43,624 bases of DNA from Erysipelotrichaceae bacterium (GTDB lineage Bacteria; Bacillota_I; Bacilli_A; Erysipelotrichales; Erysipelotrichaceae), in NCBI GenBank assembly GCA_030526485.1, contig JAUNCS010000013.1, positions 1 to 43,624 of the forward strand. The letters are read 5' to 3'. The notes under the pieces are model-generated. The model was not told where the DNA came from, ran no database searches, and worked only from the letters and a program-made list of their open reading frames with translations. Of the stretch, positions 1 to 43,624 are shown piece after piece (position 1 is the first letter of the stretch; every line of letters begins with the position of its first letter). The position numbers were made by a program, and so were the translations under genes.

Positions 1-15
1 AATTAATCATCTTTC

Positions 16-615
16 TTAGAAATATGGGTTATATTTTAGTTCATCACCAATACAGGTAGGTTCTTCATGTCCTGGATAAACCAGTAAGTCTTCATTCATT
101 TCCTTAAAGATTCGAAGTGATTCTCTTAAAGCGCTCATGCAGCCACCCTTTAAATCGGTTCTTCCAACTGAGCCTCTAAACAATGTATCACCAGTAAAGA
201 TTGCTTCATCAAATAAATAGCAGACAGAACCTCTGGTATGACCAGGCGTAAAGATTACTTCAAAGCTGAATGAGCCCAAGTTCATCTTGCCCTCTTTTAA
301 ATCAGTGATTGGTGAAGAAATGGTTGGCACATTATCAAGGCCAAAGCTTTCACCCTGGGTATTATCCTTAGTCAGTTCATCATCCAGCATGTTCATATAA
401 ATAGGCATCTGATGCTTCTTATATAAACCATCACAAGCCTTGATGTGATCGAAATGACCATGAGTTAATAGAACTGCTAAAAGCTTTTTACCCTCAAGAA
501 TAGTATCCAGCTTTTCCGCCTTGCAGGCTGGATCAATCAGGATAAGTTCATCATTATTTTCTAAAACATAGGTATTAGTGGCAAAGGCGCCACATACTAA
601 ACTTCTAATTTCCAT
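16..615 (-). CDS. MBL-fold metal-dependent hydrolase (glyoxalase II-like)
   Basis: A 199-residue metallo-beta-lactamase-fold protein of the short, glyoxalase II-like cytosolic group. The metal-binding signature THGHFDH gives H52, H54, D56 and H57. Further ligands are H126 in TPGHT, D143 in FTGDTLF and H183 in YPGHEEPT, so the binuclear metal site is complete. The family cleaves thioesters such as S-lactoylglutathione or related bacillithiol-type conjugates; the substrate here cannot be read from sequence. The ATG is preceded by AAGGAG at normal spacing. It lies 9 bp downstream of the membrane-protein gene on the same strand and is probably cotranscribed with it. Confidence 0.9.
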   Translation of the reverse strand: MEIRSLVCGAFATNTYVLENNDELILIDPACKAEKLDTILEGKKLLAVLLTHGHFDHIKACDGLYKKHQMPIYMNMLDDELTKDNTQGESFGLDNVPTISSPITDLKEGKMNLGSFSFEVIFTPGHTRGSVCYLFDEAIFTGDTLFRGSVGRTDLKGGCMSALRESLRIFKEMNEDLLVYPGHEEPTCIGDELKYNPYF

Positions 616-624
616 GAGTACTCC

Positions 625-1437
625 TTAAAAAGGCTTATAAAACATTAAACTGCCTAGCAGTATTAAGACATAGTAAATAAATGAAAGTACAACACTGGTA
701 CTTAAACGGTTATTGGAACTGTAGGCTATTGTTGAAATAAAGAAACATAGTTCCAGTAAAGCTACCAGATAGAACTTGGCTTCCACAAAGAATAAAACTG
801 TAAAACAGATATAGTAGAAGACCAGGAACACAATAGTTACCGCATCAATTCTAATCTTTAATGTATTAGTTAATAAGAAAGTAAAGATCAGCAAACCAAA
901 GAAAATTAAGGCTATTAAATATACACGACTGGTAAATAAGTAATATAGTGTATTGTTCTTGCCCTTAACAAGTAGCCAGATAATTGCCGGACTTAAAAGT
1001 AATAAAGAATACAATAAGCCCGTAATTGAGAAATAAATCTTCTTGGCACTCGACAGCATCTTCAATATTGTTGAAAGAATTCCAATTAAAAGTAATAAAA
1101 GAATCAGACCAATAAGAAACTTCCAAAGATAATCTTTCAATAGATTTAAAGGAAGCTTACCACGCTTATATTCAGCCAGGGCATATAGACCCAAACCAAG
1201 AAGTAAAGGCCAGAATTCCAGTAAGGAATTAATTAAGCCCTTCTTTAAAGAAAAGTTCTTGATCGCATCAATCAGTGCCATGACCAGGAATAAGAAGATA
1301 GCACGATAAATCTCATGGTAATAGCCAAGAGGATCGTGTACTACTCCTTTAAAAAGGTTATATAAGGATACACCGATTGTTAAGATGAAATATAAGACAC
1401 AGTAAAGAAAGATATTCTTACGATTGAATAGTCTCAT
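625..1437 (-). CDS. Polytopic membrane protein, function unknown
   Basis: A 270-residue, very hydrophobic protein with about eight predicted membrane segments from residue 10 to the C-terminus and only short, Lys-rich connecting loops. I recognise no catalytic motif or named family. Its ATG follows the rpmG terminator with no visible Shine-Dalgarno, so how it is translated is unclear. The stop is 9 bp before the MBL hydrolase gene, suggesting a two-gene unit. A transporter or a membrane scaffold are both possible. Confidence 0.7.
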   Translation of the reverse strand: MRLFNRKNIFLYCVLYFILTIGVSLYNLFKGVVHDPLGYYHEIYRAIFLFLVMALIDAIKNFSLKKGLINSLLEFWPLLLGLGLYALAEYKRGKLPLNLLKDYLWKFLIGLILLLLLIGILSTILKMLSSAKKIYFSITGLLYSLLLLSPAIIWLLVKGKNNTLYYLFTSRVYLIALIFFGLLIFTFLLTNTLKIRIDAVTIVFLVFYYICFTVLFFVEAKFYLVALLELCFFISTIAYSSNNRLSTSVVLSFIYYVLILLGSLMFYKPF

Positions 1438-1440
1438 AAT

Positions 1441-1470
1441 AAATAAAATAAGCGATTAGCTCGCTTATTT
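1441..1470 (-). terminator. Rho-independent terminator of rpmG
   Basis: On the minus strand a 10-bp stem (arms at 1470-1461 and 1455-1446, loop GCTAA) runs into TATTT. The stem starts inside the last codons of rpmG, so the stop codon at 1467-1465 is part of the hairpin arm. Confidence 0.75.
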
Positions 1471-1617
1471 CTTCTCCTTATGAACAGTCTTTTTATTACA
1501 TCTAGGGCAATACTTTTTGATTTCCATTTTATCTGGATGTTTTTTCTTATTTCTAGTGCCGATGTAATTTTCTTCACCACACTCTGAACATTTAAATGTT
1601 AAGAATTCTCTAGGCAT
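1465..1617 (-). CDS. rpmG: 50S ribosomal protein L33
   Basis: A 50-residue ribosomal protein of the large subunit. It begins MPREFLTFKCSECGE and has the two CxxC pairs (C10/C13 and C36/C39) of the zinc-binding C+ form of L33, plus the family motif NYIGTRNKKKHPDK. The length is normal for the family. The ATG has a strong GGGAGG 10 nt upstream. Firmicutes often carry both C+ and C- copies, the latter induced under zinc limitation; only the C+ type is in this window. It stands alone between ruvB and a membrane-protein gene. Confidence 0.93.
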   Translation of the reverse strand: MPREFLTFKCSECGEENYIGTRNKKKHPDKMEIKKYCPRCNKKTVHKEKK

Positions 1618-1667
1618 TTTCTATTACCTCCCATTTACGCCCTATAATGATAACACAACAATATCAA

Positions 1668-2681
1668 TTAAAACAAGGCTTCATTTGTAGCAATTTTTAA
1701 GTGCTCATAAGCCTTAGCTGTAACCATTCTGCCTCTGGCAGTACGATTGATAAAACCAATCTGCAATAGATATGGTTCATAAACATCTTCAATAGTAACT
1801 GACTCTTCACCAATCGCTGAAGCAATAGCTTCAAGACCTACCGGGCCACCATGATATCTTTCAATAATACCTTTTAGGTATCGGATATCAACATCATCCA
1901 AGCCAATTGGATCAATCTTTAATCTATCCAGGGATGCTGAAGCGATGTTGTAGTCAATTACACCATCATTTAAGACTTCCGCAAAGTCTCTGATTCTTCT
2001 AAACAGTCTGTTGGCAATACGTGGAGTGCCCCTGCTTCTTAAAGCCACCTCACTTACTGCTTCCTTATCGATTTCACTGCCAAAGACCTTGGCTGTACGC
2101 GATACTATCTGGCTTAACTCCTTCTGATTGTAGTATTCAAGTTTGGAAATAATACCAAATCTGTCTCTTAGAGGACTTGAAATAGAGCCCATACGTGTGG
2201 TTGCACCAACTAAAGTGAACGGTGGCAGATCAATACGAATAGATCTTGCTCCCTGTTCCTTACCTACCACAATATCAATAGCGAAGTCTTCCATGGCTGG
2301 ATATAAAACTTCTTCAACTGTCTTAGGCAGACGATGAATTTCATCAATAAAGAGGATATCACCCGCTTCTAAGCTTGAAAGTATGGCAGCTAAGTCACCA
2401 CTTCTTTCAATACTTGGACCACTGGTAATCTTAATATTAGTGCCCATTTCATTGGCCAGAATAAAAGCTAAAGTAGTCTTGCCCAGGCCTGGTGGGCCAT
2501 AGAAAAGGCAATGATCAAGTGCTTCATTACGGCTTTTGGCAGCCTTGATGAAAACCTCAAGATTTTCCTTGAGGGCACTTTGACCAATATATTCTCTTAG
2601 ACTCTGGGGTCTAAGACTAAGTTCTACATCTTCTTCATTATCCAGTTTCTCACTGGTAAGAATTCCCTTATCATTCATCAT
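1668..2681 (-). CDS. ruvB: Holliday junction branch migration helicase RuvB
   Basis: A 337-residue AAA+ motor that, as a hexamer with RuvA, drives branch migration of Holliday junctions in recombinational repair. Walker [10 protein letters not shown] is at residues 62-70, Walker B with DEIHR at 113-117, sensor 1 GATTR follows, and the C-terminal winged-helix part contains [10 protein letters not shown]. The length matches the family (about 330-350). Its start overlaps the end of ruvA by 4 bp, giving translational coupling. Nothing is missing. Confidence 0.97.
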
Positions 2682-3244
2682 AGTTTCTTCATTAACATCT
2701 TAAGAGCGGCCTTGATATATTCATCAGTAGACATCTCTTCTTTAGATAAAGCTCTAATTACCGGCTTTATCTCACTAGGCTTATATCCTAAAGACTTTAA
2801 GGCCTCAGCTACATCCTTCATCTTGGCATCATCAACCTTTTCCTCAGTACTTGAAACAAGTTTGCCCTTTAAATCCAGAATAATCTGGCTGGCTGTTTTA
2901 GCCCCAACATTAGGCATTGACTTCATAAAGGCTACATCCGAATTTTCAATAGCCTCAATAATAGTTTCAATCTTGGCTCTGGCCAAGATATTAGACGCAA
3001 TCTTTGGTCCTAATCCCTTTACAGAAATAAGCTTTACGAACAAATCATATTCATCAAGCGACAAAAATCCAAATAGTGTCTGCTCATCTTCTCTTATATT
3101 CTCATAAGTATAAATAATGATTTCCTGGCCAATCTTTAAACACTCTGGGTGATAAAAATTAATACGATAGCCAACATTATTCACATCCAATAAGACATAG
3201 TCCATTCCAAAATAATGGACAATCCCTCTTAAAAATCCAATCAT
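2678..3244 (-). CDS. ruvA: Holliday junction DNA-binding subunit RuvA
   Basis: A 188-residue protein that binds four-way junctions and loads RuvB. It has an N-terminal OB domain starting MIGFLRGIV, central helix-hairpin-helix repeats ([32 protein letters not shown]) and a C-terminal three-helix RuvB-contact domain. The length is slightly below the usual 195-205. The ATG at 3244 is preceded by TATAAT with only 7 nt between, and the AAGG in that gap is too close to act as a Shine-Dalgarno, so a near-leaderless transcript is likely. Overlaps ruvB by 4 bp. Confidence 0.96.
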
Positions 3245-3251
3245 ACCTTAC

Positions 3252-3257
3252 ATTATA
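3252..3257 (-). promoter_or_regulatory. -10 box (TATAAT) of ruvAB, leaderless-type spacing
   Basis: TATAAT on the minus strand ends 7 nt before the ruvA ATG, which would place transcription start about 1 nt before the start codon. I see no convincing -35 at 17 nt; that position falls in the yuiD terminator hairpin. Confidence 0.5.
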
Positions 3258-3260
3258 CAT

Positions 3261-3287
3261 CAAAAATAAAAGCCGTTATAAAACGGC
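3261..3287 (-). terminator. Terminator of the YuiD-like gene
   Basis: Minus-strand hairpin with arms at 3287-3282 (GCCGTT) and 3277-3272 (AACGGC), a 4-nt loop, followed by TTTTATTTTTG. It begins directly after the TAG stop of the upstream gene. Confidence 0.7.
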
Positions 3288-3731
3288 CTAGATACTAAAA
3301 CTAACTAACGCAACAATCAATCCAAGTAATGCTCCAGCTACTACCTGTAAAGGAGTATGACCAAGAAGTTCCTTTAGCTCCTTATCAGTAATCTTGATAT
3401 GAGTTAAGTCTTCAAAGTACTTTCTTAAATCATTAATAGCCTTGGCCTGTTTGCCTGATTCCAGTCTTACTGACATTGCATCATGCATGACGATAATAGC
3501 CAGTACTGCTGCAATTGTAAATTCAAAGGAATTTAAACCATAAACCATAGCCGCTGCAGTCGCACAAGAGGTAACAGTCGCACTATGGCAGCTTGGCATA
3601 CCCCCATCACCAGTTAAACGTGAAGGATCAAACTTGCCATTAAGCAGATAATAGATAATAGTCTTGGTTACCTGTGCAATTGCCCAAGCAGCAATTACTG
3701 TAATCAGAATTCTGTTTTGAAATATTTCCAT
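3288..3731 (-). CDS. YuiD-like divergent PAP2 family membrane protein
   Basis: A 147-residue protein of the divergent PAP2/acid-phosphatase group (formerly DUF212, B. subtilis YuiD). It keeps the family motif GGMPSCHSATVTS at about residues 43-55 and the later HDAMSVRLESGKQA stretch, with hydrophobic segments near the N-terminus, middle and C-terminus. PAP2 enzymes dephosphorylate lipid-linked phosphates, but for this branch activity is not established. The ATG is preceded by TATAAT with a 7-nt gap and no correctly spaced Shine-Dalgarno, suggesting a leaderless start. It lies 15 bp after the zinc-ribbon gene. Confidence 0.88.
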   Translation of the reverse strand: MEIFQNRILITVIAAWAIAQVTKTIIYYLLNGKFDPSRLTGDGGMPSCHSATVTSCATAAAMVYGLNSFEFTIAAVLAIIVMHDAMSVRLESGKQAKAINDLRKYFEDLTHIKITDKELKELLGHTPLQVVAGALLGLIVALVSFSI

Positions 3732-3738
3732 GTCCCTA

Positions 3739-3744
3739 ATTATA
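3739..3744 (-). promoter_or_regulatory. -10 box (TATAAT) of the YuiD-like gene, leaderless-type spacing
   Basis: Minus-strand TATAAT ends 7 nt before the ATG at 3731. The AGGG between them is only 3 nt from the ATG. No good -35 is seen, so the gene may also be read through from the upstream gene. Confidence 0.45.
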
Positions 3745-3746
3745 CC

Positions 3747-4652
3747 TTAATCCATGTAAAAGTTGATAAGCATGGTGTTAAAACCCTCATATGAAACAGA
3801 AATACTGTTGTCATTTTCATCTTCGCCATAGAAGTAATCATCACCACGATAATAGTCACAAGTAAAACCAGCTTCCATTACTCTTTGTACATATTCAAGA
3901 TAATCGCTGTAGCTTGTATTACTTACATAGATGCTAAACGAATCCTCATATTCATATTCCAGCCTGCCGGTATTTGAAACAGGTTTTGGAACAAGTTCAC
4001 CCATTTCGTTATTAGGCCATAAGAATTCTTTATCACCAATTGGCGCATCCAGATAAATCATGAATTCATGTTCATCATAAAAAGAAAGTTCCAGCTTATA
4101 GCCCTCATCATTGTAAGCTGTATAACTGTAAGAATCCTTTTTGGCATCGATTGTAAAACCACTGGCAATACATTCGTTGATATAGTTTTCAAAGAAATCT
4201 TCTTTTATCTTATAAACTTCTCCATAGAAGTAGTCACTGCTGTTATTAAATACTTCACCATACTTGCAGTCAGGTTCAGGCAAAAATACAGCTAAACCAT
4301 TACTTGGCCAATCCAGTTTTTCATAATGTTTAATACTCATTTCTATACCAAAAGGAATAAATAAAACCCAGACCGAAATGATTAATGTCTTTATAAAGCC
4401 TTCATAAGGTGTTCTAAGTACATTTCTATTCATTAAGAAAGCGACTACCAGAACAATAAGCTGAATGACCGCTATGCAAAGAGCTATTGGCTTGCCTACA
4501 TCTGCAGCCACAAACATAAAACAGGTACACGCAATAAACAATAGAACAATATTCAAAAGATTTAATCTCTTTTTCTTATTCTGATCACTGCCACACTTTG
4601 GACAATAGCGAACACCATCTTCCATTTCATTTCCACATTTAACACAATACAT
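3747..4652 (-). CDS. Zinc-ribbon membrane protein with two DUF6591-like repeats
   Basis: A 301-residue protein. An N-terminal zinc ribbon (C3, C6, C17, C20) faces the cytoplasm and is followed by three membrane segments at about 32-50, 55-74 and 88-107. The rest is two tandem copies of one domain, 112-205 and 209-301. Each opens with WP(S/N)N, then a PxP turn, an acidic Tyr-rich strand, and the pattern of a helix ending in GFT. The repeat resembles the DUF6591 domain, whose function I do not know. A strong AGAGGG precedes the ATG. The likely topology is a cytosolic metal-binding head with two extracytoplasmic domains. Confidence 0.78.
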   Translation of the reverse strand: MYCVKCGNEMEDGVRYCPKCGSDQNKKKRLNLLNIVLLFIACTCFMFVAADVGKPIALCIAVIQLIVLVVAFLMNRNVLRTPYEGFIKTLIISVWVLFIPFGIEMSIKHYEKLDWPSNGLAVFLPEPDCKYGEVFNNSSDYFYGEVYKIKEDFFENYINECIASGFTIDAKKDSYSYTAYNDEGYKLELSFYDEHEFMIYLDAPIGDKEFLWPNNEMGELVPKPVSNTGRLEYEYEDSFSIYVSNTSYSDYLEYVQRVMEAGFTCDYYRGDDYFYGEDENDNSISVSYEGFNTMLINFYMD

Positions 4653-4687
4653 AAGTTTTTCCCTCTAATACATTTTATAACTAAAAC

Positions 4688-4711
4688 AGGCATTCACTTG
4701 CGTGAATGCCT
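4688..4711 (-). terminator. Terminator of the rplU-obgE operon
   Basis: Nearly perfect dyad (stem of about 10 bp, arms 4711-4702 and 4697-4688) starting 6 nt after the obgE stop and followed on the minus strand by TGTTTTAG. The T-tract is short but the stem is strong. Confidence 0.75.
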
Positions 4712-4716
4712 ATCTG

Positions 4717-6006
4717 TTAATATTCGTCATCACCATCAATGAATTCAAAGCTGTAGTCTTTGATAAAGACTCTATCGCCATCCTTACAGCCCTTTTCTCT
4801 TAAGGCTTCATCAACCTTCATCTTACTTAAAGTACGAGAGAAACGCAGAGCCTGGTCTTCATTCTTAAGATTGATTCTAGCGAACAATCTTTCAATCTTT
4901 TCAGATTCAATTCTGAAGATACCATTACCTTCATTAACGATTTCAAATTCCTTTTCAGGAGTGAAAGTATATACAACCTTTTCTTCCAACTTATTCTGAT
5001 CATAAAGTGGGAAGGCAGGTGTATCTTTCAATAATTCCTTAACCTTGTATAATACTGGTTCTAAACCCTCATTAATAATAGTGATTGTTTCAAACACCTC
5101 AACATCAGGATAAGCTTCCTTAAATCTCTTAAGATTATCAGCAGCCATATCACCATCCATCTTGTTAGCTAAAACAATCTGTGGGCGTAAATCCAGATTA
5201 CCTGGATATTCCTTTAACTCATTATTAATAGTTACATAGTCCTCAAGCGGATCACGATATTCACCAGACATATCAATGACATGTAAGATAATACGACATC
5301 TTTCGATATGTTTTAAGAATTCATGACCTAAACCCTTACCCTGAGAAGCACCCTTGATAAGTCCTGGTAAATCCGCCATAACAAATGATGAATCACCAAC
5401 CTTAACCATACCAAGCTGTGGTACCAGTGTAGTGAATGGGTAATCAGCAATTTCTGGCTTAGCCTTAGATACTACTGATAATAATGTTGATTTACCAACA
5501 CTAGGGAAACCTACTAAACCAACATCGGCTAATAGCTTAAGTTCTACTTCTACTTCCTTTTCCTCACCAGATTCGCCTAACTGTGCCTTTTCAGGAACTG
5601 AGTTACGGCTGGTAGCAAAGTGTCTGTTACCCTTACCACCGCGGCCACCCTTACAGATTACAGCCTCAGCATCCAGTTCATTTAAGTCAGCAATAATTGA
5701 ACCATCCTTTAAGTCCTTAACAATAGTACCAAGTGGAACCTTAACGATGACATCATCACTAGATTCACCATACATATTATTAGACTTACCATCACAGCCA
5801 TTTGCTGCCTTAATCATCTTGGAAAATCTTAAATCCAACAGTGTTGACTTATTGGTATCAACCTTGAAAACGATAGAACCACCATCACCACCATCACCTC
5901 CCATTGGACCACCAAAGGGATTATATTTTTCTCTTCTAAAAGCTACCAAGCCATTACCGCCATTACCAGCCTTTAGTTTAATTGTTACCTTATCTATAAA
6001 TTGCAT
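4717..6006 (-). CDS. obgE: GTPase Obg/CgtA
   Basis: A 429-residue essential GTPase that binds the 50S subunit and links ribosome maturation to growth state. Domains in order: glycine-rich Obg fold (1-158, with the GGxGG arms), G domain (P-loop GFPSVGKST at 166-174, G3 DLPGL at 212-216, NKMD further on), and the C-terminal OCT domain found in Firmicutes. GGAGGAAATT precedes the ATG. It is the last gene of the classical rplU-prp-rpmA-obgE order, separated from rpmA by a small hairpin that could lower its expression relative to the ribosomal proteins. Confidence 0.97.
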   Translation of the reverse strand: MQFIDKVTIKLKAGNGGNGLVAFRREKYNPFGGPMGGDGGDGGSIVFKVDTNKSTLLDLRFSKMIKAANGCDGKSNNMYGESSDDVIVKVPLGTIVKDLKDGSIIADLNELDAEAVICKGGRGGKGNRHFATSRNSVPEKAQLGESGEEKEVEVELKLLADVGLVGFPSVGKSTLLSVVSKAKPEIADYPFTTLVPQLGMVKVGDSSFVMADLPGLIKGASQGKGLGHEFLKHIERCRIILHVIDMSGEYRDPLEDYVTINNELKEYPGNLDLRPQIVLANKMDGDMAADNLKRFKEAYPDVEVFETITIINEGLEPVLYKVKELLKDTPAFPLYDQNKLEEKVVYTFTPEKEFEIVNEGNGIFRIESEKIERLFARINLKNEDQALRFSRTLSKMKVDEALREKGCKDGDRVFIKDYSFEFIDGDDEY

Positions 6007-6021
6007 AATTTCCTCCGAAAG

Positions 6022-6046
6022 AAAAAGGCCCTAAAAAAGGCCTTTT
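6022..6046 (-). terminator. Partial terminator/attenuator between rpmA and obgE
   Basis: Minus-strand hairpin with AAAAGGCC / GGCCTTTTT arms around an 8-nt loop, ending in a T-run, 5 nt after the rpmA stop. It probably lets only part of the transcription through to obgE. Confidence 0.65.
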
Positions 6047-6050
6047 GATC

Positions 6051-6335
6051 TTATGCTTGTGGATAGCAAGAAACTTTCTTCTTATCCTTACCTAGACGTT
6101 CGTATTTAACGATACCATCAACAGTACAGAATAAAGTGTCGTCGCCACCTTTTCTAACATTTTCTCCTGGGTGAATCTTTGTACCTCTTTGACGGTAAAT
6201 GATTGAACCAGCAGTAGCAAATTGACCATCGGCAACCTTCGCACCTAATCTCTTAGAATGAGAATCACGTCCGTTCTTAGTTGAACTAACACCCTTCTTA
6301 GAAGCGAAGTATTGGATATTTAATACATACTTCAT
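6051..6335 (-). CDS. rpmA: 50S ribosomal protein L27, Prp-processed form
   Basis: A 94-residue large-subunit protein whose N-terminus reaches the peptidyl transferase centre. It carries the Firmicute-type extension [11 protein letters not shown], followed by [14 protein letters not shown]. By analogy with S. aureus the Prp protease cuts between A11 and S12 to make the mature end. The gene directly upstream encodes Prp. Conserved core motifs ([20 protein letters not shown]) are intact. AAAGGAAAT precedes the ATG. The spacing to prp is 5 bp, within one operon with rplU. Confidence 0.97.
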
Positions 6336-6340
6336 GTGTT

Positions 6341-6646
6341 TTATTTCCTTTCTACTTTGATAAACTCACCATAAGACTCTTCAATAGTCTTAAGCTGAAT
6401 AAGGATAAGCTTGAAATAGTGATTTACTTCTTCGAGCTTACTTTCGTTAATAATCTCAATGTGGTTATTTAACTCCTTAATTGTTACGCCCTCAATTTCA
6501 TCTAAAGCATTCATTAAACCAAAGATGATACTAGAGACGCTTGCACATATCAGGTCCTTGCCAAAATCTGCAAAGTCAGCATGGCCTCTTAAATCCAGAT
6601 ATGTGTAGTACTGATCTTCATCAACACTATACTTAACTTTAATCAT
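6341..6646 (-). CDS. prp: Ribosomal-processing cysteine protease Prp
   Basis: A 101-residue protease (YsxB family) that removes the N-terminal extension of L27. The catalytic pair is visible in [19 protein letters not shown]22 and C34, the same numbering as in the characterised S. aureus enzyme. Length and position between rplU and rpmA are typical. Its ATG overlaps the rplU stop (1 bp shared), so translation is coupled to L21. It is expected to be essential wherever L27 has the extension, as here. Confidence 0.95.
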
Positions 6647-6954
6647 TAAGCGATCTTAAGAACAGTTAACTTAGTGTATGGCTGACGATGACCCTGTTTA
6701 CGACGAGTTGAGCCTTTTTTAGCTTTGTATTTGAAGATAACAATCTTCTTTTCCTTGCCCTGTTTTTCAACCTTGCAAGTAACTTTAGCTCCTTCAACGT
6801 AAGGTGTACCAAGTTTTAAACCATCGTTACTAACAGCTACAACTTTATCAAAAGTATATTCTTCTCCTTCGTTTACGTCTAACTTTTCAACGTAAATTAC
6901 AGAACCTTCTTCAACTTTTAATTGTTTGCCGCCTGTTTCAATAATTGCGTACAT
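6646..6954 (-). CDS. rplU: 50S ribosomal protein L21
   Basis: A 102-residue large-subunit protein. It starts [17 protein letters not shown], the L21 signature, and ends with the basic rRNA-binding stretch [18 protein letters not shown]. The length is normal. It is the first gene of the operon, preceded by AAAGGAGCACATT, a structured leader and a strong promoter. The leader is the likely point of control, since L21 leaders upstream of rplU are a known Firmicute RNA family. Confidence 0.97.
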
Positions 6955-6956
6955 AA

Positions 6957-7043
6957 TGTGCTCCTTTCTTTGTATAGACTCGCCATTAAGGTGCTATGCT
7001 TAAAACCTTCTCTGTGCGGTTGAAACCCATATAGGGAGACAAC
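6957..7043 (-). ncRNA. L21 leader RNA (ribosomal protein autoregulatory leader)
   Basis: About 85 nt between the predicted transcription start and the rplU Shine-Dalgarno, rich in short G/C blocks (CCCCG, CTCCC, GGGTTT, ACCGCAC, AAGGT, GGCGAG) unlike the AT-rich surroundings. Position and composition match the L21 leader family described upstream of rplU in Firmicutes. A covariance-model search would confirm it. The exact fold was not computed. Confidence 0.7.
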
Positions 7044-7049
7044 GGGGAC

Positions 7050-7078
7050 ATTATACTATAAATTATTCCTATATACAA
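7050..7078 (-). promoter_or_regulatory. Promoter of rplU-prp-rpmA-obgE
   Basis: Minus strand: -35 TTGTAT (7078-7073), 17-nt spacer, -10 TATAAT (7055-7050). Transcription would start near 7043, at the beginning of the GC-rich leader. Confidence 0.8.
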
Positions 7079-7155
7079 TAAGTTTTATTCAAAATCAAGC
7101 ACTAATTGTACAGCCTTTATTACTAACTACAACAATTATAAACCCCAAATAAAAA

Positions 7156-7180
7156 TCCACAAATAAATGTGGACCTTTTT
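7156..7180. terminator. Terminator downstream of the first Rpn gene
   Basis: Hairpin TCCACA / TGTGGA with a 6-nt loop. On the minus strand it follows the Rpn stop by 7 nt and ends in ATTTTTATTT. A T-run also exists on the plus side. Confidence 0.7.
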
Positions 7181-8095
7181 CTAAATATTAAGCTTTTGTT
7201 TAACGATATTTATCGTATCGTCATCCAGTTTAAGAATGGAAGTAATCTCTTCAAAAGACATGCCACTGCCCATTAAAGAATTGATGTTGTCGATTAGAGT
7301 TGTTAACTTCCCCTCTTGTAAACCTTGAACGAGACCTTGTTCCATTCCCTCACGATAACCGTTCTGATAGAAACCTTCTGCATAACTTGGCATATCCAGT
7401 ACCTCCTGTTCATTCAACATTATATCGTATCTCTCATTGAGGATTTTAGTCTTGTTCTTACTGTTTGTTTCTTCATCCAGGAAGATAAGTCTAAACATCT
7501 CAATAATATCCTGGTGTTTATCTTTTTTATCTGTTTTGCTGCCAACATATATCATCACAATATGCAGATAGTCATATTCCTCTAAGTTTTCATTAAAATC
7601 TCCTGTAAAACCATCTTCCATAAAATGAATATACTTAACAGAGTCTCTTTTATATACGGGCGGAGTTGGACAAATCCAAATGGTATAAACCTTTTTAAAT
7701 TTTCTGTATTCACCAGTTTCCGTTATTTCACCAGCCTGTTTCGAGAATAGTCTCGTCAGATAATAAACAGCCCTGCTCAATAATGGATAGCCTGGATAAG
7801 GATTAACCTTTTCCTCTACATTAATAATCATTCCTATCTCATCATCGGAGCCAGGAAGTCTCGATGTGAACACAATATCATAAAGAATCGGTGCACCATC
7901 CAGTCTAATATCTTCATTCTGCATTCCTTTTATCAGACGGCTTTCACTTCCATCTTCAATCAAATTAACAATTTCGCTGATCGACAAATCTGTATACTCG
8001 GGTATTACTGCCTTCATTACATTGGCAAGTATTCTTTTGTTAGATAAAATCCTTCGACTCTTTTCATCATATAAAGCAGCATTTTTACTATTCAT
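7181..8095 (-). CDS. Rpn-family PD-(D/E)XK nuclease/putative transposase, copy 1
   Basis: A 304-residue member of the Rpn/PDDEXK_2 group, often annotated as transposase but characterised in E. coli as recombination-promoting endonucleases. The nuclease core is N-terminal: EDGSESRLIKGMQNED, then D73 in YDIVF and E94-x-K96, a full D...ExK metal site. A C-terminal part (about 235-304) has the MPSYAEGFYQNGYREGMEQG linker typical of the family, and a short helical tail. It is a paralog of the gene at 27131-28054, and the two share similar 5-prime flanks. AAGGAGAAAA precedes the ATG. No inverted repeats flank it, so it is not an obvious mobile element. Confidence 0.88.
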   Translation of the reverse strand: MNSKNAALYDEKSRRILSNKRILANVMKAVIPEYTDLSISEIVNLIEDGSESRLIKGMQNEDIRLDGAPILYDIVFTSRLPGSDDEIGMIINVEEKVNPYPGYPLLSRAVYYLTRLFSKQAGEITETGEYRKFKKVYTIWICPTPPVYKRDSVKYIHFMEDGFTGDFNENLEEYDYLHIVMIYVGSKTDKKDKHQDIIEMFRLIFLDEETNSKNKTKILNERYDIMLNEQEVLDMPSYAEGFYQNGYREGMEQGLVQGLQEGKLTTLIDNINSLMGSGMSFEEITSILKLDDDTINIVKQKLNI

Positions 8096-8331
8096 AGTTT
8101 TTTCTCCTTTATATCTTTATTGTGAAAACGGATAGAAAAATCTTCACTTTTAGAAGAAAAAGATATCAATTATTCCTTTAGAGAATATATGCCTATCAAT
8201 TTGTTTAGATATTTCTTGATACAGAACCAAACTATATCTCTTATACAGAGTTTCATCTTTAGAATCAGATGTTTATCCAGATAGATGCTATTATGGAATA
8301 GAACTTATTGAAAAAGTATTAGGAGAGTTTT

Positions 8332-9036
8332 ATGAAGTATTTTATTTCGGATTTACATTTTTTTCACGGCAATATCCTGAATATGGATAAAAGAAACTTT
8401 TCTAATATTACCGAGATGCAGGAACACATCATTGCCAAGTGGAACAGCAAGGTAAAAGAAGATGATGAAGTATATATCTTAGGTGACCTATCCTGGGAAA
8501 AAGGCATCAATACCTATAATCTATTAACAAAGCTTCATGGAAAACTGATTCTGGTAGAAGGAAACCATGACGCCTGGTATCTTGATGATCCAAACTTTGA
8601 TGATTATATTTTTGAAGATGTCAGAAACTATATGGAAATTAATATGAAAGACAAATTCCTGGTTCTTTCACACTATCCAATGTTCTTTTATAACCATCAG
8701 TTCCATAAGAACGACAGCAAGTATATGACCTATATGTTATATGGACATGTTCACAACACCTATGATGAATATATGATTAACAGTTTTATCAACAAGGCCT
8801 CTACCCTGGAAAGACTTACAGCCGGTGATGAAAGAGAATACACACCATTTCAGATGATTAACTGTTTCTGTGCCTTTAGTGATTACACCCCACTTACTAT
8901 TGATGAATGGATAGCTATCGATAAAGAAAGAAGAGAAATGATTAATCAGTATGAAAAGGAACAAGGTGGTTCCTTAAGCTATGAACAATGGATGGAATTA
9001 AACGATATCATCATTTCTAAATTCACAAATCTATAA
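8332..9036 (+). CDS. Metallophosphoesterase
   Basis: A 234-residue calcineurin-like phosphoesterase. All metal-binding motifs are present: D7 and H9 in SDLHF, D52 in GDLSW, N78/H79 in GNHD, H114 in SHYP, and H139/H141 in GHVH. No signal peptide, so cytosolic. The acidic, Tyr-rich C-terminal 70 residues have no motif I recognise. Substrate unknown; relatives act on phosphodiesters, nucleotides or phosphoproteins. GGAG lies 7 nt before the ATG. It is a single gene with its own terminator, preceded by about 235 bp of noncoding DNA in which I see no gene. Confidence 0.88.
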   Translation: MKYFISDLHFFHGNILNMDKRNFSNITEMQEHIIAKWNSKVKEDDEVYILGDLSWEKGINTYNLLTKLHGKLILVEGNHDAWYLDDPNFDDYIFEDVRNYMEINMKDKFLVLSHYPMFFYNHQFHKNDSKYMTYMLYGHVHNTYDEYMINSFINKASTLERLTAGDEREYTPFQMINCFCAFSDYTPLTIDEWIAIDKERREMINQYEKEQGGSLSYEQWMELNDIIISKFTNL

Positions 9037-9044
9037 ACAATCAA

Positions 9045-9069
9045 GTTGCAGGTAATACTGCAGCTTTTT
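9045..9069 (+). terminator. Terminator of the metallophosphoesterase gene
   Basis: Stem GTTGCAG / CTGCAGC (one G-U pair) with a 6-nt loop, followed by TTTTTA, 9 nt after the stop codon. Confidence 0.7.
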
Positions 9070-9081
9070 AGTAAATGTAAA

Positions 9082-9111
9082 TTGCCAGTTTACCCTTTGT
9101 ATCTTTATAAA
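9082..9111 (+). promoter_or_regulatory. Probable promoter of the ADP-ribosylglycohydrolase
   Basis: -35 TTGCCA (9082-9087) and -10 TATAAA (9106-9111) with an 18-nt spacer, 32 nt before the ATG. Confidence 0.55.
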
Positions 9112-9143
9112 AACTAAACTATAGCTGTAAGGAGGTACAAAAG

Positions 9144-9953
9144 ATGTACGGAGCAATTTTAGGAGATATTGTAGGAAGCAGATTTGAATTTGATAGAGGT
9201 GGTAAAACAAAAGATTTTGAATTTATCACTGAAGAATGCACAATTACCGATGACACAGTAATGACAATCGCAGTAGCTGAAGCCCTGATGAAAGTGGCCG
9301 ACGAAGATGATGAAACTATTAAAAAAGAATTAATTAACTCAATGAAGAAATGGGGACATAAGTACCCTTATGCCGGATACGGATATCGATTCTGTCACTG
9401 GCTATTCTCAAACGATTCACACCCATATAATTCATATGGCAATGGTTCAGCCATGAGAGTTTCTTCAGCAGGCTGGCTATATGATTCCCTGGAAAGAACC
9501 AGACACGTTGCCAGATTAACAGCGGAAGTTACTCATAATCATCCAGAAGGAATTAAAGGTGCTGATTGTACAGCAGCAGTTATCTATCTGGGCAGAACAG
9601 GACACAGTAAAGAAGAAATCAAAGACTTTGTAATCAAAGAATACGGTTATGATTTCTCATTAACGCTGGACGAAATGAGAGAAAGACATGCCCATGTAGA
9701 AACCTGTATGGATTCTTTACCTAAGGCCTTAAGATCTTTCTTTGACGGTGAAAGTGTTGAAGATGCGATTAGAAATGCTGTTTCACTGGGTGGGGATACC
9801 GATACCCTGGCAGCTATCGCCGGAGCTATGGCCGAAGGATATTATAGAAATGCTTATCGCGCAAATTGGCACACAAAGTTTACAGGTAATGAAATTATGA
9901 CAGTTTGCTTAGAATTTCCATACTTTGTAAGACAAAGAGGCATTGAAATTTAA
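9144..9953 (+). CDS. ADP-ribosylglycohydrolase (DraG/ARH family)
   Basis: A 269-residue hydrolase expected to remove ADP-ribose from proteins, nucleic acids or small molecules. The binuclear magnesium site is intact: T35-D36-D37 in TITDDTVMT, and D218/D220 in GGDTDTLAAIAGAMAEG near the C-terminus. The opening MYGAILGDIVGSRFEF is typical of the bacterial branch. Length normal. A very strong AAGGAGG precedes the ATG. No ADP-ribosyltransferase is visible nearby, so the modification it reverses is unknown. A row of microprotein genes follows 76 bp later with no terminator between, so they may be cotranscribed. Confidence 0.93.
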   Translation: MYGAILGDIVGSRFEFDRGGKTKDFEFITEECTITDDTVMTIAVAEALMKVADEDDETIKKELINSMKKWGHKYPYAGYGYRFCHWLFSNDSHPYNSYGNGSAMRVSSAGWLYDSLERTRHVARLTAEVTHNHPEGIKGADCTAAVIYLGRTGHSKEEIKDFVIKEYGYDFSLTLDEMRERHAHVETCMDSLPKALRSFFDGESVEDAIRNAVSLGGDTDTLAAIAGAMAEGYYRNAYRANWHTKFTGNEIMTVCLEFPYFVRQRGIEI

Positions 9954-10029
9954 AAGAAAATACCTTCTTTGTGAAGTATATTGCACATAAGATTTGTTAT
10001 GATTTGGTAAATTAAATGAGAGGTTTCTT

Positions 10030-10179
10030 ATGATCAAACAATCAAAACCCATACCAGTAAAAATTCTAAAAGAAGAACTGGAAAAAGCCTGTGCCAAGGC
10101 TGGCCTTCCTAAACCAAATTATGGAAACAGAAAAGGACAGCTAGTATATATTCCTTCAAATAAGCACAGGGGAAATTAA
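10030..10179 (+). CDS. Microprotein A of a tandem paralogous family
   Basis: A 49-residue basic protein with no recognised family. Its pattern is KPIPVKIL, an amphipathic helix (KEELEKACAK), then AGLPKPNYGNRKGQLVYIPS and a Lys/Arg/Asn tail. The same pattern recurs in two further ORFs within 600 bp. GAGAGG lies 6 nt before the ATG. No signal peptide or membrane segment, so cytosolic. The conserved segment against a variable flank argues for real coding sequence rather than chance. The basic tail would be compatible with nucleic-acid binding, but this is inference. Confidence 0.7.
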   Translation: MIKQSKPIPVKILKEELEKACAKAGLPKPNYGNRKGQLVYIPSNKHRGN

Positions 10180-10180
10180 G

Positions 10181-10339
10181 ATGCAGGAAAAATCTAAAGG
10201 TGTACCAACTTATCTTTTAATGGAATTGATAGATAAGGAGCTGGAAAGACGAGGCTTACCTAAAATGAATTTTGTAAAAGGAAAAGGACAACTGGTATAT
10301 ATTCCTTCAAACAAGAAGAACAATAACAAACATAAATAA
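10181..10339 (+). CDS. Microprotein B of the tandem family
   Basis: A 52-residue paralog of microprotein A, starting 1 nt after its stop. Shared elements in order: KGVPTYLL, helix ELIDKELER, RGLPKMNF, KGKGQLVYIPSNKK, then an Asn/Lys-rich tail. The Shine-Dalgarno AGGGGA lies inside the end of microprotein A, so the two are translated in series. Same lack of known domains. Similarity to A is highest in the last 20 residues (KGQLVYIPSNK identical), which points to the functional part. Confidence 0.7.
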   Translation: MQEKSKGVPTYLLMELIDKELERRGLPKMNFVKGKGQLVYIPSNKKNNNKHK

Positions 10340-10350
10340 GGAGATAATGC

Positions 10351-10581
10351 ATGATCACATATGAAGAAGCATTAAAAATAGCTAAAGATAATACAGACAA
10401 TATTGATAGATGCACAGAATATGATATTGCCTACTCATTTGTATCTGATGAAGATATGCATAAGATTGGTGGCAGTTCACCAATCATTATCCTAAAAGAA
10501 ACAGGTGAAATCCTTTATCCATCTTATTTCTATAATGAATATAAAGCAGAAGAAATAAGAACATTTGATATTGATGAATAA
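10351..10581 (+). CDS. Small protein resembling the Imm35/YrhB-like immunity fold
   Basis: A 76-residue acidic protein with AAGGAG before the ATG. The pattern resembles short Imm35 (YrhB-like) immunity proteins: an N-terminal helix (YEEALKIAKD), an AYSF strand, then GGSSPIIILKETGEIL, equivalent to the GNxPIxVDKxTGEV hairpin of that family. The match is by eye and weak. It sits between microproteins B and C and overlaps the start of C by 8 bp, so it belongs to the same transcript. If it is an immunity protein, the partner toxin is not visible here. The acidic charge contrasts with its basic neighbours, so direct binding between them is possible. Confidence 0.65.
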   Translation: MITYEEALKIAKDNTDNIDRCTEYDIAYSFVSDEDMHKIGGSSPIIILKETGEILYPSYFYNEYKAEEIRTFDIDE

Positions 10582-10733
10582 GAAATCCAAGGGTATACCA
10601 GTTTCTCTTTTAACGGAAAAGATAGAAAAAGGAATTTGAAAAACGCGGTCTTCCTAAAATGGAATATGGAAATAGAAAAGGTCAAATGGCTTATATTCCA
10701 TCAAAAAATAAGAAAGAAGAAGATAAACAATAA
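10574..10733 (+). pseudogene. Microprotein C, frameshifted third copy
   Basis: The third paralog starts MNKKSKGIPVSLLTEKIEK and then hits TGA at 10637-10639. Ignoring one G in the GG at 10631-10632 restores the frame and gives EFEKRGLPKMEYGNRKGQMAYIPS plus a Lys-rich tail, with a TAA at 10731-10733. The span is 160 nt, one more than a whole number of codons, as expected for a single-base insertion after an A5 run. Either a true decay event or an assembly error. The start overlaps the Imm35-like gene by 8 bp with no own Shine-Dalgarno. Confidence 0.72.
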
Positions 10734-10753
10734 AAGCTCCGCACGGAGCTTTT
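10732..10753. terminator. Bidirectional terminator between the microprotein cluster and luxS
   Basis: Perfect inverted repeat AAAAGCTCCG / CGGAGCTTTT with a 2-nt centre. It carries a T-run on either strand, serving microprotein C (plus) and luxS (minus, stop 1 nt away). Confidence 0.85.
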
Positions 10754-10754
10754 A

Positions 10755-11219
10755 TTACTTATAAGTTAATCTCTTGTAGTTGATTAGTTCGCTTAGATAT
10801 TTCTTGGCATAGAACTTAGCCATATTTAAGTTCTGTTCTGAATAGTTGCCACATTCCTCAGGCTTGGCACCTGGTATTTCACCTTCAAAGTCAATGATGA
10901 ACTTTAAAGTATCAGTTACTAAATTAAAGACATCTTCTGAACTTAATTCATTAAAAAGAATTAAATAGAAACCGGTACGGCAGCCCATAGGACCGAAGTA
11001 GACAATCTCATCTTTTCTGTCACAGTTTCTAAGATAAGTTGCACCTAAATGTTCAATTGTATGAATAGCTGGTGTATCCATAACCGGTTCAATATTTGGA
11101 GCAGTGAAACGTAAATCAAAAGTTGTAACTGCAAGATTATCTTTCTTATCAATTCTTGAAACATATAAACCTGGTAAGAGATTTGTATGATCAACTGTAA
11201 AACTAGCTATCTTTTTCAT
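10755..11219 (-). CDS. luxS: S-ribosylhomocysteine lyase LuxS
   Basis: A 154-residue enzyme that splits S-ribosylhomocysteine into homocysteine and DPD, the precursor of autoinducer-2, in the activated methyl cycle. Metal ligands H53 and H57 are in HTIEH and C123 in PEECGNYSEQN; the catalytic Cys C80 is in GCRTGFYL. Length and motifs are standard. The ATG overlaps the stop of birA by 4 bp, so it is the last gene of the decarboxylase operon. Quorum signalling need not be the role; methyl-cycle recycling is sufficient. Confidence 0.97.
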   Translation of the reverse strand: MKKIASFTVDHTNLLPGLYVSRIDKKDNLAVTTFDLRFTAPNIEPVMDTPAIHTIEHLGATYLRNCDRKDEIVYFGPMGCRTGFYLILFNELSSEDVFNLVTDTLKFIIDFEGEIPGAKPEECGNYSEQNLNMAKFYAKKYLSELINYKRLTYK

Positions 11220-11926
11220 ATATGGAAACTTATTTCTCCTGATTCTAAATTATCAATAATTCCTTCATATTCTACTTTTAAGCTGAAGTCTTTTTCAATA
11301 CCCAATACTTTAATCTTCTTCTTTTCATTTCTGATAAGCGCATATACTTCCCTGTCTTTCAGATAATCATATTGAACAATCTCTTTATAGAAATCATAAT
11401 TTTCTCTTACTTTCTTTAGATTATCTTCTAAAGTTGCGTATAGCATTATCTTAAAAAGATTTAAATCAACATCCTGTTTATACTCTAATGCGATCGAGGT
11501 AGGAAGACGCAGGTAGTCTCCTTCAAACTCCTTCTGATTGACATTGATACCCATACCAATGATTAGACATTCTATCTTATTTAAAGTGACAGCTTCCAGA
11601 AGTATGCCGGCAATCTTTCTATCATTGACATAGACATCATTAGGCCACTTCAGTTTGGCTTCTATGCCGTATTCTTTTAAAACTTCAATTAAAGAAAAAG
11701 CACTGATAATTGAAAGAGTTTTAAACTCTTTGATCAGTGACTCTTCTTTAATTAAAAGCGAAAACAGAAGATTGTCTCCGTTTTCGCTTTTCCAGTTTCG
11801 ATTATTTCTTCCTCTACCACTAGACTGATAATCCGCACTTACAAAAGTCATATTATCAAGAAACTGATAATTGTTCTTTAGATAAGTATTTGTAGAATCA
11901 ATAGTCTCAAAGTGGATAGTTTTCAT
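11216..11926 (-). CDS. birA: Biotin--[carboxyl-carrier protein] ligase, monofunctional
   Basis: A 236-residue ligase that activates biotin as biotinyl-AMP and transfers it to the carrier lysine. The biotin/ATP site shows GRGRNNRNW near residue 40 and KWPNDVYVNDRKIAGILLE in the middle, then the C-terminal SH3-like domain. It lacks the N-terminal DNA-binding domain of bifunctional BirA, so it cannot act as a repressor. I start it at the ATG at 11926, 1 nt after oadB; an upstream TTG adds 3 residues. Its obvious substrate, the biotin carrier, is two genes upstream in the same operon, and the biotin importer bioY is also close. Confidence 0.93.
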   Translation of the reverse strand: MKTIHFETIDSTNTYLKNNYQFLDNMTFVSADYQSSGRGRNNRNWKSENGDNLLFSLLIKEESLIKEFKTLSIISAFSLIEVLKEYGIEAKLKWPNDVYVNDRKIAGILLEAVTLNKIECLIIGMGINVNQKEFEGDYLRLPTSIALEYKQDVDLNLFKIMLYATLEDNLKKVRENYDFYKEIVQYDYLKDREVYALIRNEKKKIKVLGIEKDFSLKVEYEGIIDNLESGEISFHI

Positions 11927-11927
11927 A

Positions 11928-13094
11928 TTAACCAAAAATTGTCAGTAAGATACCAGCAGCAATAGCTGAACCGATAACACCCGCTACGTTTGGACCCATA
12001 GCATGCATTAGTAAGAAGTTTGAAGGATCTTCCTTCTGGCCTTCTTTCTGAACAACTCTGGCAGCCATTGGTACAGCAGAAACACCAGCAGCACCAATCA
12101 TTGGGTTTACCTTGCCCTTAGTTAGAGCACACATTACCTTACCACCGATTAAGCCACTGGCAGCAGCGATAATGAAGGCAGTAATACCTAATGCGAAGAT
12201 CTTAAGAGTTGAGATAGTCAGGAATGTAGTACCCTGAGCAGTAGCACCAACTGATAGACCTAATAGAATTGTACAGATATATAGTAACGAATTTGAAAGT
12301 GTTGTATATAAGTTTGGCACAACACCAGCTTCTTTAATTAAGTTACCAAGCATTAGACAGCCAATTAATGGTGTTGCACTTGGAACGATAATAGCTACAA
12401 CAAGTGTAACCACGATTGGGAAGATAATCTTTTCAGTCTTAGATACATCTCTAAGCTGTTCCATCTTGATTAATCTTTCCTTCTTGGTAGTTAATAATCT
12501 GATGATTGGCGGGAAGATGATTGGTACAAGTGCCATGTAAGAATAAGCAGCTAAAGCGATAGGAGCAGTAATAGAAATATTACCACCAGCTACTGATAAA
12601 GCATTCAGCTTATTAGAAACAAGAATGGCAGTTGGGCCATCAGCACCACCAATGATACCGATACTAGCAGCATCAAAGAAGTTGAAGCCTAATAATAAGG
12701 CACCGAAGAAGGCTACGAAGATACCAACCTGGGCAGCAGCACCTAGTAACATAGTCTTCTTATTAGCGATTAGTGGACCAAAGTCAGTTGTCGCACCAAT
12801 TCCTAAGAAAATTAAACATGGGTATAGTTCACATTCAACACCTACATGTAACCAGCCTAATAGACCTCTTTCCAGGATTTCACCATTAGGACCATAAGTG
12901 ATGTAGATTTCTGGTAATAAATTTACAAGGATAATACCAAATGAAATTGGAACTAACAGATAAGGTTCAAAATCCTTTTTAATAGCTAAGTATAGGAACA
13001 CTAAGCCAATAAGGATCATGATATAGTTTCGATAATCCAGGTTATAGAAACCAGTAGATTTTAGAAACTCACTTACAAAGGCCAGGATATTCAT
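11928..13094 (-). CDS. oadB: Sodium-translocating decarboxylase beta subunit
   Basis: A 388-residue integral membrane subunit that couples decarboxylation of carboxybiotin to sodium export. It has about 10 membrane segments, the intramembrane motif GIIGGADGPTAI holding the sodium-binding Asp, and the C-terminal GAAGVSAVPMAARVVQ and HAMGPNVAGVIGSAIAAG stretches. Size fits the shorter Firmicute version. It lies 4 bp after the biotin-carrier gene with only a weak Shine-Dalgarno. The alpha, gamma and carrier subunits precede it, so the pump is complete. Confidence 0.95.
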   Translation of the reverse strand: MNILAFVSEFLKSTGFYNLDYRNYIMILIGLVFLYLAIKKDFEPYLLVPISFGIILVNLLPEIYITYGPNGEILERGLLGWLHVGVECELYPCLIFLGIGATTDFGPLIANKKTMLLGAAAQVGIFVAFFGALLLGFNFFDAASIGIIGGADGPTAILVSNKLNALSVAGGNISITAPIALAAYSYMALVPIIFPPIIRLLTTKKERLIKMEQLRDVSKTEKIIFPIVVTLVVAIIVPSATPLIGCLMLGNLIKEAGVVPNLYTTLSNSLLYICTILLGLSVGATAQGTTFLTISTLKIFALGITAFIIAAASGLIGGKVMCALTKGKVNPMIGAAGVSAVPMAARVVQKEGQKEDPSNFLLMHAMGPNVAGVIGSAIAAGILLTIFG

Positions 13095-13098
13095 GGAA

Positions 13099-13440
13099 TT
13101 AACCTAAGACGATTAATACGTCCTTATTATTTACCTGAGCACCCTTGCTTGCCTTAATTTCTACTACCTTGCCATCAAACTGTGACTGGATTTCATTTTC
13201 AAGCTTCATAGCTTCAATAACAGCTACAGTCTGACCCTTCTTAACCATATCGCCAACGTTCACCTTTACGTCAACTACTTTACCAGCGATAGGAGCTAAG
13301 ATTGAATTTGCACCACCTGTAACAGGAGCTGCAGCTGCTGTATTTGCTGCTGGAGCACTGATTGAACCAGGAGCTTCGCTAACAGCTTCAAGTTCTACTT
13401 CGTATACTTTACCGTTTACTTTTACTTTATAGATTTTCAT
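13099..13440 (-). CDS. Biotin carrier protein of the sodium-pump decarboxylase
   Basis: A 113-residue biotinyl-domain protein. A short N-terminal strand region (1-24) is followed by an Ala/Pro-rich flexible linker (25-45) and the biotinyl fold with the attachment motif EAMKL; the lysine is K79. In the OAD complex it shuttles CO2 from the alpha subunit to OadB. In many enterobacteria this domain is fused to OadA, but here it is a separate gene, as in several Firmicutes. It is 2 bp after oadG, and the BirA to modify it is in the same operon. Confidence 0.94.
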   Translation of the reverse strand: MKIYKVKVNGKVYEVELEAVSEAPGSISAPAANTAAAAPVTGGANSILAPIAGKVVDVKVNVGDMVKKGQTVAVIEAMKLENEIQSQFDGKVVEIKASKGAQVNNKDVLIVLG

Positions 13441-13442
13441 TT

Positions 13443-13772
13443 TTATTTGACCTCTTTTACACTTACTACTCTAATATTCATATTTGTTTCCTGACGATAA
13501 TCGATGCTGGCAACAAGTGCTGCAACTGTAGCATCTTCGTCATTGATATCTAGTGGTGAACCACTAGTCTGATTTACTACTGGAGCGCTGTTTGCACTTA
13601 CTGGCGCAACAGTTTCCTTAGTACTCTTTTCAATTAACTTACCGATAGCTTCAGTAAAGATGATAATTGCAAGTAATACCAGGAATACCATGACGATAGC
13701 AGTAATCGCAATCACACCACCCGTAGCATAATCTCTAACAATTAATCCGCTTGGGAATGTTGAATTCATCAT
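13443..13772 (-). CDS. oadG: OadG-family gamma subunit
   Basis: A 109-residue small subunit with one N-terminal membrane helix (about residues 17-41), then a Lys/Glu-rich stretch, a Ser/Pro/Asn linker (59-73) and a conserved tail. The gamma subunit anchors and stabilises the alpha-beta complex. The ORF begins with two Met codons; GGAGGT favours the second (13769), so the first residue is uncertain. Recognition rests more on position between oadA and the biotin carrier than on motifs, as gamma chains are poorly conserved. Confidence 0.85.
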   Translation of the reverse strand: MMNSTFPSGLIVRDYATGGVIAITAIVMVFLVLLAIIIFTEAIGKLIEKSTKETVAPVSANSAPVVNQTSGSPLDINDEDATVAALVASIDYRQETNMNIRVVSVKEVK

Positions 13773-13779
13773 CTACCTC

Positions 13780-15156
13780 CTAGATATACATATCGAAGCT
13801 GTCTTCTTCGATAGCAGGTTTAGGGTTGTATTTATTAGTAAGGAATTCAGTCGCAACCCCTTCAAATAACGCAAGTGATAAGACATCTTCATCACACTTG
13901 GCGATATCCTTATATTTTTCCTTTAATTTTTCAAATTCAGGTTCTAGAAGATCGGCTGGACGACAAGTGATAACTTCATCATCACCGATAATCTTCTTCT
14001 TGATTTCTTCATTAACTGGAGCTGGTGACTTGCCATAACGGCCATGAAGATAATCCTTGATTTCCTTGGCGCAAAGTTTATATCTTTCACCACCGAGAAT
14101 ATTTAGAACTGATTGAGTACCAACCATCTGTGATAAAGGTGTAACCAGTGGCGGATAACCCATTTCCTTTCTGACATTTGGAATTTCTCTTAATACTTCT
14201 TCATATCTGTCCATAGCACCCTGGTCAGTTAACTGCTTAATCATATTTGACAGCATACCGCCTGGTACCTGATATGTAAGAATGTTTGGATTAACCTGGA
14301 ATGACTTAGGATTTAATAAGCCATTAGCTACATACTTATTTACAATCTTAGTAACTTCTGGTTCAATTTCATGAATTACATCCATATCGATCTTCGGATC
14401 ATATTCAGTACCTCTTAAGGCATTGCATAGGGCCTGAGTTGAAGGTTGTGCAGTACCATTTGATAAAGGTGAAACTGAAGTATCAACGATATCAACACCA
14501 GCCTTGATAGCTGCCATATAAGTCATTTCACAAATACCAGCAGTGCAGTGTGAATGTAATTCAATTGGTAAATTACAGTTCTTCTTTAAAGCTGAAACCA
14601 GCTTAGTCGCATCTTCTGGAAGTAATACACCAGCCATATCCTTGATACAGATAGAATCAGCACCAAGTTCTTCAATTTCCTTAGCCAGGTTTACATAGTA
14701 TTCAATAGTATGAATTGGTGAAGTTGTATAAGATAAGGCAATCTGGCATTCACCACCATACTTCTTAGTAGACTTAACAGCAGTCTCTAAGTTTCTAATA
14801 TCATTTAAGGCATCAAATACTCTGATAATATCGATACCATTTTCAATTGATTTCTTACAGAACATATCAACTACATCATCAGAATAATGACGATAGCCAA
14901 GGATGTTCTGACCTCTAAATAACATCTGCAGCTTAGTATTCTTACATACTTTTCTAACCGCTCTTAATCTTTCCCATGGGTCTTCATTTAAGAAACGCAT
15001 ACATGAGTCAAATGTTGCACCACCCCAGACTTCGATAGCACTGAAACCAGCTCTATCATAAGCTTCACACAGCTTAACTACTTCTTCAGTAGTCATACGG
15101 GTAGCGAATAATGACTGATGACCATCACGAACAGATGTTTCAACTATTCTTACCAT
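13780..15156 (-). CDS. oadA: Oxaloacetate decarboxylase alpha (carboxyltransferase) subunit
   Basis: A 458-residue carboxyltransferase of the OadA/pyruvate carboxylase subunit B family. It moves the carboxyl group of oxaloacetate to biotin. Visible are ETSVRDGHQSLFATRM at the N-terminus, the IKDMAG motif with the catalytic Lys, and the metal-binding HSHC. It has no C-terminal biotin domain; that is the separate carrier gene. I choose the ATG at 15156, where AAGGAG stands 6 nt upstream and homology begins with MVRIVETS. An in-frame extension of 17 residues upstream is unlikely. The related methylmalonyl-CoA decarboxylase uses a different alpha chain, so oxaloacetate is the likely substrate. 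Confidence 0.94.
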   Translation of the reverse strand: MVRIVETSVRDGHQSLFATRMTTEEVVKLCEAYDRAGFSAIEVWGGATFDSCMRFLNEDPWERLRAVRKVCKNTKLQMLFRGQNILGYRHYSDDVVDMFCKKSIENGIDIIRVFDALNDIRNLETAVKSTKKYGGECQIALSYTTSPIHTIEYYVNLAKEIEELGADSICIKDMAGVLLPEDATKLVSALKKNCNLPIELHSHCTAGICEMTYMAAIKAGVDIVDTSVSPLSNGTAQPSTQALCNALRGTEYDPKIDMDVIHEIEPEVTKIVNKYVANGLLNPKSFQVNPNILTYQVPGGMLSNMIKQLTDQGAMDRYEEVLREIPNVRKEMGYPPLVTPLSQMVGTQSVLNILGGERYKLCAKEIKDYLHGRYGKSPAPVNEEIKKKIIGDDEVITCRPADLLEPEFEKLKEKYKDIAKCDEDVLSLALFEGVATEFLTNKYNPKPAIEEDSFDMYI

Positions 15157-15181
15157 TTTATTCTCCTTATTTACAGAAACT

Positions 15182-15205
15182 GACCCCACTAATAAAAGCA
15201 GGGCC
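15182..15205 (-). other. Stable intergenic hairpin between pckA and oadA
   Basis: On the minus strand a 9-bp stem with three G-U pairs (arms 15205-15197 and 15190-15182, loop TTTATT) lies in the 67-bp gap. No T-run follows, so it is not a standard terminator. It might protect or process the mRNA and set different levels of the two products. Confidence 0.4.
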
Positions 15206-15223
15206 AATTAAGATTATTAATTA

Positions 15224-16837
<1,614 letters not shown>

Positions 16838-16878
16838 TTTTCTTTTCCCCTTTTTAATAATCTACCGAAATTGACTAC

Positions 16879-16907
16879 ATTTTATTATTTATAAAAGCTT
16901 ATTTCAA
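16879..16907 (-). promoter_or_regulatory. Promoter of pckA
   Basis: Minus strand: -35 TTGAAA (16907-16902), 17-nt spacer, -10 TAAAAT (16884-16879). Start would be near 16872, giving a leader of about 35 nt. Confidence 0.7.
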
Positions 16908-16911
16908 ATTA

Positions 16912-16938
16912 AAAAATAGCCTAAAATCGGCTATTTTT
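16912..16938. terminator. Terminator hairpin between bioY and pckA
   Basis: 10-bp stem AAAAATAGCC / GGCTATTTTT with a 7-nt loop and a T-run on either strand. It most simply ends the dnaE-to-bioY transcription unit. It separates the cre-like box from the pckA promoter. Confidence 0.75.
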
Positions 16939-16996
16939 AAGGTTAAACGTTCATATAACAGATATAAACTGTTAATAAATGAATTAATGAATCATT

Positions 16997-17013
16997 TTAT
17001 GAACAATTCATAA
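16997..17013. promoter_or_regulatory. 17-bp dyad, probable operator of unknown regulator
   Basis: TTATGAACAATTCATAA is a perfect inverted repeat with 7-bp arms and a 3-nt centre, directly adjoining the cre-like box. It has no T-run and a short loop, so it is more like a DNA operator than a terminator. The regulator is not identifiable; it is similar in shape to Rex/CRP-type sites but does not match their consensus. Confidence 0.45.
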
Positions 17014-17027
17014 TGAAAGCGCTTTTT
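17014..17027. promoter_or_regulatory. cre-like CcpA box
   Basis: TGAAAGCGCTTTTT matches the cre consensus (TGWAANCGNTNWCA) at all but the last positions. It lies between bioY and pckA, about 110 bp upstream of the pckA -35. Carbon catabolite control of PEPCK is well known in Firmicutes, so the site makes sense, but the distance is unusual. Confidence 0.6.
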
Positions 17028-17048
17028 TTTCAAAAAATATATGTTCGT

Positions 17049-17567
17049 TTATTTTTTAACAAAAACTTTTTTAAGTTTTGGAAAAATTACGAAAACGATT
17101 AAGCACTTTAAGAAGTCAGTAAACAGGAATGGAAATACACAATAAGTCAAAGACATCATCAGGTTAATTCCTGTTACATACATAAACCAGGCAGTACCCA
17201 GAGTATATAGAAGCAGATTGCCAATAAGCATTGAAATAAAGATTAATGGCTTATTATCAGTCTTGGCTGCCTTTGATACACAATAAACCAGTACCAGATA
17301 ACCAAGTACATAGCCACCAGTCTTTCCAAAAAGAATTCCTGCTCCACCAGTAAAGCCAGCCAGCACCGGTAAACCGATAAAGGCCAAGACAATATACAGC
17401 GAAACAATAATCAAAGAATCTCTTGGGCTGAAAAGACAGCCAATAAGCATAACCATTAAGGTAGCCAGAGAAATATCTACCCCGCCACTAAGTGGGATAG
17501 CGATTGGTGAAATTACAGCCATTAGAGCTGTAAAAATACCGATAGTTGCGATTTCTTTTGTTTTCAT
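17049..17567 (-). CDS. bioY: Biotin transporter BioY (ECF S-component)
   Basis: A 172-residue membrane protein with about six helices. It has the BioY signature GFTGGAGILFGKTGGYVLGYL in the middle (written here as a known motif) and LGTAWFMYVTG in helix 5. BioY captures biotin, alone or with an ECF ATPase module; no EcfA/T genes are in this window. Its ATG overlaps the end of trmN6 by 1 bp. It lies directly upstream of pckA and the biotin-dependent decarboxylase with its ligase, so biotin supply and use are encoded side by side. Confidence 0.92.
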   Translation of the reverse strand: MKTKEIATIGIFTALMAVISPIAIPLSGGVDISLATLMVMLIGCLFSPRDSLIIVSLYIVLAFIGLPVLAGFTGGAGILFGKTGGYVLGYLVLVYCVSKAAKTDNKPLIFISMLIGNLLLYTLGTAWFMYVTGINLMMSLTYCVFPFLFTDFLKCLIVFVIFPKLKKVFVKK

Positions 17568-18244
17568 TACTTTACGTTCAGACCACTCAGGTCCAAGTCC
17601 CCTTTTCTAATCATGATTGGTTTTAAGACCTTGACCTTAGTCATAGGACCAATCTTTAACTTTAATAATACACGAGAAGCATATGGTCTGTTCTCATCAT
17701 GTACAAAAACCATCTTCATAATCTTTAATTTGTACTTAAGACACATGTTATAAAGCTCTGGAAAACGCTCCGCCGGATAAAGAGTATAAACTTCACCATT
17801 GTCCTTCATATTCTTTCTAAAGGCCTTAAACATATCATCTAAGGGCAGTGTTTCTTCAAACATCGCTGTCTTATAGAAATTATTGGCTCTGACATTGCCC
17901 ATTTCAAAGAAAGGCGGATTGCAGATAACCACATCAACTGGTTCGATATCTAAATCCTGTATGCGACTGTGAATCAGTTCATAGTCATCGGTATACTTGC
18001 TTAAGTTTTCATCAGCCACTTCCAATACTTCCTTAAAGATATCCACACCAATCAGATGACCAGCATTATGATAATGGGCATAAAGCAGTAAAGAACCCTG
18101 GTTGGTACCAAGGTCTAAAACGGTTTTCTTCTTAAGCGGATCTAGAAACATGCCCAAGGCTGCCGTATCAGAGTTAACCTTAAACATTTCACTGTCCTGT
18201 ACTATTGGATAATTAATATATTTTAAATAATCATTCTGTCTCAT
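17567..18244 (-). CDS. tRNA1(Val) A37 N6-methyltransferase-like protein (TrmN6/YabB)
   Basis: A 225-residue class I SAM-dependent methyltransferase. The SAM-binding loop DLGTNQGSLL and the catalytic N6-adenine motif NPPFFE are present. The family methylates A37 of tRNA1(Val) in E. coli; the Firmicute YabB relatives are assumed to do something similar. I start it at the ATG at 18244, preceded by AAGGA at 8 nt and beginning MRQNDYLKYINY; a 15-residue upstream extension overlaps the kinase gene deeply and is unlikely. It overlaps the histidine kinase end by 14 bp and bioY by 1 bp. Confidence 0.88.
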   Translation of the reverse strand: MRQNDYLKYINYPIVQDSEMFKVNSDTAALGMFLDPLKKKTVLDLGTNQGSLLLYAHYHNAGHLIGVDIFKEVLEVADENLSKYTDDYELIHSRIQDLDIEPVDVVICNPPFFEMGNVRANNFYKTAMFEETLPLDDMFKAFRKNMKDNGEVYTLYPAERFPELYNMCLKYKLKIMKMVFVHDENRPYASRVLLKLKIGPMTKVKVLKPIMIRKGDLDLSGLNVK

Positions 18245-19688
18245 TGTCGTAATCCTTTGAAAGTTCAAAATAGAAAGTTGATCCCTCATGTAATTTAGAA
18301 CTTACGCCATACTTGGCCTTATGACCTTCCAGGATGGCCTTGGCAATAGCCAGCCCTAAACCCGTTGAATTCTCGTTTCTCTTGAACTGCTTATCAATTT
18401 TATAATATCTGTCCCAGACATAAGGAAGAGCTTCTTCCTCAATACCATCGCCCTCGTCAACAACTTCCAGTCTTACAAAGTTTTCATCATCAATGATATT
18501 GATAGTAATAGTCTTCTTATCACTGGAATACTTAATCGCATTAGAAAGATAGTTATAGATAACCTGGGATATCTTCACTTCATCCGCATAAACGATAACA
18601 CTCTTTAAATTCTTTTTAAGCTTCAGCTTCTTTTCCTTGATTAAACCATTTAATAAAGAAATAACCGAATTGGTGCAGGCCTTTAAATCGAAGTTAGACT
18701 TATTTAATTCAATATAGCCCGCCTGCATCTTGGAATATTCCTTCATATCATTGATCAGCTTGGTCAGATATTCTGTTTCCTTTAAGATGACCTCTAAATG
18801 CTCATTACGCTTTATTGGATCATCACCCGAAATATCCCTGATCATTTCCGCATAAGACTGAATTACTGTTAATGGTGTCTTAATATCATGTGATACATTG
18901 GCTACCAGATCTTTTCTTAATTCATTAATCTTACTTAATTTATCAGCCGCATCATCAAGGGTAGTCGCCAAATCATTGATTTCCGTATAAGACTCTTCAT
19001 TATTGAAACGAACATCGTAATTGCCATCAGCCAGCTTAATCGCTTCCTTACGCATTCTAATAATTGGCGAAGTAATACGATTAGCCAGGATGAAAGCTAC
19101 CATCAGTGATACAAAAATGATTGCCACCGATAAAAAGAGATACTGCCTTAAAATGAAATCCACATACAGTTCCAAAAGCTCCAGTGGCGTATTAATAATC
19201 AGATAATAATTCACCAGATTGCCACTGATTTTCTTGCCATAAAGCAGCATTTCATCCCCAGTAATATTTGAAGATAAAGTCAGATTCAATAAACCCTTTT
19301 CACTAATTTCATCAATAATTCTTTCAGGATTATCCCTGATATTGACTGTTTCATTATCAATAAGCAGATCATCATCCAGCATACAAAGTTCACCTAATGA
19401 ATCGACTTCATATAAATTCTGGCCATTCTGGTTATAAATGATGGCACAGGCATTGTTACCCACAATCAGCTTATTGGTTCTATCAACCGTATTCTTATCC
19501 GGACGACCATCAATCAGTTCACTCTCAATGGTTGAAACTACCGTGTTGATTGTATTAATACGGTTTTCACGATAATAAGGCTTAATAAAACCGATAAGCA
19601 AGGTGCCTAACGCTAAAAGTATTAAAAATGAAAAGATAAGGAAATAAAGCCAGGTCCTGAACTTCATTCCCCTTAGATTAAACTTCAA
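18231..19688 (-). CDS. Sensor histidine kinase
   Basis: A 485-residue membrane kinase. TM1 is at about 14-34, an extracytoplasmic sensor region at 40-180, TM2 at 183-203, HAMP to about 255, then HisKA with the phospho-acceptor H267 in NVSHDIKTPLT, and a HATPase domain (NYLSNAIKYS, DEGDGI, STGLGLAI). Architecture resembles VanS/PhoR-type kinases; signal unknown. The start at 19688 is a TTG with GGGG 7 nt upstream and lies inside the end of the regulator gene; an ATG 7 codons later is the alternative. Partner regulator is directly upstream. Confidence 0.93.
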   Translation of the reverse strand: MKFNLRGMKFRTWLYFLIFSFLILLALGTLLIGFIKPYYRENRINTINTVVSTIESELIDGRPDKNTVDRTNKLIVGNNACAIIYNQNGQNLYEVDSLGELCMLDDDLLIDNETVNIRDNPERIIDEISEKGLLNLTLSSNITGDEMLLYGKKISGNLVNYYLIINTPLELLELYVDFILRQYLFLSVAIIFVSLMVAFILANRITSPIIRMRKEAIKLADGNYDVRFNNEESYTEINDLATTLDDAADKLSKINELRKDLVANVSHDIKTPLTVIQSYAEMIRDISGDDPIKRNEHLEVILKETEYLTKLINDMKEYSKMQAGYIELNKSNFDLKACTNSVISLLNGLIKEKKLKLKKNLKSVIVYADEVKISQVIYNYLSNAIKYSSDKKTITINIIDDENFVRLEVVDEGDGIEEEALPYVWDRYYKIDKQFKRNENSTGLGLAIAKAILEGHKAKYGVSSKLHEGSTFYFELSKDYDNETE

Positions 19689-20340
19689 ACTTGTACCCCA
19701 TGCCCCTGACAGTTACAATCTTGTCACGGTGCTTTCCTAAAGACTTTCTAAGCATCTTAATATGCGTATCGACCGTACGGTCCTCACCATAGTATTCCAT
19801 TTTCCAGACATAAGAAAGAATCTTTTCTCTATCCAAGGCGATATTCTTATTTTCAACTAGATAAAACAGCAGTTCCATTTCCTTGGGTGTCATTGAAACC
19901 TTCTGATCAGCAATTGTTACCACATGTCCTGCAATATCAATACATAAGTCATCAAAGCGATAAACATCACTGCTTCTTCTGTTATGTCTTTCACAGATTG
20001 TCTTGATTCTGGCCATTAACTCCTTAGGTGAAAAAGGCTTAGTCACATAATCATCCACGCCCATATCAAAACTGAAAAGCTTATCGTCTTCTTCTTGGCG
20101 GGCACTGAGCATAATAATTGGTGTATCCTTTACTGCCTTAATCTTCTTGCAGGCGGTAAAGCCATCAAGCTCTGGCATCATAATATCTAGGATAATGCAG
20201 TCATAATCTTCTTTTAAAGCCTTATCTACTGCTTCTTTGCCATTGCAGGCCTCATCACATAAATAGCCATAGGCCTTGGCATATTCTTTTACTACTTCAC
20301 GAATTTTAATTTCATCATCAACAACCATCAATTTAAGCAT
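19678..20340 (-). CDS. OmpR-family response regulator
   Basis: A 220-residue two-domain regulator. The receiver domain has the acid pocket D8/D9, phospho-acceptor D52 in ILDIMMPELDG and K101 in TKPF; the C-terminal winged-helix DNA-binding domain ends with EDRTVDTHIKMLRKSLG and VRGMGYKF. AGGGGAGAAAATT precedes the ATG, 11 bp after dnaE. It overlaps its kinase gene by 11 bp. No target site could be identified by eye. Confidence 0.94.
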   Translation of the reverse strand: MLKLMVVDDEIKIREVVKEYAKAYGYLCDEACNGKEAVDKALKEDYDCIILDIMMPELDGFTACKKIKAVKDTPIIMLSARQEEDDKLFSFDMGVDDYVTKPFSPKELMARIKTICERHNRRSSDVYRFDDLCIDIAGHVVTIADQKVSMTPKEMELLFYLVENKNIALDREKILSYVWKMEYYGEDRTVDTHIKMLRKSLGKHRDKIVTVRGMGYKFEV

Positions 20341-20351
20341 AATTTTCTCCC

Positions 20352-23300
20352 CTAAAAGGTCTTAAGCTTTTTCACTAAAACGGAAGCAGCCTTTTCCATA
20401 TTTCCTTCAAAATACACATACTTGGCTAAGCCAATGGTATTTTCAATAGTCTTAAACAATAGTGGCATAACCGCCAAAGAGATATCTCCACTATCATCCG
20501 ATACATCAATAAAGCACATCATTTCACCCTTCTTGGTCTTATGCGTCTTTACTCTTCTAATCATACCAAAACCGGTAACTCGCCCCTGATTTTCCAGGAG
20601 TTCTCTGATGGGTCTTGTATCAATGTTATTCTTGCGTTTTACTTCCAAAATTGGATTAAAACTGAAATAGAAACCCAGAACGGACTTTTCTTTTTCCGCT
20701 CTAACCAGGACATCATCCTTCATATTTTCAATAATTGGCGCATCATCCAAATCCAATAGCTGGATGCCACCCTTATGTGCACTGGCATACTTTAAGACAT
20801 TAGGCAAAGAGTTACTCATGGTATAGCGGCTGAAACCACTAAAATCAAAGCCACCCGCCATTATCAGATTCTCAATCACATTCTTTTCGACGCCCGCATT
20901 AAGCAGACGGCAGACAGTATCGATATAGTCCTTAAAAGTACCCTTCTTTCGTTCTTCAATTATCTTGTTAGCTGATATATAGCCGACATCTTTGCAGACA
21001 CACAGTGGCATCACAATGGAATTATCTTTTATCTGATAAGTAAGAGCTGATTCATTTAAAGAAATACCCCTTACTTTTAAACCGACATTCTGACATTCCT
21101 TGATATATTCATAAGTCTTCACTTCTGAACCAATAACCCCATTTAATAAGGCCTTATAGAAATATAAAGGATAATTAGCCTTTAAATAAGCCATCTGATA
21201 AGCCACTAAGCCATAGGCGATAGAGTGCGACTTATTAAAACCGTAATTGGCAAATTTCAGTACCAAGTCATATAGACTCTGGGCCACTTCTTTCTTATAG
21301 CCATTATTTACACAACCATTAATAAAGTCATCCTGCAGTTTTTCCAGTTCAGCCGCCTTCTTCTTAGACATGGCTCTTCTTAATAAATCCGCCTTGGCAT
21401 AAGAAAAACCAGCCAGAACTCTGGCTATAGTCATAATCTGTTCCTGATAGACGATAATGCCATAGGTTTCTTCCAGTATCGGCTTTAGCTGCGGTACCAG
21501 ATAAGTAATCTTTTCCGGATGGGCTCTATTTTCTAAGAATAAAGGAATATTTTCCATTGGTCCTGGTCTAAACAAGGCAATCATCATGCCCAGTTCCAGG
21601 AAATTATCAGGCTTCATTCTTCTGGCTAATGACTGCATGCCACTTGATTCCAGCTGGAAAACACCCAAAACATTTACATCCTTAATCAGCTTAAAAGTCT
21701 TCTTATCATCTAAAGGAATATCCTTGATATTAAACTTTTCATTCTTATTTATTTCATCAACAACTTCGGCAATAATGCCCAGATTTCTTAAACCCAGGAA
21801 GTCCATCTTGATTAAACCAAGAGACTCCAGATATTCCATAGTATATTGAGTTGAATTTATATCATTTTCAATACGGGTTACCGGCACTACTTCATAAAGC
21901 TTTTTACTGGACATTACTACACCTGCCGCATGGGTTGATTCATGTCTTGGGTAACTCTCAAGCTTTAAGGCCACCTTAAAGAGTCTTCTGAACTTTTCCT
22001 CTGATTCAATCTTCTGTCTGAAAAGATTTGAATTATTGTAAGCCTCCATTAAAGACGCATTAAAAGGAATAGCCTTAGCCAGGGCATCAATATCATAGTT
22101 TGAATAATTAAGTACACGTCCCACATCTCTTAAAACCTGCTTGGCCTTAAGGGTGCCATAGGTCACAATATGGCCAACATAGTCAACGCCATACTTATTC
22201 TTTACATATTCAAAGACTTCATCTCTCCTGTCATCTGGGAAATCTGTATCGATATCCGGCATGGTAATTCTTTCCGGATTTAAAAATCTTTCAAATAATA
22301 GTCCATATTTAATCGGATCAATTTCACTGATTCCCAAGCAGAAACATACCAGAGAACCACCACAAGATCCTCTGCCTGGACCTACCATGATGCCCTTTTT
22401 CTTGGCAAAAAGAATAAAGTCATAGACAATCAGGAAATAGTCTTCAAAGTGCATATCAACGATGGTCTTTAGTTCATATTCCAGTCGCTTAGTGTAGACA
22501 GGTGGTACCATATTCTTTAGTCTTCTTCTTAAGCCCTCTTTAGCCAAAGCGATTAAATAATCCTTGGAGCTTATACCCTCAGGTGTCTTAAAGACTGGCA
22601 AAGAAGTCTTAAAATCCATGGTGACATTGCAGGCATCAGCTAAGATAGCTGCATTCTTTAAATCATTAAAATCATAAAGACTTTCATATTCATCTTCACT
22701 TAAAAAGAAACGGCCACTCTCATAATAAGCATTTTCATCCAGAGTCTTCTTATCCCTGATACACTTTAAAACCTCAAAGTCCTTATAGTCATCTCTTTCC
22801 AGGTAATAAGTACGATGTAAAGCGATAGTCTTAAATTTGGTATTAACCAGTATTTCCTTAATGCGGACATCACGATTACAGTTTATTGCCAGATCATGGT
22901 CCATAATACCTACTAAGAAATTACCAAAAGATTCTTCCATTAACGCTAAAGCCTTATAGATATCCTCACCCCGGTCAATGGCCACCGTTAGAGGCATATT
23001 GTCGCTTTCCAGAACCACAAAACAATCGTCTTTATATCGTCTGAATGTTTCAATATCCAGTATCTTTTCATCACTTGTATTAATTAAAGAACTTAAGGCC
23101 ATCATTCTTTTAAAACCCTCATCATTGCGGGCATATAGAATAACCGGATAGAAACGTTCATTGAGTCTTACATCCACTTCCATACCGTAGATAGGCTTAA
23201 TACTATATTTCTCGCACTCCTTCTTAAAATGCATGGCATAAGAAAGAGTGTTCTTATCAACAATCCCCAGTGATTTTGCCCCATTATCAAAAGCCTTTTT

Positions 23301-23372
23301 CACGGTCTTTTCAATTGGACACATTGAACTCAATAAGTTATAGACACTTCTTATATACAGGGGATTAAACAT
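20352..23372 (-). CDS. dnaE: DNA polymerase III alpha subunit DnaE, PHP domain degenerate
   Basis: A 1006-residue C-family polymerase, short for DnaE (usually 1100-1160). Order: PHP domain (1-250), palm with GPGRGSCGGSLV at 331-342 and the catalytic D373/D375 in PDIDTDF, fingers, tandem HhH, and a C-terminal OB fold with GFGMIRRVKTHKTKKG. The PHP metal ligands are lost: the usual HVHSxYSLL start is LYIRSVYNLL, and the second loop reads VDKNTLSYAMHF where active PHP domains have a DH pair. No intrinsic phosphoesterase is expected. The ATG has no Shine-Dalgarno but a TATAAT 6 nt upstream. The two-component genes follow after 11 bp. Confidence 0.95.
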   Translation of the reverse strand: MFNPLYIRSVYNLLSSMCPIEKTVKKAFDNGAKSLGIVDKNTLSYAMHFKKECEKYSIKPIYGMEVDVRLNERFYPVILYARNDEGFKRMMALSSLINTSDEKILDIETFRRYKDDCFVVLESDNMPLTVAIDRGEDIYKALALMEESFGNFLVGIMDHDLAINCNRDVRIKEILVNTKFKTIALHRTYYLERDDYKDFEVLKCIRDKKTLDENAYYESGRFFLSEDEYESLYDFNDLKNAAILADACNVTMDFKTSLPVFKTPEGISSKDYLIALAKEGLRRRLKNMVPPVYTKRLEYELKTIVDMHFEDYFLIVYDFILFAKKKGIMVGPGRGSCGGSLVCFCLGISEIDPIKYGLLFERFLNPERITMPDIDTDFPDDRRDEVFEYVKNKYGVDYVGHIVTYGTLKAKQVLRDVGRVLNYSNYDIDALAKAIPFNASLMEAYNNSNLFRQKIESEEKFRRLFKVALKLESYPRHESTHAAGVVMSSKKLYEVVPVTRIENDINSTQYTMEYLESLGLIKMDFLGLRNLGIIAEVVDEINKNEKFNIKDIPLDDKKTFKLIKDVNVLGVFQLESSGMQSLARRMKPDNFLELGMMIALFRPGPMENIPLFLENRAHPEKITYLVPQLKPILEETYGIIVYQEQIMTIARVLAGFSYAKADLLRRAMSKKKAAELEKLQDDFINGCVNNGYKKEVAQSLYDLVLKFANYGFNKSHSIAYGLVAYQMAYLKANYPLYFYKALLNGVIGSEVKTYEYIKECQNVGLKVRGISLNESALTYQIKDNSIVMPLCVCKDVGYISANKIIEERKKGTFKDYIDTVCRLLNAGVEKNVIENLIMAGGFDFSGFSRYTMSNSLPNVLKYASAHKGGIQLLDLDDAPIIENMKDDVLVRAEKEKSVLGFYFSFNPILEVKRKNNIDTRPIRELLENQGRVTGFGMIRRVKTHKTKKGEMMCFIDVSDDSGDISLAVMPLLFKTIENTIGLAKYVYFEGNMEKAASVLVKKLKTF

Positions 23373-23378
23373 AAATTA

Positions 23379-23384
23379 ATTATA
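23379..23384 (-). promoter_or_regulatory. -10 box (TATAAT) of dnaE, leaderless-type spacing
   Basis: Minus-strand TATAAT ends 6 nt before the dnaE ATG, placing transcription start on the ATG itself. No Shine-Dalgarno exists in TAATTT. The -35 is weak. Confidence 0.55.
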
Positions 23385-23403
23385 CTAAACGAAGGCTATT
23401 AAC

Positions 23404-23432
23404 TTGCATTTAGAAACGATGTTTTTTATAAT
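23404..23432 (+). promoter_or_regulatory. Promoter of copA-csoR-ispG
   Basis: -35 TTGCAT (23404-23409), 17-nt spacer, -10 TATAAT (23427-23432). Transcription would begin near 23439, inside the CsoR operator. Confidence 0.8.
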
Positions 23433-23435
23433 GAC

Positions 23436-23454
23436 TATACCCATAGGGGGTATA
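23436..23454. promoter_or_regulatory. CsoR copper operator
   Basis: TATACCCATAGGGGGTATA: 7-bp inverted arms TATACCC / GGGTATA around a 5-nt centre, the known GC-core, TA-flanked layout of CsoR sites. It spans the predicted start of transcription, so bound CsoR would block the copA promoter until Cu(I) releases it. Confidence 0.85.
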
Positions 23455-23460
23455 TGTATA

Positions 23461-25803
23461 ATGGAAAAAATATATTATGTTGAAGGGATGACCTGTGTCA
23501 TCTGTAAGGCCAATGTTGAAAAGGCCATAAATAAACTGGAAGGTGTCAATAAAGCTATAGTAAACCTTCTGGAAAATGAAGTAACAGTAGACTTTGATGA
23601 AAATGTTCTAAGTGAAGAAAATATCGAAAAAGCTGTTAAAGATGCTGGCTATAAGCTGTATCTAAACAAGGACAAGAGCCTAAACAAAGACATCATTAAA
23701 CTGATTATCAGTTGTATCCTGATGCTGGTATTAATGTATATTTCTATGACCAGTATGAGTATGGAAAAGATGCTAGGCAGCATGTATTACCAGCTGCTGT
23801 TATGCGTCCTGATTCTTTTGTTAAACAGTAAAAGATTTATTTCGGGCTTTAGATCATTATTTCATCTAAGCCCCAACATGGACTCTCTTGTCGCCTTATC
23901 AAGTGGCGTAGCCTTTATCTACTCACTGATTGCTATGTATAAGCTACAAAATGGTGACATGTCTTATCACTTCTACTTTGAAACCTCTGCCATGGTAGTG
24001 ACTATTGTCGCCATCGGTAAATATATTGAGGGTAATACCAAGAATAAGACCACTAAAATTATCAGAGGTCTAAGTACTCTGATACCAATGGAAGCCCATT
24101 TAATTGATGAAGAAGGCAATGAAAAAGTTATTTCTATCAATGATTTAAAAAAGAATAACACAATAATCATTAGACCTGGTGAATCTGTTCCCCAGGATGG
24201 AATCATCATCAGGGGTGAAAGTTCCTTTGATGAATCAATGATTACCGGTGAATCCTTGCCGGTAAATAAAAAGATGGATGATGAAGTAATCGGTGGAACC
24301 ATTAATCTTACCGGTACAATCATCGTTAAGATTAATAAGATAGCTTCTAAAACTGTCTTATCAAATATTATTAACCTAACCAAAAGAGCCACTGAAGAAA
24401 AGATGCCAATTGAAAGATTCGCTGACAAGATTTCCAAGAACTTTGTCTTTGGAGTAATTGCTATCTCATTATTAACATTCATTATCTGGTTTATCTTTTC
24501 TAAAGACTTTGAATTAGCTCTAAACTTTGCCCTGTCGGTCCTGGTAATAAGTTGCCCATGTGCCCTAGGCTTAGCAACACCAGCAGCTATTGCGGTAGCT
24601 TCAGGTAAGGCGGCCAGCAATGGTATCCTGATCAAGAAACCAGAAATACTGGAAGTAGCGGGTAAACTAAAGACTGTCATCTTTGATAAGACTGGTACTT
24701 TAAGTAAGAACAGTTTAAATGTCATTGAAATGAAGGAAACTGGCCCTAATTTCAAAAATGTTTTAGCTTCTATTGAAAAAAGTCAGAACCATCCTATCGC
24801 CAAGGCTATTTTAAAAAGATTAGATAAGGGCGATATGGAATTTGACAGTATTGAATTTATACCAGGCGAAGGTGTTAAAGCCATCAAGGACAAAGATATC
24901 TATCTGGCTGGTAATCGTAAATTATTAAAAGAAATCTTAAAAGAAGAATATATCGACTATGCCGCTTTAAATAACTATTCTTATATCGCTGTTTCAAGAA
25001 ACAATCTATTATTGGGTGTTGTCTATCTGAGTGACATCCTAAGAGATACCAGCAAGATTGCGATTGAAAATCTGAATAAAAGAAATATCAATCCCCTGAT
25101 GTGTACTGGTGATAATGAAATAGCTGCCAGAAAAGCTGCTAAGACTCTAAATATCAAAGAATATCTATTTGAAGTAAAACCAGAAGATAAACATGCCATG
25201 GTTAAAAAGAAAAAAGAAGAAGGAATAGTAGCCATGGTTGGTGATGGGGTCAATGACTCTATTGCCCTCTCGGAAGCTGATGTGTCAATTACTATTAAAT
25301 CAGCATCAGATATCGCCTCTGCCAGCAGTGATGTCATCTTAATGAAAAATGACTTAAATGATATTTCTTATCTGTATGACTTATCAAAAAAGACCATGCG
25401 CATTATTAAGCAGAATCTGTTTTGGGCCCTGGGCTATAATGCCATCTGTATCCCGATTGCCGCTGGACTTTTCTATAACAGTTTTAATTTAAAACTGAAT
25501 CCAATGATTGGTGCCTTCACCATGTGGATTTCCTCAATGTTTGTATTAGGCAATGCCTTAAGAATAAATAATGTAAAGAAAGAGAGAATTAATTTTATGA
25601 ACAAGACTGTATTAATCGAAGGAATGATGTGCAAAAACTGCGAAAGACACGCCAAAGAAGCTTTGGAAGCACTGGGAGTTGATGTTAAAGTAGTATTAGA
25701 GGATAAGAAAGCCTATATTACTAATACTGTAATTGACGACCAGGCCATTATCGACGCTATTGAAGAATGCGGCTACGAAGTTAAGGAAATCGTCAATGAA
25801 TAA
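23461..25803 (+). CDS. copA: Copper-exporting P1B-type ATPase with an extra C-terminal HMA domain
   Basis: A 780-residue Cu(I) exporter. N-terminal HMA domain with GMTCVIC (C12, C15); membrane region; TGES in the actuator domain; CPC at 365-367 in the transport helix; DKTGT with D409; HP motif SQNHP; GDGVND at 594-599; last helices with YN and MWISS, as in Cu(I) pumps. Unusually a second HMA domain (713-780, GMMCKNC) is fused to the C-terminus. It is 68 residues, the size of the chaperone CopZ, and opens with an in-frame ATG. I chose the ATG at 23461, since the sequence upstream holds promoter and operator. Overlaps csoR by 8 bp. Confidence 0.96.
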   Translation: MEKIYYVEGMTCVICKANVEKAINKLEGVNKAIVNLLENEVTVDFDENVLSEENIEKAVKDAGYKLYLNKDKSLNKDIIKLIISCILMLVLMYISMTSMSMEKMLGSMYYQLLLCVLILLLNSKRFISGFRSLFHLSPNMDSLVALSSGVAFIYSLIAMYKLQNGDMSYHFYFETSAMVVTIVAIGKYIEGNTKNKTTKIIRGLSTLIPMEAHLIDEEGNEKVISINDLKKNNTIIIRPGESVPQDGIIIRGESSFDESMITGESLPVNKKMDDEVIGGTINLTGTIIVKINKIASKTVLSNIINLTKRATEEKMPIERFADKISKNFVFGVIAISLLTFIIWFIFSKDFELALNFALSVLVISCPCALGLATPAAIAVASGKAASNGILIKKPEILEVAGKLKTVIFDKTGTLSKNSLNVIEMKETGPNFKNVLASIEKSQNHPIAKAILKRLDKGDMEFDSIEFIPGEGVKAIKDKDIYLAGNRKLLKEILKEEYIDYAALNNYSYIAVSRNNLLLGVVYLSDILRDTSKIAIENLNKRNINPLMCTGDNEIAARKAAKTLNIKEYLFEVKPEDKHAMVKKKKEEGIVAMVGDGVNDSIALSEADVSITIKSASDIASASSDVILMKNDLNDISYLYDLSKKTMRIIKQNLFWALGYNAICIPIAAGLFYNSFNLKLNPMIGAFTMWISSMFVLGNALRINNVKKERINFMNKTVLIEGMMCKNCERHAKEALEALGVDVKVVLEDKKAYITNTVIDDQAIIDAIEECGYEVKEIVNE

Positions 25804-26053
25804 GGATAAAGAAAAACTTAGAAGATATCTGACTATTGCCAAGGGACAGCTTGAAGGCGTTATTAAAATGCTGGATGAAGACAGATACTGTCTGGATATT
25901 TCTGACCAGCTGATGGCGACCAGATCACTTCTAAAGAAAACCAATAATCTTATCTTAAAAAATCATATTGATCACTGCGTTAGAAAAGCTATCGCTGATG
26001 GTGATGATCAGAAAATTGATGAAGTAATTAAGGCCTTAAAAAAACAGATATGA
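25796..26053 (+). CDS. csoR: Copper-sensing transcriptional repressor CsoR
   Basis: An 85-residue all-helical repressor. The Cu(I) ligands C32, H57 and C61 (in RYC and NHIDHC) are the CsoR-type Cys-His-Cys set, which separates it from FrmR-type relatives. AAGGAA precedes the ATG at 25796, inside the end of copA (8-bp overlap). It should bind the operator at 23436-23454 and so control its own operon. Its last 4 bp overlap the ispG start (ATGA). Confidence 0.94.
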   Translation: MNKDKEKLRRYLTIAKGQLEGVIKMLDEDRYCLDISDQLMATRSLLKKTNNLILKNHIDHCVRKAIADGDDQKIDEVIKALKKQI

Positions 26054-27087
26054 GAAAAAGAACAGAAACAAGAGTTATAAATGTTGGTGGTGTCCAGATT
26101 GGTGGCCAGAATAAAGTGGTTATCCAGTCTATGACTAACACCAAGACCAAGGATGTTGAAGCTACTGTTAAACAGATCAACGATTTGGAAATGGCAGGTT
26201 GTGAAATTGTCAGAGTAGCTATCTTAGATATGGAAGATGCCCTGGCAGTTAAAGAAATCAAGGAAAGAATCAATATTCCGCTGGTATGTGATATTCACTT
26301 CAATCCGGACTTTGCGATTGCCGCTATTAAATCCGGAACTGATAAGATTCGTCTAAATCCTGGCAATATTGAAGATGAAGCCAAAATCAGAGAAATCGTA
26401 AATCTTTGCAAAGAAAGACACATCCCAATCAGAATTGGTATCAATGGCGGTTCACTAAACAAGAAGTATGAACACTCTGAAGAAGCAATGATTGCCTCTG
26501 CCAAGGATCACTTACAGATCCTGGAAGAGATGGACTTCCATGACATTTGTCTATCATTCAAGTCATCAGATCCAATCGAATGTATCAAGGCCTATAAGCT
26601 GGCCAGTGAAGAATTCCCTTACCCTTTACATTTGGGTGTAACTGAAGCTGGTGGCCTATTAAACTCAGCTATTAAATCTTCAGTAGCCCTGGGTTCATTA
26701 ATGCTGGATGGTATCGGTGATACTATCAGAATTTCGGTATCTGATGAACCAGTTGAAGAAATCAAGGTGGCTAAGAAACTGTTAAGAGCCTGCAATCTTA
26801 AAAACGATGTGGCAAACCTGGTATCTTGTCCAACCTGTGGTCGTATCCAATACGATATGTTGCCTATCGTTAAGGAAATGGAAGCATACCTAGAAACAGT
26901 ACATAAGGATATCACTGTAGCTATCATGGGTTGCCCAGTAAATGGCCCTACCGAAGCTAAAAGAGCTGATATTGGTGTAGCTGGTGGTAAAGATTCTGCC
27001 CTGTTAATTAAAAAGGGTGAAATCATCAGATCATTACCACAGGAAGATGTCGTAAAAGTCTTAAAAGAAGAAATCGAAAAATTATAA
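26050..27087 (+). CDS. ispG: 4-hydroxy-3-methylbut-2-enyl diphosphate synthase IspG
   Basis: A 345-residue [4Fe-4S] enzyme of the MEP isoprenoid pathway, making HMBPP from MEcPP. It starts with the TIM-barrel motif RVINVGGVQIGG and QSMTNT; cluster ligands are C260 and C263 in SCPTCGR and C295 in GCPVNGPTEA. Length matches the short bacterial form. It overlaps csoR by 4 bp and has no promoter of its own that I can see, so it would be copper-regulated unless internal promoters exist. Its exposed Fe-S cluster makes a link to copper stress plausible, but this is inference. Confidence 0.95.
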   Translation: MRKRTETRVINVGGVQIGGQNKVVIQSMTNTKTKDVEATVKQINDLEMAGCEIVRVAILDMEDALAVKEIKERINIPLVCDIHFNPDFAIAAIKSGTDKIRLNPGNIEDEAKIREIVNLCKERHIPIRIGINGGSLNKKYEHSEEAMIASAKDHLQILEEMDFHDICLSFKSSDPIECIKAYKLASEEFPYPLHLGVTEAGGLLNSAIKSSVALGSLMLDGIGDTIRISVSDEPVEEIKVAKKLLRACNLKNDVANLVSCPTCGRIQYDMLPIVKEMEAYLETVHKDITVAIMGCPVNGPTEAKRADIGVAGGKDSALLIKKGEIIRSLPQEDVVKVLKEEIEKL

Positions 27088-27096
27088 AAAAAAATA

Positions 27097-27129
27097 ACGG
27101 TTTAGATTCAAATATCTAAACCGTCTTTT
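27097..27129. terminator. Bidirectional terminator between ispG and the second Rpn gene
   Basis: 11-bp perfect stem (27097-27107 with 27114-27124) with a 6-nt loop, CTTTT on the plus side and an A-run upstream that gives a T-run on the minus side. Confidence 0.88.
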
Positions 27130-27130
27130 A

Positions 27131-28054
27131 TTATTTACTGTTTAATTCTTTACTGATAGTCTCTCTTAGATCAGTTTCTACTTCCAGCATCTCAAATACT
27201 TCTGTTAAGGAGAAACCCTTATTCAGCAGTTTTTGGCAGTTATCTATCAGGTTATTATGAATACCTTGTTTGATACCTAGTGTAATACCTTGTTCAACAC
27301 CCTGAATATGGCCTTGTTCTATCCAGCCTTCAATTGTTAGTGGCATTTCGGTTACCTCCCTTTCATCTATAATTATATCGTAATGCCGATTTAGAATATT
27401 TGCTTTCTCGCTTGCATTCATTTCTGTTTCCAGAAAAATCAGTCTCAGCATCTCAACCACATCGTTACAATCTTCAAGAAAAGCTCTATTTTTCCCGATT
27501 ACAAGTCTCACCACATTATCAATCATGTAGTTTTCTTTTGTTTCATCACATTTACCGGCGACCACTCTTTTTGTGGTTTCAAAATAAACCACTGAACTTT
27601 CTGCTGATTCTCTTGTGTCGAAACATATCCATATCGAATAAGCCGGCTTCAAATCATTGAATTCAGAATTGTTAAAGCTCTCATTCTTTTGTCTAGATAC
27701 AATTCTGTTTGTATAGTATGTTGCTCTTTTAGTGAGATTGTAGCCTGGATTCAAACGGTTTTGCAGCTCAATATTAATGTAGACATCAACCTTTTCCTTA
27801 CTTCCGGGAAATCTGGCTGTGAATAGTAAATCATAAAAGATTTTGGCTTCTTCTATCCAGAAATCTTCATTCTGTATACCCTTGACATTTTTAGAAGGGC
27901 TGCCATCTTCGATAAGACTAACAATATCTTTAACACTCAATTCCTTATATTCAGTAATTAAACCCCTCATTAGATTGGCCAGAATTCTTTTATCCGATAA
28001 TATTCGACGACTTTTTTCATCCGCTGTTAATTTGGAATAATCCATATTTTTCAC
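27131..28054 (-). CDS. Rpn-family PD-(D/E)XK nuclease/putative transposase, copy 2
   Basis: A 307-residue paralog of the gene at 7181-8095. Shared blocks include DEKSRRILS(D/N)KRILAN near the N-terminus, an IEDGSxS motif, QNED, D75 in YDLLF and the metal site E96-x-Q98, where copy 1 has ExK. The C-terminal linker MPLTIEGWIEQGHIQGVEQG is Gly/Gln-rich and differs in length. AGGAGG lies before the ATG. Both copies sit as single genes next to terminators. The E. coli Rpn proteins are DNA endonucleases promoting recA-independent recombination; that role here is by analogy. Confidence 0.87.
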   Translation of the reverse strand: MKNMDYSKLTADEKSRRILSDKRILANLMRGLITEYKELSVKDIVSLIEDGSPSKNVKGIQNEDFWIEEAKIFYDLLFTARFPGSKEKVDVYINIELQNRLNPGYNLTKRATYYTNRIVSRQKNESFNNSEFNDLKPAYSIWICFDTRESAESSVVYFETTKRVVAGKCDETKENYMIDNVVRLVIGKNRAFLEDCNDVVEMLRLIFLETEMNASEKANILNRHYDIIIDEREVTEMPLTIEGWIEQGHIQGVEQGITLGIKQGIHNNLIDNCQKLLNKGFSLTEVFEMLEVETDLRETISKELNSK

Positions 28055-28128
28055 CTCCTAATTCTTTATTGAAAAAAGATGGAAAAATTCCTACATTAAC
28101 ATCCAAATTTGTTATGCATTTTCTGCAA

Positions 28129-28620
28129 TTAAACTTCTAAATTAAACATATCCCTGAATATCTGTTTTCCGCACTCCGTTTTAAAGATTTTTTCGTAAGT
28201 ATAAAGGGCTGTTTGCTTATCCTTGTTACCCTCATAGATGTTCACAATAAAATCCGCTTCAACCAGTATCTGATAATAAATTCCATCAATGTTGTCATAA
28301 GTATGATGATGGCCAACCAGATATTGAACTCTTTCATTTACTTTCTTATCAAAATTCAGTTTATCTAACAGTTCCTTAGCTAAAGCTGGACCTTCGATTT
28401 CCTGAAGATCACCAGTATGGCTTTGATATTTTTCTTCACAATACTTGATGGCTATATCATGCACTAAAGCGGCAGTTTCCAGAATAAACATAGTTTCTTT
28501 ATTTAGCTTTTCCATTTCGCCAATTAATTGACAATAAGAGTGGACCTTAGTGAAATGTTGTATTCTTTTAGGCTCCCCCTTATAGAGCTTTATCATTTCC
28601 AGATATAAATTATTGATCAT
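28129..28620 (-). CDS. HD-domain phosphohydrolase
   Basis: A 163-residue single-domain protein with the HD metal-site order: early H (QHFTKVH), HD in ALVHDIAIK, HHH in VGHHHTYD, and D in LVEADFIV. The family hydrolyses nucleotides or phosphodiesters; no extra domain indicates the substrate. GGAGAGAG lies before the ATG, and a TATAAT stands 25 nt upstream, so it has a conventional leader. It is a single gene between two terminators. Confidence 0.85.
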   Translation of the reverse strand: MINNLYLEMIKLYKGEPKRIQHFTKVHSYCQLIGEMEKLNKETMFILETAALVHDIAIKYCEEKYQSHTGDLQEIEGPALAKELLDKLNFDKKVNERVQYLVGHHHTYDNIDGIYYQILVEADFIVNIYEGNKDKQTALYTYEKIFKTECGKQIFRDMFNLEV

Positions 28621-28658
28621 TGTCTCTCTCCATATTCTTTTCTTAATTATATAGACAA

Positions 28659-28682
28659 AAGCAGATTCGACCGAATCTGCTT
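28659..28682 (-). terminator. Terminator of the 28.7-kb membrane-protein gene
   Basis: Perfect 11-bp dyad AAGCAGATTCG / CGAATCTGCTT with a 2-nt centre, followed by TTTTG on the minus strand. The TAA stop of the gene overlaps the stem. Confidence 0.8.
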
Positions 28683-29211
28683 ACACCTGTATATTGATTT
28701 GATTTAAGCTATGGAATTTTTCTTGAGAATTTTTATATACAAGCGCTGTTGTCATACTGACAAAGGCAGGAACAAATATCAAAGCGATGTAGATAAACAG
28801 ATTCTTTTTGTAGTTAGGAAGCATTGACAGATCAGGAATAAGGACGGCTATGCTTCCAAAGGCGATTAGAGCCAGACACAACATGCTGTAGTATGGGGTA
28901 ATTGTTTTAGCCTTTAATTTATAAAGCATCTCATTTAGTAGAGCTATACCTAGACTTACCAGAACCATAAAAGGGACAAAGAACTGGTTAACGTCTCTAA
29001 TCAAACCGCTTTTAAATGTCAGGGCTAAACTTAAGAATGCTCCAAGGAAAAATACCAGACTCATGCGCCAGTAATTAAGTTTGCGGGCAACATATAAAAC
29101 ATAAGTTACGTTAAGCAGGGATAGTAATGTACCCACCATTCCTAAACCATTCAAGATGAAGCACCAGCTGATAATCAGCATACAGATACTGTTTCTAAAT
29201 ACTCTTTTCAT
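28681..29211 (-). CDS. Membrane protein next to a WYL regulator, function unknown
   Basis: A 176-residue protein with about six hydrophobic segments and short loops; residues 150 on are hydrophilic. No family recognised. AGGAGG stands before the ATG. It is divergent from the WYL-domain regulator, and an 18-bp palindrome lies between the two starts, so the regulator probably controls it. A TTGGAC on the minus strand inside the palindrome could be its -35, but I see no well-spaced -10. Confidence 0.7.
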   Translation of the reverse strand: MKRVFRNSICMLIISWCFILNGLGMVGTLLSLLNVTYVLYVARKLNYWRMSLVFFLGAFLSLALTFKSGLIRDVNQFFVPFMVLVSLGIALLNEMLYKLKAKTITPYYSMLCLALIAFGSIAVLIPDLSMLPNYKKNLFIYIALIFVPAFVSMTTALVYKNSQEKFHSLNQINIQV

Positions 29212-29257
29212 ATTTGTTCCTCCTGTGACTTAAATATACCCCCTGTAAAGAAATGTA

Positions 29258-29286
29258 TTGTCCAAATATTTGGACACATATATAAT
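29258..29286 (+). promoter_or_regulatory. Promoter of the WYL regulator, leaderless spacing
   Basis: -35 TTGTCC (29258-29263), spacer of exactly 17 nt, -10 TATAAT (29281-29286). The ATG follows after 6 nt, so transcription would begin at the start codon. Confidence 0.75.
29259..29276. promoter_or_regulatory. 18-bp perfect palindrome, likely operator of the WYL regulator
   Basis: TGTCCAAATATTTGGACA is a perfect 9+9 palindrome. It covers most of the -35 and the spacer of the regulator promoter and lies upstream of the divergent gene. It is too close to transcription start to leave room for RNA polymerase, so repression of the regulator itself is expected. Confidence 0.75.
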
Positions 29287-29292
29287 TTATTT

Positions 29293-30210
29293 ATGATTAG
29301 AAACAATAAGAAAAGATTACTTGTCTTATTAGGTATCCTCAAGAAAAAGACCAATATTGATAAACATTTAAACGCAGTAGAACTGACTTCATTATTGGAA
29401 GAAGAAGGTATTGAAGTAAGTAACCGCAAGACCTTATATGATGATTTAAAGATTTTAAGTGACGCTGGCTATGACATTGAATGTGATGATGGCTATTATC
29501 TTTTAGAAGCTCCCTTCTCACTTTCCGAGATTAAGATTATCCAGGACTCTATCAATTCCCTAAAGAATCTTGATAAGAAGTTTCTTGATGGCTTAAATAA
29601 CAAGCTTTATTCTTTTATCTCCGAAGATGAGGAAAAGCTTTTGGAAGAATTGAAATATACCAGTAAACATAATGATAAGAAACTGATACAGCACATGGAA
29701 CTGATACTTGAGGCTATCAATAAGCACACTGCCCTAAGTGTTAAGACCAGATACCGCACTGACGAAGTCTTCCCCTTATTCCTGCACAGGGAAAATGACT
29801 ACTATTATGTCTACTATCACTATGAAAATTCCGATAAGCTATATCACTATCGTTTAGATAATATCTCTTCCATTTCTTTTCTGGATAAGCTTGATGAAAT
29901 AAGTATCAGTAAAAAGAAAATCATCGATACTATCAACGCTTCAAGTAACTCTTTCTTTAAGGGCGAAATGAAAAGTGTCTCGCTTAAGGTCTTAAAAGAA
30001 AATGAATATCTGGATAGAAGAATCAGCGATGACTTTAAGGATGTGATTAAGACTAAGGATGGCTACTCCATCAGAGTCAATGTCAACGACATCTTCTTTT
30101 CCAAGATACTGACCTATGGTGATCAAATAAAAATAAGCGATGAAAACACCGCTTATGAATATGTAGAGTATTTAAAGAAGATTCAAAATCTTTACCTGCC
30201 ACCAAAATAA
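29293..30210 (+). CDS. WYL-domain transcriptional regulator
   Basis: A 305-residue regulator. An N-terminal winged helix (about 5-70, with VSNRKTLYDDLKILSDAGYDIECDDG holding the recognition region) precedes a WYL-type ligand-binding domain (120-200, where the motif is degenerate) and a C-terminal WCX-like extension. Relatives sense nucleic acids or small molecules. The ATG is 6 nt after TATAAT and has no Shine-Dalgarno; no other in-frame start keeps the HTH, so a leaderless mRNA is likely. Its 3-prime end overlaps the convergent deacetylase gene by 19 bp. Confidence 0.88.
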   Translation: MIRNNKKRLLVLLGILKKKTNIDKHLNAVELTSLLEEEGIEVSNRKTLYDDLKILSDAGYDIECDDGYYLLEAPFSLSEIKIIQDSINSLKNLDKKFLDGLNNKLYSFISEDEEKLLEELKYTSKHNDKKLIQHMELILEAINKHTALSVKTRYRTDEVFPLFLHRENDYYYVYYHYENSDKLYHYRLDNISSISFLDKLDEISISKKKIIDTINASSNSFFKGEMKSVSLKVLKENEYLDRRISDDFKDVIKTKDGYSIRVNVNDIFFSKILTYGDQIKISDENTAYEYVEYLKKIQNLYLPPK

Positions 30211-31439
30211 AGGGGATTATGAATGTCCAGGCATTCCATTAATTCTGATACATTGACCAGCTGATAGCCTTCACTTATAAAGTGTTCAAATAATATGACA
30301 GCCGCATCAGCACTAGTCATATAAATATCATGCATCAGGACGACGTCATTATTATCGACTTCGTCCTTTACTTTTTGAACAATTAAGTCAACCGCTTCAT
30401 TTGCTCCATATTTTCTTCTGAAATCCCAGTCTAAAGAATCCACATTCCAAAGGATAGCTGTTAAATCAACTGAAGAATCTACATCTCTATTATGAGAACC
30501 ATATGGTGGTCTAAATATTTTCATCTCATAGCCAAAACTGTTATATAAATCATAATAAGGAACCATAATTTCATAACGGGCATCTTCAATACTTAACTTG
30601 GTAAGATAAGGATGACTTTGGGTATGGGAACCATATTCCATCCCCTTTTCTACTGATTCTCTAACATAATCTATCTGTTTTGAACCCAGTCTGTTTCCAA
30701 GTAAGAAGAAAGAAGCTGATGAATCAAGTTCATATAACTTATCAACGATCTTGCCAGAACTTTCCAGTGCCATATCTGGTCCATCATCAAAGGTAAAACA
30801 GATCATTGGTCTATCAGTCGAAATATAGCGAGGCTTCTTATATTCTTCATAAGTTAAGCCGAGATTAATATCCAGTGTCTGGCCGATATATTTTAAAGGA
30901 ATATATAAATCATAGTTATATTCTTCAAAGTCAATCTTTAAATCAGCACCTTTTATTTCAATATTTCTATTATCTAATCTAATACTGTTGATACTTGTAT
31001 CCTTTAAATAATCCAAAGTATAGGCAATATCAATCTCATCCCTTTTCATTGAATATCTAAGATATTCACTGATCATTCTCTTTGTTTCTTCATTATCAAC
31101 CTTAATTCTTAGTTCATTATTATCCTTATCAAGATAGAATTCAGTTCCATCTTCATAGCTTATTCTGTAATAGTCGCCATAAGTTTCTTTTGAATAATCA
31201 AGAATTGTATTCTTTTCTTTGCCTTCGCAGATTCTGCTTACTCTTTCTTTTAAATCACGATTATTAGGATAAAAAATCAGACAGTTCTTATCAGAATATT
31301 TCAAAGAATCTTCATGAACTGACTTCTTTCCTAAAAAATGAATATTAACAGTCAGACAAAAAATAAGTATGAATAATAGCGGTAAGAGATATATTAAATA
31401 ACGGATTTTTTTTCTTAATTTTCTTTTTCTTTTAGCCAT
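30192..31439 (-). CDS. Membrane-anchored polysaccharide deacetylase
   Basis: A 415-residue protein. The first 11 residues are highly basic, followed by a single membrane anchor (about 12-31), an extracytoplasmic N-terminal domain (to about 210) and a NodB-type catalytic domain. Its motifs are FTFDDGPD (catalytic and metal Asp), HTQSH (metal His pair) and RPPYG. The family deacetylates peptidoglycan or other N-acetylated glycans, often giving lysozyme resistance. The anchor domain includes a copper-amine-oxidase-like segment (YIPLKYIGQTLDINLG). AAGGA is 3 nt from the ATG, rather close. Convergent overlap of 19 bp with the WYL gene. Confidence 0.92.
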   Translation of the reverse strand: MAKRKRKLRKKIRYLIYLLPLLFILIFCLTVNIHFLGKKSVHEDSLKYSDKNCLIFYPNNRDLKERVSRICEGKEKNTILDYSKETYGDYYRISYEDGTEFYLDKDNNELRIKVDNEETKRMISEYLRYSMKRDEIDIAYTLDYLKDTSINSIRLDNRNIEIKGADLKIDFEEYNYDLYIPLKYIGQTLDINLGLTYEEYKKPRYISTDRPMICFTFDDGPDMALESSGKIVDKLYELDSSASFFLLGNRLGSKQIDYVRESVEKGMEYGSHTQSHPYLTKLSIEDARYEIMVPYYDLYNSFGYEMKIFRPPYGSHNRDVDSSVDLTAILWNVDSLDWDFRRKYGANEAVDLIVQKVKDEVDNNDVVLMHDIYMTSADAAVILFEHFISEGYQLVNVSELMECLDIHNPLYFGGR

Positions 31440-31502
31440 AGTCCTTAACCATTCTTATTGTACTATTTGTGGTATTATTTATAGGTAGAAATGAGGTAGC
31501 AT

Positions 31503-32531
31503 ATGTATAATTTTCAAAGCGACTATCTTGAAGGGTGTGCCCCTTTAATCCTTGAAGAACTGATCAAGGCTAATACAAAACAGTCAGTTGGCTATGGTGA
31601 AGATGAATACTGCGCCAAGGCCGCTTCTTTAATAAAAGACACTATCGACAATCCAAATGCGGATGTCCACTTCGTCCCTGGTGGTACTCCTTGTAATATC
31701 CTGGCAGTATCAAGCGCACTTAAACCTTACGAAGCAGTGATTGCTGCAGAGAGCGGTCATATCGCCGTTCATGAAACAGGTGCCATTGAAGCTACAGGTC
31801 ATAAGGTAATCACTACTGAGGGTGTTGAAGGAAAGATCAATCCTCTTGAAGTAATCAGAGTAGTTGAGGAACATACTGATGAACATATGGTAAAGCCAAG
31901 AATGGTCTTTATCTCTAATCCATCAGAATATGGAACTATTTATTCACTGGAGGAATTAAAGCTTTTAAGAAAGATTTGTGACAAGTATGGCTTATATCTG
32001 TATATGGATGGTGCCAGACTTGGTTCAGCTCTTGCCAGCAAGGACAATGATGTAAGTTTTAAGGACTTAGGCGAATTATGTGACATCTTCTATATCGGTG
32101 GCACTAAAAATGGTGCCCTGCTTGGTGAAGCTATAGTTATCAATAATGATGACTTAAAGGAAAACTTCCGTTTTATGATTAAACAAAGAGGTCAGATGCT
32201 GGCTAAGGGAAGAATCCTGGGTATTACTTTCAAGACTTTATTTAAAAATAACTTATATATCGAACTGGCTAAGCACGCCAACAAGACTGCAGATGCCCTA
32301 AGATATGTCTTTGATGCCTACAATGTTAAACAATATGTTGAAACAAGCACCAATCAGGTCTTCGTTATCCTTGACAACAAGGTTGTAGAAAGACTTAAAA
32401 AGAACTATCTATTTACTCCTTGGGGCAAGTACGATGAGAATAAAACCATCTGTCGTTTTGTGACATCATGGTGTACAAAAGAGGAAGCAATACTAGAATT
32501 TGCACAAAATTTAAAAGAAGCATTGCGTTAA
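31503..32531 (+). CDS. Low-specificity L-threonine aldolase/beta-eliminating lyase family
   Basis: A 342-residue PLP enzyme of the fold-type I threonine aldolase family, converting L-threonine or allo-threonine to glycine and acetaldehyde. D169 in YMDGARLGSAL binds the pyridine nitrogen and K202 in GGTKNGALLGE forms the Schiff base; H87/H90 in GHIAVHETGAIE also match. Length normal. GAGGT lies 5 nt before the ATG. It is divergent from the deacetylase gene and followed by pyk. Glycine formed here could feed the bridge enzymes at 39-42 kb, though this is only inference. Confidence 0.92.
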   Translation: MYNFQSDYLEGCAPLILEELIKANTKQSVGYGEDEYCAKAASLIKDTIDNPNADVHFVPGGTPCNILAVSSALKPYEAVIAAESGHIAVHETGAIEATGHKVITTEGVEGKINPLEVIRVVEEHTDEHMVKPRMVFISNPSEYGTIYSLEELKLLRKICDKYGLYLYMDGARLGSALASKDNDVSFKDLGELCDIFYIGGTKNGALLGEAIVINNDDLKENFRFMIKQRGQMLAKGRILGITFKTLFKNNLYIELAKHANKTADALRYVFDAYNVKQYVETSTNQVFVILDNKVVERLKKNYLFTPWGKYDENKTICRFVTSWCTKEEAILEFAQNLKEALR

Positions 32532-32551
32532 GACAAGAATATCTGTATAGT
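32523..32551 (+). promoter_or_regulatory. Possible promoter of pyk
   Basis: -35 TTGCGT (32523-32528), 17-nt spacer, -10 TATAGT (32546-32551). The -35 lies in the last codons of the aldolase gene and the -10 in the left arm of the hairpin that follows. Confidence 0.55.
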
Positions 32552-32587
32552 TTAAAAGTGAAGATTTTTATTCTATGCAGATTTTTT
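32541..32587 (+). terminator. Terminator-like hairpin between the aldolase gene and pyk
   Basis: ATCTGTATAG (32541-32550) pairs with CTATGCAGAT (32573-32582, one G-U pair) around a 22-nt loop and is followed by TTTTTATTT. The large loop makes it weaker than others here. It overlaps the putative pyk -10. Confidence 0.5.
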
Positions 32588-32609
32588 ATTTAAAAGAAAG
32601 GAATTACGC

Positions 32610-33971
32610 ATGAAAAAAACCAAGATCGTATGTACTTTGGGTCCTTCTTCAAATAACGAAGAAACTCTTACTAAGATGATAAATGCTGGTATGAACGTTG
32701 CCAGATTTAACTTCTCTCACGGTGACTACAACACTCAAAAAGCTAACCTGGACTTAGTTAAAAACGTTCGTAAGAAATTAGGTGTAGCTGTAGCTACAAT
32801 GATGGACACTAAGGGTCCTGAAATCAGATTCAGAGACTTCATTGGTGGCAAGATTACTTTAAGAAAAGGTCAGGACTTCTTAATCTCTACTGAAGACTTC
32901 GTAGGCGATAATACTAAGGGTTCTATCACATATAAGGGTCTTCCTCAGGATGTAAGACCTGGATTAATGTTACTTGTAAATGATGGTCTAGTTCAGTTAG
33001 AAGTAACAGCTGTAACAGAAACAACTATTTCTACTAAGGTAGTAGTTGGTGGTGATGTATCTAACCACAAGGGTATCAATGCACCTGGTGCTGAATTAAA
33101 GATGCCTTTTATTTCTGATGTTGATAGAAGCGATATCCTATTCGCAATCGAACAGGAATATGACTACATCGCTCTTTCATTTGTAAGAACTGCGCAAGAC
33201 GTAAAAGATGTTAGAGAAATCATCGATTCTCATAACTCAAAAATGAAAATCATCGCTAAGATTGAATCTACTCAGGGTGTAGACAACTTAGCTGAAATCC
33301 TTGATGTAGCTGATGGCTTAATGGTAGCCAGAGGTGATATGGGTGTTGAATTACCACCAGAAAAGGTTCCATACATCCAGAAGAGAATGATCGCCCTAGC
33401 AAACGCTGTAGGTAAGATCACAATCTGTGCAACACAGATGCTTGAATCAATGACTCACAACCCTCGTCCAACAAGAGCGGAAGTTGCCGATGTAGCTAAC
33501 GCTGTATACGATGGTGCTTCAGCAGTAATGCTATCAGGCGAATCAGCAGCTGGTGAATACCCAGTTGAAGCTGTAAGAATGATGGCTACTATCGTTGAAG
33601 AAAGTGAATCACACTTACATGATGAATACTATCCAGTAGACAATTCACAAAGATCAATCGTTGCCAAGGCAACTTGTGACTTAGCCGACAGATTAAAGGT
33701 TGACCGTATCATTGTCTTCACTCAGACAGGCAGATCTAGTGCTGTCGTATCTCAGATTAAACCTAAGACACCTATCATTGCGATGAGTGTTACTGAAAAG
33801 ATCTACAACCAGTCAGCTCTTCTATATGGTGTTGAACCAGTTAGAATTGAAGACGTTGTTGAAGAAGAAAATCTTGAAAGCAAGTCTAGAGAATATATGG
33901 CAGAAGTTGGCATCAAGTCAGCTATCCTGTTATACGGTAACGCAATCGATTCAATCAAGGTATTAAACTAA
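32610..33971 (+). CDS. pyk: Pyruvate kinase
   Basis: A 453-residue glycolytic enzyme: PEP + ADP to pyruvate + ATP. FNFSHG near the start, MDTKGPEIR, the catalytic Lys in KIIAKIEST, MVARGDMGVELP and TRAEVADVANAVYDGASAVMLSGE (A domain) are all present, as are the B and C domains. It lacks the extra C-terminal PEP-utiliser-like domain of Bacillus enzymes. AAAGGAA precedes the ATG. Codon usage looks more biased than in its neighbours, as expected for high expression. It competes for PEP with the PEPCK/decarboxylase route at 11-17 kb. Confidence 0.97.
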   Translation: MKKTKIVCTLGPSSNNEETLTKMINAGMNVARFNFSHGDYNTQKANLDLVKNVRKKLGVAVATMMDTKGPEIRFRDFIGGKITLRKGQDFLISTEDFVGDNTKGSITYKGLPQDVRPGLMLLVNDGLVQLEVTAVTETTISTKVVVGGDVSNHKGINAPGAELKMPFISDVDRSDILFAIEQEYDYIALSFVRTAQDVKDVREIIDSHNSKMKIIAKIESTQGVDNLAEILDVADGLMVARGDMGVELPPEKVPYIQKRMIALANAVGKITICATQMLESMTHNPRPTRAEVADVANAVYDGASAVMLSGESAAGEYPVEAVRMMATIVEESESHLHDEYYPVDNSQRSIVAKATCDLADRLKVDRIIVFTQTGRSSAVVSQIKPKTPIIAMSVTEKIYNQSALLYGVEPVRIEDVVEEENLESKSREYMAEVGIKSAILLYGNAIDSIKVLN

Positions 33972-33978
33972 TACACAC

Positions 33979-34000
33979 GCCACCTCAGGGTGGCTTTTTT
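33979..34000 (+). terminator. Terminator of pyk
   Basis: Stem GCCACC / GGTGGC with loop TCAG and a T6 run, 8 nt after the stop codon. Confidence 0.9.
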
Positions 34001-34039
34001 ATTTGCTTTAGAGTACAATTGCTTACCAAGGAGAGAAAC

Positions 34040-34912
34040 ATGGAAATTCTTATATCGATACTAGCCTTTGTCGTACCCTTAGTACTGATAGTAGGCACCT
34101 TAATATACAAATACCGTAAGGTTAATAAAAAGGTTATGGACATCTACAAAGAACACAAGTTTACCTTTATTGTCTACATCCTATTAAGAACCTTTGTCAT
34201 CTTTACGATGGTCAGACTTATCTTCAACAGAGAATACTACAACGCCTTCTTGTGCTTTGTAACTCTGGTTCTATTAATGGTTCCAGCAGTAATCTCTAAA
34301 AAGATGAACATTCATTTGCCATCACCTTTGGAAATCATTATCTTATTCTTTATTTTTGCAGCGGAAATACTTGGTGAAATTGCCAGTTTCTATACCCTGC
34401 ATCAGGGCTGGGATACCTGGTTACATACCATCAATGGTTTCTTATGTGCAGCCATTGGCTTCTCGCTGGTGCACTTATTGAATGAATATGATCCCAAAAG
34501 ATTCAAACTGTCACCCCTGTATATGACCTTAATGGCCTTCTGTTTCTCAATGACTGTTGCCGTATTATGGGAATTTGGTGAATATACTATGGATCATTAT
34601 TTCCTGTTTGACGCTCAAAAAGACTTTGTAGTCAATCAGTTTGCCTCAGTCTACTTTGATGAAACCGGTCTAAACAACCCAATTGTCTTAAAGAATATCG
34701 TCAATACCACAATAACTCTGGCTGATGGAACTATCTATCAGATACCAGGCTATCTTGATATCGGTATCATCGATACTATCAAAGATATGTTTGTAAACTG
34801 CGTGGGTGCTCTTGTTTTCTGCCTTATTGGCTACTGTTCATTAAGCAGCGATAAGTATAACTTTATCGTTTCCTCACTTGTACCAAAAAGAAAAGACAAG
34901 CATAATAATTAA
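34040..34912 (+). CDS. Polytopic membrane protein resembling the DUF2238 group
   Basis: A 290-residue protein with about eight membrane segments. Charged motifs sit at the ends of helices: GWDTWLHTINGF, ALWEFGEYTMDH (preceded by V) and IDTIKDMFVNCVGALVF. This pattern of Asp/His/Glu in the membrane resembles the DUF2238/YjdF-type family of unknown function; the assignment is by eye. I start it at the ATG at 34040 with AAGGAGAG 6 nt upstream; an earlier in-frame start would put the ribosome site inside the gene. A cold-shock gene follows 14 bp later. Confidence 0.72.
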   Translation: MEILISILAFVVPLVLIVGTLIYKYRKVNKKVMDIYKEHKFTFIVYILLRTFVIFTMVRLIFNREYYNAFLCFVTLVLLMVPAVISKKMNIHLPSPLEIIILFFIFAAEILGEIASFYTLHQGWDTWLHTINGFLCAAIGFSLVHLLNEYDPKRFKLSPLYMTLMAFCFSMTVAVLWEFGEYTMDHYFLFDAQKDFVVNQFASVYFDETGLNNPIVLKNIVNTTITLADGTIYQIPGYLDIGIIDTIKDMFVNCVGALVFCLIGYCSLSSDKYNFIVSSLVPKRKDKHNN

Positions 34913-34926
34913 GGGAGAAAAGAAAA

Positions 34927-35124
34927 ATGACAGGAAAAGTAAAATGGTTTGATAATACCAGAGGCTTTGGCTTTCTGACTGGTGATAATGGCGAAGAAGT
35001 ATTCGTTCACTATTCACAGATTGTATGCGAAGGCTTTAAAACCCTGGTAGAAGATCAGAAAGTCACTTATGAAGTAAATCATAGTGATAGAGGTCTAGAA
35101 GCTATCAACGTAATGCCTAAATAA
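34927..35124 (+). CDS. Cold-shock protein
   Basis: A 65-residue single cold-shock domain, an RNA chaperone. RNP1-like GFGFLTG and RNP2-like VFVHYSQI are intact, and the opening MTGKVKWFDNTRGFGF is standard. GGGAGA precedes the ATG. Unlike many csp genes it has no long 5-prime leader of its own, since the membrane-protein gene ends 14 bp before it, so thermoregulation through an unfolded leader is less likely. Confidence 0.95.
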   Translation: MTGKVKWFDNTRGFGFLTGDNGEEVFVHYSQIVCEGFKTLVEDQKVTYEVNHSDRGLEAINVMPK

Positions 35125-35131
35125 ACATCAC

Positions 35132-35157
35132 GGGAACTTTTAGTTCCCTTTTGTTTT
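35132..35157 (+). terminator. Terminator of the cold-shock gene
   Basis: Stem GGGAACT / AGTTCCC with a 3-nt loop, followed by TTTTGTTTT, 7 nt after the stop. Confidence 0.88.
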
Positions 35158-35183
35158 GTGCTTTAATAATCATCAATAACGAC

Positions 35184-35208
35184 AAATGTGCCCCATAAGG
35201 GCACATTT
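35184..35208 (-). terminator. Terminator of the glpA-like operon
   Basis: 10-bp stem AAATGTGCCC / GGGCACATTT with a 5-nt loop. On the minus strand it begins inside the stop codon of the DUF1667 gene. The T-run after it is poor (TTTGTCGTT). Confidence 0.65.
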
Positions 35209-35566
35209 ATATTTTATTTACATTCTTGGTAGATACAATACCCACACCAGTTCCAGCCACATTTTCAATTAAGACATCACCAATCTTTACCGGGGCTTTA
35301 ACTGCTGTCTTCTTGATAACTTCCATTACCTCAAAGATCTTATGCTTGTTGATGGCTTCCTTACTCTTGCAGGAAACCCTGTTTAGTTCACCATCTATTA
35401 CTTCAATTGAAGAAGTAACAACTCTTACTGGATTAGTAACTTCATTTCTGGCATACTTTTCTCCATTTGGACAGGTATTGCCACTAACCTTAATATCTTC
35501 AGCTACTGTAACCGTCAGGTTACAACCCATTGGACAGCCAATACAAATCATTTCGATATTTTCCAT
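35207..35566 (-). CDS. DUF1667 protein, cysteine-rich partner of the FAD oxidoreductases
   Basis: A 119-residue protein. Cysteines C8, C11, C15 and C32 (CIGCPMGCNL and NTCPNG) look like an Fe-S or zinc site; the rest has no catalytic motif. DUF1667 genes nearly always follow a GlpA-like dehydrogenase and a second FAD oxidoreductase, as here, and are taken to be the small electron-transfer subunit. Its ATG overlaps the stop of the FAD oxidoreductase by 1 bp, so it is translated with it. Confidence 0.88.
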   Translation of the reverse strand: MENIEMICIGCPMGCNLTVTVAEDIKVSGNTCPNGEKYARNEVTNPVRVVTSSIEVIDGELNRVSCKSKEAINKHKIFEVMEVIKKTAVKAPVKIGDVLIENVAGTGVGIVSTKNVNKI

Positions 35567-36819
35567 TATTCACCATCCCTTAAAGACAATACAATCTTAT
35601 CTGCATCTACCAAATCCTTCTTATTGATAAAGATTTGTTCCATTTCACCCGGTGCCAGAACCTTCTTCTTAAGACTTGAGATTTCCTTATCATTTACTTT
35701 CAGAACTATACGCTTATTCTTGTAGACATTAGCTACTCTAAAGCGAACAACGATTCTATCACTCATATTATTAATATCCAGCATCTGTGGAACAGTATAA
35801 CGAATGCCGCCCTCGGTTTTAATTTCAATCAGCGAAGAACTTTCTCTATTATGCAAAAGATATTCAGCTGCATATTCACCAGCCAGTTTGGCCTCACTTG
35901 ATACATAGTCAACCAAGTCATGAACATGCAAGACATTGCCACAGGCAAAAATACCCGGAATCGATGTTTCAAGATTATCCTTAACAATAGGACCACTTGT
36001 AATATTGGATAACTTAACAGAAGCCTTCTTGCTTAATTCATTTTCTGGTAACAGTCCGACTGATAACAGTAAGGTGTCACACTTGTATTCTTTTTCTGTT
36101 CCTTTAATGACCTGTCTTTTCTCATCGACTTCTCCAATCACAACCCCTTCAAGTCTATCCTTGCCTTTAATATCAATCACGGTATGGCTTAATAGTAAAG
36201 GAATATCAAAGTCATTTAAACACTGGACTATATTTCTTTTTAAGCCACCAGAATAAGGCATCAGTTCAGCCACACAATTTACATGTGCGCCTTCCAGTGT
36301 CATTCTTCGAGCCATGATTAAACCAATATCACCAGAACCCAGAATTACTACTTCCTTACCTGGCAGATAGCCATCAATATTGATGAGTTTTTGGGCTGTA
36401 CCAGCTGAATAAATACCAGCTGGTCTAAAGCCCGGAATATTTAAGGCACCCCTTGGTCTTTCACGACAGCCCATAGCCAGGATAATTGCTTTAGCTTCAA
36501 TGATATTTAAACCCTCATCCTTAGAGACATAAGTCACCTGTTTATCTTTATTTATATCGATAACCATGGAATTGAGTTTATATTCAATTTCACTTTCAAT
36601 GACTTTATCAATATATCTTTGGGCATATTCGGGTCCTGTCAGTTCTTCTTTAAAGGTATGTAAACCAAAACCATTATGAATACACTGGTTTAAGATACCA
36701 CCCAGTCTTTCATCTCTTTCTAAAATTAGTATCGAATCAATTCCCTTTTCTTTTAAAGAAAGAGCGCTGGCCAGACCTGCTGGACCACCACCGATAATTA
36801 ACACATCATACTTTTTCAT
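35566..36819 (-). CDS. FAD/NAD(P)-dependent oxidoreductase (second subunit of the glpA-like unit)
   Basis: A 417-residue flavoprotein. It has the N-terminal FAD-binding GGGPAGLASALSLKEKG, a second dinucleotide motif GSGDIGLIMARRM in the middle, and the C-terminal GIFACGNVLHVHDLVD that contacts the flavin. No CxxC redox pair. It pairs with the upstream GlpA-like protein and the downstream DUF1667 protein; together they could oxidise glycerol-3-phosphate and pass electrons on. The precise acceptor is unknown. Overlaps the glpA-like gene by 14 bp. Confidence 0.9.
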   Translation of the reverse strand: MKKYDVLIIGGGPAGLASALSLKEKGIDSILILERDERLGGILNQCIHNGFGLHTFKEELTGPEYAQRYIDKVIESEIEYKLNSMVIDINKDKQVTYVSKDEGLNIIEAKAIILAMGCRERPRGALNIPGFRPAGIYSAGTAQKLINIDGYLPGKEVVILGSGDIGLIMARRMTLEGAHVNCVAELMPYSGGLKRNIVQCLNDFDIPLLLSHTVIDIKGKDRLEGVVIGEVDEKRQVIKGTEKEYKCDTLLLSVGLLPENELSKKASVKLSNITSGPIVKDNLETSIPGIFACGNVLHVHDLVDYVSSEAKLAGEYAAEYLLHNRESSSLIEIKTEGGIRYTVPQMLDINNMSDRIVVRFRVANVYKNKRIVLKVNDKEISSLKKKVLAPGEMEQIFINKKDLVDADKIVLSLRDGE

Positions 36820-38230
36820 AAAGCCTTCTTTCCAGTAACTTACTCTTGGAATTATTCTTATTTATTTCTAAGATATCGACATTTAATTCTCTGGCTAATA
36901 TTTCCATGACCTTAGGCATGCAGAAACCACCCTGACATCTACCCATACCTGCTCTTACTCTTCTTTTAATCGCATCTAAAGAAGTAGCTCTTAAAGGTCT
37001 GTTGATCACATCGACAATCTCGCCTTCGGATATTTCTTCACATCGACAGATGATATTGCCGTATAAAGGATTTTCCCTAATCAGCTTGGCTCTTTCATTT
37101 ATATCCATATCTGCTAAACGCTTAAAATCTTCACGTTTATTAGCATAATTATCATTTCTTGATGGCTTTAAATCATTTACTATCATTTCGCTAATCATTT
37201 CCGCTATCGCTGGCGCACTTGATAAACCCGGTGACTCAATGCCAATAGCTTCATAGTAATTATTATCTAAAGAACGAATGATAAAGTCCTTGTTTTGTGG
37301 TCTCGATCTAAGACCTGAGAAAGAAGTGATGACCTTATTCATTGGGATATTATCAACTGATAATTTGCCTTTTTGAATAATCATATTCAAGTCTTCCTTG
37401 GTAGTAGCTGTAAACTCCTTATCTTCAATATCGGTAGCACTAGGACCTACTAAAAGATTGCCATGGACTGTTGGCGTTACCAGGACACCCTTACCTAAGG
37501 CTGTAGGCAACTGAAATAAAGTATGAGATACAAGGTTACCTATTTCCTTATCAAAGAGACAATAGTCACCCTTTCTTGGTGTCAGCTTTAAGTCATCATT
37601 GAATAATAAATTATGTATTTTATCGCCATATAGTCCAGCTGCATTAACGATACATTTAGACTGATATTCATTATTGATTAAATAGTAATCATCTACTCTT
37701 TCAATAGTCTTAACTTCCGTATTCAGCTTAATTTCTGAGCCATTTAAGATGGCATTCTCGGCGAAGGCAATTGTCATATCAAATGGACAGACAATGGCAG
37801 CTGTAGGGGCGTATAAGGCCGCTACAACATCTTTTGACAGATGTGGCTCTAATTCCCTTGCCCTGTCGCCATCAATGATTTCCAGGTCTTTAACGCCATT
37901 ATTTACGCCACGTTCATAAAGTTCCTTTAAACCATCAATCTGTTCTTCATCAAAACAAAGAACCATTGAACCATTATTAAGATAAGAGAAATGCAAGTCT
38001 TCACTTAACTGTTTAATTAATTCCGCACCCCTGACATTCAGCTTAGCCTTTAAAGTACCATTCTTCGCATCAAAACCCGCATGAATAATGGCACTGTTAG
38101 CCTTGGAAGTACCGGAACAGACATCCTCTTCCTTTTCCAGCAAAAGGGTCTTCAACTGGTATTTAGAAAGTTCGTTTAAAATGGCGCAACCAGTTACACC
38201 ACCACCTATTATTATTACGTCGTACATCAT
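36806..38230 (-). CDS. GlpA-like glycerol-3-phosphate dehydrogenase with BFD-type [2Fe-2S] domain
   Basis: A 474-residue FAD protein: N-terminal YDVIIIGGGVTGCAIL dinucleotide fold, DAO-type catalytic domain (to about 370) and a C-terminal BFD-like domain with CRC...GRCQGGFC, a [2Fe-2S] cluster site. It probably oxidises sn-glycerol-3-phosphate to DHAP under anaerobic conditions. Start: I take the ATG at 38230 (MMYDVIII); no Shine-Dalgarno is present and a longer reading would run into the divergent cca gene. Overlaps the next gene by 14 bp. No glycerol kinase or facilitator is in the window. Confidence 0.88.
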   Translation of the reverse strand: MMYDVIIIGGGVTGCAILNELSKYQLKTLLLEKEEDVCSGTSKANSAIIHAGFDAKNGTLKAKLNVRGAELIKQLSEDLHFSYLNNGSMVLCFDEEQIDGLKELYERGVNNGVKDLEIIDGDRARELEPHLSKDVVAALYAPTAAIVCPFDMTIAFAENAILNGSEIKLNTEVKTIERVDDYYLINNEYQSKCIVNAAGLYGDKIHNLLFNDDLKLTPRKGDYCLFDKEIGNLVSHTLFQLPTALGKGVLVTPTVHGNLLVGPSATDIEDKEFTATTKEDLNMIIQKGKLSVDNIPMNKVITSFSGLRSRPQNKDFIIRSLDNNYYEAIGIESPGLSSAPAIAEMISEMIVNDLKPSRNDNYANKREDFKRLADMDINERAKLIRENPLYGNIICRCEEISEGEIVDVINRPLRATSLDAIKRRVRAGMGRCQGGFCMPKVMEILARELNVDILEINKNNSKSKLLERRLYEKV

Positions 38231-38239
38231 TAAGTTCAT

Positions 38240-38248
38240 TTTATAATA
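38240..38248. promoter_or_regulatory. Shared -10 region of cca (plus) and the glpA-like gene (minus)
   Basis: TATAAT on the plus strand (38242-38247) ends 8 nt before the cca ATG. The same bases read TATTAT/TATAAA on the minus strand, 9-12 nt before the glpA-like ATG. Neither gene has a Shine-Dalgarno, and the intergenic space is only 25 bp. The -35 elements are weak on both sides. Confidence 0.45.
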
Positions 38249-38255
38249 TTTAAAG

Positions 38256-39380
38256 ATGAATGAAATAGTTCCTGCAGTATATACTGCCCTAAAAATCTTT
38301 AAAGACAACGGAATGGAAGGCTATCTGGTTGGTGGCGCCGTCAGAAGCTATCTTTTAGGTACTGAAATAAAAGACTACGATATCACTACCAATGCCCCAC
38401 CTGTCACCACCAAAAGACTGTTTGCCAATTATCCCTTATATACCATTGGTGAAAAACATGGCACCGTGGTCGTAACTATTGATGGCGTTAAGATTGATAT
38501 CACTACTTATCGAAGTGATGTGGAATATATCGATCACCGTCATCCCAAGGAAGTAGTCTTCTCCGATAATTTATTGGAAGATTTAAAAAGAAGAGACTTT
38601 ACCATCAATGCCCTGTGTCTGAATATAGACAATAAGTTAATCGATGAATTTAATGGTCTTGAAGACCTAAATAATAAAATCATCAGAGCTATTGGTGACC
38701 CTAATACCCGATTCTATGAAGACGCCTTAAGAATACTAAGAGCCCTGCGCTTTTCTTCAAGACTGAACTTCACCATTGAAGAAAAAACCAAGGAAGCGAT
38801 GTTTAAGAATAAACATCTTTTAGAATATATTTCCAATGAAAGAAAAAAAGAAGAACTCTTATATATCCTGGCTACCAAGAACAGATATCAGACCATTAAT
38901 GAATACTTATCCATTTTCAATACCTTCATTCCTTTTAAAGAAACTGATAAAAAGATTGATGACTTCTCCAATGAATACTATGCCTTATCTTATCTTTTAA
39001 GCAGTTGTGAAAAAGTAAATCTTAAAGAACTGAAGTTTTCCAGAAATGAAATCTTCTTAATTGAAGCTTTAATTGAAGCTACAAATACCGACTTAAAAAA
39101 TGATTACAACTTCATTTCTCTTTTAAGTGATCCTTTAGCCAAAGATATTCTTACTTATTTAGAGGAACTATATGACATTGATTACCATAAGCGTTATAAG
39201 CTTTTAAGTGAATATATTATCACTATCGATGACTTGACCATCAGTGGTAATGACCTGATAAATATGGGCTACAGTGGCAAACATATTGGGGAAATCAAGA
39301 AAGAACTATTGGAAAAGATACATCGAAAAGAGCTTAGAAACGACCATAGCAGCCTTCTTAAGTATCTGGAAACAAAATGA
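38256..39380 (+). CDS. cca: CCA tRNA nucleotidyltransferase
   Basis: A 374-residue class II enzyme that adds or repairs the 3-prime CCA end of tRNAs. GGAVRSYLLG and KDYDITTNAPP (metal Asp pair) near the N-terminus, RRDFTINALCLN, and an RILRALRFSSRL neck motif are visible; the C-terminal region is helical and less conserved. Length is in the usual 370-400 range. The start has TATAAT 8 nt before it and no Shine-Dalgarno. It is directly followed by two tRNA-dependent FemX-like ligases and a tRNA gene. Confidence 0.95.
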   Translation: MNEIVPAVYTALKIFKDNGMEGYLVGGAVRSYLLGTEIKDYDITTNAPPVTTKRLFANYPLYTIGEKHGTVVVTIDGVKIDITTYRSDVEYIDHRHPKEVVFSDNLLEDLKRRDFTINALCLNIDNKLIDEFNGLEDLNNKIIRAIGDPNTRFYEDALRILRALRFSSRLNFTIEEKTKEAMFKNKHLLEYISNERKKEELLYILATKNRYQTINEYLSIFNTFIPFKETDKKIDDFSNEYYALSYLLSSCEKVNLKELKFSRNEIFLIEALIEATNTDLKNDYNFISLLSDPLAKDILTYLEELYDIDYHKRYKLLSEYIITIDDLTISGNDLINMGYSGKHIGEIKKELLEKIHRKELRNDHSSLLKYLETK

Positions 39381-39386
39381 TATAAT
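39381..39386 (+). promoter_or_regulatory. -10 box (TATAAT) of femX1, leaderless-type spacing
   Basis: TATAAT begins right after the cca stop and ends 7 nt before the ATG at 39394; a weak -35 TTAAGT sits exactly 17 nt upstream. No Shine-Dalgarno. Confidence 0.5.
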
Positions 39387-39393
39387 CTTACAG

Positions 39394-40659
39394 ATGGAAC
39401 TTAGAAATATTAGTGATAAAGTAATGGATGACTTTGTCGAAACAAGCGACAAGTCACATTTTATGCAGACCAGTGCCTGGGGTGATGTCTCTAAAAATAG
39501 AGGCTACATCATTCATCAGCTTGGTTTATACAACAATGAACAACTATTAGGAACAGCCCTTCTTTTAGAAAAGAAGGTTTTAATGTATTCAACATTCTAT
39601 TGTCCAAGAGGCTTCATTCTGGACTTTAAAAATAAAGAACTGATTAAAGAAATGCTTAAACAGCTAAAAGACTACTGTTATAAACATAATGGTCTTTATT
39701 TAAAAATTAATCCAGATCTGATCATTGCCAAGCTGGATGATGAATGTAATCGTAAAGAAACAGATGAAGGCAACTTTGAACTGATTGAATTCTTTAAGGA
39801 AAATGGTGGCAGCTTTAGAGGCTTTACTACTACTTTCTCCGAATCAAGTGCTCCACGCTTTACCTTTAGAGTAAATGTTGAAAGAAGCGAAGAAGAAATC
39901 TTTAATGGTTTACATAACACTACCAGAAAGATTCTAAAAGACAAGAATCCTTATAAAGTAAGCATTACCAAGAATGATCCTAATGCCCTGGAAGACTTCT
40001 ATCAGGTCATGAAAGAAACTTCTATTCGAAAGAAGATGTATATTGAACCATATACTTACTTTGAAAACTTCTATAAGGAACTGGCCAATAAAGATGAAGC
40101 TGATATCTATGTAGCTTCAATCAATACCAATGAGTTAAAAGAAATCTTCAATAATAAACTGGCTAATGTCGATAAAGAAATTGAAGATGTAAATAAAAGA
40201 CCTGATGGCCCTAAAAAAGAAAACAAACTAAAAGATCTTGATCAGAAAAGAAACAAGGTCTTAAAACTTAAAAAAGAAGTTGATGAATTAAAGAAAGAAA
40301 GAATTGTTCTTTCATCAATTATTACTGCCAGGTTTGGTGATAAGGTCTGGACTATTCATGGTGGCAATTCTGATGAACTATTATTCTTAAATGCCAACTA
40401 TGAACTTTACTACCACATCTTATTAGATTCAAAAGCCAATGGCTATAAGCTGGTAGACTTCTATGGGTCTGAAGGTAAGGTTGATAAGTCTTCCCAGATT
40501 TATGGCATCTATTTATTCAAGCTGAGATTTGGTGGTGACTTCGATGAATTCATTGGCGAATTTGACTTTATCTATCGCCCATTCATGAATTCTTTAATTA
40601 CTACTTTATTAAAGAGCAGAAGAAAGATTAAATATCTATTATCCGTTAAAAGAAAATGA
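39394..40659 (+). CDS. FemA/B/X-type peptidoglycan bridge aminoacyltransferase 1
   Basis: A 421-residue GNAT-pair protein of the FemABX family. It transfers an amino acid from aminoacyl-tRNA to the side chain of the lipid II stem peptide. Markers are QTSAWGDVSKNRGY at the start, YCPRGF, TTRKILKDKNPY, and DFYGSEGKVDKSSQIYGIYLFKLRFGG near the end. A coiled-coil arm (about 275-320, Lys/Glu/Leu-rich) is inserted, as in FemA and MurM. I start at the ATG at 39394; an earlier reading overlaps cca by more than 100 bp without homology. Overlaps femX2 by 4 bp. Confidence 0.9.
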   Translation: MELRNISDKVMDDFVETSDKSHFMQTSAWGDVSKNRGYIIHQLGLYNNEQLLGTALLLEKKVLMYSTFYCPRGFILDFKNKELIKEMLKQLKDYCYKHNGLYLKINPDLIIAKLDDECNRKETDEGNFELIEFFKENGGSFRGFTTTFSESSAPRFTFRVNVERSEEEIFNGLHNTTRKILKDKNPYKVSITKNDPNALEDFYQVMKETSIRKKMYIEPYTYFENFYKELANKDEADIYVASINTNELKEIFNNKLANVDKEIEDVNKRPDGPKKENKLKDLDQKRNKVLKLKKEVDELKKERIVLSSIITARFGDKVWTIHGGNSDELLFLNANYELYYHILLDSKANGYKLVDFYGSEGKVDKSSQIYGIYLFKLRFGGDFDEFIGEFDFIYRPFMNSLITTLLKSRRKIKYLLSVKRK

Positions 40660-41906
40660 TTATTGAAATAAGTAAAGAAGAATTTGATTTTGAAGCCAAG
40701 CTGTTCCCAGACTTAACTTTCTATCAGAGTTCTAACTGGGCCGCTTTAAAATCATACACTGGCTGGAAAGCCCTGTATTTAAAATATCTTGAAAATAACA
40801 GTGTTGAAGGACTGGGCCTTTTCTTATTGAAGAAAATGCCTTTATTAAATGCCTATCTGGCCTATAGTCCTAGAGGCTATTTAATTAACTACGCTGATAT
40901 TGAACAGTTAAAAAACTTCAACAATGAATTATTACCATTCTTAAAAAAGAAAAAAGTCTTCCAGTTAATTATTGATCCCTATGTCTTATTACATGATAGA
41001 GACATCAATGGTGATATTAGAGAAGACTCTTTCGATAATACCTATATTGTCGAAACACTAAAAGAGATTGGTTATCGTCATAATGGCTATAACCTTTACT
41101 ACGAAAATCTGCAGCCCAGATGGCTGTTTAGATTAAATATCAAAGACAAGTCTTTTGAAGAACTGACTAAGGACTTTAAGAAAGAAGCTAAAAGAAGAGC
41201 TTCCAAGAAAGACTTATTCGCTATTAATGTAAGAGAACTAAATAAGGATGAAGTACCGGTCTTTAAGAACCTGATGAATATGACCAGTGTCCGCAAAGGC
41301 TTTATTGATAGACCCCTGGGTTACTATCAGCAGATGTATGATACCTTAGGTAATGGTATCTTACGCTATATGGTAGCGGAAATTGATACCGATAAGTGTA
41401 GAGAAAATATTGAAACGGAAATTGCCAAGGAAGAAGCTAAGCTGGCTAAGCTTGAACTTCATAAAGAACGCAATGAAGGCAAGATTAAGGAAGAACTGGT
41501 TACTATCAATTCTTTAAAGAAAATTGTTGATAAGGTCAATGAATGCCAGAAAGAAAGAGGCAAGATAGTTCCGCTATCGGTAGTATGTCTTTTAACCTAT
41601 GGCAAGGAAGCCATAATGTTGCTGGCGGGAAATGATGAAGACTACCTGCAGCAGTTTAATACTTCCAATATCATCGTCTCTGAACTAATTAAGCTGTGTA
41701 AGGAAGAAGGTTATTCGTATTACAACTTCTATGGCATCACTGGTAACTTTGATCCAAAGAATGAGCACTATGGCTTATACACTTACAAGAAGCAGTATGG
41801 TGGTGAAGTAGTAGAACTGATTGGTCAGTTTGAATATACAGTAAACAGTTTTGTTAAGTCACTGTACGATAAGATGTTAAAGGTCTACAAACTCACTAAG
41901 AGGTAG
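40656..41906 (+). CDS. FemA/B/X-type peptidoglycan bridge aminoacyltransferase 2
   Basis: A 416-residue paralog of the preceding gene with the same plan: QSSNWAALKSYTGWKALYL, AYSPRGYLINY, a Lys-rich central helix pair, a coiled-coil insert (about 245-300) and YYNFYGITGNFDPKNEHYGLY with KKQYGGEVVELIG near the end. Two tandem Fem proteins usually mean a bridge of at least two residues added in order. The identity of the amino acids cannot be read from sequence. ATGA overlap with gene 1 and no own Shine-Dalgarno, so translation is coupled. A tRNA-Thr gene begins 6 bp after its stop. Confidence 0.9.
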   Translation: MIIEISKEEFDFEAKLFPDLTFYQSSNWAALKSYTGWKALYLKYLENNSVEGLGLFLLKKMPLLNAYLAYSPRGYLINYADIEQLKNFNNELLPFLKKKKVFQLIIDPYVLLHDRDINGDIREDSFDNTYIVETLKEIGYRHNGYNLYYENLQPRWLFRLNIKDKSFEELTKDFKKEAKRRASKKDLFAINVRELNKDEVPVFKNLMNMTSVRKGFIDRPLGYYQQMYDTLGNGILRYMVAEIDTDKCRENIETEIAKEEAKLAKLELHKERNEGKIKEELVTINSLKKIVDKVNECQKERGKIVPLSVVCLLTYGKEAIMLLAGNDEDYLQQFNTSNIIVSELIKLCKEEGYSYYNFYGITGNFDPKNEHYGLYTYKKQYGGEVVELIGQFEYTVNSFVKSLYDKMLKVYKLTKR

Positions 41907-41912
41907 ATTATA

Positions 41913-41987
41913 GCCGATATAGCACAGGGGTAGTGCAACGCCTTCGTAACGCGTAGGTCGGGGGTTCAAATCCCTCTATCGGCACCA
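41913..41987 (+). tRNA. tRNA-Thr(CGT)
   Basis: Complete cloverleaf with encoded CCA: acceptor GCCGATA / TATCGGC, D-arm GCAC / GTGC with AGGGGTA loop, anticodon loop TTCGTAA (anticodon CGT at 41945-41947, reading ACG), 5-nt variable loop, T-arm GGGGG / CCCTC with loop TTCAAAT, discriminator A. One oddity is a C-C mismatch at the last anticodon-stem pair (positions 31-39, bases 41942 and 41950). It begins 6 bp after femX2 and has its own terminator. Confidence 0.93.
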
Positions 41988-41998
41988 TTTAACGAATT

Positions 41999-42026
41999 AG
42001 AATCTCATAATGAGATTCTTTTTTTA
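41999..42026 (+). terminator. Terminator of the femX-tRNA-Thr unit
   Basis: 10-bp dyad AGAATCTCAT / ATGAGATTCT with a 1-nt centre, followed by T7. It ends both the tRNA and any readthrough from cca-femX. Confidence 0.9.
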
Positions 42027-42033
42027 TAAAGAA

Positions 42034-42058
42034 AAGAGACTATTTCATATAGTCTCTT
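42034..42058 (-). terminator. Terminator of the aldehyde dehydrogenase gene
   Basis: 10-bp stem AAGAGACTAT / ATAGTCTCTT with a 5-nt loop, followed on the minus strand by TTCTTTAT. It starts within the stop codon of the gene. Confidence 0.75.
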
Positions 42059-43431
42059 TAGCTTAAGAATATTCTTAATAATTTCTTATATAAACCATTG
42101 GTATATGGCTGATAACGCATTGGTAAATCCAGCCAGCACTTCTTATCTACTATTGATTTCTTATGTGAGAAGGCTTCAAAACCAAACTTGCCATGGTATG
42201 TCCCCATACCACTTTCGCCTACTCCTCCAAAGCCCATTTCTGAAGTAGCCAGGTGAATTATCACATCATTGATGCATCCTCCACCATAGCTTAATTCTTT
42301 CATTACTCTATTAATATGTTTCTTATCCTTAGAGAAGATGTATAAAGCTAAAGGCTTAGGTTTATCCTTTAATTCAGCAACTACAGTATCAAAATCCTCA
42401 TAAGTCATTATTGGCAGTAATGGCCCAAAGATTTCTTCTTTCATGATTAGATCATCCTCGGTAATATCGCTTAAGATTGTTGGTTCTATCTGGTTTGTTT
42501 CAATATTGAAATTACCACCATAAGTAAGTTTATCCTTATTGATTAAACCGATTAAGCGATTAAAATGCTTACTGTTAATAATCTTTCCATAATCCTTATT
42601 GTTTAATGGACTATCACCAAACTGCTTCTTAATTTCTTTAATAAGCTCTTTTGTAAATTCACTTACTACTTCCTTATCACAAAGAATATAATCAGGAGCT
42701 ACACAGGTCTGATCGCAGTTTAAGAATTTACCAAAGACAATTCTTTTAGCTGATAGTTTTAAATCCGCACTTCTATCAACAATACAAGGACTCTTGCCAC
42801 CAAGTTCCAATACGACTGGTGTTAAATTATCAGCAGACTTTCTTAAGACTTCCTTACCAACATTCTGACCACCAGTAAAGAAGATAAAGTCAAATTTCTG
42901 ATCAAGCAGTTCTTTATTTTCTTCTCTGCCTCCTCTTACAACCGCAACATATTCTTCACTAAATACTTCTTTTATAATCTTTTCAATTACAAGCGATGTA
43001 TTACCCGAATAAGCACTTGGTTTTAGTATTGCGGTATTACCAGCAGCTATCGCATCCACTAATGGTTCCATTGTCAGCATGAATGGATAGTTCCAGGGAC
43101 TCATGATTAATGTATTTCCATAAGGAACAGTTTCAATAAAACTGTTAGAAGCAAACTGAGCAAGAGGAGTATAAACGCTCTTTCTTTTAGAAAATCGGCG
43201 TACATGCTTAAGCATATAAGAGATTTCGGTATAAACCATACCTACTTCGCACATAAAGCCCTCAGTTTCGCTTTTTCCTAAATCTTTGTATAAAGCCTCA
43301 TATATTTCTTTTTCATTGTCCTGAATGGCTTTATATAGCTTTCTTAGGTGACTGATACGATAATCAACATCCAAAGTAGCACCACTTTTAAAGAAAGCTC
43401 TCTGCTTAGCCAGTAATTCCTTAATTTCCAT
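42058..43431 (-). CDS. NAD(P)-dependent aldehyde dehydrogenase (class 3-like)
   Basis: A 457-residue ALDH of the short class 3 type. The N-terminal helices are followed by MSPWNYPFMLTMEPLVDAIAAGN, the cofactor motif FTGG, the general-base Glu in VLELGGKSP and the catalytic Cys in CDQTCVAPDY. The C-terminus (LLRIFLS) is hydrophobic, as in fatty-aldehyde dehydrogenases that sit on membranes. I use the ATG at 43431 with GGAG 5 nt upstream; a GTG two codons earlier is possible. It oxidises medium or long-chain aldehydes by family; the natural substrate is unknown. Confidence 0.92.
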   Translation of the reverse strand: MEIKELLAKQRAFFKSGATLDVDYRISHLRKLYKAIQDNEKEIYEALYKDLGKSETEGFMCEVGMVYTEISYMLKHVRRFSKRKSVYTPLAQFASNSFIETVPYGNTLIMSPWNYPFMLTMEPLVDAIAAGNTAILKPSAYSGNTSLVIEKIIKEVFSEEYVAVVRGGREENKELLDQKFDFIFFTGGQNVGKEVLRKSADNLTPVVLELGGKSPCIVDRSADLKLSAKRIVFGKFLNCDQTCVAPDYILCDKEVVSEFTKELIKEIKKQFGDSPLNNKDYGKIINSKHFNRLIGLINKDKLTYGGNFNIETNQIEPTILSDITEDDLIMKEEIFGPLLPIMTYEDFDTVVAELKDKPKPLALYIFSKDKKHINRVMKELSYGGGCINDVIIHLATSEMGFGGVGESGMGTYHGKFGFEAFSHKKSIVDKKCWLDLPMRYQPYTNGLYKKLLRIFLS

Positions 43432-43540
43432 CTTCACTCCAATCAGCTATCTGGTAATAGTAATCAATAATTTCCTTTTTAGTCTTTAAGACTGGTACCG
43501 GATATAAAGGATTAGCCTCTTTTTCCGCATATGTAGCCAT
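43421..43540 (-). CDS. Short ORF, possible 3-prime remnant of a disrupted gene
   Basis: Reads MATYAEKEANPLYPVPVLK, then TKKEIIDYYYQIADWSEDGN, 39 residues. It overlaps the aldehyde dehydrogenase start by 11 bp. The frame extends upstream as KTDIEK before a TAA. The NPLYPVPVLKTKKEI stretch looks like the C-terminal end of a conserved protein, though I cannot name the family. There is no Shine-Dalgarno. The TAA lies at the end of a structured DNA segment, so a longer gene may have been cut by an insertion. Confidence 0.4.
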   Translation of the reverse strand: MATYAEKEANPLYPVPVLKTKKEIIDYYYQIADWSEDGN

Positions 43541-43569
43541 CTTTTCAATATCCGTTTTTTAACGAATTT

Positions 43570-43618
43570 CCCGAGAATTCTCCCACTTCTATAAGTGGAG
43601 AGATGAGTCGGGTTTTTA
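43570..43618. repeat. Long imperfect hairpin at the right edge (possible IS605-type end or terminator)
   Basis: CCCGA (43570-43574) pairs with TCGGG (43608-43612); inside, a second stem CTCCCACTT / AAGTGGAG (one bulged base) closes a 4-nt loop. A T5 run follows on the plus strand, so it looks like a plus-strand terminator, but no plus gene precedes it. Subterminal hairpins of this kind also mark ends of IS200/IS605 elements. The window ends 6 bp later, so the cases cannot be separated. Confidence 0.45.
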
Positions 43619-43624
43619 TATGCA

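Follow-up and report, generated by a model that had tools for sequence, protein, structure and literature searches.

Transcripts that join an mRNA to a tRNA were reportedly described for secG-leuU of E. coli by Mohanty and Kushner in 2008 (cited in PMC3985628). The locus analysed here lies in a window of 43,624 nt (the whole stretch of DNA under study, from an Erysipelotrichaceae bacterium) and resembles secG-leuU in that a tRNA gene sits past a protein gene, with a putative intrinsic terminator close by and release by RNase P expected. It differs in that the upstream genes (cca and the predicted Fem ligases) would act on tRNA, in that 23/34 linked loci have a gap of at most 10 nt, in that the order is conserved across genera, and in being a prediction from sequence.

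On the cell wall side, the predicted ligases resemble S. aureus FemXAB in belonging to the FemAB family (matches to 6snr and 1lrz), a system that also supplies the idea of tRNAs feeding wall bridges (available sections of PMC4052509). S. pneumoniae MurM and MurN are likewise two FemAB-type ligases, which act in turn, and a reference title in PMC4052509 presents murMN as tandem genes in an operon; in contrast to our locus, the S. pneumoniae donors are Ser and Ala, and the sections available mention neither a tRNA nor cca. Bacillota can carry threonine in the bridge, as in the lactococcal Lys-Thr-Ala (A3alpha) peptidoglycan, for which the accessible part of PMC12281737 describes no link to a tRNA gene. 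For Solobacterium moorei, the peptidoglycan type is given as na in the excerpt of PMC4062643, and Bulleidia wall proteins include FemA and FemB, with no tRNA link described in the portion available (PMC12786226). A search of open-access literature, as far as its titles and abstracts were accessible, turned up no description of a fem-tRNA cluster.

The cca-femX1-femX2-tRNA-Thr array

The initial annotation had described cca, two ligase genes and a tRNA-Thr running in one direction with short gaps or overlaps and one terminator, and the coordinates of the ORFs, the tRNA and the terminator confirmed this arrangement (Table 1), with successive gaps of 13, -4 and 6 nt; the array is probably one transcription unit. 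The femX1 start was placed at an ATG, the listed ORF start (39274) being a GTG within cca, and the overlap of femX1 with femX2 is 4 nt (ATGA). The terminator-like hairpin and its T run had a z of -3.5, and the scan over 37900-42150 returned four terminator-like sites versus 2.4 expected, so that the call leans on position as much as on score. The hairpin lies just beyond the end of the cluster as initially annotated.

Table 1. Features of the array, in window coordinates
Feature	Coordinates	Strand	Basis
cca, predicted CCA-adding tRNA nucleotidyltransferase, first in array	38256..39380	+	PF01743, PF12627, PF13735
femX1, predicted FemAB-family aminoacyl-tRNA-dependent ligase, 421 aa	39394..40659	+	PF02388, 6snr, 1lrz, own clade
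femX2, predicted FemAB-family ligase, 416 aa	40656..41906	+	PF02388, 6snr, 1lrz, orthologues, motifs
6-nt spacer, femX2 stop codon to tRNA	41907..41912	+	no promoter-like element
tRNA-Thr(CGT), 75 nt, encoded CCA	41913..41987	+	Rfam RF00005, ARAGORN
Putative shared intrinsic terminator, hairpin 41999-42019 + T run	41999..42026	+	terminator scan, fold z

The Pfam matches of cca, all above cut-off (PF01743, PolyA_pol head, 3.4e-35; PF12627; PF13735, tRNA_NucTran2_2), correspond to a class II nucleotidyltransferase head and RNA-binding domains, and its score against the equivalog NF009814 was 276.6 bits, below the cut-off of 290. The assignment of both FemX proteins to FemAB-type ligases held: PF02388 was matched by femX1 (3.4e-71) and femX2 (6.8e-83) over positions 1-404 and 1-397 of 406, in both cases far above cut-off. 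Matches to PDB entries 6snr and 1lrz (1e-37 and 1.3e-22 for femX1; 6.9e-37 and 3e-35 for femX2) spanned nearly the whole ligase length, also with a profile of the femX2 orthologues, and a FemAB search of the genome found no third gene beyond these two. In the tree, femX1 formed its own clade spanning four genera. Three hallmark motifs that we picked from the FemAB/femX2 alignments (QPR, FYG..G and K..YGG) are all present in the window femX2 and in every full femX2 (n = 16/16), whereas none is kept by any short FemX (n = 0/18); femX1 shows FYGSEG and FKLRFGG. A phage origin was considered and rejected, as 5501 bases of the region had no match in a phage collection (megablast only), and the femX1 and femX2 sequences of genera g18, g75 and g64 clustered by genus.

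Conservation of the gene order in the genus and the family

The order was followed through 145 genomes of the family, including 36 of the window's genus (g1). The tRNA-Thr(CGT) was found in 91 of the 145, a lower bound, given that one search pattern required GGTTCRA and the other a T in position 32, and that the copy of genome G008 escaped both. Within the genus it was present in 30/36 genomes (29 by the first pattern search and one by a later search), and a same-strand fem-type or cca gene preceded it in all except one, where the tRNA begins a contig. Inserted genes intervened in two of these 29 linked loci, and contig breaks in three. The tRNA directly followed a full femX2 in four genomes, and a femX2 with inserted genes in two (G002 and G008; in the latter the tRNA lies 1385 nt past femX2 on the same strand, as placed via contig ends sharing 135 nt). 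The gene in front was of the femX1 clade in one genome (G018) and cca alone in four, to which a fifth from g64 is added; in 18 it was a short FemX, with an intervening contig break in two. No tRNA was found downstream of the full femX2 in genome G020 (57% complete) or at locus L198.

In the other genera of this sample, femX1-femX2-tRNA was recovered in g18 (n = 4/4), g75 (n = 2/2) and g64 (n = 2/5); both g64 loci have cca in front, another g64 genome has cca-tRNA, and in the remaining two the tRNA stands alone. The full cca-femX1-femX2-tRNA order was seen in two genera, g1 (the window and G025) and g64 (G119 and G157). Only 8/29 fem-linked loci, window included, were found to have cca upstream of fem, which makes the four-gene order a minority arrangement. 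The fem/cca-tRNA order stayed while the flanking genes changed across relatives, which speaks for more than a chance arrangement at one locus. The stop codon and the tRNA are separated by -1 to +2 nt in 17/29 measured fem-linked loci, whereas only 2/80 unlinked copies have an ORF ending 10 nt or less ahead of them.

As a control, tRNAs were sought near other FemAB genes (111 ORFs, some of whose loci overlap) and were found at 10/87 loci, three of which belong to the linked genera; outside these genera the count was 7/84, comprising Val (a single place that was counted twice), Arg, Glu, Leu (in two g2 genomes) and a convergent Thr. With so mixed a set, a general rule by which a FemAB gene carries the tRNA of its amino acid was rejected. 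In genus g59, the convergent FemAB/tRNA-Thr pair involves another FemAB subfamily and a tRNA with a promoter-like element, and it was kept apart.

Promoter-like elements and properties of the tRNA

Upstream regions were scanned for one promoter type whose -10 box falls 5-20 nt ahead of the tRNA, using weights of our own choice and counting scores of 7 or more. Such elements preceded 49/74 unlinked copies and 7/11 linked copies with a gap above 10 nt, but only 1/23 abutting copies, control stretches giving 1-3%. The difference between abutting and unlinked copies was significant (p = 1.4e-8), and it persisted in plain consensus counts after near-identical upstreams were removed (1/17 vs 41/65, p = 1e-6), although, that removal apart, the p-values ignore kinship and the 23 abutting copies come from related genomes that represent far fewer independent events. 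The unlinked promoter set still contains L213, which belongs with the linked loci but is split by a contig break, and L215, which duplicates L140, while L116 and L212 are absent from the sets owing to upstreams that are too short; the presence of L213 works against the promoter-loss reading. The region upstream of the window tRNA scored 1.4, and no promoter-like element was found just before it, at the position where stand-alone copies have one. On sequence grounds, the locus has the features expected of an mRNA-tRNA co-transcript, namely a tRNA past an ORF, no promoter-like element of its own and one terminator.

The tRNA-Thr(CGT) gene scored 65.8 bits against Rfam RF00005. Its free-energy fold lacked a normal anticodon stem; ARAGORN, like Rfam, calls it a tRNA gene. 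Rfam identified 39 tRNAs in the genome, all typed, with one CGT, two TGT and one GGT for Thr; the initial annotation had considered that conserved tRNA-Thr genes of the same anticodon elsewhere, together with a bridge free of Thr, would speak against its threonine proposal, and no second CGT copy was found among these 39. The Thr-TGT tRNAs should also be able to read ACG. Unlike the S. aureus wall tRNA-Gly isoacceptors, the window tRNA, the only CGT copy found, has an intact GG (G18G19) in the D loop and strong T-stem pairs (G49-C65 and G51-C63); it shows neither the replacement of G18G19 nor the weak EF-Tu pairing at positions 49-65 and 51-63 that mark the staphylococcal type. Some linked relatives carry a tRNA-Thr(CGT) with exactly the sequence of stand-alone copies from other members of the family, in a comparison whose 82 unlinked rows include L197 and L201 (each a repeat of a linked locus) as well as L116, L212, L213 and L215. 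The window tRNA looks ordinary, its sequence carrying no wall-type signature.

ACG accounts for 22/602 Thr codons in 35 window ORFs, versus a pooled share of 17% in the genomes with an abutting tRNA; its rarity is a trait of the window genome and not of the abutting group. Lower ACG use in abutting genomes was borderline after GC3 correction (p = 0.051). A search for thrS gave one match above cut-off and seven partial matches below it, and a second, wall-specific ThrRS was set aside.

Explanations for the linkage

We favour, with a probability of about 60%, the reading that a cca-fem operon captured a minor threonine tRNA as its promoterless tail and that this tRNA is excised from the mRNA; the unusual feature is then its transcription and not the tRNA itself. 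The tRNA-Thr(CGT) would be a normal minor tRNA reading the rare codon ACG, which would have reached the 3' end of the unit in an ancestor common to several Erysipelotrichaceae genera and lost its own promoter in the window species and in those relatives where it abuts the last ORF. It would then be made solely from cca/fem transcripts that extend to the shared terminator, and released by RNase P at its 5' end and by trimming at its 3' end, while FemX1 and FemX2 would act as predicted FemAB ligases, adding amino acids from charged tRNAs onto the wall precursor. Dependence on the operon promoter is proposed as the reason why the tRNA keeps its place after fem, eroded fem or cca despite gene loss, and we infer that the linkage persists through this dependence and not through substrate supply. 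Against it stand the gapped g18 copies, which have a good promoter and kept their place too, a fact that the model leaves unexplained. The order might instead be kept by descent alone, with the tRNA driven by a promoter inside femX2 that our scan missed. Such an account, which we hold to be unlikely, draws on the promoter-like elements of some longer-gap linked copies and on the finding that a tRNA near FemAB is not very rare (the 7/84 control loci, two of them the same place), but the pair stayed while its neighbours changed, the close spacing of linked loci is hardly seen among unlinked ones, and abutting sites have no promoters above the control level.

The initial annotation also conceived of a threonine-containing bridge, or of a tRNA supply tied to wall synthesis. 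The latter stands in part, in that production of the tRNA, which lacks a promoter-like element of its own, is probably tied to the unit; a special link to threonine was not borne out. The idea that FemX1 or FemX2 places Thr in the interpeptide bridge and that the operon tRNA provides the Thr-tRNA, likened to the staphylococcal wall tRNA-Gly set, draws on the tight and conserved tRNA-ligase linkage in four genera, and a tRNA reading a codon so rare in the window could be spared. Lys-Thr-Ala bridges occur in lactococci (PMC12281737, in part). Yet the wall-tRNA hallmarks are missing, linked copies in relatives can equal stand-alone ones, the linkage survives with cca alone (five genomes) or with FemX proteins without the hallmark motifs (the 18 genus genomes with a short FemX), FemAB genes elsewhere have Leu, Glu, Arg or Val tRNAs as neighbours, and just one thrS match exceeded the cut-off. 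The window tRNA also has C2-G71, a pair disfavoured by Weissella FemX (PMC4052509, in part). We therefore judge this supply improbable; our analysis lent no support to a threonine bridge or to a dedicated wall tRNA, possible though either may be. The staphylococcal wall tRNA genes are not known to lie within the fem operons. A self-supplying wall cassette, in which FemX2 (or FemX1) adds bridge Thr from the tRNA-Thr(CGT) of the same transcript and the eroded FemX of relatives still binds and handles this tRNA without ligase activity, appears very doubtful; were it true, ligase mRNA and donor tRNA would be produced one-for-one. We consider it just as doubtful that the Fem ligases drain charged tRNAs and that tRNA and CCA-repair genes are co-expressed as a general compensation, with Thr no donor: the window unit does join cca, tRNA and ligases, in an order shared by two genera, but cca seldom lies upstream of fem, a minor Thr isoacceptor would presumably be a poor general buffer, and all tRNAs among those listed encode CCA, which would leave cca a role in repair alone.

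The division of charged tRNAs between translation and wall synthesis is called unclear in most instances (available sections of PMC4052509). Under the favoured reading, a tRNA that has seemingly lost its own promoter and seems to be made only at the end of a Fem-ligase transcript offers a natural case in which both supplies may be varied jointly or separately, and the repeated states found within one genus (full fem, eroded fem and cca only) would allow a direct comparison.

Organization of the array in the window

The initial annotation had cca, femX1, femX2 and tRNA-Thr in a single direction and ending at one terminator, and this arrangement was borne out. The array is bounded upstream by a glycerol-3-phosphate-oxidase-like gene directed away from it, and downstream by an aldehyde dehydrogenase gene facing it. 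Both FemX proteins matched the FemAB family over their full length, as well as the solved S. aureus enzymes 6snr and 1lrz; they were the only FemAB matches in the window's own genome (1.95 Mb, 97.8% complete), of which the window is an entire contig.

Features of the cca-fem-tRNA array
Feature	Position	Strand	Remark
cca	38256-39380	+	first gene of the array
femX1	39394-40659	+	13-nt gap after cca
femX2	40656-41906	+	-4 nt relative to femX1 (overlap)
tRNA-Thr(CGT)	41913-41987	+	6-nt gap after femX2
Intrinsic terminator with T run	41999-42019	+	3' of tRNA-Thr(CGT)

Rfam models yielded 39 tRNAs in this genome, all of which were typed; those for threonine were CGT (n = 1, in the window), TGT (n = 2) and GGT (n = 1), and one thrS match exceeded the cut-off. 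Elsewhere in the genome, a tRNA-Thr(TGT) and a tRNA-Met lying ~208 nt apart on contig C34 (L058) differ in sequence from the main copies and are perhaps on a mobile element, a THF riboswitch match (63.5 bits, positions 56-145 of L346 on contig C48) adjoins tRNA-Leu(TAG), and the window itself carries an L21 ribosomal protein leader (RF00559; 6966-7031, - strand).

Conservation of the linkage and of the fem genes

The femX2 protein was searched in 101 relatives. Relatives that it identified in named genomes carry the labels Erysipelotrichaceae bacterium, Solobacterium sp. and Bacillota/Firmicutes or Bacilli bacterium, several of them being from goat, sheep or cattle gut. FemAB was searched in 145 family genomes, the results being those among the matches listed, and a tRNA-Thr(CGT) pattern was found in at least 91 of the same genomes, at 96 sites or more. 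ARAGORN was applied to the site flanks, which were also searched with profiles for FemAB and for short FemX (the eroded FemX of relatives) derived from loci of this analysis. In the window's genus the pattern search was positive in 29 of 36 genomes and G008 was added later, giving 30/36. The tRNA directly followed femX2 in four of these 30 genomes, and followed it behind inserted genes in two: G002 (L189), with one antisense ORF, PIN-like by eye, and a promoter-like element at the tRNA; and G008, with two antisense ORFs and 1385 nt between femX2 and the tRNA, placed through contig ends sharing 135 nt. It lay behind a femX1-clade gene in one (G018), behind cca alone in four, and behind a short FemX in 18, a count that includes G012 (141-nt shared contig end) and G016 (16-nt shared end only); in G026 it opens the contig.

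The order femX1-femX2-tRNA was found in two other genera (g18, 4/4; g75, 2/2), while genus g64 had cca-femX1-femX2-tRNA (2/5), cca-tRNA (1/5), or neither cca nor fem within ~4 kb of the tRNA (2/5). Overall, 16 full-length femX2 genes could be followed: the tRNA was next in 12, behind inserts in two, and not found behind the gene in two (L198 and G020, a genome 57% complete). Within the fetched stretch, cca stood upstream of fem in 8/29 fem-linked loci, the window counted. The flanking genes vary from locus to locus, indicating that fem and tRNA stayed together while their surroundings changed.

FemX1 formed a single clade across g1 (the window's genus), g18, g75 and g64 (support 100/100), and FemX2 of g1, g18 and g75 a separate one (100/98), g64 femX2 falling beside the midpoint root; since both clades span genera, the pair is old. 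Short FemX was a long branch within the femX2 clade, and for this reason its exact placement is unsure. Its open frames (L190, L191, L192, L031, L181, L184, L216 and L217-L227) encode ~300-400 aa, and six were aligned. None of the 18 keeps any of the motifs QPR, FYG..G and K..[YFW]G, whereas 16/16 full femX2 keep all three, so that short FemX is probably not a normal ligase. Its dN/dS of 0.05 to 0.17 (nine pairs >60% identical; dS >1 in several) is low, and it thus seems to be kept as a protein under purifying selection.

Other FemAB-tRNA neighbours were also observed. A tRNA-Leu(GAG) lies 42-43 nt 3' of a FemAB gene on the same strand in another genus (L283 and L295, genomes G036 and G164), a FemAB gene of another subfamily is convergent to tRNA-Thr(CGT) at ~60-122 nt in three species of g59 (L150, L151 and L152), and three tandem FemAB genes have a divergent tRNA-Val(CAC) immediately upstream in G049 (L310).

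Expression and role of the tRNA

Many stand-alone tRNA copies are preceded by a sigma-70-like element, with the -10 box ~8-13 nt upstream. When the -10 box was limited to 5-20 nt upstream of the tRNA, a score of at least 7 was reached by 49/74 unlinked copies and by 7/11 linked copies with a gap >10 nt, but by only 1/23 abutting copies (gap of 10 nt or less; abutting versus unlinked, p = 1.4e-8) and by 1-3% of controls; the window copy scored 1.4. When consensus matches were simply counted, after removal of near-identical upstream sequences, the figures were 41/65 unlinked against 1/17 abutting. A wider search (to ~66 nt) found scores of at least 8 in 12/29 fem-linked copies, including three abutting short-FemX loci whose match, 63 nt upstream, was given less weight because it is inside the gene. 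Judged from these upstream sequences, the promoter is what differs between abutting and stand-alone copies. Perfect-stem terminators within 40 nt of the tRNA were present in 20/23 abutting, 7/10 gapped and 55/77 unlinked copies. The promoter pattern suggests that the array is an operon whose final product, tRNA-Thr(CGT), would arise through read-through and processing. At the loci measured, the stop codon of short FemX falls within -1 to +1 nt of the tRNA, which would put the RNase P cut at this codon.

That the tRNA instead provides Thr-tRNA for a wall bridge is unlikely. Threonine bridges do occur in lactococci, according to PMC12281737, and in PMC4062643 the peptidoglycan type is given as B1delta for Holdemania filiformis and Erysipelothrix and as "na" for Solobacterium moorei; nothing in the present sequences, however, shows threonine in the wall, and the tRNAs found near other FemAB genes, Leu(GAG), Glu(CTC), Arg(TCT) and Val(CAC), reveal no amino-acid theme. 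When linked and other CGT copies were compared by structure, the tRNA of the array was ordinary. A linked copy may have exactly the sequence of a stand-alone one (e.g., L181 and L108), although the window sequence is identical to none of the others. S. aureus wall tRNAs are described in PMC4052509 as having lost features of the D-loop GG/strong T-stem type, whereas the window tRNA retains the D-loop GG and the pairs G49-C65 and G51-C63; it also has the C2-G71 pair, disfavoured by Weissella FemX in the same account. C31 creates a C31-C39 mismatch in its anticodon stem, most copies of this type having A31-C39, and the minimum-energy fold of 41913-41987 does not contain a normal anticodon stem.

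Novelty and proposed origin of the unit

FemAB ligases and the tRNA partition in staphylococci are already known, as are protein gene-tRNA co-transcripts such as secG-leuU (a title cited in PMC3985628); no conserved cca-fem-tRNA unit was reported in the open-access literature searched. The cca-fem-tRNA order is seen in two genera, which suggests that it is ancestral; fem genes or cca may later have been lost or relocated, the tRNA remaining with what is left upstream. ACG accounts for 22/602 Thr codons in the window (26/608 with looser ORFs), and for 17% in the pooled abutting genomes, where it is not rare and falls only slightly below the GC3 prediction (p = 0.051). Thr-TGT tRNAs should also read ACG under the wobble rule, so that, with ACG rare in the window, low, coupled expression of tRNA-Thr(CGT) would be tolerable in the window genome.
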